Notes under the pieces: generated by a model | The model's database searches: none | Seen by the model: the letters and a program-made list of their open reading frames with translations, nothing else | Told to the model about the DNA's origin: nothing | In this document: piece by piece, positions 1 to 49,606 of the stretch | Layout of the letters: the number at the start of each line of letters is the position of its first letter | How positions within the stretch are numbered: position 1 is the first letter of the stretch | Program-made: the position numbers and the translations under genes | Assembly: GCA_020161215.1 (NCBI GenBank) | Contig: JAIUOM010000016.1 | Coordinates: forward strand, 1 to 49,606 | DNA length: 49,606 bases | Reading direction: 5' to 3' | Source of the DNA: Pseudomonadota bacterium | GTDB lineage: Bacteria; Pseudomonadota; Gammaproteobacteria; Burkholderiales; Burkholderiaceae_C

Positions 1-748
1 GGGCCTGCTCGCGCAGGGCGTTCCATTGCCGCTCGGCGCGTTCCGCCTCCAGCAGCTGGCCGCCCATCTGGCCGCGCGCCGCCGCCACCGCGGCCTGGGC
101 GCCGCGCAGGCGCACGGCCAAATGGCCGTCGGCCCAGCAACTGGCGTTCAGCGGCAGCGGCTGGCCGCCCCAGCGGTTGAGCTGCTGGCGCGCGCTGGTT
201 TCGGACAGATCGAACAGCAGCGTGGCCTCGGCCGGCGCCAGCGGCAGCACTTTCAGGCTGACCTCGGTGATCACCGCCAGCGTGCCCATCGAGCCGGCCA
301 TCAGCCGGCTGAGGTCGTAGCCGGCGACGTTCTTCATGACCTGGCCACCAAAGGTGAGGGGCTCGCCGCGCCCATTGACCACCCGCACGCCGAGCACGAA
401 GTCGCGCACCGCGCCGGCGCTGGCGCGCGCCGGGCCGGACAGCCCGGCCGCCACCATGCCGCCGACCGTGGCGCCAGAGGCAAAGCGCGGCGGCTCGAAG
501 GCCAGGCACTGGCGGTGCTCGGCCAGCGCCGCCTCCAGCTCGCGCAGGCGCGTGCCGGCGCCCACGGTGACCACCAGCTCGCTCGGCTCGTAACTCACGA
601 TGCCGGCCAGCGGCCGGGTGTCCAGCAGCTCGCCGTGCAGGCGCTGGCCCAGGAAATCCTTGGTGCCGCCGCCGCGGATGCGCAGCGGCCGGCCGCGCTC
701 GGCGGCCTTGCGGACCTTGTCGATCAGCGTGTCAAGCGCTTCATTCAT
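1..748 (-). CDS. glcE: Glycolate oxidase FAD-binding subunit GlcE (3' end outside window)
   Basis: Subunit of the membrane-associated glycolate oxidase that converts glycolate to glyoxylate. The first 249 codons are visible, starting at the ATG on the minus strand at 748; the C-terminus lies beyond base 1. The N-terminal PCMH-type FAD-binding fold is recognisable from IRGGGTKDFLG (about residues 24-34), then ASGATVGGMVAAGLSGPAR (about 95-113) and VMKNVAGYDLSRLMAGSMG, all typical of GlcE rather than of the longer GlcD. glcD would normally lie upstream and glcF downstream. Here the upstream neighbour is a Bug receptor gene 26 bp away in the same direction, so glcE may be read with it. The reading frame is intact throughout. 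Confidence 0.9.
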   Translation of the reverse strand, partial: MNEALDTLIDKVRKAAERGRPLRIRGGGTKDFLGQRLHGELLDTRPLAGIVSYEPSELVVTVGAGTRLRELEAALAEHRQCLAFEPPRFASGATVGGMVAAGLSGPARASAGAVRDFVLGVRVVNGRGEPLTFGGQVMKNVAGYDLSRLMAGSMGTLAVITEVSLKVLPLAPAEATLLFDLSETSARQQLNRWGGQPLPLNASCWADGHLAVRLRGAQAAVAAARGQMGGQLLEAERAERQWNALREQA

Positions 749-774
749 GGCGGTGATCGTAAACCCGGATGTGC

Positions 775-1740
775 TCACTGCTCGATCTTGGCGAACTGCA
801 CGATCTGCTGGTACTTGGCCACCTCGGCGCGCAGAAAGCGCTCCAGGTCCACGTCGGGGCTGGCCACGGTGGAACCGGTGGACTCCATGCGCTGGCGAAA
901 ATCGGGCGACTTGAGCGTCTCGGCCAGCGCCGTCTTCAGGCGCGCCAGCACCGGCTCGGGCAGCTTGGCCGGGCCCATCAGCACGAACCAGCTGCCGATG
1001 TCGATGCCCTTCAGCCGAGGGTGTTCGCCCAGCGCCGGGATGTCGGGCGTCAGCGGCGAGCGCCGTGCCTCGGTGGTGCCCAGGGCCACCAGCTTGCCGG
1101 CACGGATGTGCGGCAGGCCGCTGGACAGCACGAACACGCCGAACTCCAGGTTGTTGCCCAGCAGGTCGCTGGCCAACGGCGCCACGCCGCGGTAGGGAAT
1201 GTGCGTCATGAACAGGCCGGCGCGTTCCTTGGTCATCTCGCCGGCCAGGTGCAGCGCCGTGCCCACGCCCGAGCTGCCGTAGCTGTACTTGCCCGGCGCG
1301 GCCTTGACCTTGGCGATGAACTCGTCGACGTTCTTCACGCCCGCCGAGGGCGCGGCCACCAGCACCATGGGCTGCGAGGCGATCAGGCCGATGGGGCTGA
1401 AGTCCTTCAGGTCGTACTTGATGCCGCGGTTGACCAGCTTCTGGATCGCCACCTCGTTGTTGGCGCCCACGAACAGCGTGTGGCCGTCTGGCGTGGCGTT
1501 GGCGGCTTTCTGCGCGCCGATGGCGCCACCGGCGCCGCCCAGGTTCTCGATCACCACCGGCACGCCCAGCTGGCGCGCCAGCGCGTCGCCCAGCGTGCGC
1601 GCCGTCAGGTCGGAGCTGCCGCCGGGCGGGTAGCCGACGATCAGGGTGATGGGTTTGCTGGGGTAGGCCTGGGCCAGGGCGGCCTGGGGCAGGGCGCCGG
1701 CCAGGACAAGGGCCACGGCGAGAAGCGGATGTGGTGACAT
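775..1740 (-). CDS. Bug/TctC-family periplasmic solute receptor
   Basis: Periplasmic binding protein of the tripartite tricarboxylate transporter family, binding an unknown carboxylate. The 321-residue length is normal. A signal peptide (hydrophobic stretch about residues 6-20, cleavage near ALA-QAYP) is followed by the family opening YPSKPITLIVGYPPGGSSD and the glycine-rich VIENLGGAGGAIGAQKA loop. LPHIRAGKLVALGTTEARR and the late LGEHPRLKGIDIGSWF segment also fit the family. No tctA or tctB membrane genes are nearby. It lies directly upstream of glcE on the same strand, so its ligand could be glycolate-like, but this is only inferred from position. Confidence 0.92.
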   Translation of the reverse strand: MSPHPLLAVALVLAGALPQAALAQAYPSKPITLIVGYPPGGSSDLTARTLGDALARQLGVPVVIENLGGAGGAIGAQKAANATPDGHTLFVGANNEVAIQKLVNRGIKYDLKDFSPIGLIASQPMVLVAAPSAGVKNVDEFIAKVKAAPGKYSYGSSGVGTALHLAGEMTKERAGLFMTHIPYRGVAPLASDLLGNNLEFGVFVLSSGLPHIRAGKLVALGTTEARRSPLTPDIPALGEHPRLKGIDIGSWFVLMGPAKLPEPVLARLKTALAETLKSPDFRQRMESTGSTVASPDVDLERFLRAEVAKYQQIVQFAKIEQ

Positions 1741-1845
1741 GAAGGTGGGTTTTCGGGACGTGACAGACCCGCATTGTGCTCAAGAACCAGGAGGGCTGGA
1801 GTGGCTTGATTTGGCGGGTCGTGGCGCTATCCATAGAATAGCTGC

Positions 1846-2469
1846 ATGGCCGTCGTCGATCCGCGCTCCGATGACCTGCCGCACGTTGCGGTGGCGGGCG
1901 GTGCTGGGTGCTCGGCGGTCTCTCGCCGTCGGTGCCTGGCCGGTCTCGGCGCCCTGGTGCTGGCCGGCTGCGCCAGTGCGCCCACGCCGCAGCGCCGCGT
2001 GGGCGGCGGCGAGGAGCCCGCCCCGCGCCAAAGCGCCGTGCCACCCACCCGGACGCCGCTGGCACTGGACCCGGGCGGGCGCGAAGGGGCCGTGGCGCGC
2101 GCCATGCTGGTCATCAACACGCCCTACACCTACGGCGGCAACACGCCGGGCGGCGGGTTCGACTGCAGCGGCCTGGTGCACTACGTCTTTAGCCAGGTCG
2201 CCGAAGGCACGCTCGCCGCGCGCAGCCTGCCGCGCAGCACCGCCCAATGGGCGGCCGTCACCGAGCCGGTGGCCCAGGGGCAGCTGCGGCGTGGCGACCT
2301 GGTGTTTTTCAACACCACCGGCGCACCGTTCTCGCACATGGGCATCTACGTCGGCCAGAACCAGTTCGTGCACGCCCCGTCCAGCGGCGGCACCGTGCGC
2401 AAGGACGCGCTGAGCAGCCGGTATTTCGCGGCCCGGTACATGGGCGGGCGGCGCGTGTTCGGCGAGTGA
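1846..2469 (+). CDS. NlpC/P60-family cell-wall hydrolase, probable lipoprotein
   Basis: Probable peptidoglycan endopeptidase of the NlpC/P60 papain-like fold. The catalytic cysteine is in GGGFDCSGLVHYVF (Cys107), followed by the histidine in PFSHMGIYVG (His164) and a third polar residue in QFVHAPSSGG (His176), the standard order for the family. An N-terminal SRRRCLAGLGALVLAGC segment has a lipobox (LAGC, Cys42), so the protein is probably an outer-membrane lipoprotein. The SRRR just before it also resembles a Tat motif. The start is uncertain: ATG 1846 gives about 25 residues before the lipobox and no clear Shine-Dalgarno is visible. The gene stands alone, divergent from the Bug receptor. Confidence 0.9.
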   Translation: MAVVDPRSDDLPHVAVAGGAGCSAVSRRRCLAGLGALVLAGCASAPTPQRRVGGGEEPAPRQSAVPPTRTPLALDPGGREGAVARAMLVINTPYTYGGNTPGGGFDCSGLVHYVFSQVAEGTLAARSLPRSTAQWAAVTEPVAQGQLRRGDLVFFNTTGAPFSHMGIYVGQNQFVHAPSSGGTVRKDALSSRYFAARYMGGRRVFGE

Positions 2470-2591
2470 TGCGCCGCCGCGGCCCGGCCCGGCCGGACCG
2501 TTCAGGGGTGCCGGCCCCTGGGGGCACGACGGGCGGGGCGACCCACTAAACCGAGCGCCGACGCGCTCAGCCTGAACGGCTTTTCTTCATC

Positions 2592-2861
2592 TGGGGCCTG
2601 TTAACGCTATTTTCCGGCGTGCGTTGCGAGTCAAAAAGGCCACTCGCGAAGGCGCCAGCCGCCGTCAAGGTAGGTACCTTGGCAAGGCTGGCAACGCCGG
2701 CGATGGTCTTTTTGATCGCAACCCGGAGGGAGCCTGCTTAAAAACGCGTCACTCGTTGTTGTGCTCCTTGCCCAGACACCCAGTCTGGGCGGCGTCGCAC
2801 GCCTAGATTGACGCGTTTTTAAGCAGGTTCGCACGCCGGAAAATAGCGTTAACAGGCCCCA
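2592..2861. repeat. Nested palindromic element able to form a Y-shaped (three-way) structure
   Basis: A perfect 32-bp inverted repeat (2592-2623 with 2830-2861) closes the element. Inside are two separate hairpin arms. Arm 1 pairs 2624-2641 with 2705-2721 (one mismatch and one bulge), then GCCAGCC 2654-2660 with GGCTGGC 2686-2692, then CAAGGTA 2666-2672 with TACCTTG 2675-2681. Arm 2 pairs 2733-2751 with 2809-2827 (19 bp perfect), then GTGC 2761-2764 with GCAC 2797-2800, then GCCCAGAC 2770-2777 with GTCTGGGC 2783-2790. The short open frames on both strands here are by-products of the palindromes. It could be a MITE-like repeat, a dispersed structured repeat or a structured RNA; no target-site duplication is evident. 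Confidence 0.85.
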
Positions 2862-2984
2862 ATTCAGCGCCGTTTCGCCGGCGCGTGGATCGCACGCGCC
2901 CGGCGCGAGCTGGCTGAGCGCGGATTTGCGGACCATTGTCAGTCCATTGCCGGGCCAGGCCTGCGCTGGCGCCAAGGCAGGCCG

Positions 2985-3000
2985 CCCCCCCTCCCCCCCC
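2985..3000. repeat. Cytosine homopolymer tract (C7-T-C8)
   Basis: A run of seven C, one T and eight C lies about 45 bp upstream of the tetR -35 box. No gene overlaps it. Such tracts are prone to slippage, but there is no direct sign of a regulatory role. Confidence 0.7.
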
Positions 3001-3043
3001 AACGAAATCACCGCCCAAAGGGTTTTTCCCGAGGGTGAACCTC

Positions 3044-3094
3044 TTGACTGGCGATCGAGAAGTCACGATACTACAAAAAACAAACGATTGTTTG
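3044..3094 (+). promoter_or_regulatory. tetR/mutase-operon promoter with overlapping palindromic operator
   Basis: TTGACT (3044-3049), a 17-bp spacer and GATACT (3067-3072) form a sigma70-like promoter. Transcription would begin near 3079. A palindrome CAAAC-GATT-GTTTG (3081-3094) covers the predicted start, a typical place for a TetR-family repressor to block its own promoter. It also occupies the position of a ribosome binding site, and none is visible before the tetR ATG at 3099. Confidence 0.6.
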
Positions 3095-3098
3095 GTGT

Positions 3099-3731
3099 AT
3101 GGAAACCTCATCCAAGGGTCGGCGGGGCCCGCGGTCGGACAACCGCTTGCCCGAGTTGCTCGATGCGGCGGCGCATTTGTTTGCCAAGCATGGGTACGCC
3201 GCCACGTCGATGCGCGACATCGCGCAGGAAGTGAAGATGCTCGCCGGGTCGGTGTACTACCACTTCCCGTCGAAGGACGACTTGCTCCTGGCGGTGTACG
3301 CGGCGGGCGTGAAGGCCCTGGATGAGGCTTGCGTGGCGGCGATGGCGCGCGAAAGCGAGCCGTGGGCGCGCTTGGAAAGCCTGTGTTGCGCCCACCTGGA
3401 GACGGTGCTGTGTGAAAGCGATTACGCGCACGTGCTGATCCGGGTGCTGCCAAGCGATTTGCCGAAGATTTCGGATCGTCTGCGTGACTTGCGGGCGAAC
3501 CACGAGCGCCTGTTTCGAGAGGCGATCACGGCGCTGCCGCTGCCCGCCGACGCGGACCGGCGCGCCATTCGACTGATGCTGATCGGCGCCCTGAACTGGG
3601 CACCGTTCTGGTTTGACCTTCAAGGGCGCGATTCCCCCCGCGACCTTGCCCGGAAATTTGTTGGCCTGATCAAGGAGAAACCACATGGAGAAACGACCCC
3701 CTCGGGTGATCGTGACAAAGATCGGCTTTGA
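3099..3731 (+). CDS. TetR/AcrR-family transcriptional regulator of the acyl-CoA mutase operon
   Basis: DNA-binding repressor, 210 residues. The N-terminal helix-turn-helix is clear: LLDAAAHLFAKHGYAATSMRDIAQEVKM is followed by AGSVYYHFPSKDDLLLAVY (about residues 21-67). The C-terminal ligand-binding region is of the type that often senses acyl-CoA esters, but the ligand cannot be read from sequence. The ATG at 3099 has no Shine-Dalgarno and lies about 20 nt after the predicted transcription start, so initiation may be nearly leaderless. The 3' end overlaps the following mutase subunit gene by 47 bp, showing that it belongs to the same transcript. It probably controls the whole 3.1-14.3 kb operon, including itself. 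Confidence 0.92.
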   Translation: METSSKGRRGPRSDNRLPELLDAAAHLFAKHGYAATSMRDIAQEVKMLAGSVYYHFPSKDDLLLAVYAAGVKALDEACVAAMARESEPWARLESLCCAHLETVLCESDYAHVLIRVLPSDLPKISDRLRDLRANHERLFREAITALPLPADADRRAIRLMLIGALNWAPFWFDLQGRDSPRDLARKFVGLIKEKPHGETTPSGDRDKDRL

Positions 3732-4107
3732 CGGCCACGATCGGGGCAGCCGCGTCATCGCGGCCTGTCTGCGCGATGCCGGCATGGAGGTGATCTATAC
3801 GCCGCCCTGGCAGGAGATCGGGGCCGTCGTCAAGCTGGCGCTGGAAGAGGACGCCGACGTCATCGGCATCTCGTCACTGGCCACCGATCACCTGATCGTG
3901 CCCAAGCTGATGGAGGCCCTGCGATCGGCCGGCCTGGCCGACGTGCAGGTGATCGTAGGGGGCATCGTGCCCCACAAGGACGAAGCCAAGCTGCTGGAAA
4001 GCGGCGTGGCGCGTGTCTTTCATCCCGGCACCGCGCTCGACGAGGTGGTGGCGCAAGTTCAGGCCTTGACCGTCAAGCGCCGCGAAATGCAGGAGGTTCA
4101 GTCATGA
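3685..4107 (+). CDS. Acyl-CoA mutase small subunit (B12-binding)
   Basis: Cobalamin-binding subunit of an adenosylcobalamin-dependent acyl-CoA mutase, 140 residues, the usual size of the separate small subunit in two-gene mutases such as isobutyryl-CoA mutase. The base-off/His-on signature DGHDRG (residues 16-21, with His18 as lower axial ligand) is followed by the SxL element in [10 protein letters not shown] and the glycine motif [12 protein letters not shown] good ribosome binding site (AAGGAGA) lies before ATG 3685, inside the end of tetR. The stop overlaps the large-subunit start as ATGA, so the two are translationally coupled. The small-before-large order is seen directly. Function as a mutase is secure; the substrate is not. 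Confidence 0.93.
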
Positions 4108-5783
4108 AGCCGATCCACAAGGAAATGCAGCCTTCGAACCCGGACAGTGGCGAGCAGCGCTGGGCCCAGGAATTCGCCCAGGCGGTGCCGGGTGACCCAA
4201 CCTTGATGAACCGTTCGGGCATCCCGGTTAAGCCGCTCTACACCCCGGCCGACCGCCAGGGCAAGTCCTACGACGAAGTCGGCTACCCCGGGCAGTACCC
4301 GTTCACGCGGGGCATCTACCCGTCGATGTACCGCGGCCGCAGCTGGTCGCAACGTCAGCTGATCGGGCTGGGCGTGCCGGAGCAGTACAACGCCCGGGTC
4401 AAGGAGATGCTGGGCCTGGGTGCCTCGGCGCTGTCGCTGATTCCTTGCAACTCGGTGTTTCGCGGCTACGACGCCGACGAGGTGCCGGCGGAACTGCTGG
4501 GCACCTGCGGCACGGTGATCAACAACGCCGACGACATGGCGACCGCGCTGGACGGCGTGCCGATCGACACCATTTCGACGGCCATGAACGATCCGTCCCC
4601 GTTCACGCTGCTGGCGTTCGAGCTGGCGGTGGCCAAGCGCCGCGGCGTGCCGTGGGAAAAGATCACCGGCACGTCGAACCAGAGCGACTGCATTTCGCAC
4701 TTCGTGGCGAACCACATGTTCTTCCGCCTGTCCCTGCAAGGGGCACGCCGGGTCATCGTCGACCACATCAAGTTCTGCAACCAGCAGGTGCCGAACTGGA
4801 ACGCGCTGTCCATCGTCGGCCAGCACATGCAGCAGGCCGGCGCCACGGCGGCCGAAGCCATGGCCTTCACTCTGGCGTCGGGCGTGCAGTACGCCGAGGA
4901 CTGCATCCGCGCCGGCATGGACCCCGATCAGTTCCTGCCGCGCTTCACCTTCTTCTTCGACATCTCGGTCAGCCTGTTCGAGGAGGTCGCCAAGTTCCGC
5001 GCCGGTCGCCGGGTGTGGGCACGCCTGTGCAAGGAGCGCCTGGGCGCCAAGGACCCCCGGTCGTGGCGCTTCAAGTTCCATGGCCAGACCTCGGGCGTGG
5101 ACCTGACGCGCCAACAGCCGCTGAACAACATCGCACGCGTGACCACGCAAGCCATCGCCGGCATTTTCGGTGGTCTGCAGTCGCTGCACACCGACAGCTA
5201 CGACGAGGTGTTTTCCACCCCGACGGCGGAAGCCGCGCGCATCGCCGTGGCCACCCAGAACATCCTGCGTGAGGAGGCCCACCTGACCGACGTGATCGAT
5301 CCGCTGGGCGGCTCCTATTACGTCGAGACCCTGACCGATCAGATGGAAGAGCGCATCAACGCCATCATCGCCATGATCGACGCCGAGGGCGGCATGTACC
5401 ATGCGGTGGAAAAGGGCATCGTCCAGCGCATGATCGGCGAGTCGGCCCTGTCCTTCCAGCAGAAGGTGGATGCCGGCGAGCAGACCATCGTCGGGGTCAA
5501 CGCCTACAAGGTGGACGAAGACCCCGCCACCTATGTGTCGCAGGAGTACCCCAGCGCGCAGCTGATGGGCTCGTACCTGGACCGGCTGGCGGCCTACAAG
5601 AAGAAGCGTTCCCAGTCCGCGGTTCAGAACACGCTGTCGGAGCTGGCCCGATCGGCCAACGACGGCCAGCGCAACGTGTTCGAGCATGTGGTGTTGGCCG
5701 CGGAAGCGGGTGCCACGCACGGCGAGATCTGCGGCACGCTGCGGCGCGAGCTCGGCTTCGGTCAACCCCTGACGATGGTGTGA
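4104..5783 (+). CDS. Divergent acyl-CoA mutase large subunit (substrate-binding TIM barrel)
   Basis: Catalytic large subunit of a B12-dependent carbon-skeleton mutase, 559 residues, the normal size for stand-alone large subunits. Family features retained: [15 protein letters not shown] (65-79), [14 protein letters not shown] (239-252, with His241 matching the active-site His of methylmalonyl-CoA mutase), [28 protein letters not shown] and [12 protein letters not shown]. Other normally strict motifs are changed. The usual GTIQNDILKE is replaced by [10 protein letters not shown] (189-198), the AFDLPTQxGYDSD region by [15 protein letters not shown], and the Tyr before the catalytic His by Gln240. 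These positions line the acyl-CoA pocket, so the substrate is probably not methylmalonyl-, ethylmalonyl- or isobutyryl-CoA. It overlaps both neighbouring genes by 4 nt. Confidence 0.9.
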
Positions 5784-6982
5784 CGGCTTTGAGCGAGCAA
5801 CTGATCGACAGGATCCTGCGCGGCGATCGCCGGACGATCGCCCGGGCCATCAGCAGCCTGGAAGCCGGGGACGCGTTCTCGCACAACGTGCGCGTGGCCT
5901 GCCGGCGGCATGTCGGTCGTGCCCACGTGATCGGCGTCACCGGCCCGCCTGGGGCCGGCAAATCGACCTTGGTCTCGTCCCTGATCGCGGGGTTGCGGGC
6001 GCGTGGAAACACGGTGGCCGTGCTGGCCGTCGATCCGTCCAGTCCGTTCAGCGGCGGGGCGGTGCTGGGCGACCGAATCCGCATGGGCGTGCACCAATCG
6101 GACGACGGGGTGTTCATTCGTTCGCTTGCCTCCCGAGGGCACCTCGGCGGGCTGACGGCGGCGGCGGCCGACGTGATCGACCTGTTCGACGCGGCCGGTT
6201 TCGACACCGTGATCGTCGAAACCGTGGGCGCGGGCCAATCGGAAGTCGAGATCACGCGCTACGCCGACACCCGCGTGGTGGCCTGCCCGCCCGGGCTGGG
6301 TGACGACGTGCAGGCGATCAAGGCCGGCGTGCTCGAAATCGCCGATGTGTTCGTGGTCACGAAAGCGGACCTTCCCGACGCCCGCCGCACGGCATCGGAC
6401 CTCAAATCGATGATCGCGCTGCGGCGCAACACCCAGAACCCGCCGGCGGTGATGCCTGTCTCCACCGTGGACGACAAGGGAATTCCGGAGCTGGTGGCCT
6501 GGCTGGCGGATCGCACGGTGCGTGGCTTGCGGCACGCCGATGGAGGGATCAGGCAGGCGCGCGATCTGGTCGAGCGCTGCCTGGCCAACGACAACTTCGG
6601 CCAGGCGATGGGCATGGAACTGCTCCATGCCTCGCCAGGCCATGTCACCTTGCGCATGCCGGTGACGCGCACGCAGATCAATTTCAACGGCCGCTGCCAC
6701 GGTGGCGCCATCTTCGCGCTGGCGGACATGGCCCTGGGCCTGGCCTGCAATTCACACGGGATGCTGGCCACCCTCATCGACTCCCAGATGAGCATCTCGA
6801 CCGCCTTGGAGGAAGGGGAGCACCTGGTGGCGGACGCCATCGAGGTGGCCCGGTCGAGAAAGATTGGCACCTACCAGGTTCGCCTGACCCGGGCGCGCGA
6901 CGACAAGCATGTGGCGATGCTCAACGGCACGGTGTATGTCCTTAATCAGCCGGTTGACGTGCCAGAGCTGCCCGCGTCATGA
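5780..6982 (+). CDS. MeaB/ArgK-type GTPase fused to a PaaI-type hotdog thioesterase
   Basis: A 400-residue two-domain fusion. Residues 1 to about 250 are a MeaB G-protein chaperone that loads and protects B12 mutases: Walker [10 protein letters not shown] (55-63), [20 protein letters not shown] (83-102), [10 protein letters not shown] (147-155) and TKAD (194-197, usually NKAD). Residues about 265-395 are a PaaI-like hotdog thioesterase: [20 protein letters not shown] (306-325), with Asp316 at the position of the PaaI catalytic Asp. Stand-alone MeaB is about 320-330 residues; its C-terminal dimerisation arm appears to be replaced by the hotdog domain, itself an oligomer former. The GTG start overlaps the mutase stop (GTGA). 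The likely role is mutase maintenance plus hydrolysis of dead-end CoA esters, inferred from the domains. Confidence 0.9.
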
Positions 6983-6994
6983 GGAGCACAAACC

Positions 6995-8947
6995 ATGGCG
7001 ACTGAGCACACTTTCCCGAGATTGCTTCTGGAGCAGGCCGCCCGGCACCCCCAACGCCCGGCGATGCGCGAGAAGAAGTACGGCATCTGGCAGACCATGA
7101 GCTGGTCGGACATGGCGCAACTGGTGCGGACCCTGGCCTGCGGCCTGTCGCAAGCCGGATTGCGCCGCGGCGAGCATCTGGTGGTCATCGGCGCGAATCG
7201 ACCGCGCCTGTATGCGGCCATGTTGGCCGCTCAGTCCCTGGGGGCGATCCCGGTGCCCCTGTACCAGGACGCGGTGGCGGCCGAGTGCGTGTACCCGATC
7301 AACAACGCGGAGGTGCGCTTCTGCGTGGTGGAGGATCAGGAGCAAGTCGACAAGATGCTCGAAATCCGCGAGCAGTGCCCGCAGCTGGAGGGCATCTGGT
7401 ACGACGAGCCACGGGGTCTGCGCAACTACGATCAACCCGGCCTGCAAAGCCTGGACGATCTGGTCAGCGCCGGGGCGGCCTACGCGCAGGAGCATCCCAG
7501 CTTGTTCGACGACGAGGTGGCCATCGGCCAGCCCGACAACGTGGCCGCCATGTTCTTCACCAGCGGCACCACCGGGTACCCCAAGGGCGTGGTGCACAGC
7601 CACCGCACGCTCCTGGATCGCGCCGCCGCGGGCGCCAGCTTCGACAAACTGGGCATTGACGACGAGGTGCTGGCCTACCTGCCCCCGGCCTGGATCGGTC
7701 AGAACATCTTTTCCTACGCCCAGTGGCTGGTGGCGGGCTACCTCGTCAATTGCCCGGAAAGCAGCGCCACCGTGCACATCGACCTGAAGGAAGTGGGGCC
7801 CACCTACTACTTCGCGCCTCCGCGCGTGTTCGAGGGCATGCTGACCAGCGTCATGATCCGCATGGAGGACGCCAGCGCCGTCAAGCGCCGGATGTTCGAC
7901 GCTTTCATGCGTCTGGCGCGTCGGGTTGGCCCCGACCTGATGGACGGCAAGTCGGTCGATGTGCTGGACCGACTCAAGTACCGTCTGGGCGACTGGCTGG
8001 TGTACGGCCCCTTGCGCAACAACCTGGGCATGAGTCGGGTGCGGGTGGCCTACACCGCGGGCGAGGCCATCGGGCCCGATCTGTTCAGCTTCTACCGGTC
8101 CATCGGGATCAACCTGAAGCAACTCTACGGCTCCACCGAGACGGCGGTGTTCGTCTGCCTGCAGCCCGATCACGAGGCGCGGGCCGATACCGTGGGCGTG
8201 CCCTGCGACGGTGTCGAGATCAAGCTCAGCGACTCGGGGGAAATCCTGGTGCGCTCGCCGGGGCTTTTGAAGGGCTACTACAAGAACCCCGAAGCCACCG
8301 CCGAAGTGCTGGACGCGGAAGGCTGGTACCACACCAGTGACGCCGGTTTCATCGACGGCGGTGGGCACCTGAAGATCATTGATCGCGTGAAGGACGTGGG
8401 TCACCTGGTGGGTGGCGACCACGACGGGGCCATGTTCGCGCCGAAGTACGTGGAGAACAAACTCAAGTTCTTCTCGCACATCAAGGAAGCGGTGGCGTTC
8501 GGCGATCAACGCGACAAGGTGTCGGTGATGATCAACGTCGACTTCGACGCGGTTGGCAACTGGGCCGAACGACGCAATCTGCCCTACGCCGGTTACACCG
8601 ATCTCGCGAGCAAGCCAGAGGTGTGCGCGCTGATTCAGGAATGCGTGGAACAGGTCAACGCCGATCTGGCGCGTGACGAACTGCTGGCGGGCAGCCAGAT
8701 CAGTCGATTCCTGGTGTTGCACAAGGAGCTCGACGCCGACGACGGTGAACTCACGCGGACCAACAAGGTGCGCCGGGGTTTCATTGGCGAGAGGTATGCG
8801 GTGCTGGTTGACGCGCTGTACGGCGGCAAGTCCGAGCAGTACGTGGAAACGCAGGTCAAGTTCGAGGACGGGCGCACCGGCTCGGTGAGCGCGACCCTGC
8901 AGATCCACGACGCCAAGACCTTCCAACCGATAAAGGCAGCGGCATGA
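6995..8947 (+). CDS. AMP-forming acyl-CoA synthetase (long-chain/aryl acid-CoA ligase type)
   Basis: Activates a carboxylic acid to its CoA thioester through an acyl-adenylate; 650 residues, in the FadD15-like long group. The ATP motif FFTSGTTGYPKGVVHSHRT lies near residue 188, followed by YGSTETAVFV (A5-like) and GWYHTSDAGFIDGGGHLKIIDRVKD (A7-A8). The C-terminal DGELTRTNKVRRGFI contains the lysine region expected for adenylate formation. A ribosome binding site (GAGGAG) precedes ATG 6995, 12 bp after the MeaB-PaaI stop. Ligases of this type are commonly found just before Liv-type ABC genes in Burkholderiales, as here. In this operon it would supply the CoA ester for the mutase. The acid cannot be named from sequence. 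Confidence 0.93.
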   Translation: MATEHTFPRLLLEQAARHPQRPAMREKKYGIWQTMSWSDMAQLVRTLACGLSQAGLRRGEHLVVIGANRPRLYAAMLAAQSLGAIPVPLYQDAVAAECVYPINNAEVRFCVVEDQEQVDKMLEIREQCPQLEGIWYDEPRGLRNYDQPGLQSLDDLVSAGAAYAQEHPSLFDDEVAIGQPDNVAAMFFTSGTTGYPKGVVHSHRTLLDRAAAGASFDKLGIDDEVLAYLPPAWIGQNIFSYAQWLVAGYLVNCPESSATVHIDLKEVGPTYYFAPPRVFEGMLTSVMIRMEDASAVKRRMFDAFMRLARRVGPDLMDGKSVDVLDRLKYRLGDWLVYGPLRNNLGMSRVRVAYTAGEAIGPDLFSFYRSIGINLKQLYGSTETAVFVCLQPDHEARADTVGVPCDGVEIKLSDSGEILVRSPGLLKGYYKNPEATAEVLDAEGWYHTSDAGFIDGGGHLKIIDRVKDVGHLVGGDHDGAMFAPKYVENKLKFFSHIKEAVAFGDQRDKVSVMINVDFDAVGNWAERRNLPYAGYTDLASKPEVCALIQECVEQVNADLARDELLAGSQISRFLVLHKELDADDGELTRTNKVRRGFIGERYAVLVDALYGGKSEQYVETQVKFEDGRTGSVSATLQIHDAKTFQPIKAAA

Positions 8948-9026
8948 ACGAATCGTTGCGGTTTGGGCGCCAGGCTGTCGCCGTGCACGCTTTGCATTTC
9001 GCGTGGACCGCGGCATGGGCTCGGCC

Positions 9027-9827
9027 ATGAAGCACAAGCAACACGAAGGCCAGGTCGTTCTGGACGTCAAGAACATCAGTTTGCGCTTTGGTGGGGTGAA
9101 AGCGCTGACGGACATCAGCTTCGACGTGCGCGAGCACGAGATCCGCTCGATCATCGGGCCCAACGGCGCCGGCAAATCGTCGATGCTCAACTGCATCAAC
9201 GGCGTGTATGCGCCGCAGGAAGGTTCGATCACGTTTCGCGGGCAGACCTTTCGGCACATGAACAGTCGTCAGGTGGCCAAGATGGGCATTGCGCGCACCT
9301 TCCAGAACCTGGCCTTGTTCAAGGGCATGAGCGTCATCGACAACATCATGACCGGACGCAATCTGCGCATCAAGAGCAGCCTGATCGCGCAGGCCTTCAG
9401 AAATCCCTTCGACATCGGTGGCGCGCAGAAGGAAGAGGAGCGACACCGGGAATTCGTCGAGCACATCATCGATTTTCTCGAGATTCAGGCCTTTCGCAAG
9501 ACACCCGTGGGCCAGTTGCCCTACGGCTTGCAAAAGCGCGTCGATCTGGGCCGTGCGCTGGCCATGGAGCCGCAGGTGCTGCTGCTGGACGAACCCATGG
9601 CCGGCATGAACGTCGAGGAAAAGCAGGACATGAGCCGCTTCATCCTGGACGTCAACGACGAGTTCGGTTCCACCATCGTGCTGATCGAGCACGACATGGG
9701 CGTGGTGATGGACATCTCGGACCGCGTGGTCGTGCTCGACTACGGCAAGAAGATCGGCGACGGCACGCCGGACGAAGTGCGCGACAACGAAGAGGTGATC
9801 AGTGCGTACCTTGGCACCAGCCACTGA
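9027..9827 (+). CDS. livG: Liv-type ABC transporter ATP-binding protein (LivG)
   Basis: First of two ATPases of a branched-chain-amino-acid-type importer. Walker A GPNGAGKSS, the signature region LPYGLQKRVDLGRALA and Walker B VLLLDEPMAGM are all present, and the long LivG-type insertion between Walker A and the signature (IKSSLIAQAFRNPFDIGG) separates it from LivF. The start is uncertain: ATG 9027 (MKHKQHEGQ) is chosen, but in-frame ATG 9015 and GTG 9003 are possible and none has a clear ribosome binding site. The 79-bp gap after the ligase gene has no terminator. Together with the next four genes it forms a complete importer, probably for the acid activated by the preceding ligase. Confidence 0.9.
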   Translation: MKHKQHEGQVVLDVKNISLRFGGVKALTDISFDVREHEIRSIIGPNGAGKSSMLNCINGVYAPQEGSITFRGQTFRHMNSRQVAKMGIARTFQNLALFKGMSVIDNIMTGRNLRIKSSLIAQAFRNPFDIGGAQKEEERHREFVEHIIDFLEIQAFRKTPVGQLPYGLQKRVDLGRALAMEPQVLLLDEPMAGMNVEEKQDMSRFILDVNDEFGSTIVLIEHDMGVVMDISDRVVVLDYGKKIGDGTPDEVRDNEEVISAYLGTSH

Positions 9828-9930
9828 CATGGGTGCCGCACCGCACCAAGAGGCTTCGCAGGTACCCGCTCCGGCGGGCCTGAGCGGCGGGCGGCCTGGC
9901 AAGAAGAGCGAATGAAGGGATAGCAAGACG

Positions 9931-10860
9931 ATGGCCTTTTTTCTCGAAACGCTGCTCGGCGGTCTGATGGCCGGCATGCTCTATTCCTTGGTGGCGCTGG
10001 GCTTCGTGTTGATCTACAAGGCCTCCGGCGTATTCAACTTCGCGCAAGGCGCCATGGTGCTGTTCGCGGCCTTGGCCATGGCCCGCTTCTCGCAGTGGAT
10101 ACCGAACTGGCTGGGCATAGAAAGCAAGTTTCTCGGCAACGTGCTGGCCTTCGTGTTGGCCGGCGCCGTGATGTGGGTGGTGGCCTGGCTGGTCGAGCGG
10201 CTGGTGCTGCGGCATCTGGTGAACCAGGAAGGCGTGACCTTGCTGATGGCCACGCTCGGCATCACCTACTTCCTCGACGGCCTGGGGCAAACCTTGTTTG
10301 GCTCCGACATCTACCAGATCGACGTCGGCATGCCCAAGGACCCGGTGTTGTTGCTGGATGGGGTTTTCGAGGGCGGCATTCTGGTGAATCTGGAAGACGT
10401 CTATGCCGCCTGCGTGGCCGCCCTGCTGGTGCTCGGCCTGTCGCTGTTCTTTCAGAAAACCACCACCGGCAGGGCCTTGCGCGCCGTGGCCGACGACCAT
10501 CAGGCGGCGCAATCCATCGGTATTCCGCTGGACCGGATCTGGGTCATCGTGTGGTTCGTGGCGGGCATCACCGCGCTGGTGGCGGGAATGATCTGGGGCT
10601 CCAAGCTGGGGGTTCAGTTTTCCCTGACCACCTTGGCCTTGCGCGCGCTGCCGGTGATCATTCTGGGGGGGTTGACCTCGGTGCCGGGCGCCATTGTCGG
10701 TGGGTTGATCATCGGCGTCGGTGAAAAGCTGTCCGAGGTGTACCTCGGGCCTTACGTGGGGGGTGGCATCGAGATCTGGTTCGCCTACGTCCTGGCGTTG
10801 GTCTTTCTCCTGGTTCGGCCACAAGGCCTGTTCGGCGAAAAGATCATTGATCGCGTGTAA
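9931..10860 (+). CDS. livH: Liv-type ABC transporter permease (LivH)
   Basis: Inner-membrane permease of the importer, 309 residues with about eight hydrophobic helices. It opens MAFFLETLLGGLMAGMLYSL, followed by ALGFVLIYKASGVFNFAQGAM, the family signature near the first helices. The EAA-like loop TGRALRAVADDHQAAQSIGI and the late glycine-rich VIILGGLTSVPGAIVGGLIIG are typical LivH features. A ribosome binding site (AAGGGA) precedes ATG 9931. About 100 bp separate it from livG; the segment 9828-9930 holds no gene and no clear terminator. Confidence 0.93.
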   Translation: MAFFLETLLGGLMAGMLYSLVALGFVLIYKASGVFNFAQGAMVLFAALAMARFSQWIPNWLGIESKFLGNVLAFVLAGAVMWVVAWLVERLVLRHLVNQEGVTLLMATLGITYFLDGLGQTLFGSDIYQIDVGMPKDPVLLLDGVFEGGILVNLEDVYAACVAALLVLGLSLFFQKTTTGRALRAVADDHQAAQSIGIPLDRIWVIVWFVAGITALVAGMIWGSKLGVQFSLTTLALRALPVIILGGLTSVPGAIVGGLIIGVGEKLSEVYLGPYVGGGIEIWFAYVLALVFLLVRPQGLFGEKIIDRV

Positions 10861-10892
10861 CGCGAAATCGCACTCGATTTAGGAGCCACAGC

Positions 10893-11969
10893 ATGTTCTA
10901 CCGGGAAAACGGTCAACTCAAGACCTCGTACCGCACCGACCAACAGATTTTCACCATCACCCAGGATCGGTGGGCGGTGCTGGCCGTCGTGGTCTTCGCC
11001 TTCGTCGGTGTGCCTCTGCTGGCCGACGAGTACACGCTGCGTGCCATCCTGACGCCGTTTCTGATCCTGTCGTTGGCGGCCATCGGCGTCAACATTCTGG
11101 TGGGCTACTGCGGCCAGATCAGCATGGGCTCGGGAGCGCTGATGGCGGTGGGCGCCTACATGGGCTACAACGCGCTGGTGCGCGTGGACGGCATGCCACT
11201 GATTGTGGCGCTGTTGATCGGTGGTTTCTGCGCGACGCTGGTTGGCATGTTCTTTGGCATCCCCAGTCTGCGGGTCAAGGGCCTGTACCTGGCCGTGGCC
11301 ACGCTGGCGGCGCAGTTTTTCTGCGACTGGATGTTCCTGCGCATCGGCTGGTTCACGAACAACGCCCCTTCGGGGAGCGTGTCGGTGTCCAACCTGCGCA
11401 CCCTGGGGTGGTCGATCGACTCACCTTACGACAAGTATTTGTTCTGCCTCGGCTTCGTGGTGGTGTTTGCGTTATTGGCCAAGAACCTGGTGCGCTCGGC
11501 CATTGGGCGCGAGTGGATGGCCATTCGGGACATGGACGTCGCGGCCGAGGTGATCGGCATCAGGCCCATGTACGCCAAGCTCAGCGCGTTCGCGGTGAGC
11601 AGTTTCATCATCGGCGTGGCGGGGGGGCTGTGGGGCTTTGTGCACCTGGGCGCCTGGGAGCCGGCCGCGTTCTCCATCGACCGCAGCTTTCAGCTGCTGT
11701 TCATGGTCATCATCGGCGGGCTGGGCTCCATCATGGGCAGCTTTTTTGGCGCCGCCTTCATCGTGATGGTGCCGATTCTTCTGAATCAATTCTTGCCCTC
11801 TCTCGGCACCCTGGTCGGTATTTCGATCTCGACCGCGGTCCTGGCGCACATCGAATTCATGTTGTTCGGCGCGTTGATTGTGTGGTTCCTGATCGTCGAG
11901 CCGCACGGCCTGGCACGGCTGTGGAGCATTGGTAAACAGAAACTGAGGATTTGGCCGTTTCCTCATTGA
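10893..11969 (+). CDS. livM: Liv-type ABC transporter permease (LivM)
   Basis: Second inner-membrane permease, 358 residues. An extended hydrophilic N-terminus (about 27 residues) precedes the first helix. Family features include ILSLAAIGVNILVGYCGQISMGSGALMAVGAY, FGIPSLRVKGLYLAVATLAAQFF, and the coupling loop IGREWMAIRDMDVAAEVIGI, followed by IIGGLGSIMGSFFGAAFIV. A strong AGGAG site lies before ATG 10893, 32 bp after livH. It pairs with LivH to form the transmembrane pore and has no internal breaks. Confidence 0.93.
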   Translation: MFYRENGQLKTSYRTDQQIFTITQDRWAVLAVVVFAFVGVPLLADEYTLRAILTPFLILSLAAIGVNILVGYCGQISMGSGALMAVGAYMGYNALVRVDGMPLIVALLIGGFCATLVGMFFGIPSLRVKGLYLAVATLAAQFFCDWMFLRIGWFTNNAPSGSVSVSNLRTLGWSIDSPYDKYLFCLGFVVVFALLAKNLVRSAIGREWMAIRDMDVAAEVIGIRPMYAKLSAFAVSSFIIGVAGGLWGFVHLGAWEPAAFSIDRSFQLLFMVIIGGLGSIMGSFFGAAFIVMVPILLNQFLPSLGTLVGISISTAVLAHIEFMLFGALIVWFLIVEPHGLARLWSIGKQKLRIWPFPH

Positions 11970-12040
11970 CAAGCCGGGAGGGTGCATCAGAAATCGGTCG
12001 TGGGTATTTGCGCTTTGTTTAATCCAAAGGAGACATGAAC

Positions 12041-13366
12041 ATGAAAAAGACACGCGCGCTGGCAATGGTGACTGCCGCGCTGATGATGGGCGCCGTTGCC
12101 GCCCCAAGCTCTGCGCAGGACAAGCAGCAGTTCTTTCCCTTGCTGACCTTTCGCACTGGCCCTTACGCGCCCAGTGGCACCCCCTGGGCGAATGGTTTTG
12201 TCGATTACTTCAAACTCGTCAATGCCAAGGGTGGCATCAACGGCGTGCGCGTGCTCTGGGAGGAGTGCGAAACCGGTTATGCGACCGACCGCGGCGTGGA
12301 GTGCTATGAGCGCATGAAGGACAAGAACGGTGGGGCCACCCTGTTCCAGACCATGTCCACCGGCATCACCTTTGCGTTGACCGAGCGCGGGGCCGTCGAT
12401 GGCGTGCCCATCTTGACCCCCGGCTACGGCTTGAGCGAAAGCGCCGACGGCGAAGTGTTCAAGTGGAGCTTCCCGATCGCCGGCACGCATTGGGCGTCGG
12501 CCGACACGCAGATCCAGTACGTGGGCGCGAAGCTCGGCGGCATGGATAAGCTCAAGGGCAAGAAGATCACCTTGCTTTACCACGACAGCCCTTATGGCAA
12601 GGAAGCCATTCCGGTGCTGACCGAGCGCTCCAAGCAGCATGGCTTTGAGTTCGCGGCCATTCCCGTGTCGCATCCCGGCCTGGATCAAAAGGCCGCCTGG
12701 CTTCAGATACGGCAGACACGCCCGGACTATGTGCTGCTGTGGGGCTGGGGGGTGATGAACTCCACGGCGCTGAAGGAAGCGCAATCCACTCGCTACCCAC
12801 GCAATCAGATTGTCGGCGTCTGGCCGTCTGGATCCGATTCCGACGTCAAGGGCGTGGCCGGCGCGGAAGGGTACAGCGCCGTGCTGATCCTGCCAGGCCC
12901 CGGATTTGGCTCCAAGATCGCCAAGGATGTGCTGTCGACCTTGCACGCCAAGGGCGAAGGTTCGGGCCCCAAGGACGAAGTTGGCTCGGCCCTGTACATG
13001 CGCGGCCTGATGAACGCCATGTTCGCGGTCGAAGGTGTGCGGCGTGCCCAGGAGAAGTTTGGCAAGGGCCAGGTGATGACGGCGGCGCAAGCGCGTTGGG
13101 GCTATGAAAACCTGAACATCGACCTGAAGCGCCTGCAAGAGCTGGGCATCGACGACGTGATGCGGCCCGTGGCCACCACGTGCAAGGATCACATGGGGCC
13201 TTCGTGGGCACGTGCGTACACATGGAAGGGCAGCGCCTGGGAAGTCAGCTCGGACTGGCTGCAAGCCGATCCGAAGGTCCTGAACCCGTTGATCAAGGCG
13301 TCTGCAGACAAGTACCTGGCCGACAAGAAGTGGTCGCGTCGTGCGGCACAGGACTGCCAGAGCTGA
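12041..13366 (+). CDS. Liv-type ABC transporter periplasmic substrate-binding protein
   Basis: Captures the imported substrate in the periplasm; about 441 residues. The N-terminus is a signal peptide (MKKTRALAMVTAALMMGAVA, cleavage near SSA-QDK). The type-1 periplasmic fold is seen in NGFVDYFKLVNAKGGINGVRV, the ECYERMKDKNGGATLFQTMS region and ITLLYHDSPYGKEAIPVL. Two ATGs lie close together; the AAGGAG at 12027-12032 is only 2 nt from the first (12035) but 8 nt from the second (12041), so 12041 is preferred. It is larger than LivJ/LivK and resembles the aryl-acid/amide-binding branch more than amino-acid binders, which is a judgement by eye. Confidence 0.92.
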   Translation: MKKTRALAMVTAALMMGAVAAPSSAQDKQQFFPLLTFRTGPYAPSGTPWANGFVDYFKLVNAKGGINGVRVLWEECETGYATDRGVECYERMKDKNGGATLFQTMSTGITFALTERGAVDGVPILTPGYGLSESADGEVFKWSFPIAGTHWASADTQIQYVGAKLGGMDKLKGKKITLLYHDSPYGKEAIPVLTERSKQHGFEFAAIPVSHPGLDQKAAWLQIRQTRPDYVLLWGWGVMNSTALKEAQSTRYPRNQIVGVWPSGSDSDVKGVAGAEGYSAVLILPGPGFGSKIAKDVLSTLHAKGEGSGPKDEVGSALYMRGLMNAMFAVEGVRRAQEKFGKGQVMTAAQARWGYENLNIDLKRLQELGIDDVMRPVATTCKDHMGPSWARAYTWKGSAWEVSSDWLQADPKVLNPLIKASADKYLADKKWSRRAAQDCQS

Positions 13367-13462
13367 ACTTCAGGCGCGTCGGCTTGTCTTGACCCCTCAA
13401 CCGATTCGGGGCGCACCGGGTGGATACCCGTCGGCGCCCCGGATCCCTCCAAGGACCCTCGC

Positions 13463-14272
13463 ATGAGTGCATCCTCGCCGGTTCTCAATGTCAATGGCAT
13501 CGAGGTCATCTACAACCACGTGATCCTGGTGCTCAAGGGCGTGTCGCTGACCGTCAAGGACGGGCACATTGCCGCCATCCTGGGCGGCAATGGGGCAGGT
13601 AAGACGACCACGTTGCGTGCCATCTCCAACCTGCTCAAGGGTGAGCGCGGCGAGGTGACCAAGGGCAGCATCGAGCTGCGGGGCGAGCGCATCGAGAACC
13701 TGACCCCCGCCGAATTGGTGCGGCGCGGGGTGGTGCAGGTGATGGAGGGGCGGCATTGCTTTGCGCACCTCACGATCGAGGACAACCTGCTGACGGGCGC
13801 CTACACACGTCACGACAAGGGCGAGATCGCTCGCAACCTGGAGAAGGTGTACGCCTACTTTCCGCGCTTGAAAGAGCGGCGCGGCAGCCAGGCCGCCTAC
13901 ACCAGCGGCGGCGAGCAACAGATGTGCGCGATCGGGCGGGCCCTGATGTCCAACCCCAACGTGGTGCTGCTGGATGAGCCTTCGATGGGCCTGGCCCCGC
14001 AAATCGTGGAAGAGGTGTTCGAGATCGTCAAGGACCTCAACCAGAAAGAGAAAGTCACCTTCTTGCTGGCCGAGCAGAACACCAATATGGCCTTGCGCTA
14101 CGCCGACTATGGCTACATCATGGAAAGCGGACGCATTGTCATGGACGGTTTGTCCGCCGACTTGCGCGACAACGAGGACGTCAAGGAGTTCTATCTCGGC
14201 ATGGGCGGCGGAGAGCGCAAGAGCTTCAAGGATGTGAAGAGCTACAAGCGCAGGAAGCGGTGGTTGGCGTGA
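13463..14272 (+). CDS. livF: Liv-type ABC transporter ATP-binding protein (LivF)
   Basis: Second ATPase of the importer, 269 residues. Walker A GGNGAGKTT, Q-loop VVQVMEGRHCFAHLTIEDNL, signature TSGGEQQMCAIGRALM and Walker B VVLLDEPSMGLAP are intact. The VMEGRHCF sequence and the short spacing between Walker A and signature are typical of LivF. A C-terminal extension of about 25 basic residues (ERKSFKDVKSYKRRKRW) goes beyond the usual length. It is the last gene of the operon; a strong terminator follows 44 bp downstream. Confidence 0.93.
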   Translation: MSASSPVLNVNGIEVIYNHVILVLKGVSLTVKDGHIAAILGGNGAGKTTTLRAISNLLKGERGEVTKGSIELRGERIENLTPAELVRRGVVQVMEGRHCFAHLTIEDNLLTGAYTRHDKGEIARNLEKVYAYFPRLKERRGSQAAYTSGGEQQMCAIGRALMSNPNVVLLDEPSMGLAPQIVEEVFEIVKDLNQKEKVTFLLAEQNTNMALRYADYGYIMESGRIVMDGLSADLRDNEDVKEFYLGMGGGERKSFKDVKSYKRRKRWLA

Positions 14273-14316
14273 GGTGGTAGGTATTCGGCATCAGGAAATA
14301 GTAGATTCCTCAGATA

Positions 14317-14351
14317 AACGAAGGCCCCGCATGCGGGGCCTTCGTTTTTTT
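14317..14351 (+). terminator. Rho-independent terminator of the mutase/Liv operon
   Basis: A 14-bp perfect stem (AACGAAGGCCCCGC with GCGGGGCCTTCGTT) with a two-base AT spacer is followed by a run of T. It closes the transcript starting near 3079. The gene after it, metH2, is convergent. Confidence 0.92.
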
Positions 14352-14388
14352 GGCGTCGATGATTGGCAGGTCAGCTGCTCGCCGGCAG

Positions 14389-17199
<2,811 letters not shown>

Positions 17200-17202
17200 G
17201 CA

Positions 17203-17312
17203 CTCACCTGTGGCTTGGAAAAGTCAGGTGAGCGTCGTTGCGGATCAAAAGAGGCGGCAGACCGCCAAGCCTGACGAGGTGCCGAAGACCTCGCTGCAAC
17301 GCTCCTTGGCGG
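17203..17312 (-). promoter_or_regulatory. S-adenosylhomocysteine (SAH) riboswitch of metH2
   Basis: On the minus strand the leader reads CCAAGGAGCGTTGC, a CGAGGT/ACCTCG hairpin, CAGGCTTGG, a GGCGG/CCGCC hairpin and GCAACGACGCTCACC. This matches the SAH riboswitch: P1 CCAAG with CTTGG and a long-range pairing of GAGCG-TTGC with GCAA-CGCTC. The last strand continues as CTCACCTG (plus coordinates 17225-17232), exactly complementary to CAGGTGAG (17203-17210), which holds the metH2 ribosome binding site. When the aptamer is empty this 8-bp hairpin with a 14-nt loop could block translation; binding of SAH would free the site. SAH riboswitches are known upstream of metH and ahcY in betaproteobacteria. 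Confidence 0.88.
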
Positions 17313-17477
17313 CAAGGCGGCGATTTTACGCGGCGGACAAGGGCTTGGCGGCAGCGGGGTTGCTGTGGCGCGCGCGGCCAGGGTGCCTCGGCGGGATGGA
17401 AATCGGTATCAAAACGATAGCTGTACTGGATGAATTGACGCCGACCCAAGGCCGATTTGACCCAATTTCCGTCGTGT

Positions 17478-18680
17478 TCAGCCCAGCAAGCGCGCCTGAA
17501 GCCCCTCGGCCTCGAAGCGCGCCATCAGCTCGCGGACGTGCTCGGCGTCGCGCGTTTGCAGCACCATTTCCACGTCCACGTGCTGCGCGGCCAGCAGGGT
17601 GAAGGCGCGTTGGTGGTGGATTTCCTGCACATTGGCGCCCGCCTCGGCCACCAGGGCCGTGATGCGCGCCAGCGAGCCGGGCACGTCGCGCGTGCTGACC
17701 ACCATGCGCACCAGCCTGCCCGAGCGCACCATGCCCCGGCCGATGATGGCCGCCAGCAGCATCGGGTCGATGTTGCCGCCCGACAGCACCAGCCCGACGC
17801 GGCGTCCGGCAAAGCGTTCGCGGTGGCGCACCAGGGCCGCCAGGGCGGTGGCCCCGGCGCCTTCGGCCAGGGTTTTCTCGATCTCCAGCAGCATCACGAT
17901 GGCCTGCTCGACGTCGCCTTCGTCCACCAGCAGCAGCTCGTCGACATGCCGGCGGATCAGCGGCAGGCAGTGTTCGCCGGGCCGGCTGACGGCAATGCCC
18001 TCGGCAATGGTGCTGCTGCCCTGCGGGTGCGCGCTGCCGATGACGGCGTTCACCGCGCCCGGAAAGCGCTGGGTTTGCACGCCCACCACGCGAATGCCGG
18101 GCTGCAGCGCCTTGGCCGCAGTGGCCACGCCGCCGATCAGGCCGCCCCCGCCGATCGGCACCACCAGCGTGTCCAGCGTCGGCTGGGCGATCAGCATTTC
18201 CCGCGCCAAGGTGCCCTGGCCGGCCATGATGGCTTCGTCGTCGAACGGGTGGACGAAGGTCAGGCCCTGCGCCTGGGCCAGCGCCAGCGCGTGTTCGCGC
18301 GCGGCATCCAGGCTGTCGCCGTGCAGCAGCACCTCGGCGCCGAAGCCGCGCGTGCGCGCCACTTTCACGCCCGGGGTGAAGCGCGGCATGACGATCAGCG
18401 CGCGGATGCCCAGCCGCTGGGCATGGAACGCCAACCCTTGCGCGTGGTTGCCGGCGCTCATGGCGATCACGCCGCGCGCGCGCTCGTCGGCCGACAGCTG
18501 CACCAGCTTGTTGCAGGCCCCGCGCTCCTTGAACGAGGCGGTGAACTGCAGGTTCTCGAACTTCAGGAACACCTGCGCGCCGGTCACCTGCGAGAGCGTG
18601 CGCGACTCCACGCAGGGCGTGTCCAGCACCTGGCCGCGCAGGCGCTCGGCGGCTTGCTCGATATCGGAAAAGCTCAGCAT
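17478..18680 (-). CDS. ilvA: Threonine dehydratase with C-terminal ACT domain
   Basis: PLP enzyme converting threonine to 2-oxobutanoate and ammonia; 400 residues. The PLP lysine is in FTASFKERGACNK (about residues 44-56), the phosphate loop in VPIGGGGLIGGVATA, and SAGNHAQGLAFHA is present. The C-terminal 75 residues (MVVSTRDVPGSLARITALVAEAGANVQEIHH) form an ACT-like regulatory domain, as in the TdcB-like 400-residue group rather than the 500-residue IlvA with two ACT units. The open frame extends 53 codons upstream, but the Arg-rich extension looks non-coding, so ATG 18680 (MLSFSDIEQAAERL) is chosen. The gene is divergent from the Pls-type synthetase, with 139 bp between starts. Confidence 0.92.
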   Translation of the reverse strand: MLSFSDIEQAAERLRGQVLDTPCVESRTLSQVTGAQVFLKFENLQFTASFKERGACNKLVQLSADERARGVIAMSAGNHAQGLAFHAQRLGIRALIVMPRFTPGVKVARTRGFGAEVLLHGDSLDAAREHALALAQAQGLTFVHPFDDEAIMAGQGTLAREMLIAQPTLDTLVVPIGGGGLIGGVATAAKALQPGIRVVGVQTQRFPGAVNAVIGSAHPQGSSTIAEGIAVSRPGEHCLPLIRRHVDELLLVDEGDVEQAIVMLLEIEKTLAEGAGATALAALVRHRERFAGRRVGLVLSGGNIDPMLLAAIIGRGMVRSGRLVRMVVSTRDVPGSLARITALVAEAGANVQEIHHQRAFTLLAAQHVDVEMVLQTRDAEHVRELMARFEAEGLQARLLG

Positions 18681-18819
18681 TCCCGCATTGTGAACGCCTG
18701 GCTGCGTGCGCCGACCGGCCCAGGCGGCACAATGGCGTCCGCCGCTCGGGCGTCGGCGCCGCCGCGGCTTGCCGCGTTGTGAAGCGGCGTTGTGTGCAAT
18801 TCGGCCTGCCGCCTTTCCG

Positions 18820-22896
<4,077 letters not shown>

Positions 22897-22963
22897 GCGG
22901 GCGCCGCCACATTCCGGTTAAATCGGACAACTCTTTTCTTTTTTCTCATCTTTTTACCGTGTC

Positions 22964-24208
22964 ATGACCGCATCCTGTTCCAAGTTCCTGCCCTTTTTGA
23001 TCGCGCCCTTCCTGCCTGGCCTGGCGGCGGCGCAAACCCCGCCCAAGGCGGCCGACATCGCGCCGCGCATCGAGGCGGCCGCCGCGTGGCAAGCCTGCCT
23101 GGGCCAGGCGGACCGAGAGCGCCTGGGCTGCTTCGATCAGTGGGCGCGTGAGCAGCAGTCGTTGATCAGCGCCATCGAGGAACGAGACCGCTCGGCCGAT
23201 ACGTCGCCCACGCGCCACACCGTGCCCAGCGCGCAGGCGGCGGCGGTGCGCGGCCAGGTGGCGGCGGCCCTGGCGACCGCCCAACCCAGTCCGACGCAGG
23301 CCGGCGCACCCTCCGGTTCGGCCGGCATCATCGGCGTCGGCCTGGAGCAGGGTTGCCGCGACCGCCAGTTCTCGGACATCTCTCGCTTCTGGGAGCTGGA
23401 GTCGGGTTCCAGCTGTCCCACCTTTGGTTTGCGCGCTTTCCGGCCCACCACCTTGGCGGTGTCGTACGGCGACCGCATGAACCGCCAACCCCAATCGCCC
23501 AACCCGGTGAACAGCGCCACCAGCGCCACGGCCTACGACAAGGAAGAGATGCGCCTGCAACTGTCGGTGCGCACCAAGCTGGCCAGTGGGTTGTTCACGC
23601 CCAGTGGCGGCACGGCGCGGGATTCGCTGTGGGCGGCGTACACCGGGCAGTCGAGCTGGCAGCTGTTCAACAGCCAACTGTCGCGGCCCTTCCGCAACAC
23701 CGACCACATGCCCGAGCTGATCTACGTCTACCCGACGACGGTGCAACTGCCCGGCGGCTGGACCTGGCGCTACAGCGGCGCCGGCCTGGTGCACCAGTCG
23801 AACGGCCAGAGCGATCCGCTCTCGCGCAGCTGGAACCGCGTCTACCTGATGGCCGGTTTCGAGAAAGACAACACCTGGAATTTGCAAGCGCGCTGGTGGA
23901 AGCGCCTGTCCGAGAGCAGCGACAAGGACAACAACCCGGACATCGCCCGCCGCATCGGCCGTGGCGACATCACCCTGGGCTGGAACATCAATTCAAAGAA
24001 CACGCTGCGCGCCACCTACGTCGGTTCGTTCAACAAGTACGGCTCGGGCAAGCTGGAATGGACCCGTTCGGTGGGCGACGGCTGGGGCAACAGCTTCTCG
24101 GGCCTGCGTCTGTACGCCTCGCTGTTCCATGGCTATGGCGACAGCCTGATCGACTACAACTTCCGCCGCACGGTGTTTTCCTTGGGCTTCAGTCTGGTGG
24201 ACTTCTGA
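22964..24208 (+). CDS. pldA: Outer-membrane phospholipase A (PldA/OMPLA)
   Basis: Calcium-dependent outer-membrane phospholipase; 414 residues. A signal peptide (FLPFLIAPFLPGLAAA-QTP) is followed by a non-barrel segment of about 120 residues and then the 12-strand barrel. The catalytic region LVHQSNGQSDPLSRSWNRVY holds the His and Ser of the OMPLA active site, and NPDIARRIGRGDITLGW matches the calcium-site strand. The C-terminus ends in Phe (SLGFSLVDF), the usual outer-membrane assembly signal. It lies 67 bp after the synthetase and 7 bp before the PPTase, so all three are probably one transcript. The 67-bp gap is pyrimidine-rich with no evident terminator. Confidence 0.93.
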   Translation: MTASCSKFLPFLIAPFLPGLAAAQTPPKAADIAPRIEAAAAWQACLGQADRERLGCFDQWAREQQSLISAIEERDRSADTSPTRHTVPSAQAAAVRGQVAAALATAQPSPTQAGAPSGSAGIIGVGLEQGCRDRQFSDISRFWELESGSSCPTFGLRAFRPTTLAVSYGDRMNRQPQSPNPVNSATSATAYDKEEMRLQLSVRTKLASGLFTPSGGTARDSLWAAYTGQSSWQLFNSQLSRPFRNTDHMPELIYVYPTTVQLPGGWTWRYSGAGLVHQSNGQSDPLSRSWNRVYLMAGFEKDNTWNLQARWWKRLSESSDKDNNPDIARRIGRGDITLGWNINSKNTLRATYVGSFNKYGSGKLEWTRSVGDGWGNSFSGLRLYASLFHGYGDSLIDYNFRRTVFSLGFSLVDF

Positions 24209-24215
24209 CCCGACG

Positions 24216-24887
24216 GTGAATGACAAGCTCAGCCTGGCGTGCGGTTTTGACGGCGCAGACGCCGCCGGCGCGCCTGGCGTGCGCGCGCTGGCCACGCCAT
24301 GCCTGGCTGGCCCGCCCGAGCACACGCGCGGCGCGGCGCGACGGCTGGCACGCCAGGCGCTCGCCGAGGCACTGGCGCAGGCGCTGGCCTGCGAGCCGCG
24401 CCACATCCAGATCACCGACCAGCGGGGGCAAGCGCCACGCGCCCTGTGGCACGCCCAGGCCCCGCGCGACGCGCGGCGTGCGGCGCTGCTGGCGGCCACG
24501 GGCTTGTCGATCAGTCACGCGCCGGGTTGCAGCCTGATCGCCTGGCACGCCGACGGCGCGGTCGGCGTGGATTTGCAGCCGACCGATGCGGCGAACGCCC
24601 TGCCGCTGGAGGAGATGCAGCGCATCGCCGCGCTCTACCTGGGCCCGGAGGTTTGCCGGGCGCTTCATGCCGACGGACCTACGGTGTTCAGCGACCGCTG
24701 GGCGGCGCACGAGGCGCGCCTCAAATGCCTGGGTGTGGCGCTGCAAGAGTGGTCGCCCGCGCTGCAGGCGCGCATGCAAGCTTGCGCGACGCGGGCGCTG
24801 CGACGGCCCGACACGCTCGCCGGGTCACCGCGGTGGAGCGCCGCCGTGGCCTGGAGGCGCCGAGCGGATCGGCCCGCTTCGCGGTAG
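24216..24887 (+). CDS. 4'-phosphopantetheinyl transferase (Sfp-like)
   Basis: Activates carrier domains by adding the phosphopantetheine arm; the likely target is the adjacent Pls-type synthetase. 223 residues. Motifs: SISHAPG (98-104), VGVDLQ (116-121, Mg-binding Asp) and FSDRWAAHEARLKCLG (158-173), in which Glu166 and Lys170 are kept but the Lys of the usual WxxKE is His165. The start is a GTG 7 bp after pldA. The end is odd: the last residues and the TAG stop lie inside a 42-bp repeat that copies the 3' end of metH1, so the original C-terminus may have been altered. Activity is likely but not certain. Confidence 0.85.
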   Translation: MNDKLSLACGFDGADAAGAPGVRALATPCLAGPPEHTRGAARRLARQALAEALAQALACEPRHIQITDQRGQAPRALWHAQAPRDARRAALLAATGLSISHAPGCSLIAWHADGAVGVDLQPTDAANALPLEEMQRIAALYLGPEVCRALHADGPTVFSDRWAAHEARLKCLGVALQEWSPALQARMQACATRALRRPDTLAGSPRWSAAVAWRRRADRPASR

Positions 24888-24913
24888 AAGCGCGCCGCTT
24901 GCAGACCGCGCGG
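24872..24913. repeat. Direct repeat, copy A, of the metH1 3' end
   Basis: 39 of 42 bases match 29558-29599, in the same orientation. On the minus strand it would encode [14 protein letters not shown], the last residues of metH1 with one Val/Leu change, but the stop codon is missing. The other two differences are synonymous. It contains the stop codon of the PPTase gene. Confidence 0.85.
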
Positions 24914-24938
24914 GCGCCTCGGACTGGCCCAGGTCCGG

Positions 24939-26360
24939 TCAGCCCTTGCCGTCAGAGGCCGCGCCAGGCGCGGGGAACTCGAGCCGGACCCGCAGTCCCG
25001 ACCCGACCGTGCGATCCCGCAGGCGCAGGCGGCCGTGATGGCGCGCCGCCACCTCGGCGACCACGGCCAGGCCCAGGCCCAGGCCGGCCCCGGTCCCGGT
25101 GGTGGCGCCGCCGCGAACGTAGGGGCGGCAGACGCGCTCGCGCTCCGCCATCGGGATACCCGGCCCCTCGTCCTCGACTTCCAGGTACGGCGCACCCAGG
25201 GTGTCAGATCCGCAGCGCACGGTGATGGGCGTGCCCGGCGGGCCGTGGCGGATGGCGTTGTCGATCAGGTTGTGCAGGGCCTCCTGCAGCATCCAGGGTG
25301 AGCCGACGCAGCTTGCCGGCGCCGGTTCGAAGTGCAGGGTCTGGCCGCGCGCCAGGGCCGGGTCGAGCCAGCGCGAGGCGGCTTCCTCCAGCAGGTCAGG
25401 CAACTGCAGCGGCGCGAAATGTTGCGCGCCGCTGGCCTGCTCGGAAGCCCGCGCCAGGGTCAACATCTGCTGCGTGCAATGGGCCAGTTGCCGCACCGCG
25501 CCCTGTACGCGGTGCAGGCGCGGGCGTTGCTCGGGCGGCGCGTCGAGCGCGGCCATCTCCAGCTGGGTCAGCACCCCGGCCAGCGGGGTGCGCAGTTGGT
25601 GCGCGGCACTGGACAGAAACAATTGCTGTTCGTCACTGGCTTGGCGCTGGCGTTCCAGCAGGCGGTTGACGGCGGTGATCAAGGGTTGCACCTCGCCCAG
25701 CCGGCGCGCTAGCGGAATCGGCTGCAGGTCTTCCGGTGCCCGGCGGTCGATGGCCTCGCCCAGGCGTGTCAGCGGTTGCAGCGCCCGAGCGATGCCGCCG
25801 CGCATCAGCACCAGCATCAGGGTCAGCAACAGCAGGGTGGGCCACAGACTGCTGAAGAACATCCGCTGCGTGTCCTCGCGCCGCTTGCGCAAGGTGCTGG
25901 TGACCAACACCTGGTTGCGGTAGCCGCGTGCGGTGTGGCGCAGCTCGACCAGCCGCACCGGCTGCGTCTGGAAAATGGCGTCGGCCTGGCGTGGCAGATC
26001 CGGTGGGGCCTGTGCGTCGAGCGCCAGCAGCGGCCGCAAGGCCAGGTTGCCGGCCAACCACTGGCCTTGGCCGTCCAGCACCAGGAAGTCGATGACGTCC
26101 AGCCGGTCGGCGCGCAGTGTGGCTTCGTCGTCCGTGTCCAGGTGCTGACGAATCGCCTCCTGGCTTTCGTCGTTTTCGTCGGGGGCGAGCCGGGTGGCCA
26201 GCGCCACGGCGGTCTTCAGCAGCAGGTTGTCCTGCGCGTCGCGCGCGAAGGTGGCGGCGTTGAGGTAGTCGGCCACCGCGCTGGCGGCCACCAGCAGCAA
26301 CGCTGGCCACAGCACCAGGCGCGTGAGGCGACCGCGCAGCGAATCAACCGGCGGGGGCAT
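24939..26360 (-). CDS. Sensor histidine kinase (TctE/QseC type)
   Basis: Membrane sensor kinase, about 473 residues. Two transmembrane helices (LVLWPALLLVAASAVADYL and LWPTLLLLTLMLVLM) flank a periplasmic domain of about 135 residues of the TctE-like two-component N-terminal type. A HAMP-like linker leads to the phospho-acceptor motif LSSAAHQLRTPLAG, then the ATPase motifs NLIDNAIRHGPPG, DEGPGIP and GAGLGLGLAVV. The start is uncertain. ATG 26360 has GGAAG 8 nt upstream; ATG 26393 is also in frame. It overlaps the end of the response regulator gene, so the two are co-translated. The signal is unknown; the divergent neighbours encode cytochromes. Confidence 0.93.
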   Translation of the reverse strand: MPPPVDSLRGRLTRLVLWPALLLVAASAVADYLNAATFARDAQDNLLLKTAVALATRLAPDENDESQEAIRQHLDTDDEATLRADRLDVIDFLVLDGQGQWLAGNLALRPLLALDAQAPPDLPRQADAIFQTQPVRLVELRHTARGYRNQVLVTSTLRKRREDTQRMFFSSLWPTLLLLTLMLVLMRGGIARALQPLTRLGEAIDRRAPEDLQPIPLARRLGEVQPLITAVNRLLERQRQASDEQQLFLSSAAHQLRTPLAGVLTQLEMAALDAPPEQRPRLHRVQGAVRQLAHCTQQMLTLARASEQASGAQHFAPLQLPDLLEEAASRWLDPALARGQTLHFEPAPASCVGSPWMLQEALHNLIDNAIRHGPPGTPITVRCGSDTLGAPYLEVEDEGPGIPMAERERVCRPYVRGGATTGTGAGLGLGLAVVAEVAARHHGRLRLRDRTVGSGLRVRLEFPAPGAASDGKG

Positions 26361-27027
26361 CACGGGCATCTTCCAGGCGGTAGCCGATGCCATGCACGGT
26401 GCGGATCAGCACCGTGCCGTGTTCCAGCTTGGCGCGCAGGCGCGAGACGTAGATCTCGACCGCGTTGGCGGTGATCTCCTTGTCCCACTGACTCAGGCTG
26501 TCGGCCAGCTTCTGCTTGCTCAGCACGCGCGGCGCGGCCAGCAGCAGGCGCTCCAGCAAGGTCCACTCACGCTTGGTCAGGCGCAGCGCTTGGCCGCCCA
26601 AGGTGGCTTGGTGGGCGGCGATGTCCATCACCAGCTCGCCCAGCGTCATGACCGATTGCGCATTCGACTGGCTGCGCCGGACCAGTGCTTGCACGCGCGC
26701 GATCAGTTCGGGCATGGCGAACGGCTTGACCAGGTAGTCGTCGGCACCCAGGTTCAGGCCCGCGACGCGGTCCTGCAGCGCATCGCGGGCGGTCAGCATC
26801 AGCACCGGCAACCGATGGCCCGCCGCGCGCAGGCGACGCAGCAGCTCCAGCCCGTCCATGTCGGGCAGGCCGATGTCGAGCAGCAACAGGTCGAAATCGT
26901 GCAGGGCCACGGCCGTCAGGGCGGGTTCGGCGCGCGCCAGATGGTCCACCCCGTAGCCCAGGCGCGCGAACGCCTCGCGCAGGCCATCGGCCAGCATCGC
27001 GTCGTCTTCCACCAGCAGGATGCGCAT
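26344..27027 (-). CDS. OmpR/TctD-family response regulator
   Basis: Partner of the overlapping sensor kinase; 227 residues. The receiver has the acidic pocket LLVEDD (residues 4-9), the phospho-Asp in LLLLDIGLPDMDG and the Lys in YLVKPFAMPEL. The C-terminal winged helix shows LTKREWTLLERLLL, ANAVEIYVSRLRAKLE and IRTVHGIGYRLE. It is transcribed away from the cytochrome b gene, with 90 bp between the starts, so it could control both its own operon and the cytochromes. No repeated binding site is obvious in that gap apart from a GTTAAC palindrome. Confidence 0.94.
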   Translation of the reverse strand: MRILLVEDDAMLADGLREAFARLGYGVDHLARAEPALTAVALHDFDLLLLDIGLPDMDGLELLRRLRAAGHRLPVLMLTARDALQDRVAGLNLGADDYLVKPFAMPELIARVQALVRRSQSNAQSVMTLGELVMDIAAHQATLGGQALRLTKREWTLLERLLLAAPRVLSKQKLADSLSQWDKEITANAVEIYVSRLRAKLEHGTVLIRTVHGIGYRLEDARDAPAG

Positions 27028-27117
27028 GGTTTGGGATCAGCTTGAGTTAACGCAACTGTCAGAGATTTGAAGGCCGGTGGCGCCTAGCATGTCGGCCACG
27101 TCTTGGCTCCTGACCGC

Positions 27118-27702
27118 ATGCCTTATTCCCACATCACCCGGGCCGGCCCAACCGCCGTCCGCAGATCAACCCTGAGCATAGCCGTTCACTGGCTGTCGGC
27201 GTTGGCGGTGCTGGGCGCTTTCGCGCTGGCTTGGGGGCGCGAGCTGCTCGACGACGATGTCACCGCCCACGCCGTGCTGGCGGTGCATCGCCAGTTCGGC
27301 CTGGCGGTGCTGCTGCTGCTGGCCGTGCGCCTGTGGGCGCGCTGGTGCGGCCCGACGCAGGGCGCTGCGGCCCCACCGTCTGCCGCCCTACGCTGGGCCG
27401 CCCATGCCGCCCACGGCCTGTTGTACGCGCTGCTGCTGGCCATGCCCCTGTTGGGGTGGGCCATGACCAATGCGCACGGCCATCTGGTGCAAGGGCTGTG
27501 GGTACTGCCCTTGCCGACCTTGGTGCCGACCGACCCCGATCTGGCCGATGCGCTGCAGCAATGGCATGAGTGGGGCGCCTGGTGCCTGGTTGGATTGTTG
27601 TGGCTGCATGTCTCGGCGGCCCTGTGGCACCACCTGGTGCGCCGCGATGAGGTGTTGGTCAGCATGTGGCCGCGGCGCCAACCGGCGTCGCGTCCGAAAT
27701 AA
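27118..27702 (+). CDS. Cytochrome b561-family membrane protein
   Basis: Di-heme b-type cytochrome of the inner membrane, 194 residues with four helices. Candidate heme-ligand histidines occur in SIAVHWLSAL, VHRQFGLAVLL, AAHAAHGLLYALLL and WLHVSAALWHHLVRRD, the pattern of the bacterial b561 family that passes electrons from quinol to periplasmic acceptors. ATG 27118 is used; a TTG five codons earlier is less likely. The next gene begins 24 bp downstream and encodes a c-type cytochrome, so the module probably moves electrons from the membrane to periplasmic or outer-membrane carriers. Its direction and acceptor are unknown. Confidence 0.9.
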   Translation: MPYSHITRAGPTAVRRSTLSIAVHWLSALAVLGAFALAWGRELLDDDVTAHAVLAVHRQFGLAVLLLLAVRLWARWCGPTQGAAAPPSAALRWAAHAAHGLLYALLLAMPLLGWAMTNAHGHLVQGLWVLPLPTLVPTDPDLADALQQWHEWGAWCLVGLLWLHVSAALWHHLVRRDEVLVSMWPRRQPASRPK

Positions 27703-27726
27703 GTTCTGTTCTTGCTTGGAGTTGAT

Positions 27727-29010
27727 ATGTGGGATTTTTCACCGCGGGCGCGCGCCTGCTGGCGCGCCGTGATGCGCGGCGCGGCGTTGGCCAGTGCCGC
27801 CTTGGCCCTGGCGCCGGCCCATGCCCTGCCCAGCTACGCGCGCCAGACCGGCATGGATTGCGCGGGCTGCCACGTTGGCGGCTTTGGCCCGCAGCTGACG
27901 CCGGCCGGCATCCGCTTCAAGATCGGCGGCTACACCGACAGCGATGGCAAGGACGGCAAGGTGCCGCTGTCGGCCATGGTCGTCGCCTCCGGCACCCACA
28001 CCCGCAAAGACCAGGAGCCGGTGCCGCACGTCAGTGCCAACAACAACGTGCGCATGGACGAGGCCTCGGTGTTCTTTGCCGGCCGAGTCACCGACTCGAT
28101 CGGCGGCTTTGCCCAGTTGACCTACGACGGCATTGCCCATTCCACCGCGCTGGACCATGTGGATTTGCGCTTCGCCCGCAGCGTTACCCTGGGGGGGCGT
28201 GACACCACCCTGGGCCTGTCCGTGAACAACAACCCCACGGTGCAGGACCCGTTCAATACCCTGCCGGCCTGGCGCGCGCCGTACATCGCCTCGGCCGTCG
28301 CGCCCGGCACCGGTGATGCCGCTTCGCTTATCAACGGCGGCCTGGAGCACCGGGTGATGGGCGTGTCGGCCTACGCTTCCTACAACGACAACCTGTACGG
28401 CGAGTTGGGCACCTACACCTCCTTATCGCCTTCCACCCAGCGCAACCTGGGCCTGGACCGCGACTACCAGAAGCTGGGAGGCAACGCCTATTGGCGCTTG
28501 GCCTGGATGCAGGATTTCAAGAGCCACGCCTACCACGTTGGCGTGTTCGGCTGGAACGCCGACGTGCTGCCCGACCGCACCGCGGGCGGCCTCAAGAACC
28601 GCTACCGCGACCTGGGCGTGGATGCCGGCTACCAGTTCTTGGGCACGCGCGAGCACATGGCGACGCTCAGCGGCAGCTACGTGCGAGAGCACCTGAGCGA
28701 CATCGACCGCGTCCGCTCTTCGCTGCATGAAACCCGGCTCAACGCGTCCTACCATTTCCGCCAGACCTGGGGCCTGAGTGGCGGCTACTTCAACACCCGC
28801 GGTTCCGACCCCGGTGCCGCCACGCGAGGTCAGATGGTGCAGCTCGACTGGACACCCTGGGGCAAGGAGGGCGCCAGCGTCCCGGCGCCGATCGGTTTCA
28901 GCAATCTGCGTTTGGGCCTGCAGTACTGGCATTACAACAAGTTCGGCGGTGTCGGCTCGGGCGCGCGTGACCACGACACCACCTACCTGTTTGCCTGGCT
29001 GAGCTTCTAG
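27727..29010 (+). CDS. Porin-like protein with N-terminal c-type heme motif
   Basis: 427 residues. A signal peptide (AALASAALALAPAHA) is followed at once by one heme site, CAGCH (Cys45-His49) in GMDCAGCHVGGFGPQLTPAG. The remaining 360 residues are alternating-hydrophobic beta-barrel sequence ending in aromatic Phe (LFAWLSF), the outer-membrane assembly signal. It resembles an outer-membrane barrel with a periplasmic heme plug. It lacks the multiheme partner of Mtr-type conduits. ATG 27727 follows a clear GGAG site; an upstream TTG is rejected. Neighbours are cytochrome b561 and a soluble cytochrome c, which suggests an electron route to or across the outer membrane (inference). Confidence 0.82.
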   Translation: MWDFSPRARACWRAVMRGAALASAALALAPAHALPSYARQTGMDCAGCHVGGFGPQLTPAGIRFKIGGYTDSDGKDGKVPLSAMVVASGTHTRKDQEPVPHVSANNNVRMDEASVFFAGRVTDSIGGFAQLTYDGIAHSTALDHVDLRFARSVTLGGRDTTLGLSVNNNPTVQDPFNTLPAWRAPYIASAVAPGTGDAASLINGGLEHRVMGVSAYASYNDNLYGELGTYTSLSPSTQRNLGLDRDYQKLGGNAYWRLAWMQDFKSHAYHVGVFGWNADVLPDRTAGGLKNRYRDLGVDAGYQFLGTREHMATLSGSYVREHLSDIDRVRSSLHETRLNASYHFRQTWGLSGGYFNTRGSDPGAATRGQMVQLDWTPWGKEGASVPAPIGFSNLRLGLQYWHYNKFGGVGSGARDHDTTYLFAWLSF

Positions 29011-29021
29011 ACGCCCCCCGA

Positions 29022-29037
29022 AGCGCCTGACGGCGCT
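29022..29037 (+). terminator. Short hairpin after the porin-cytochrome gene
   Basis: AGCGCC-TGAC-GGCGCT, a 6-bp stem with a 4-base loop, is followed by a C-run rather than a T-run. It may attenuate or protect the transcript; it is not a canonical terminator. The rest of 29011-29138 shows no gene. Confidence 0.35.
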
Positions 29038-29138
29038 ACCCCCCCCACTGGGAGGCGGCCGTGCGCAGCGGCCCTGGCTTGGCCTGCTCCGCGGCCGTTT
29101 GAGGGCGATGAGCCGATACACCACCACTGACCACCGAC

Positions 29139-29528
29139 ATGACAACAATTTTTACCCGCCCCGCCCTGATGGCGGCCTTGATCGCGTTGACCGGCGTCGC
29201 CCATGCTGAAACCGCGGGCGATGCCACCAAGGGTGCCGCGTTGTTCGCCACCCACTGCTCGGAATGCCACAGCGTGAAGGAGGGCAAGGACAAGAAGGGC
29301 CCCTCGCTCTACGGCATTCTGGGTGCCAAGGCGGCGTTGCGCGAGGGATTCAAGTACTCCGACGCGCTCAAGTCCAGCCAGATCGTCTGGAATGCGGAGA
29401 CCTTGTCGCGCTACGCCGCCGCCCCACGTGCCGTGGTGCCCGGCGGCAAGATGAAGTACGACGGACTGGCCGACGCCGCCGAGCGCGCCGACCTGATCGC
29501 CTACCTCGCGGCCCAGGGCAAGCGCTGA
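29139..29528 (+). CDS. Class I c-type cytochrome (periplasmic)
   Basis: Small soluble electron carrier, 129 residues. The signal peptide MTTIFTRPALMAALIALTGV ends near AHA-ETAG. The heme site is CSECH (Cys40-His44) and the sixth ligand is probably Met105 in PGGKMKYDG, giving a mature protein of about 106 residues similar to mitochondrial-type cytochrome c (KKGPSLYGILG, FKYSDALK and LIAYLAAQGK are shared landmarks). It is the third gene of the cytochrome module, 128 bp after the porin-cytochrome gene, and its end lies 26 bp from the convergent metH1 stop. Confidence 0.94.
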   Translation: MTTIFTRPALMAALIALTGVAHAETAGDATKGAALFATHCSECHSVKEGKDKKGPSLYGILGAKAALREGFKYSDALKSSQIVWNAETLSRYAAAPRAVVPGGKMKYDGLADAAERADLIAYLAAQGKR

Positions 29529-29554
29529 GCGCAACCGCGCCGGCGGGTGGCCTC

Positions 29555-30625
<1,071 letters not shown>

Positions 30626-30687
30626 GCTGAATTTTATGCGGCCGGTGATTTGGCAGGTGCGCGCACGCCTTTTCTGACTGCTTTGAC

Positions 30688-30722
30688 ATGTTTCAAACAA
30701 ATGTTTGAAACATTCGTATAAT
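30688..30722 (+). promoter_or_regulatory. Promoter with perfect palindromic operator upstream of a Bug receptor
   Basis: ATGTTTCAAACA (30688-30699), two bases AA, and TGTTTGAAACAT (30702-30713) form a perfect 12-bp inverted repeat. A consensus -10 box TATAAT lies at 30717-30722; with a 17-bp spacer the -35 is CAAACA (30694-30699), inside the left arm. A bound repressor would cover the -35 and spacer. The TetR-family gene at 31839-32498 is the nearest candidate regulator (inference). Confidence 0.65.
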
Positions 30723-30863
30723 ATGAATCACATTTGATCCGCGATCGGCTTGTTCCGTGTGCCGTTTCAGGTCAAGATTTGCGCCATCGCGCACGGCGTG
30801 CCGCACGCTCGCCTGCGCGGGAAGCACCGCGGCATTTCCCCCATACAACCCAGGAGACAGTTC

Positions 30864-31829
30864 ATGAACCGCTTTACATCCACCCGCAGGCGGGCCATGG
30901 CCCTGACCCTGGCGGCCCTGTTGCCGCTCGGCGCCGTGGCCCAAGACAGCTACCCCGCCCACTCGGTGGAACTGATCGTGCCTTATTCGGCCGGTGGCGG
31001 GGTGTCGAACATGGCGCGCGCCTTCGCCAACGAAGCGGCCAAGCTGACCGGTCAGCAATGGGTGGTGATCAACCGCGAAGGCGGCGGCGGCGTGGTCGGC
31101 ATGACGGCGCTGGCCAACGCCAAGCCGGACGGCTACACGGTGGCCTTCTCGCCCGGCTCGCCGATCACCAATTCTCCCTTCATCAATTCGAGAATGCCCT
31201 ACCAGAGCGAGCAGATCGTCCCGGTCTGCCAGGTGTTTGAGAACGTGTTCGCCGTGGTGGTGCGCGAGGATTCACCGATCAAGTCGATGCAGGACTTGCT
31301 GGCCGCGGCGCGCAAGTCGCCGGGCAAGCTGGCCTTTGGCCACGCCGGCCCGGCCTCGATTGCGCAGATCGCCATGGCCGAGGTGGAGCGCAGCGGCAAG
31401 CTGCAGTTCAACAACATCGCCTACCGTGGCGACGGCGCCGCGATGTCCGACCTGCTGGGTGGCACGCTGGATTTCGGCGCGCTGGCGGTGTCTTCGGTGG
31501 CGGGCAAGAACCTGCGCGTGCTGGCCGTGCTGTCGGATCGGGCGCACCCGGGCCTGCCGAAGATTCCTCCGGTGACCGCGTTCGGACTGACGGCCACCAG
31601 TCCCGGCCTGAACGGCCTGTACGTGCCGGCCGGTACGCCGCCCCAGGTGATCGGAACACTCGACACCGTCTGCCGCAAGATCGTCGGCTCGTCCGACTAT
31701 GCGCGCGTGGCCAGTGGCATGTCGCAAACGCCCGCCTACCTGAATGGCCAGGCCTTTCAGGCGCGGCTGAAATCCGCCTACGAGGAAAACGCCCGCCTGG
31801 TGCCCGGGCTTGGGCTGCAAAAGAACTGA
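30864..31829 (+). CDS. Bug/TctC-family periplasmic solute receptor
   Basis: Solute receptor of the tripartite tricarboxylate family, 321 residues from ATG 30864, which has AGGAGA 7 nt upstream. The signal peptide (ALTLAALLPLGAVAQ) is followed by SYPAHSVELIVPYSAGGGVSN, in which the second half of the usual PPGGxxD loop is changed, and by REGGGGVVGMTALANAKPDGYT. It is preceded by an unusually clear palindromic operator at its promoter, so its synthesis is probably induced by its ligand or a derivative. No transporter membrane subunits are nearby. A TetR regulator follows convergently 9 bp downstream. Confidence 0.93.
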   Translation: MNRFTSTRRRAMALTLAALLPLGAVAQDSYPAHSVELIVPYSAGGGVSNMARAFANEAAKLTGQQWVVINREGGGGVVGMTALANAKPDGYTVAFSPGSPITNSPFINSRMPYQSEQIVPVCQVFENVFAVVVREDSPIKSMQDLLAAARKSPGKLAFGHAGPASIAQIAMAEVERSGKLQFNNIAYRGDGAAMSDLLGGTLDFGALAVSSVAGKNLRVLAVLSDRAHPGLPKIPPVTAFGLTATSPGLNGLYVPAGTPPQVIGTLDTVCRKIVGSSDYARVASGMSQTPAYLNGQAFQARLKSAYEENARLVPGLGLQKN

Positions 31830-31838
31830 GCGCCGGCC

Positions 31839-32498
31839 CTAGCCCGCGCCCACGCTGCCTTCCAGGTAACGGATCAGGTAATGGTGCAGATCCTCGGTCC
31901 GTCCCGGATTGGCTTGGCCTCCGGACAGCCGCGCCAGTCGGTTGTTGGCGCCGCGGTCGGTCACCGTCAGCACCACCGTGCTGACCATGAAGTTGTAGCG
32001 CCAGTAATGCTCCACCGCGTCCAGGTGCGGCAGCGCCTGGCCCAGGGCGGCGATGTAGCGCTTGGCCATGGGGTCGAAGTGCTTTTCCAGGATGCGCGCC
32101 GTCATGGGCGTTGGGTTCAAGCGGTGCTGCAGGATGAAGCGCGCCAGCAGCAGGCCGTCGTGGCCCTCGCTCTGGATGTAAGGCCGCACAAAGGACTCGA
32201 TGATGGGGCGCAGTGCTGGGCGCTGCCCCTGTGCCTGCGCGGCCGCCAGGCAGGCCTCGAGAGCGCCGAGCCGCTGCGTGTTCACGCGCTGCCCGATCCG
32301 CTCGAACACGGCTTCGGCCAGTGCGTCCTTGGAGCGGAAATGGTAGTTGGCGGCGGCCACGTTGACGCCGGCCACCGTGGCCAGCTCGCGCATGGTGGTG
32401 CGATCGACGCCCTGGGAGGCGAACAGCGCTTCGGCGGCGGACAGGATGCGCCCGCGCGTGTCGTCCGTCGGGTGCTGGGCGAAGGGGTCGGAAGGCAT
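31839..32498 (-). CDS. TetR-family transcriptional regulator
   Basis: 219 residues. The N-terminal HTH is clear: RILSAAEALFASQGVDRTTMRELATVAGVNVAAANYHFRSKD (described in two parts: residues 16-35 and 36-58), with the usual ANYHFRSKDAL recognition-helix end. The C-terminal domain (FILQHRLNPTPMTARILEKH, then HLDAVEHYWRYNFM) resembles the TetR group that carries a CerR/AmtR-like ligand domain. It is divergent from a cupin gene with a 113-bp gap and convergent with the Bug receptor gene. Likely targets are the palindrome at 30688-30713 and the divergent gap, though no copy of that palindrome is seen in the gap. Confidence 0.92.
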   Translation of the reverse strand: MPSDPFAQHPTDDTRGRILSAAEALFASQGVDRTTMRELATVAGVNVAAANYHFRSKDALAEAVFERIGQRVNTQRLGALEACLAAAQAQGQRPALRPIIESFVRPYIQSEGHDGLLLARFILQHRLNPTPMTARILEKHFDPMAKRYIAALGQALPHLDAVEHYWRYNFMVSTVVLTVTDRGANNRLARLSGGQANPGRTEDLHHYLIRYLEGSVGAG

Positions 32499-32611
32499 GG
32501 AGGGGGGCGGGTTGCGATTCGGGCCGCGCCGGGCGGCGCCTCAGGGCGGGCCCACCGGGACGCATCGCGCGATTTACCGAACAGATCACATTCACTGAGA
32601 AAGACCAGCAA

Positions 32612-33163
32612 ATGATAAAACCATTGCCTGCGGTGCGCCGCATCGTCACCGCCGTCGACGCCGACGGCCAGTCGTACATCGCCGAGGACGGGCCGTCGCC
32701 GGCCACCCTGACGGTGCCCGAGCGGCCCGGTTACCGCAACGCCAACCTGTGGCGCACCGTGGGCCAACGTCCCCCCGTGAACGCCCCCGACGATATCCTG
32801 GCGCACCGGGGCGTGTGCCCGCCCGCTGGTGGCACGGTGCTGCGCGTGATCGACATCCCGCCGCAGCCCGCCGACTCGGCCGAGCGGCGGCGCCAGGCGG
32901 CGGCCACGTTCACGGCCATGTTCCCCGACGCCGAACACCACGCCGCCGCGGACCAGCCGGCCGGCATGCACGAAACGCCGACGGTGGACTACGCCATCGT
33001 GTTGCAGGGCGAACTGGTGGCGGTGATGGACAGCACCGAAACGGTGATGCGCGCGGGCGATGTGCTGATCCAGCGCGGCACCAACCACGCCTGGGCGAAT
33101 CGCTCGGACCAGATGGCACGCATTGCCTTCATCCTGGTGGATGCGGCACCGGTCAAGGGTTGA
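32612..33163 (+). CDS. Cupin-domain protein
   Basis: 183 residues of a small single-domain cupin. The barrel is recognisable from AGMHETPTVDYAIVLQGELVAVMD, which carries a His/Glu/Thr metal-site version of motif 1, and AGDVLIQRGTNHAWANRSDQ (motif 2, with His in TNHAW). The N-terminal 80 residues (RRIVTAVDADGQSYIAEDG and LWRTVGQRPPVN) are typical of cupins encoded beside TetR regulators in Burkholderiales catabolic clusters. The substrate is unknown. It starts 113 bp from the divergent TetR gene, so it is probably regulated by it. Confidence 0.88.
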   Translation: MIKPLPAVRRIVTAVDADGQSYIAEDGPSPATLTVPERPGYRNANLWRTVGQRPPVNAPDDILAHRGVCPPAGGTVLRVIDIPPQPADSAERRRQAAATFTAMFPDAEHHAAADQPAGMHETPTVDYAIVLQGELVAVMDSTETVMRAGDVLIQRGTNHAWANRSDQMARIAFILVDAAPVKG

Positions 33164-33224
33164 ACCTAGCTGCCCGGTTTGGGTTAAAAAACACCATATG
33201 TCGGCGCCCGCAAACAATCTATAG

Positions 33225-33244
33225 CTCCTGATTTAGGAGTTTTT
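33225..33244 (+). terminator. Weak hairpin-T terminator after the cupin gene
   Basis: CTCCT-GATTT-AGGAG (33225-33239) is followed by TTTTT. The stem is short. It overlaps the stop of the convergent deformylase gene. The preceding TATAGCTCC piece resembles other AT-rich TAGCT motifs in this window. Confidence 0.5.
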
Positions 33245-34060
33245 CTTCGCCCCTTCGGCAAATACCAACGCCGCGTCCAGCAAGCGCCGCAGCGTCGGCT
33301 GGATGCGCTGGGCGCGCTCGGGCAGGTAGTCGAAGGGCAGGGCTTCTTGCATGTAGCTGCACTGCGTCATTTCCAGCTGCACGGCGTGGATGCCCTGGGT
33401 GGGCTGCCCGTAGTGCCGCGTGATGTGGCCGCCCTTGAAGCGGCCGTTCAGCACCGCGCTGAAGCCCGGCGCGCCTTGGGCGATGGCCAGCAGCTCGCCC
33501 GCCAGTTCGGGGGCGCAGGCGGCGCCCTCGGCGGTGCCCAGGTTCAGGTCGGGCAGTTTGCCGTCGAAGAAGCGTGGCAGCACCGAGCGGATGGAATGTG
33601 CGTCCCACAGCATGGCCACGCCGTGCGCGGCGCGCAGGCGCGCCAGCTCGGCCGCCAGTTGGGCGTGGTAGGGCTGCCAGATGGCGGTGCGCCGCGCGGC
33701 GACCTCGGCAACGCCCGGCTGGTCGGCGGCGGTGGCGTAGAGCGGCGTGTCGTCAAAGCTGTCCAGCGGACACAGGCCGGTGACGCTCTGGCCGGGGTAC
33801 AGGCTGGACCCGTCGGGCGGGCGGTTCAAATCGATCACGTAGCGCGAATGCGTGGCCACCAGCACCGAGGCACCCAGTTCGTCCGCAACCTCGTACAGGC
33901 GCTCAAGGTGCCAGTCGGTGTCGGGCACCTGACGGGCCTCTGGCGTCAGCCGGGCGGCCAGGGCGGGCGGCAGGTGGGTGCCGACATGCGGCATGGAGAT
34001 CAGCAGCGGGCGCGTGCCCTGGCGAAAGCGGTAGGCCGGTTCGGTGGTGGTGAAGCGCAT
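33233..34060 (-). CDS. hutG: N-formylglutamate deformylase
   Basis: Last step of one histidine-degradation route, hydrolysing N-formyl-L-glutamate to glutamate and formate; 275 residues. Family landmarks: RPLLISMPHVGTHLPPAL (metal His), DTDWHLERLYEVADELGAS, DLNRPPDGSSLYPGQ, LWDAHSIRSVLPRFFDG and RFKGGHITRHYGQP. The start at ATG 34060 (MRFTTTEPAYRF) begins the conserved sequence; the frame stays open upstream to 34498 but that part has no family resemblance. No other hut genes are in the window, so it may instead belong to formyl-glutamate recycling or be separated from the hut cluster. Confidence 0.93.
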   Translation of the reverse strand: MRFTTTEPAYRFRQGTRPLLISMPHVGTHLPPALAARLTPEARQVPDTDWHLERLYEVADELGASVLVATHSRYVIDLNRPPDGSSLYPGQSVTGLCPLDSFDDTPLYATAADQPGVAEVAARRTAIWQPYHAQLAAELARLRAAHGVAMLWDAHSIRSVLPRFFDGKLPDLNLGTAEGAACAPELAGELLAIAQGAPGFSAVLNGRFKGGHITRHYGQPTQGIHAVQLEMTQCSYMQEALPFDYLPERAQRIQPTLRRLLDAALVFAEGAKKNS

Positions 34061-34583
34061 GGTGACGATTTTGCAAGCAGTTGGGGGCGGGCGGCGGCGT
34101 GCTCGACTTGGCGCGCACCAACCACGCGTGGACCGACAGAACCCCGCCACCAAGACCGTACCGGCGCTGGCCGATCGCGGCGCCCAGCGCCACGCCTCAC
34201 CCGTTGACCAGGAACCGGGCCAATACTTGCTGCGTTGGCTCCGGCCTTGGCGAGCCATGAAATCGCAGCCGAAATTGGCTTTGGCCGGCGTGGAATTTTC
34301 CTGATAAGCTACTGAAATCATAGTAATTCTCCGCCAAAAAGGCGCTGGTCCATGGCCTTGAAGGCGGCGTAGGCCAGCACGGATCCGGGCGTGGGATGGA
34401 TGGCGGTGGCGGCGTTTCTTGGCCAGTAGGGGGCCGGTGTGCCGCACCCCAGGGATGGGGGGATTTCGTTCCGAGGCCCCGGCAACGACGGGGGCCACTG
34501 TGCATCGCGCACAATGCGATCAGGTGTCTGGCGTGTCGCGCGCCGCTGTGTGCCGCCTTCTTGTTTTCTTGCCTGCTCGCGCC
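34061..34583. other. Gene-poor gap between hutG and recQ
   Basis: No confident gene. Frames are open on both strands because of high GC. On the minus strand a fragment ending [18 protein letters not shown] (stop at 34318) has protein-like composition and could be the tail of a decayed gene; it was not identified. Directly downstream on that strand, GGAG and ATTACTATGATTTCAGTAGC resemble the AT-rich motif found in metH2 and other gaps. Confidence 0.4.
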
Positions 34584-36536
34584 GTGATCGACTCTCTCCC
34601 CGCCTTGCCTACCGCCAGCCCCTTGCGTGCCCTGCTGCACGAAGTGTTCGGTTACGAGGCGTTTCGTGGCCCGCAGGCCGAGATCGTCGAGCACGTCAGC
34701 GGTGGTGGCGACGCCCTGGTGCTGATGCCTACCGGCGGCGGCAAATCCCTGTGCTACCAGGTCCCGGCCATCGCGCGCCAGCGTGCGGGTCAGGGCGTGA
34801 CGCTGGTGATCTCGCCGCTGATCGCGCTGATGCACGACCAGGTGGGGGCGCTCGACGAAGTCGGCGTGCCGGCGGCCTTCCTCAATTCGACCCAGGACTG
34901 GGAACAGACCGAGGCCATCGAGCGGCGCTTGCTGGCCGGCCAGCTGACCTTGCTGTACGCCGCGCCCGAGCGCGTGGGCACGCCGCGCTTTCTGGGCCTG
35001 CTCGACACGCTGGCCGCGCACGGCCAGTTGAGCCTGTTCGCCATCGATGAGGCGCATTGCGTCAGCCAGTGGGGCCACGATTTTCGGCCGGAGTACCGCC
35101 AGCTCACCGTGCTGCACGAACGCTGGCCCCAGGTGCCGCGCATCGCGCTCACGGCCACCGCCGACGCGACCACGCGCGCCGACATCGTCGAGCGCCTGCA
35201 GTTGGAAAGCGCGCGCACCTTCATCAGCAGCTTCGACCGGCCCAACATCCGCTACACCATCGTCGAGAAGAAGGAGCCCACGCGCCAACTGCTGCAGTTC
35301 ATCGAGCGCCAGCACGCGGGCGAGGCGGGCATCGTCTACTGCCAGTCGCGCCGACGGGTCGATGAGCTGGCGGCCACCCTGGCCTCGCATGGCCTGACCG
35401 CCTTGCCCTACCACGCGGGGTTGCCGGCGGAGGTGCGGCGGCGGCATCAGGATCGCTTTTTGCGCGAGGAGGGCATCGTCATGGTGGCCACCATCGCCTT
35501 TGGCATGGGCATCGACAAGCCCGATGTGCGCTTCGTGGCCCATGTCGACATGCCCAAGAACATCGAGGGCTATTACCAGGAAACAGGCCGCGCCGGCCGC
35601 GATGGCGATGCGTCGGACGCCTGGATGGCCTACGGTCTGCAGGACGTGGTGAACCAGCGCCGCATGATCGACGAGAGCCCGGCGGAGGAAGATTTCAAGC
35701 AGGTCATGCGTGGCAAGCTGGACGCCTTGCTGGCCCTGGCCGAGGCCACCGATTGCCGCCGCGCGCGCTTGCTGGGGTATTTTGGTGAGCACTACCGTGG
35801 CGCGCCCGAGTCCCAGCTGGATGCCAGCACGCCCTCGCCCGGCCGCTTAAAGGCGACGAGCGCGGGGGCTGGGTGCGGCAATTGCGACAACTGCCTCGCA
35901 CCGCCCGAGATCTGGGACGCCACGGAGTGCGCGCGCAAGCTGCTGTCCACCGTCTACCGGGTGCAGCAGCAAAGCGGCATCAGCTTCGGCGCCGGCCACA
36001 TCATGGACATTCTGCGCGGCAAGCGCACCGAAAAGGTGGTGCAGCACGGGCACGACGAGCTGTCCACCTTCGGCCTGGGCGCCGAATTCAGCGAGGCGCA
36101 GCTGCGCGGCGTGCTGCGCCAGCTGATCGCCGTGGGGGCGCTGCAGGTGGATGCCGAGGCCTACAACACCCTGAAGCTGTTGCCGTCGGCGCGGCCGATC
36201 CTGCGCGGCGAGCAAGCGCTGCGCCTGCGCGCCGCCAGCGCCGCCGCCCCACCGCGCGAACGCGGGCGGCGTGCCCGCTCGGCCACGCCGCCGCCCGCCG
36301 TCGCCGAGCTGGACGCGGCCGGGCAAGCGCGCTTTGCCGCCCTGAAGGCCTGGCGCGCCGAGGTGGCGCGCGAGCACAACCTGCCGGCCTACGTGATCTT
36401 TCACGACGCGACACTGGCGGCCATCGCCGCGCGCGCGCCGGCCGCGCCGGTCGAGCTGGAAGGCATCAGCGGCCTGGGCGCCACCAAGCTGGAGCGCTAC
36501 GGCGAGGAAGTGCTGCGCGTGTGCGCCAGCGCGTGA
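34584..36536 (+). CDS. recQ: ATP-dependent DNA helicase RecQ
   Basis: 3'-5' DNA helicase for recombination and repair; 650 residues from GTG 34584 ([20 protein letters not shown]). Motifs in order: [72 protein letters not shown]. The zinc-binding region ends [12 protein letters not shown], followed by the winged-helix RQC domain and a C-terminal HRDC domain ([20 protein letters not shown] on). The HRDC linker is Ala/Pro/Arg-rich. The open frame continues 55 codons upstream without helicase similarity, which is why the GTG is chosen. It is convergent with slyD (18-bp gap). Confidence 0.95.
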
Positions 36537-36554
36537 GGGACGTGGGGTGCCACT

Positions 36555-37028
36555 TCAGTGGTGGTGCCCGTGCCCGCCGTGCACGTGGCGGTGGGCGATC
36601 TCCTCGGCGCTGGCCGCGCGCACCTCGGTGACGGTGGCGGCAAAGCGGATGTCCTGCCCGGCCAGCGGGTGGTTGCCGTCCAGGAGCACCACCGGGCCCT
36701 TGATCTTGACCACGTTGTAAATCTGGGGCGCGCCGTCCGGGCCGGCGCCGCGCAGTTGTCCGCCCACCTTCACGCCGGGCGGAAACTCGGACTTGGGGAT
36801 GGTGGTCACCAGCGCCTCGTCGCGCGGGCCGAAGGCTTCGGCCGCGCTCAGGGTCAGTTCCACGCGGCCGCCCACGCCCTGGCCTTCCAGTGCGGCTTCG
36901 ACCGCGGGAAACAGGTTCTCGTAGCCGCCGTGGAGGTAGGCCGTGGTGCCCGAATCGAGCAGTTTGCCGGTGCGGCTGTCGGTGATCCGGTAGGTCAGGG
37001 TGACGGCGGTGTCTGGGGTGATTTGCAT
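36555..37028 (-). CDS. slyD: FKBP-type peptidyl-prolyl isomerase SlyD
   Basis: Prolyl isomerase and chaperone also used in nickel delivery; 157 residues. The FKBP part starts VTLTYRITDSRTGKLLDSG and includes LFPAVEAALEGQGVGGRVEL. The insert-in-flap chaperone domain (EAFGPRDEALVTTIPKSEFP to VVLLDGNHPLAGQDI) separates SlyD from plain FKBPs. The C-terminus is short but histidine-rich (HRHVHGGHGHHH) and would bind metal. The start ATG 37028 fits the family. Confidence 0.95.
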   Translation of the reverse strand: MQITPDTAVTLTYRITDSRTGKLLDSGTTAYLHGGYENLFPAVEAALEGQGVGGRVELTLSAAEAFGPRDEALVTTIPKSEFPPGVKVGGQLRGAGPDGAPQIYNVVKIKGPVVLLDGNHPLAGQDIRFAATVTEVRAASAEEIAHRHVHGGHGHHH

Positions 37029-37216
37029 GGCTGTCTCGGGAACATCACAGGTGGCGCATCATCCCACGCCTGGCGCGCAGGCGGCCGGCTTTGCGGCACC
37101 TTAGCGGGCCTGTGGCGCCCGCCAGGGCTGTGAAACAATGCGCGGATTGCCGCCTCGCCGGCCCGGTTGTCAGGGCCGCGCACGCCACAGGCCGGCTCGG
37201 TGTTGGAGCACCCACG

Positions 37217-38968
37217 ATGTCCCAGGTTCTACTCGCGGCCTTGGTGTTGACGTTCGGCGTCGGCCTGGTGGTGTGGTGTGCGGTGCGCATGCGCGCGCGG
37301 CGACATCTGGCCGACAGCCTGAGCCGCCAGCTGCAGGACATGCAGACCCGCTTCGTTCAGGAGCAGGCCACCAACCAGGCCAACAACAATTTTTTCGCCA
37401 ACATGAGCCACGAGCTGCGCACGCCCTTCCAGGGCTTGCTTGGCATGCTGGAGCTGATCGGCGAAGGTCCGCTGGACGAGGAGCAGCGCGGCCAGCTGGA
37501 TACCGCCAAGCGCTCGGCCCAGCACCTGCTGGGGGTGCTCAACGACATCCTGGACGTGTCGGCGATGGATTCGGGCACCTTCCGCCTGACCTTGCAGCCG
37601 TTCCAGATCCGCCAGGTCGTCGACGACGTCGAACGCCTGATGGAGCCGGAGGCGGCGCGGCGCGGCGTGGGCGTGTACACGCGCATCCTGCCCGACGTGC
37701 CGGACTGGGTGGACGGCGACGAGACGCGGGTGCGGCAGATTCTGCTCAACCTGCTCAGCAACGCCATCAAGTTCACCCACAAGGGCCAGATCACGGTGCG
37801 CGTGCGGCGCTCGCAGAACCACCCGGAGGCGCTGGTCATCTCGGTGGCCGATACCGGGGTGGGCATGGACGCGCAGACCATGGAGCAGCTGTTCAGCCGT
37901 TTCTTTCAGGCCGACGCCTCGCGCAAACGCCGGGTGGGGGGCACCGGCCTGGGGCTGGAAATCTCGCGCAACCTGGCGCGCATGATGAACGGCGACGTGC
38001 ACGTCATCAGCACACCGGGCAAGGGCTCGACTTTTTCGGTGCTGCTCAAGCTGCCCGGCTGTCTGCCGCCGGTGGAGGCCGGTGCACCCGAGGCACAGGC
38101 CGAAAGCGAGCGCCTGCTCTCGCGCTCGGCCGTGGCGCTGAACCTGCTGGTCGCCGAGGACCACCCGGTCAACCAGGAGTACATGAAGCAGCTGCTGCTG
38201 AGGATGGGGCACAAGATCACCCTGTGCGGCGACGGCGCGCGGGCGGTGCGGCTGGCGCAGGAGCGCCGTTACGACGCGATCTTCCTGGACTACCACATGC
38301 CGGAAATGGACGGCATGGAGGCCACCCGGGCGATTCGCGCGGCCGACGGCCCCTGCCGCCACGCCAAGATCTTCCTGGTCACCGCCGACGTGGTGGCCGA
38401 CACCCGCCAGAAGGCGCTGGAAGCCGGGGTGGACGCCTTCTTGATGAAGCCGCTGCAGCGCAAGGACTTGCAGCGCACGCTGAGCAGCTTCGGCCTGGGG
38501 TTGCCGGAATCGCCCGACGACGCGGCCGGCACGTCGACCGTGCACCCGACCCTGTTTGCCCTGAGCGACTACGTGGCGCCGATCGCCATGTTGGGCGATT
38601 CGGTCGAGAAGTTGGTTGCCGGCGACCTGCTGGACTGGGCCAGCCTGCGCGAGGTCGAAGAGACTTTGTCGCACCAGGTGCTGGCGCAGAAGCTCGATCA
38701 GGTCACCTGCCCCGACAGCGGCGACGTGGCGCGGCTGTCCCGCGCGCTGCGTGAACCGGACGGCGCGGCCCAGGCGCGTGCCCTGCACGCCTTCAAGGGC
38801 ACCACCATGCTGCTCGGGCTCAAGGGTTTGACCGAATGGGCGGTGGACGCCGAGCAGGCCTTGCGTGCCCGCGCGCCCAAGCCCCTGGACCCGGCCTGGG
38901 CCGCGGCGCTGCTGCAGGTGGCCGGCCAGACCCGGAGCGAACTGGGGCAAAGCTTTCCCATGCCCTGA
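37217..38968 (+). CDS. Hybrid sensor kinase with receiver and HPt domains
   Basis: 583 residues from ATG 37217. A single hydrophobic helix (VLLAALVLTFGVGLVVWCAV, residues 4-23) and a short coiled coil lead directly into the kinase core: no periplasmic or PAS sensor domain is present. H-box FFANMSHELRTPFQG (His about 65), N-box LLNLLSNAIKFTHKG, G-boxes DTGVGM and GTGLGLEIS. The receiver has LVAEDHPVNQEYM and the phospho-Asp in IFLDYHMPEMDG. The C-terminal HPt has ALHAFKGTTMLLG. A full His-Asp-His relay thus lies in one chain, with the OmpR-type regulator 83 bp downstream as likely final acceptor. The input must come from a partner or from the membrane. Confidence 0.93.
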   Translation: MSQVLLAALVLTFGVGLVVWCAVRMRARRHLADSLSRQLQDMQTRFVQEQATNQANNNFFANMSHELRTPFQGLLGMLELIGEGPLDEEQRGQLDTAKRSAQHLLGVLNDILDVSAMDSGTFRLTLQPFQIRQVVDDVERLMEPEAARRGVGVYTRILPDVPDWVDGDETRVRQILLNLLSNAIKFTHKGQITVRVRRSQNHPEALVISVADTGVGMDAQTMEQLFSRFFQADASRKRRVGGTGLGLEISRNLARMMNGDVHVISTPGKGSTFSVLLKLPGCLPPVEAGAPEAQAESERLLSRSAVALNLLVAEDHPVNQEYMKQLLLRMGHKITLCGDGARAVRLAQERRYDAIFLDYHMPEMDGMEATRAIRAADGPCRHAKIFLVTADVVADTRQKALEAGVDAFLMKPLQRKDLQRTLSSFGLGLPESPDDAAGTSTVHPTLFALSDYVAPIAMLGDSVEKLVAGDLLDWASLREVEETLSHQVLAQKLDQVTCPDSGDVARLSRALREPDGAAQARALHAFKGTTMLLGLKGLTEWAVDAEQALRARAPKPLDPAWAAALLQVAGQTRSELGQSFPMP

Positions 38969-39051
38969 TCCGGGCCGCCGTGGCCCCCGCTATGTTCGGT
39001 CCAGCCTGCCCGCAGGTCGTATACAGTCCGTTCAGCTCAGCTTGGTGAATC

Positions 39052-39735
39052 ATGCACATCCTCCTGGTAGACGACAACGATCTGCAGCGCGAGATGATCG
39101 GCCTGTGGCTCAAGGGCGGAGGGCACACCTTCGACGCCAGCGCGACCCAGGCCGAGTTTCTGGACAAACTCACGCGCATGCGGGGCGATCTGTTGCTGGT
39201 GGACTGGTTGCTGCCCGATGGCAGTGGCGCCGAGATCGTGCAGTGGGTGCGCGAGCGCCTGGGCTGGGAAGTGCCGGTGATGGTGCTCACCGCCAACGAG
39301 GACGAGGAAACCGTGGTGCGCGCCCTGCAGGTCGGGGCCGACGACTACGTGGTCAAGAAGGTCAAGCCGCGCGAACTGATGGCGCGCATCAGCGCCGTCA
39401 CGCGCCGCGTCAAGCCGGTGGCGCTGAGCGTGGTCCGGCTGGGTGTCTACGAGGCCGACACCACCACCCAGCGCCTGCTGGTCAACCAGGAGCCGGTCAC
39501 CCTGACCCAGAAGGAGTTTGATCTGGCCGTGTACCTGCTGCAGCACCCCGACAAGCTGCTGTCGCGCGACCACCTGCTCAACTGCATCTGGGGGCTGAAC
39601 ACCGAGGTCGACACCCGCACCGTGGACACCCATGTCAGCCGGCTGCGCAAGAAGCTCATGCTCGACGGATCGCACGGCTGGCGCCTGGTGCCCATCTACG
39701 GCCTGGGCTATCGTCTGGTGCATTTCGAAGGGTGA
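39052..39735 (+). CDS. OmpR-family response regulator
   Basis: DNA-binding regulator, 227 residues, probably the output of the preceding hybrid kinase. The receiver shows ILLVDDND, phospho-Asp in LLLVDWLLPDGSG and the Lys in YVVKKVKPREL, where an extra KV separates the usual Lys-Pro. The winged helix has LTQKEFDLAVYLLQHPDKLLS (residues 143-163) and VDTHVSRLRKKL. The 83-bp gap after the kinase gene has a small GGGCC/GGCCC hairpin and no T-run, so co-transcription is likely. It is convergent with the polysaccharide cluster. Confidence 0.93.
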   Translation: MHILLVDDNDLQREMIGLWLKGGGHTFDASATQAEFLDKLTRMRGDLLLVDWLLPDGSGAEIVQWVRERLGWEVPVMVLTANEDEETVVRALQVGADDYVVKKVKPRELMARISAVTRRVKPVALSVVRLGVYEADTTTQRLLVNQEPVTLTQKEFDLAVYLLQHPDKLLSRDHLLNCIWGLNTEVDTRTVDTHVSRLRKKLMLDGSHGWRLVPIYGLGYRLVHFEG

Positions 39736-39798
39736 ACGCGGCCCTGCCTGGCCGGCGCAGGGCCAGCGCCAGCCAGACGCCGTACAGGGTCAGAAAGC

Positions 39799-41157
39799 TC
39801 AGGCACGCCAGCAAAGCCAGCAGCCAGGCGGGCCGCCCGGGCCCCACCCGCCGTGCCAGGGCAGGGCGCCGACGACCGCGCAGAGCAGCGCCATGCCGGT
39901 CGGCACACCGACCGCGCGCAGCAGGGCGCGCCAGTCGAGGCCCAGGGTGCGGGCCACCCAGAGGGTGCCGAGCGGGCCGATCAGCGCGATGCGCAGCACA
40001 TAGGCGCCGGCCACGGCCTCAATGCCCCAGCGCACGGCGACGCCGCTCAGCACCAGGTTCAGCAGCAGGCTGGCGGCACCCAACTGCCACGAGCGTTGCG
40101 GTTGACCGGTGGCCCGAAACACCGCGTGGTTGAAATGCAGGAAGGATTGCAGCAGGCCCGCCAGCAGCAGGATTTGCAGCGTGGCCATGGCCGGTTGCCA
40201 GCGTGGACCCATGACCAGCGGCAGTAGGTGCGGTGCCAGCCAGCCCACCGATACGAACACCGGGGCGGCCAGCGACACCGCCATGCGCGTGGCGCGCAAG
40301 TAGGCCCGGGCCAGACCCGCCGGCTCTCCCGCCAGCCGGGAGAAGGTCGATAAGGCGATGGTGTCCACGCCCTGGCAGAACAGCTGTTCCAGCGCCAGCC
40401 GCAAGCGGCTGGCCACGGCGTACAGTCCGAGCGCCACCGGCCCCAGCATCGCACCGATCAACGCATCGTCGATCTTGCTGGCCACCACGTTCAGCGCGCG
40501 CGCGGCCATGACGTGCCGGCCGAAACTCAGCAGGGCCCGTGCCGAGCGGATGGAAAAACGTCGTCTGGGTCGCCATTCGGTGGTGCGCCAGAGCAGGGCC
40601 AGGGCCACCGAGGCGGACGCCAACTGCTGGCCCAGCAGGCTCCACGCCCCGGCACCGGCGGCCGCCAGGCCGACCCCGGCCAGGGCACCCGCCAGCGTGC
40701 CGGCCATCGCACGCCGGGCCAGTGGGCCAAAACGCATCTGGCGCTGCAGCAGGGCTTGGGGCACCACGTTCAGGGCCGTTGCCAGCACCAGCGGGCTGGC
40801 CGACCAGCTCAGCACGCGGATTTGATCCTGGCCGAAGCCGCGCGCCATGGGCCAGGCCAGCACCGCCAGCGCCAGCGCCAGCAAGGCCGCGCCGGCCAGC
40901 GCCAGCCAGAAGGCCGTGTCGCGCGCCACCGGCCCGAGGCGGCGGCGCTGCACCAGGGCCTCGATCAAACCCCATTCGGCCAGCATCAGCAGCACGGTCA
41001 GCACCGTGTTGACCGAGGCCATGAGCCCGAAAGACTCGGGGGCCAGCCAGCGCGCCAGGCACAGGAACACCAGCAGATCCGTGCCTTGCTTGAGCGCGCC
41101 CTGCAGCGCCACCCAGGCGGTGCCGGCACGCGCCTGACCGGCCAGGGAGGGACTCAT
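39799..41157 (-). CDS. Polysaccharide flippase (lipopolysaccharide exporter family), possibly frameshifted at the end
   Basis: Moves lipid-linked glycan units across the inner membrane; 452 residues with about 12-14 helices. It begins MSPSLAGQARAGTAWVALQG, then QGTDLLVFLCLARWLAPESFG, the standard opening of Wzx-like exporters. VASKIDDALIGAMLGPVALG is another landmark. The ATG overlaps the pyrophosphorylase stop (ATGA). At the C-terminus the frame gives GGPPGCWLCWRA and stops, whereas another frame through the same DNA encodes PAWLLALLACLSFLTLYGVW, a good final helix. A one-base indel near 39838-39848, in a G/C run, is therefore likely, either real or a sequencing error. Confidence 0.85.
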   Translation of the reverse strand: MSPSLAGQARAGTAWVALQGALKQGTDLLVFLCLARWLAPESFGLMASVNTVLTVLLMLAEWGLIEALVQRRRLGPVARDTAFWLALAGAALLALALAVLAWPMARGFGQDQIRVLSWSASPLVLATALNVVPQALLQRQMRFGPLARRAMAGTLAGALAGVGLAAAGAGAWSLLGQQLASASVALALLWRTTEWRPRRRFSIRSARALLSFGRHVMAARALNVVASKIDDALIGAMLGPVALGLYAVASRLRLALEQLFCQGVDTIALSTFSRLAGEPAGLARAYLRATRMAVSLAAPVFVSVGWLAPHLLPLVMGPRWQPAMATLQILLLAGLLQSFLHFNHAVFRATGQPQRSWQLGAASLLLNLVLSGVAVRWGIEAVAGAYVLRIALIGPLGTLWVARTLGLDWRALLRAVGVPTGMALLCAVVGALPWHGGWGPGGPPGCWLCWRA

Positions 41158-42284
41158 TGTGCGTAGGTCGGCTGGGGCGTGGCGGTGCCGCACCGCGCGT
41201 CGCCCAGCCAGCACGGCAAGGGGTTTCCGTCGTCCTGTCCGTCGCGGCTGACGCAGTAGGCTCCGGAGATGATGCGTTCGCGCGCCATGGCGTTGGCGCC
41301 GATGTGTGCGTAATCGAACAGGATGCTGCGCTCGACGGTGGCGCCGGCCTCGACACGCGCGCCGCGCCCGATCCAGGTTGGTCCGACCAGGGTGACCCCC
41401 GGCGCCACGACGGCGCCCGAGCCGATGTAGACAGGGCCCTGCACGCGCAGGCTTTCCCAGTGCACTTGGGCGTTCAGGCCGATGAAGACACCGGGCCTGA
41501 CCTGCTCGCCGGGAATCGATACGCCGGGCATGCCGCCGCGCATCAAGGCCTGGACGATGCGCCAGTAGTCGGACACCCGGCCGATGTCGAGCCAACGGAA
41601 ATCCTGCGTGTGCTGCTGGAACGGCAGGCCGTGCCGCACCAGGGTGGGAAACAGTTCGCTGCCAATGTCCATCGTGCGACCCGAGGGGATGTGCGCCAGC
41701 ACCTTGGGATCGATTAGGTAGATGCCGGTGCTGGCGTGGCGCGACAGGGCCTCGGCCACACTCGGCTTCTCCTGGAACGACACCACCTGGCCGTCCGGAC
41801 GTGAAACCACCACGCCGTAGTTGGGCACGTCGGCCAGGGGCACCTCCTTGGTCACCACCGTGGCCAGCGCGCGCCGATGGCGGTGGGTCTGGTAGGCCGC
41901 CTGCAGGTCCACGTCCACCAGGGCGTCGCCGCACAGCACCGCGGTGGTTTCGTCGATGAAGCCACCATGATCCTGGATTTTGCGCAGCGCGCCGGCCGAA
42001 CCCAGGGGCTCGGGCACCAGGTGGCCGTTCTCGATCCGCCCTTCGTAGGAATAGCCGATCTGGACACCGAAGCGCTCGCCGTTGCCGAAGTAGCGCTCGA
42101 TCTGGTCGGCCATGTGGCTGACGTTGACCATGATCTCGCGCACTCCTTGGCGCGCCAGGTGCTCGACGATGTAGGCCATGACCGGCTTGCCGAGCAGCGG
42201 AATCATGGGCTTGGGCATGTCCACCGTGAGCGGTTGCAGGCGGGTGCCGCGACCGGCGGCAAGGATGACGGCTTTGCGAATCAT
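41154..42284 (-). CDS. NDP-sugar pyrophosphorylase (mannose-1-phosphate guanylyltransferase-like)
   Basis: Makes a nucleotide sugar for glycan synthesis; 376 residues. The N-terminal nucleotidyltransferase has AVILAAGRGTRLQPLT (nucleotide loop) and KPMIPLLGKPVMAYIV, then AVLCGDALVDVD (metal Asp) and VSFQEKPSVAEA. The C-terminal third is a left-handed beta-helix of hexapeptide repeats (VFIGLNAQVHWES, VYIGSGAVVAPGVTLVGPTW). This arrangement is found in GDP-mannose and glucose-1-phosphate enzymes; the sugar cannot be settled by eye. ATG 42284 starts the conserved region. It is coupled to the flippase by a 4-nt overlap and lies 29 bp after a glycosyltransferase. Confidence 0.88.
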   Translation of the reverse strand: MIRKAVILAAGRGTRLQPLTVDMPKPMIPLLGKPVMAYIVEHLARQGVREIMVNVSHMADQIERYFGNGERFGVQIGYSYEGRIENGHLVPEPLGSAGALRKIQDHGGFIDETTAVLCGDALVDVDLQAAYQTHRHRRALATVVTKEVPLADVPNYGVVVSRPDGQVVSFQEKPSVAEALSRHASTGIYLIDPKVLAHIPSGRTMDIGSELFPTLVRHGLPFQQHTQDFRWLDIGRVSDYWRIVQALMRGGMPGVSIPGEQVRPGVFIGLNAQVHWESLRVQGPVYIGSGAVVAPGVTLVGPTWIGRGARVEAGATVERSILFDYAHIGANAMARERIISGAYCVSRDGQDDGNPLPCWLGDARCGTATPQPTYAQ

Positions 42285-42313
42285 GGGGAAACTCTCGAGA
42301 AAATGGGGGGAAG

Positions 42314-43330
42314 TCAGGCCTTGCGGGGCAGGCGCTGCCAGGCACCGACACAGACGCGGGCGAGGCGGAACGACCACTCCTGCGTGCGCGTGGGCAGGCA
42401 GGCCAGAGCCAGCGAGGCGCCTAGCGTGGCGAGGGTGCGTGCCGGTTCCCGCAGCAACATGGCCGGAAACATGCGCAGGGCACGCGCCTGCAGGCGCAGC
42501 GCCTTGGCGGCATCGCCCATGGTCACCGCGCGGCGCGCCAGGTAGCGCAGCTGGTAGGCACGGGCCTGGTGTTCGTGGCGGGCGACAAAGCGCGGCGCGA
42601 TGGCGCGAGCGCGCTCAACCACCGCCTCCCAACTGGCGTGCTGTTTGTCCAGGGCGGCGGACAGGCCGCCGGCGTTGACCCGGTAGTGGGTCAGGGGCGA
42701 GGCCAGGCCCTCGAATTCCCAGCAGGTGGTCAGGGCGATGCGCAGCCAACATTCGATGTCCTCGGACTGGCGGAAGCGCTCGTCGAAATACCACCATTCC
42801 CCGGTCACCTCGCGCGGCGACACGAAGGCGATGTCGTGCAAGGTCTGGCGCCGGATGACGGGGGCCGAACCGTTGCCGACCGGGTTGCGCAGAAAGACGT
42901 CGCGCGGGCGCACGCCGCGCAGCTTGGGCGCCTGCATCAGGTGCAGGTCGTGGCCGAGTTCGTCGATGAAGGCCGAGGCGCTGTAGCTCACGCCGACCAG
43001 CGGGCGGCGACGCAAATGCTCGACATGCCGGGCCAGTTTTTCGGGGTGCCACAAATCGTCGGCGTCCAGAAAGGCAATGAACTCGCCGCGCGCCACGCGG
43101 ATGCCAGCGTTGCGCGCACCGGCCAGGCCGCGGTTGACCTGGGACACCAGGCGCACGCGGGGATCCTGGAAGCTGCCGACTTTCTCGGCCGTGGCGTCGG
43201 TCGACCCGTCGTCCACCACGATCAATTCGAAATCGGTCCAGGTTTGGGCCAGCACCGACGGAATCGAGGTGTCCAGGTAGCGGGCCGCGTTGTAGGCGGG
43301 AACAACGACGGAAACGGAAGGGGTGGTCAT
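42314..43330 (-). CDS. Family 2 glycosyltransferase
   Basis: Adds a sugar to a growing glycan in the cytoplasm; 338 residues. The GT-A fold shows VSVVVPAYNAARYLDTSIPS, LIVVDDGSTDATAE, NRGLAGARNAGI and FLDADDLWHPEKLA (DxD). The C-terminal third (QLRYLARRAVTMGDAAKALR and RALRMFPAMLLREPARTL) is shared with the next gene, which points to an old tandem duplication. ATG 43330 overlaps the neighbouring stop by 4 nt. Donor and acceptor sugars are unknown. Confidence 0.93.
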   Translation of the reverse strand: MTTPSVSVVVPAYNAARYLDTSIPSVLAQTWTDFELIVVDDGSTDATAEKVGSFQDPRVRLVSQVNRGLAGARNAGIRVARGEFIAFLDADDLWHPEKLARHVEHLRRRPLVGVSYSASAFIDELGHDLHLMQAPKLRGVRPRDVFLRNPVGNGSAPVIRRQTLHDIAFVSPREVTGEWWYFDERFRQSEDIECWLRIALTTCWEFEGLASPLTHYRVNAGGLSAALDKQHASWEAVVERARAIAPRFVARHEHQARAYQLRYLARRAVTMGDAAKALRLQARALRMFPAMLLREPARTLATLGASLALACLPTRTQEWSFRLARVCVGAWQRLPRKA

Positions 43331-44352
43331 GGCGTATGGACGAACAGGGAAGGGAAGGTGGCGCGCAGTTGTTGCCAGGCGCCCAGCGCCAGCAGGGCGG
43401 CCAGGGTGCCCAAAGAGCGCAGCGGCTGCTCCAGCAGGGTGTGGGGGCTGGCGCGCCAGGCGCTGCGCCACCAGTGCAGGCCGGCCGGCGCGGGCAGGCG
43501 CAGGCGCAGGGCACGGCGCGCCAGGTAGCGCAGGTGAACGGCGCGGGCGGCGGCGACATCGTGCCCGGACAGCTGGGGGGCGTAGTGCCGCACCTTGGCC
43601 AGCACGGCGTCCCAGCCGTCCTGCATGCGCTGCAGATCGGCCGAGGCCCCTTGGGCGTTGGTGCGGTAGTGGGTGTGCACCTCGCCGAGGCCCTGCACGC
43701 GCCAGGGCGGCGAGGCGCTGATGCGCAACATCAGCTCCAGATCCTCGGCGTGGCGCAGATCCGGATCGAAGCCGCCGAGGACGTCGAACACACGCTTGCG
43801 GACCACCAGCGTGGAGGCCGTGCAGGCCGGGTTTTCACGCAGCAGATGGACCGTGGTGAGGTGGTTGACGCGGCGTGTGGACTGCACCGGCGTGGGTCGG
43901 GCGTTGGCGTCAACGAAGCGCACGCGATCAAAGGCCAGGCCCACCTTGGCGTGCGTGCGCAGGAAACGCATATGGGCCTGCAGCTTGCCCGGCAACCAGA
44001 GGTCGTCGGCGTCCAGGAAAGCCAGCAGGGAACCCTCGGCGTGGGCGGCGCCCAGATTGCGTGCCGCCGAGACCCCCTGCGCGGCCCCGGCGATCTGGCG
44101 GATGCGCGGGTCTTCCCGCTGGTGGCGCCGCACCACTTCGCCGGTGCCGTCGATGGAGCCGTCGTCGACGACGATCAGCTCCCAACGTGGGTAGGACTGG
44201 CGGCGCACCGACCAGAGGGTCTGATCCAGGGTGGCTGCGGCGTTGCGGGCCGCAATCACCACGCTGATCAGCGGGTCGGCGTCGTCAACCGGGTGCGGCG
44301 ACCGCGTGGTGAGGGGCGGGGCGGCAGGCCGTGTGGGGCATGGGCTTGTCAT
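43327..44352 (-). CDS. Family 2 glycosyltransferase
   Basis: Second GT-A family 2 enzyme of the cluster, 341 residues from ATG 44352; a TTG six codons earlier is less likely. Motifs: ISVVIAARNAAATLDQTLWS, LIVVDDGSIDGTGEV, AQGVSAARNLGAAH and FLDADDLWLPGKLQ. Like its downstream neighbour it ends with a basic helical region (HLRYLARRALRLRLPAP and SPHTLLEQPLRSLGTLAALL), so the two probably arose by duplication. It lies 36 bp after galE. Confidence 0.92.
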   Translation of the reverse strand: MTSPCPTRPAAPPLTTRSPHPVDDADPLISVVIAARNAAATLDQTLWSVRRQSYPRWELIVVDDGSIDGTGEVVRRHQREDPRIRQIAGAAQGVSAARNLGAAHAEGSLLAFLDADDLWLPGKLQAHMRFLRTHAKVGLAFDRVRFVDANARPTPVQSTRRVNHLTTVHLLRENPACTASTLVVRKRVFDVLGGFDPDLRHAEDLELMLRISASPPWRVQGLGEVHTHYRTNAQGASADLQRMQDGWDAVLAKVRHYAPQLSGHDVAAARAVHLRYLARRALRLRLPAPAGLHWWRSAWRASPHTLLEQPLRSLGTLAALLALGAWQQLRATFPSLFVHTP

Positions 44353-44388
44353 GCCTATATTGCATCGCAACAGCCCCCAAAGCCTGTG

Positions 44389-45366
44389 TCAAGACTGCAA
44401 ATTACGCTGCTCCCAGCGCCAGGCGTGGTCCACGATGGTGTCCAGGTCGGCGTGCCTGGGGTGCCAGCCCAACAGTGCCTGGGCACGCGCGCTGTCGGCC
44501 ACCAGCACCGCCGGATCGCCCTCGCGGCGTGGACCGTGCCGGACCGTGACGTCGCGTCCCGTGACGCGGCGCACGCTGTCGATGACCTGCTTGACCGAAT
44601 AACCGTTGCCGTTGCCAAGGTTGAACGCGTCGCTGCTGTCCTTCCGTGCGAGGGTCTCCAGCGCCAACAGGTGGGCCTCGGCCAGATCGGCGACGTGGAT
44701 GTAGTCGCGGACGCAGGTGCCGTCCGGCGTGTCGTAATCGGTGCCATGGACGCTGATGTCGGACCTGCGGCCGGAGGCGGCTTGCAGCACCAAGGGGATC
44801 AGGTGCGTCTCGGGTTCGTGGCGCTCGCCGACGCGGGCGAGCGGGTCGGCGCCGGCGGCGTTGAAGTAACGCAGGCAGATCGAGCGCAGGCCATGGGCCT
44901 GATCGGCATCGGCCAGCACCTGCTCGACCATCCATTTCGAGCGCCCGTAGGGGTTGATGGGCTGGCGCGGATGGGTCTCGTCGATGCGCGAGCGCACCGG
45001 GTTGCCGAACAGTGCCGCGGTGGAGGAGAAGATCAGCCGGCGCACGCCGTGACGCACCATGGCCTGCAGCAAATTCAGCGTGTTGGCCACGTTGTTCTGG
45101 TAGTACAGCAGTGGCTGACGCACCGATTCACCGACCTGGATCGAGGACGCGAAGTGCAGCACCGCCTCGAAACGCCGGCCCGAGAACAGCGCTTCCAGCG
45201 CCACCGGATCGGCCAGATCGCCCAGCACCCACTCGCCGGCCAGCACCGCGTCGCGGTGGCCGGTGCTGAGGTTGTCCAGCGTCACCACCTCGTGGCCGGC
45301 CTGGTGCAAGGCCAGAACCATGTGCGAGCCGATGTACCCGGCCCCTCCGACGACAAGAACTTTCAT
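44389..45366 (-). CDS. galE: UDP-glucose 4-epimerase
   Basis: Interconverts UDP-glucose and UDP-galactose, giving galactose units to the glycan; 325 residues. Rossmann loop VLVVGGAGYIGSHMV, LHFASSIQVGESVRQP, the catalytic pair in FSSTAALFG (Ser/Thr) and PINPYGRSKWMVEQ (YxxxK), and LRYFNAAGADPLARVGE are all typical. The full-length frame is intact from ATG 45366. It is the second gene of the minus-strand cluster, 8 bp after the pyruvyl transferase frame. Confidence 0.94.
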   Translation of the reverse strand: MKVLVVGGAGYIGSHMVLALHQAGHEVVTLDNLSTGHRDAVLAGEWVLGDLADPVALEALFSGRRFEAVLHFASSIQVGESVRQPLLYYQNNVANTLNLLQAMVRHGVRRLIFSSTAALFGNPVRSRIDETHPRQPINPYGRSKWMVEQVLADADQAHGLRSICLRYFNAAGADPLARVGERHEPETHLIPLVLQAASGRRSDISVHGTDYDTPDGTCVRDYIHVADLAEAHLLALETLARKDSSDAFNLGNGNGYSVKQVIDSVRRVTGRDVTVRHGPRREGDPAVLVADSARAQALLGWHPRHADLDTIVDHAWRWEQRNLQS

Positions 45367-45374
45367 GTCTGACC

Positions 45375-46298
45375 TCAAAAACCCCGCGCCGCGCGGCTCA
45401 GGGCGTGATGAAACTGTTGGCGCACCATGCGCGCCACGGGTTCGATGTGAAACTGGGTGCCCATGCTGGCCTCCACCTTCCGCACGACTTGCGACGGGTC
45501 GAAGTCGGCCAGCGATTGTCCGGGTATGCGCAGGCGGGTGACCAGATCCTGACCCTTGGAAGAATAAAACAGGTTGTAGGGCGCGCGTCCGGCCAACATG
45601 CGCAACACGGCGGTGTGGTAGTGCACGGCCACCACCGCCGCGGCCTGGCCCAGCACGCCGACCAGCGCATCCAGCGGGTGGTGGCCCAGGGCGGACACCG
45701 CGAACGGATCGAGCAGCGGCAGGTAACCCAGCGGGCCGCGCAGGCGTTGCAGCACCGCGGCGTCGGTGTCCGTGCCCTCGGCGCGCGATTGCACCACCAT
45801 CACCGGCTGATGGCCGCGCTGGCGCAGGGCTTGCACCAACTGGACCAGGCGCGCGTCGAACAAGGCGCCGTCGTGCGGGTACATGGCGTCGAATTGGCGT
45901 ACCGAGAACACCACCGCACGGGCCGGCTCCACGCCGGCCTGTGACCACGCCGCCCGGGCCGCCGCCAACACACCGAAGGTGGGACGGTAGGCGAACACCG
46001 TGTCGTAGCCCAGGTCGGCGTCCACCCCCGCTTGCATCAGACGTTGGTGGCTGTTTCCATCGCGCACCGTGACGCTGGACAGGCGCCGCATGGCGCGCGC
46101 CAGCCAGGCCAGCGCCGGGCCACGGCAAGACGAGGGCAGGCCTTGTCCAAAGACAAAACCGTGCCGCGGGTCACGGTGCGACAGCTCACCCACCAGGCGC
46201 AGAAAACGCCGCGTCACCAGGTGGGCGCGCGCGTTGTTGAAAATGTCTCCCCCACGCTGACCCAGGCACCCGGTACGCCGGCGGCGGCGCGCAGACAC
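45375..46298 (-). CDS. Polysaccharide pyruvyl transferase family protein, 5' end damaged
   Basis: Would attach a pyruvate ketal to a sugar of the polysaccharide. The 307-codon frame starts in the middle of the family's N-terminal domain: GGDIFNNARAHLV matches the GGG-loop normally found near residue 80-100, followed by HGFVFGQGLPSS, VTVRDGNSHQRL, VFSVRQFD, and in the C-terminal domain AVHYHTAVLRMLAGRAPYN and YSSKGQDL. The residues before GGDIFNN are Arg-rich and unlike the family. The missing start seems to lie in another frame just upstream (46214-46435). The gene is therefore probably a pseudogene or contains a sequencing frameshift. Confidence 0.65.
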   Translation of the reverse strand: MSARRRRRTGCLGQRGGDIFNNARAHLVTRRFLRLVGELSHRDPRHGFVFGQGLPSSCRGPALAWLARAMRRLSSVTVRDGNSHQRLMQAGVDADLGYDTVFAYRPTFGVLAAARAAWSQAGVEPARAVVFSVRQFDAMYPHDGALFDARLVQLVQALRQRGHQPVMVVQSRAEGTDTDAAVLQRLRGPLGYLPLLDPFAVSALGHHPLDALVGVLGQAAAVVAVHYHTAVLRMLAGRAPYNLFYSSKGQDLVTRLRIPGQSLADFDPSQVVRKVEASMGTQFHIEPVARMVRQQFHHALSRAARGF

Positions 46299-46435
46299 CG
46301 CACCTTCTGAATCCGCTGCGGCGGAAGGGAAGTGTTGGCGCTCATGGGGCCGGCCGGTTGCGTGATGCTCTCGTTCTCGTAGATGGCTGCATCACCCAGG
46401 TTGTCCGAGAACGTGTAGAAGCCCATGAGCAGCAA
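46214..46435 (-). pseudogene. Out-of-frame N-terminal fragment of the pyruvyl transferase
   Basis: Encodes LLMGFYTFSDNLGDAAIYE, which looks like the NLGD opening motif of pyruvyl transferases (xLLGYxxxxNLGDEAI). It is in a different frame from the 45375 gene, and only about 60 codons separate it from the GGD loop, fewer than usual, so both a frameshift and a small deletion may be involved. An alternative is the tail of a lost membrane protein, because AFWVLLLMGFYTF is hydrophobic. Bases 46436-46712 hold no confident gene. Confidence 0.4.
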
Positions 46436-46712
46436 TACCCAGAAGGCGCCTTGGCCGGCGATGCCGGTCTAGCGCAGTGCCGCGCGCCGCTCTTGCAGCG
46501 CGATCATCACGAAGCAAGACATGATCAGGCGGCTTGATTGCGCCGCCCCACTTCCCGCGAGGGAACGGGCGGCTGTGTTCCAAGGCACGGGAATTCCCGT
46601 GGGGTTGACGTTTCCGGGTTGGGCCATCGGCAGGCCGGCGGGCGCGTTCCGTCGCCAGAATGGGTCGTGCAATCGTGCAATCGCGCGAACCCCAGCGAAA
46701 GGAAATGGCCCC

Positions 46713-47813
46713 ATGTACATCAGCGAACAACTGCTCGATCCCGACGAACGCCGGTTGCGGCTTTCCACGCAACTCGGCGTTGAAGCTGTCGTCATCGACA
46801 ACCGGGGGACCGATCTGGTCTCGGTGGCCGGCGGCGTGGCCAGCTGGGACGCGGCCAAGCTGCGCGACTACCGACGCTGGGTGGAAGGCTTCGGGCTGCG
46901 GCTCGACGTCTTCGCGCTCGACGTCGGCTCCATCCTGCTCGACTCGCTGGTCGATCTGGACGGCGCCCGCAGGCAGCGCGCGGTGTTGGCAGACAACATC
47001 CGCAAGGCCGCCGACGCCGGCATCGACTGCCTCAAGTACAACGTGCAGATGGTCGGCATCACGCGCACGGCGCTCAAACCCGGACGGGGTGGGGCGAGCA
47101 ACTCCAGCTTTGTGCACGCCGAGTACCGACCCGAAGACGACCAGAAGCATTCCTACTGGGGGGTGGGCTATCCGAGCCATCAAGAGGAGGGCGGTGGCGC
47201 CAGCGCCGCGCTGTGTGGCCAGAAGATGGCCCGCGAAGTGCCGGCGGTGACACCGCAAGCCGGCTGGAGCGCGATCGAATTTCTTGTGGAAGGGCTGGTT
47301 CCGGCCGCCGAGGCCGCCGGCGTGCGCCTGGCCTGCCATCCGCACGATCCGGCCTACCCCATGGGCGGGCTGAACGGCATCGAGCACGTGGTCGGTTCCG
47401 TCGATGGCCTGCGCAGGTTTCTGGCGCTGTCGCCCAGCCCCTCCCACGGACTCAATTTTTGCCAGGGCACGGTGGCCGAGATGTTTCAGGAGCCGGCCCG
47501 GCACATGGTCCCGGTGATCGAGGAGTTTGCCGCCACGGGCCGCATCTTCATGGTGCATTTCAGAAACATCCGGGGCGGCTACCTGGATTTCCAGGAAGTC
47601 TTTCCCGACGAGGGCGACGTGGACATGTTCGCGGCCCTCCAGGCCTACCAGCGCGGCGGCTACGCCGGGCCACTGTGCCCGGACCACGTGCCGGTCAGTG
47701 AACTCGACCCCGGGCGCGAGCGTTTCATGGCCTTTGCGCTGGGCTACACCCGTGGCCTGTTGCAGGCGGCGGGCGTGCGGTCCGCCCCCCTGGCCCCACG
47801 CGCCGTCGGCTGA
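46713..47813 (+). CDS. Mannonate dehydratase-like (UxuA-family) protein
   Basis: TIM-barrel dehydratase of the UxuA family, which removes water from D-mannonate or a related sugar acid; 366 residues. Landmarks: ACHPHDPAYPMGGLNGIEHV (metal His/Asp), HGLNFCQGTVAEM, IFMVHFRNIRG (metal His) and DEGDVDMFAALQAY, then GPLCPDHVP. ATG 46713 follows AAGGAAA; the frame is open further upstream but without similarity. With the Bug receptor and enolase-family gene that follow in the same direction it suggests a sugar-acid catabolic group. The exact substrate is not certain, since related proteins act on different acids. Confidence 0.87.
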   Translation: MYISEQLLDPDERRLRLSTQLGVEAVVIDNRGTDLVSVAGGVASWDAAKLRDYRRWVEGFGLRLDVFALDVGSILLDSLVDLDGARRQRAVLADNIRKAADAGIDCLKYNVQMVGITRTALKPGRGGASNSSFVHAEYRPEDDQKHSYWGVGYPSHQEEGGGASAALCGQKMAREVPAVTPQAGWSAIEFLVEGLVPAAEAAGVRLACHPHDPAYPMGGLNGIEHVVGSVDGLRRFLALSPSPSHGLNFCQGTVAEMFQEPARHMVPVIEEFAATGRIFMVHFRNIRGGYLDFQEVFPDEGDVDMFAALQAYQRGGYAGPLCPDHVPVSELDPGRERFMAFALGYTRGLLQAAGVRSAPLAPRAVG

Positions 47814-47953
47814 GCGGGTCAACCCCTCCGCTTGTCCCACACCGCGGGACGCGGTGCCGCACTGGCGTGAAGCCCCCACTTGTCATGCCGGAGTCGGTCC
47901 AGACAATGAAAGTACTGGCCCATTGGGCCTTTCTTCACCCCTCAGGAGACCCC

Positions 47954-48934
47954 ATGACACACCGCCGCCTGCTCATCGCAGCCGCCTTGCTCGGCGCCAT
48001 GCTGCCCTTCGGTAGCGCCCAGGCCCAGGGCGCCGCCGACTACCCCAACCGCCCCGTCAAGATCATCGTGCCGTTCCCGGCCGGTGGCACCAGCGACATC
48101 ATGGGGCGGCTGATCGCCGACGAACTGGGCAAGCAGCTCAAGCAGGCTTTCGTGGTCGACAACAAAGGGGGCGCGGGCGGCGCCATTGGCACCGATCAGG
48201 CGGCCAAGTCCACGGCCGACGGCTACACACTGCTGCTGTCGGGCATCGGCAGCAACGCCATCATCCACGGCTTCGCCACCCCGAAACCCGGCTACACCGA
48301 AGCCGATTTCGTGCACATTTCGCAACTGGCCGCCGGGCCGAACGTGCTGGTGGTGAACCCCAGTTTTCCGGCCAAGACCTTCAAGGAGTTCGTCACATGG
48401 GTCAAGACCAACCCAGGCAAGTTCAGCTACGGTCAGGTCAACTCCTCCTCGGGACACTTGACCACCGAGTACCTGAAGCAGGTTGCTGGCCTGGACATGG
48501 TCGGGATTCCCTACAAGGGCGGCGCGCCGGCGCTGAACGACGTGCTGGCCAACCAGATTCCCGGCATGTTCACCAACCAGGACGCCGTGCTGCCGCACGT
48601 CAAGGCCGGCAAACTGCGCGCCCTGGCCGTCACCAGCCTGGAGCGCAACCCGCTGTACCCGGACGTGCCCACGGTGGCCGAGTCCGGCTACCCGGGCTTC
48701 GCGGCCGTGTCCTGGACAGGGCTGTCGGCCCCCAAGGGCACGCCCAAGGCCATACTCGACAAGCTGGAGGCCGCCATGGTCAAGGCCTTCAGCGACCCGG
48801 CGGTGCGCGCCAAGCTGGAGGGCAACGGCTTCGTGGTGGTGGCGTCCCGTTCACCCGACTACACCCGCTTTGTCCTTGGCGAAGTAGAGCGCTGGGGCAA
48901 GGTTATCCAGACCGGTGGCCTCAAGTACGAATGA
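47954..48934 (+). CDS. Bug/TctC-family periplasmic solute receptor
   Basis: Receptor of the tripartite tricarboxylate family, 326 residues from ATG 47954 with AGGAGA upstream. The signal peptide (LLIAAALLGAMLPFGSAQAQ) is followed by DYPNRPVKIIVPFPAGGTSD, NKGGAGGAIGTDQAAKSTAD, and the C-terminal lobe motif VKAGKLRALAVTS. It sits between a mannonate-dehydratase-like gene and an enolase-family sugar-acid dehydratase, so it probably binds an aldonate or aldarate. The 140-bp gap before it has no clear terminator. Confidence 0.93.
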   Translation: MTHRRLLIAAALLGAMLPFGSAQAQGAADYPNRPVKIIVPFPAGGTSDIMGRLIADELGKQLKQAFVVDNKGGAGGAIGTDQAAKSTADGYTLLLSGIGSNAIIHGFATPKPGYTEADFVHISQLAAGPNVLVVNPSFPAKTFKEFVTWVKTNPGKFSYGQVNSSSGHLTTEYLKQVAGLDMVGIPYKGGAPALNDVLANQIPGMFTNQDAVLPHVKAGKLRALAVTSLERNPLYPDVPTVAESGYPGFAAVSWTGLSAPKGTPKAILDKLEAAMVKAFSDPAVRAKLEGNGFVVVASRSPDYTRFVLGEVERWGKVIQTGGLKYE

Positions 48935-48982
48935 ACCGCCGAGAGACCCTTTCCTTCCACCCCTCACACCCCTCATCGCCTC

Positions 48983-49606
48983 ATGAAAGCCGTTGAATCC
49001 AACATCGTTTCCTATGCCCAGGTCGGCGCCGACGCGCGCACGGCCGCCGAAACCGGTGACCGCATTGACTGGATCAAGCTGTCGCTGACCACCTTGCCGC
49101 TGGCGACACCGGTCAGCGACGCCAAGGTGCTGACCGGGCGGCAGAAGCCGCTGACCGAGATCGCCTTCATCTTTGCCGAGATCCGCACGCGCGATGGCCA
49201 CGAAGGCATCGGCTTTGGCTACTCCAAGCGCGCCGGCGGCCCCGGCATGTACGCGCACGCCAAGGAACTGGCGCCCCACCTGATCGGTGAGGACCCGAAC
49301 GACATCTCGCGCCTGTTCACCCAGCTGCTGTGGGCCGGTGCCAGCATGGGCCGCAGCGGCCTCACGACGCAGGCCATCGCGCCCTTTGACATCGCCCTGT
49401 GGGACCTGAAAGCCAAGCGCGCCGGCCTGCCGTTGGCCAAGCTGCTGGGCGCGCAGCGCGATTCCGTGCAGTGCTACAACACCTCGGGCGGCTATCTGCA
49501 CACGCCGCTGGATCAGGTGCTGAAGAACGTGGAGATCTCCCGCAACAGCGGCATTGGCGGCATCAAGCTGAAGGTCGGGCAGCCCGATCTGTCGATCGAC
49601 ATCGAG
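48983..49606 (+). CDS. Enolase-superfamily sugar-acid dehydratase (galactarate/L-talarate type), partial
   Basis: The first 208 codons are visible; the gene runs past the window end. The N-terminal capping domain (residues 1-130) and start of the barrel are seen. AIAPFDIALWDLKAKRAGLP and the catalytic KxK in GGIKLKVGQPD are typical of the mandelate-racemase subgroup, and VGQPD resembles galactarate/L-talarate dehydratase. The metal-binding Asp/Glu residues lie outside the window, so the substrate call is tentative. It begins 48 bp after the Bug receptor in the same direction. Confidence 0.85.
   Translation, partial: MKAVESNIVSYAQVGADARTAAETGDRIDWIKLSLTTLPLATPVSDAKVLTGRQKPLTEIAFIFAEIRTRDGHEGIGFGYSKRAGGPGMYAHAKELAPHLIGEDPNDISRLFTQLLWAGASMGRSGLTTQAIAPFDIALWDLKAKRAGLPLAKLLGAQRDSVQCYNTSGGYLHTPLDQVLKNVEISRNSGIGGIKLKVGQPDLSIDIE

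Follow-up and report, generated by a model that had tools for sequence, protein, structure and literature searches.

The window analysed here, a stretch of 49,606 nucleotides, contains a gene in which a MeaB GTPase is followed, in a single uninterrupted frame, by a PaaI-type hotdog (Table 1). The locus raises the question of what a CoA thioesterase would be doing at the end of a mutase chaperone, and of what has become of the C-terminal dimerisation arm of MeaB. Pairing of MeaB/MMAA G domains during the loading and repair of B12 enzymes is linked to methylmalonic aciduria in humans (PMC9974510), and the arm of human MMAA is described as the hinge of the pairing motion (PMC10356863). Armless natural variants carrying another, probably self-associating, enzyme would show whether this hinge is needed or only the closeness of the G domains. 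No paper describing a MeaB-PaaI fusion was found in the literature searched.

Table 1. Positions in the window of the fusion gene, its parts and the neighbouring genes
Feature	Position	Strand	Basis or remark
TetR-family regulator	3099..3731	+	PF00440, PF17932
B12-binding small subunit of mutase	3685..4107	+	PF02310, TIGR00640
AdoCbl-dependent acyl-CoA mutase large subunit, Xaut_5043 type	4104..5783	+	PF01642, 566.7 bits; 66 % identity to Xaut_5043
MeaB-PaaI fusion gene	5780..6982	+	400 aa; GTG start overlaps mutase stop codon
MeaB/ArgK G domain, residues 21-243	5840..6508	+	Pfam PF03308, 264.5 bits, profile 2-232 of 273
Walker A / P-loop GPPGAGKST, residues 55-63	5942..5968	+	GxPGxGKS in 32/32 fused loci
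Switch III, residues 171-183	6290..6328	+	D175, Q178, K181 aligned to MeaB
Linker, residues about 246-267	6515..6580	+	Alignment; site where the C-terminal arm starts in unfused MeaBs
PaaI-type hotdog thioesterase domain, residues about 268-390	6581..6949	+	PF03061, TIGR02286, PaaI chains
CHGG...LAD motif, residues 306-316, including Asp316	6695..6727	+	H307, G308, G309, D316 invariant in alignment A1
AMP-forming acyl-CoA ligase	6995..8947	+	PF00501
Liv-type ABC transporter ATPase (LivG-like)	9003..9827	+	Below LivG equivalog cut-off
Liv-type permease (LivH-like)	9931..10860	+	PF02653
Liv-type permease (LivM-like)	10893..11969	+	PF02653
Periplasmic substrate-binding protein	12035..13366	+	PF13458
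Liv-type ABC transporter ATPase (LivF-like)	13463..14272	+	Below LivF equivalog cut-off

The fusion protein, its operon and the mutase

The initial annotation had described one open frame holding both domains, with a Walker A motif and, at residues 306-325, the motif CHGG...LAD...ACNS; Pfam matches both domains in that frame (PF03308 against a cut-off of 23.1 bits; PF03061, 4HBT, at residues 303-374 with 32.1 bits against 20.6), and both motifs lie where it had placed them. The NKxD motif of the G domain reads TKAD. The NCBIfam model for MeaB, TIGR00750, gives 273.6 bits, above its cut-off of 240.75, and the hotdog matches the PaaI chains of Thermus thermophilus and Escherichia coli. From its sequence, the protein is a MeaB G protein joined to a 4HBT hotdog of the PaaI type at residues 275-387, with predicted acyl-CoA hydrolase activity, and we take Asp316 to be the catalytic residue. 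With MeaB and MMAA (TIGR00750, PF03308) it has in common the G domain, the P-loop, the switch II and switch III residues and a gene beside an AdoCbl-dependent mutase, but it lacks their C-terminal dimerisation arm and has the hotdog there instead. IcmF likewise joins a MeaB-type G domain to another enzyme of the system, though in IcmF this is the mutase, whereas here the mutase subunits are encoded by separate genes and the thioesterase is fused. The distinction from IcmF drawn in the initial annotation holds, the IcmF model scoring the protein at 128.7 bits where its cut-off is 1500.

The hotdog shares with the PaaI of phenylacetate catabolism the fold, the HGG...LAD motif and a presumed acyl-CoA thioesterase activity, but at 90.2 bits it falls below the cut-off of the PaaI equivalog TIGR02286 (118.9), and in a hotdog tree, built without L100 and L106 (no HGG in the excised piece), it lies apart from canonical PaaI. 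A separate PaaI is encoded elsewhere in the same genome (at C62; 147.7 bits, above that cut-off). Capture of the canonical phenylacetate PaaI was rejected on these two grounds. Thioesterases linked to this mutase are of more than one kind, comprising two PaaI groups and genes of the 4HBT_2 type in L062, L077 and L124.

The operon runs from the TetR-family regulator through the B12 subunit, the mutase, the fusion and the AMP-forming ligase to the Liv-type transporter. The mutase and Xaut_5043 of Xanthobacter autotrophicus Py2 lie in the same gene order (Xaut_5045-5034; TetR, B12 subunit, mutase, MeaB, PaaI, ligase, Liv-type transporter), but in strain Py2 two overlapping genes encode MeaB (Xaut_5042) and PaaI (Xaut_5041) separately, a PaaK-like gene is present in addition, and the PaaI is closer to canonical PaaI than is the hotdog of the fusion. 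Xaut_5043/5044 is presumably a pivalyl-CoA mutase. In Sulfitobacter, the MeaB and PaaI are again separate, adjacent genes in the same type of operon, which adjoins genes for an acyl-CoA dehydrogenase, a biotin-dependent carboxylase and a hydratase, though only the hydratase exceeds a curated cut-off and its model carries no pathway name.

Among solved structures, that of the 2-hydroxyisobutyryl-CoA mutase HcmA (4r3u) scored highest for the mutase large subunit, but the two differ at the aligned, presumed substrate positions, where the window mutase has L86, I113 and N203. A methylmalonyl-type mutase was rejected: N203 stands where an arginine is expected, presumably the counterpart of R207 of methylmalonyl-CoA mutase, which we assume binds the free carboxylate, and N203 is invariant in the 25 rows of alignment A2 (25 of the 62 mutases; the mutase tree holds the 57 of 62 that are 450 aa or longer). 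The earlier reading of a MeaB chaperone fused to a PaaI-type thioesterase stands, but the client is most likely, judging from homology and gene order, an enzyme of the pivalyl-CoA mutase type rather than methylmalonyl-CoA mutase. An indoleacetate (iaa) operon was also considered and rejected, the mutase there acting on malonyl- or succinyl-type CoA esters (PMC8360864).

The C-terminal arm in related MeaB proteins

That the hotdog stands in place of the dimerisation arm, as proposed initially, is borne out by the alignment, which puts it at the site of the arm, and by a hidden Markov model of the arm. All 43 short-tailed MeaBs scored 45.6-100.3 bits, with matches reaching position 60 or beyond of 84, while the 40 extended MeaBs, including that in the window, scored at most 13.9 and past position 39 never more than 2.9 bits; in leave-one-out scoring, the weakest armed protein (L090) fell to 13.0, no higher than the top extended protein. 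Four proteins in which the motif was not found (L021, L042, L057 and L068) were dropped from this test and L127 is unscored for the same reason. None of the proteins tested lacks both an arm and a partner domain.

The residues expected to act between protomers are kept. D85, R101, E147, Q153, D175, Q178 and K181 are invariant in all 26 proteins of alignment A1, which comprises 26 of the 32 fused proteins (L010, L011, L017, L032, L033 and L087 left out). Their MeaB equivalents stabilise the active dimer and, of these, D182, Q185 and K188, with which D175, Q178 and K181 align, act on the nucleotide bound by the partner protomer (PMC9974510).

Some relatives have other C-terminal domains, namely XdhC, CutA1 and a nitroreductase-like domain. 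XdhC was confirmed by Pfam in L049 and L120 and assigned by sequence likeness in L060, L070, L072, L074 and L083, which group with L049 on the tree. CutA1, a trimer, is the partner in L127. The name GalT-like was assigned by visual inspection, Pfam finding only MeaB in L044 and nothing in the neighbour in L077, with no better than E = 0.27 to a GalT chain. At least two of the partners, PaaI and the GalT-like protein, are separate neighbouring genes in other loci. On the G-domain tree, the distribution of armed and extended proteins calls for three changes but well-supported branches force only one, so the 40 extended proteins may trace to a single loss of the arm; the low number of changes weakens the idea of independent arm swaps in separate lineages. 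It is conceivable, at somewhat less than an even chance, that in one MeaB branch the position of the arm serves as an interchangeable oligomerisation socket; the arm would have been lost on one or a few occasions and self-associating partners (PaaI hotdog, XdhC, nitroreductase-like, CutA1, GalT-like and a hotdog lacking HGG) swapped there, the partner both pairing the G domains and bringing an enzyme that serves the client.

The strongest competing explanation is that fusion serves co-expression only, with independent domains, G domains that pair transiently, as those of IcmF do, and a hotdog that is no more than a tethered operon thioesterase. The overlap of the MeaB and PaaI genes in other lineages is consistent with this, as are a linker that differs in length and sequence between fused proteins and an arm that was perhaps lost only once. 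The G domains of IcmF, moreover, are unpaired in the resting dimer and reach the active state via oligomerisation (PMC10356863, PMC10481361). However, a simple fusion would be expected to retain the arm, and the arm is missing from all of the extended MeaBs whatever their partner, with no tested protein left without either. We regard co-expression alone as rather unlikely.

A possible role for the thioesterase

We tentatively favour, at close to an even chance, the reading in which the hotdog both replaces the dimerisation arm and acts as a valve that reverses the ligase, in the service of the fragile mutase of the operon. The fusion would be the G-protein chaperone of the AdoCbl-dependent, pivalyl-CoA-mutase-type enzyme, its C-terminal arm replaced by a PaaI-type thioesterase that is a separate adjacent gene in other lineages. 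The hotdog belongs to a fold that assembles as dimers and tetramers and would pair two G domains, giving the cross-protomer GTPase state that would serve the loading of AdoCbl and the removal of damaged cobalamin. Its own activity would hydrolyse the acyl-CoA made by the ligase whenever the B12-radical mutase is out of action or cannot keep up, thus sparing CoA, and the fusion would hold this valve at the mutase in a fixed ratio to the chaperone. A parallel is PaaI, a homotetramer that reverses PaaK (PMC9493321 and PMC4498308). Several observations weigh against this reading: NKxD reads TKAD, the extended proteins may descend from one arm loss, L090 scores no higher in leave-one-out than the best extended protein, PaaI is missing at 12 of the 62 loci, and CutA1, the partner in L127, is a trimer. 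MeaB-PaaI fusions also suggest that the clearing of CoA esters goes along with fragile B12 mutases, and they offer a genomic way into the degradation of acids with a quaternary carbon, pivalate among them.

The two activities might instead be linked, along the lines of the initial annotation, by editing under the control of GTP: while the mutase is being repaired, the chaperone would open it and the thioesterase would remove CoA esters that are wrong or stalled. Both activities would then share one client, the G domains of IcmF are reported to wedge the mutase open (PMC10481361), and the motifs of both domains are intact in all 32 fused loci. Against this, separate PaaI or 4HBT_2 genes accompany the same operon elsewhere, hence tethering is not required, and we consider editing improbable. 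Still less credence is given to the hotdog completing another step by releasing the free acid from the product of the mutase or from some other substrate, with a mutase that is not a pivalyl-CoA mutase. The score of the hotdog below the PaaI equivalog cut-off and its position apart from canonical PaaI would suit such a role, and the pivalyl assignment is drawn from homology, but the CoA ligase and importer in the operon fit catabolism and the genes beside the Sulfitobacter operon also speak against it.

Separately, a ligase-reversing valve such as PaaI provides in phenylacetate catabolism fits equally as well as repair coupling and needs no coupling to GTP.

Distribution of the fusion

Among the matches listed, 32 of the 86 classified loci, window included, encode both domains in a single frame, and in all 32 the P-loop, the HGG and the Asp are kept. 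The classification as printed was 31 fused, 19 adjacent and 36 with neither arrangement; L034, whose match lies in the same frame, only overrunning the stop, and whose one frame has Pfam matches to both domains, was then moved from adjacent to fused. The classified loci exclude L001-L005 (own genome), and the fused ones include the near copies L031/L032 and L016/L017. The relatives are 80 kept from at least 524, retrieved with a query that contained the hotdog, so this set leans towards fusions. Counting from the mutase instead, 15 of 399 genomes of the family carry it and the fusion is present in 14 of the 14 assessable, own genome included. The family count as printed was 12 fused and 1 adjacent; L139, the same gene as L034, was likewise counted as fused, and L140 (G1430), truncated within the G domain where its contig stops, and G1144, at a contig edge, were left out. 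Many genomes in this count and in the plasmid search, which also counts from the mutase, are the same strains as in the relative set. Among the matches listed, 62 loci have this mutase, and at 18 of them MeaB and PaaI are still separate adjacent genes. PaaI is absent from a further 12, one of which (L062) has a 4HBT_2 gene, and the thioesterase thus appears dispensable at some loci.

The fusion is a real, conserved arrangement. Though many loci come from MAGs, and two, labelled Desulfovibrionaceae and Propionibacterium, fall within the betaproteobacteria of the tree, probably through misbinning, a sequencing or assembly artefact has a negligible chance and was ruled out by independent loci, the same fusion being present in isolates and on a complete Diaphorobacter plasmid, with low dN/dS in both domains. 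Production of a free hotdog from an internal start is thought unlikely; in-frame GTG and TTG codons do occur at residues 230-250, and the GTG at 239 has GGAG a few bases upstream. Comparison of the window with L006 gives a dN/dS of 0.12 in the G domain and 0.18 in the hotdog, against 0.37 in the linker. The remaining pairs with a value range from 0.03 to 0.29 for the G domain and from 0.01 to 0.19 for the hotdog, and the linker exceeds both domains in seven of the ten pairs with a value.

The fusion gene and its operon

The 400-codon frame contains a MeaB G domain (PF03308, residues 21–243, profile positions 2–232 of 273) followed by a PaaI-type hotdog domain (PF03061, residues 303–374; TIGR02286, residues 275–387), confirming the initial annotation, whose motif positions were found at the same places on checking. 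In the Protein Data Bank, one half matches MeaB/MMAA chains and the other half PaaI chains. The start codon overlaps the stop of the mutase gene. The dN/dS stayed under 0.3 in the G domain (12 of 12 pairs) and under 0.2 in the hotdog (11 of 11 completed pairs); a linker value was obtained for 10 pairs and exceeded that of both domains in 7 of them. Literature searches for MeaB fused to a thioesterase/PaaI or to XdhC, covering few subscription journals, found no description; a paper on human MMAA mentions thioesterase once, for a background rate in an assay. The gene table of a Diaphorobacter plasmid lists the fusion protein just as MeaB.

Genes of the operon, in order
Feature	Position	Strand	Remark
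TetR	3099–3731	+	
B12-binding subunit	3685–4107	+	
Mutase large subunit	4104–5783	+	just before fusion
MeaB-PaaI fusion	5780–6982	+	400-codon frame, GTG start
AMP-forming ligase	6995–8947	+	after fusion
Liv-type ABC transporter	9003–14272	+	after ligase

The window mutase shares 66 % identity with Xaut_5043 from a plasmid of Xanthobacter autotrophicus Py2. The gene order there is the same, but MeaB (Xaut_5042) and PaaI (Xaut_5041) are separate overlapping genes rather than fused, and an extra PaaK-like gene sits between PaaI and the ligase. Xaut_5043/5044 is reportedly the enzyme that Banerjee's group described as a pivalyl-CoA mutase. At the positions matching the Tyr and Arg with which methylmalonyl-CoA mutase contacts its substrate, the 25 aligned Xaut_5043-type mutases invariably have L86 and N203, which argues against a dicarboxylic substrate. 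In Sulfitobacter (locus L088), genes for an acyl-CoA dehydrogenase, a biotin-dependent carboxylase and a hydratase, of which only the hydratase scores over a curated cut-off with a model naming no pathway, lie beside the operon and would fit isovaleryl-CoA as the mutase product.

Adjoining the window operon, 14389–17199 (−) encodes part of a B12-dependent methionine synthase (pterin-binding, B12-binding and activation domains). Elsewhere in the window, 18706–22896 (+) is a frame of 1396 aa that combines an AMP-binding domain with hexapeptide repeats at its C-terminal end.

Partner domains at the place of the dimerisation arm

In the unfused MeaBs of these operons an arm of approximately 65–75 residues follows the G domain, and in the alignment the hotdog of the fused proteins starts where this arm starts. 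The earlier proposal that the hotdog replaces the arm is supported as to position, and an arm HMM (84 positions, built from 43 short-tailed proteins, i.e. those ending with the arm) was negative in extended proteins, which carry another domain after the G domain. The 43 source proteins scored 45.6–100.3 bits, all reaching position 60 or beyond (leave-one-out median 67; weakest L090 at 13.0 and L078 at 15.6). No arm was detected in 40 extended proteins, where scores of ≤13.9 bits came almost entirely from the first 39 positions, which represent the end of the G domain, and later stretches gave ≤2.9 bits in all 40.

The partner is a PaaI hotdog in 31 of the 40. Six of the remaining nine have XdhC (assigned by Pfam in L049, and by likeness in L060, L070, L072, L074 and L083). 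L044 has a domain called GalT-like on visual inspection, L111 a nitroreductase-like domain (PF00881, 30.4 bits) and L036 a degenerate hotdog in which the Asp is kept but HGG is lost (57.4 bits on a hotdog HMM versus ≤6.6 for 500 shuffles). Further partners are XdhC in L120 and CutA1 in L127, and the C-terminal part of L119 had no Pfam match; the two of these three that were scored on the arm HMM gave 1.8 (L119) and 11.0 (L120). No tested protein lacked both arm and partner. A rapidly built tree covering 90 G domains required 3 changes for arm versus extended and 9 for all eight labels; as well-supported branches force only 1 of the 3, the arm may have been lost just once, with partners swapped later, and the 40 extended proteins are not 40 independent cases.

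According to PMC9974510, D182, Q185 and K188 of MeaB switch III touch the nucleotide of the opposite protomer and dimerisation involves a C-terminal extension; PMC10356863 describes the arm of MMAA as a hinge. In the 26 fused proteins aligned, the counterparts of these three residues (D175, Q178 and K181) never vary, nor do their partners D85, R101, E147 and Q153, so the active G-domain dimer probably still forms despite the loss of the arm. PaaI is a homotetramer made of dimers, with a role in reversing the ligase PaaK and guarding against overload (PMC9493321 and PMC4498308). In the fusion, the hotdog would provide the dimer in place of the arm and would act as a valve for the ligase product. 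The main alternative to the first of these roles is that the G domains pair via oligomerisation and not via the hotdog, as MeaB-type G domains are able to do in IcmF (PMC10481361).

Distribution and history of the fusion

The domain-architecture search proposed initially showed that the fusion recurs. Among 86 classified loci (80 from GTDB contigs, kept from at least 524 relatives, the window and 5 plasmid loci), 32 including the window are fused (L034 was reassigned to this class), 18 have an adjacent separate PaaI gene and 36 have neither. An Xaut_5043-type mutase was present in 62 loci: every fused or adjacent one, and 12 of the 36 that lack PaaI. Because the GTDB query had included the hotdog, the count was redone starting from the mutase. 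Within the window's family the mutase occurs in 15 of 399 genomes, and all 14 assessable ones (the window's own included, and L139 reassigned) are fused. In the class sample it was found in 4 of 369 genomes, the three assessed being the window's own (fused), one other fused and one adjacent. These samples also include three to five further genomes from the same genus as the window, and these lack the mutase. Six of 426 matching plasmid records were ≥60 % identical (1 fused, 3 adjacent, 2 without PaaI).

The mutase tree needs three changes of the fused label, two of them forced by well-supported branches. L062, whose MeaB has the arm and is separated from the mutase by a 4HBT_2-type gene, falls within a fused clade of this tree (support 85/89); it has no supported position on the G-domain tree. 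In the hotdog tree, which has several long branches, the fused domains cluster with the adjacent PaaIs from Rhodobacterales, from a gammaproteobacterium and from L077 (support 89/88), and the adjacent PaaIs of Xanthobacter and Bradyrhizobium group with canonical PaaIs (support 97/92). Hence, PaaI-type thioesterases seem to have entered this operon at least twice. 4HBT_2-type genes were found in L062, L077 and L124. That unlike thioesterases have been recruited is the strongest evidence that CoA-ester hydrolysis matters to this mutase.

Other fusions and neighbouring genes

The MeaB-XdhC/CoxI fusions (L049:7983–9803 and L120:2313–3431, and by likeness L060, L070, L072, L074 and L083) are armless and had no Xaut_5043-type mutase in the stretches examined. 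Beside the L049 fusion lie an NnrS gene and a MobA-like gene whose molybdopterin-binding match is weak; such fusions may connect a MeaB-like GTPase with molybdenum-enzyme maturation. The CutA1 fusion is L127:2992–4290 (−) (98.9 bits). The nitroreductase-like fusion (L126 and L111:1897–3213 (−), the same place), outside the 62 mutase loci, lies downstream of an Xaut_5043-type mutase (71 %) and is followed by separate PaaI and acyl-CoA dehydrogenase genes. In L044:803–2623, the GalT-like protein, with no Pfam match, is fused to MeaB in a mutase operon, and a separate GalT-like gene near MeaB in another (L077:9336–10388) is 54 % identical to it. The degenerate-hotdog protein is L036:7758–9191, with no mutase match within the 17 kb of that locus.

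In Rhodobacterales, the region upstream of the mutase operon holds frames of 433–434 aa with two tandem TetR-type matches (L039:2749–4053, and like frames in L041, L042, L045, L046 and L047), and L088 has a gene of equal length at that place. In Diaphorobacter (L087:22226–25167) another mutase cluster, made up of hydratase, mutase, B12 subunit and CoA transferase genes, lies just past the fusion operon, and on a Sphingobium plasmid (L089:7265–20702) the TetR-B12-mutase-MeaB genes occur in two copies, separated by IS6100 and ISSp1 transposases.
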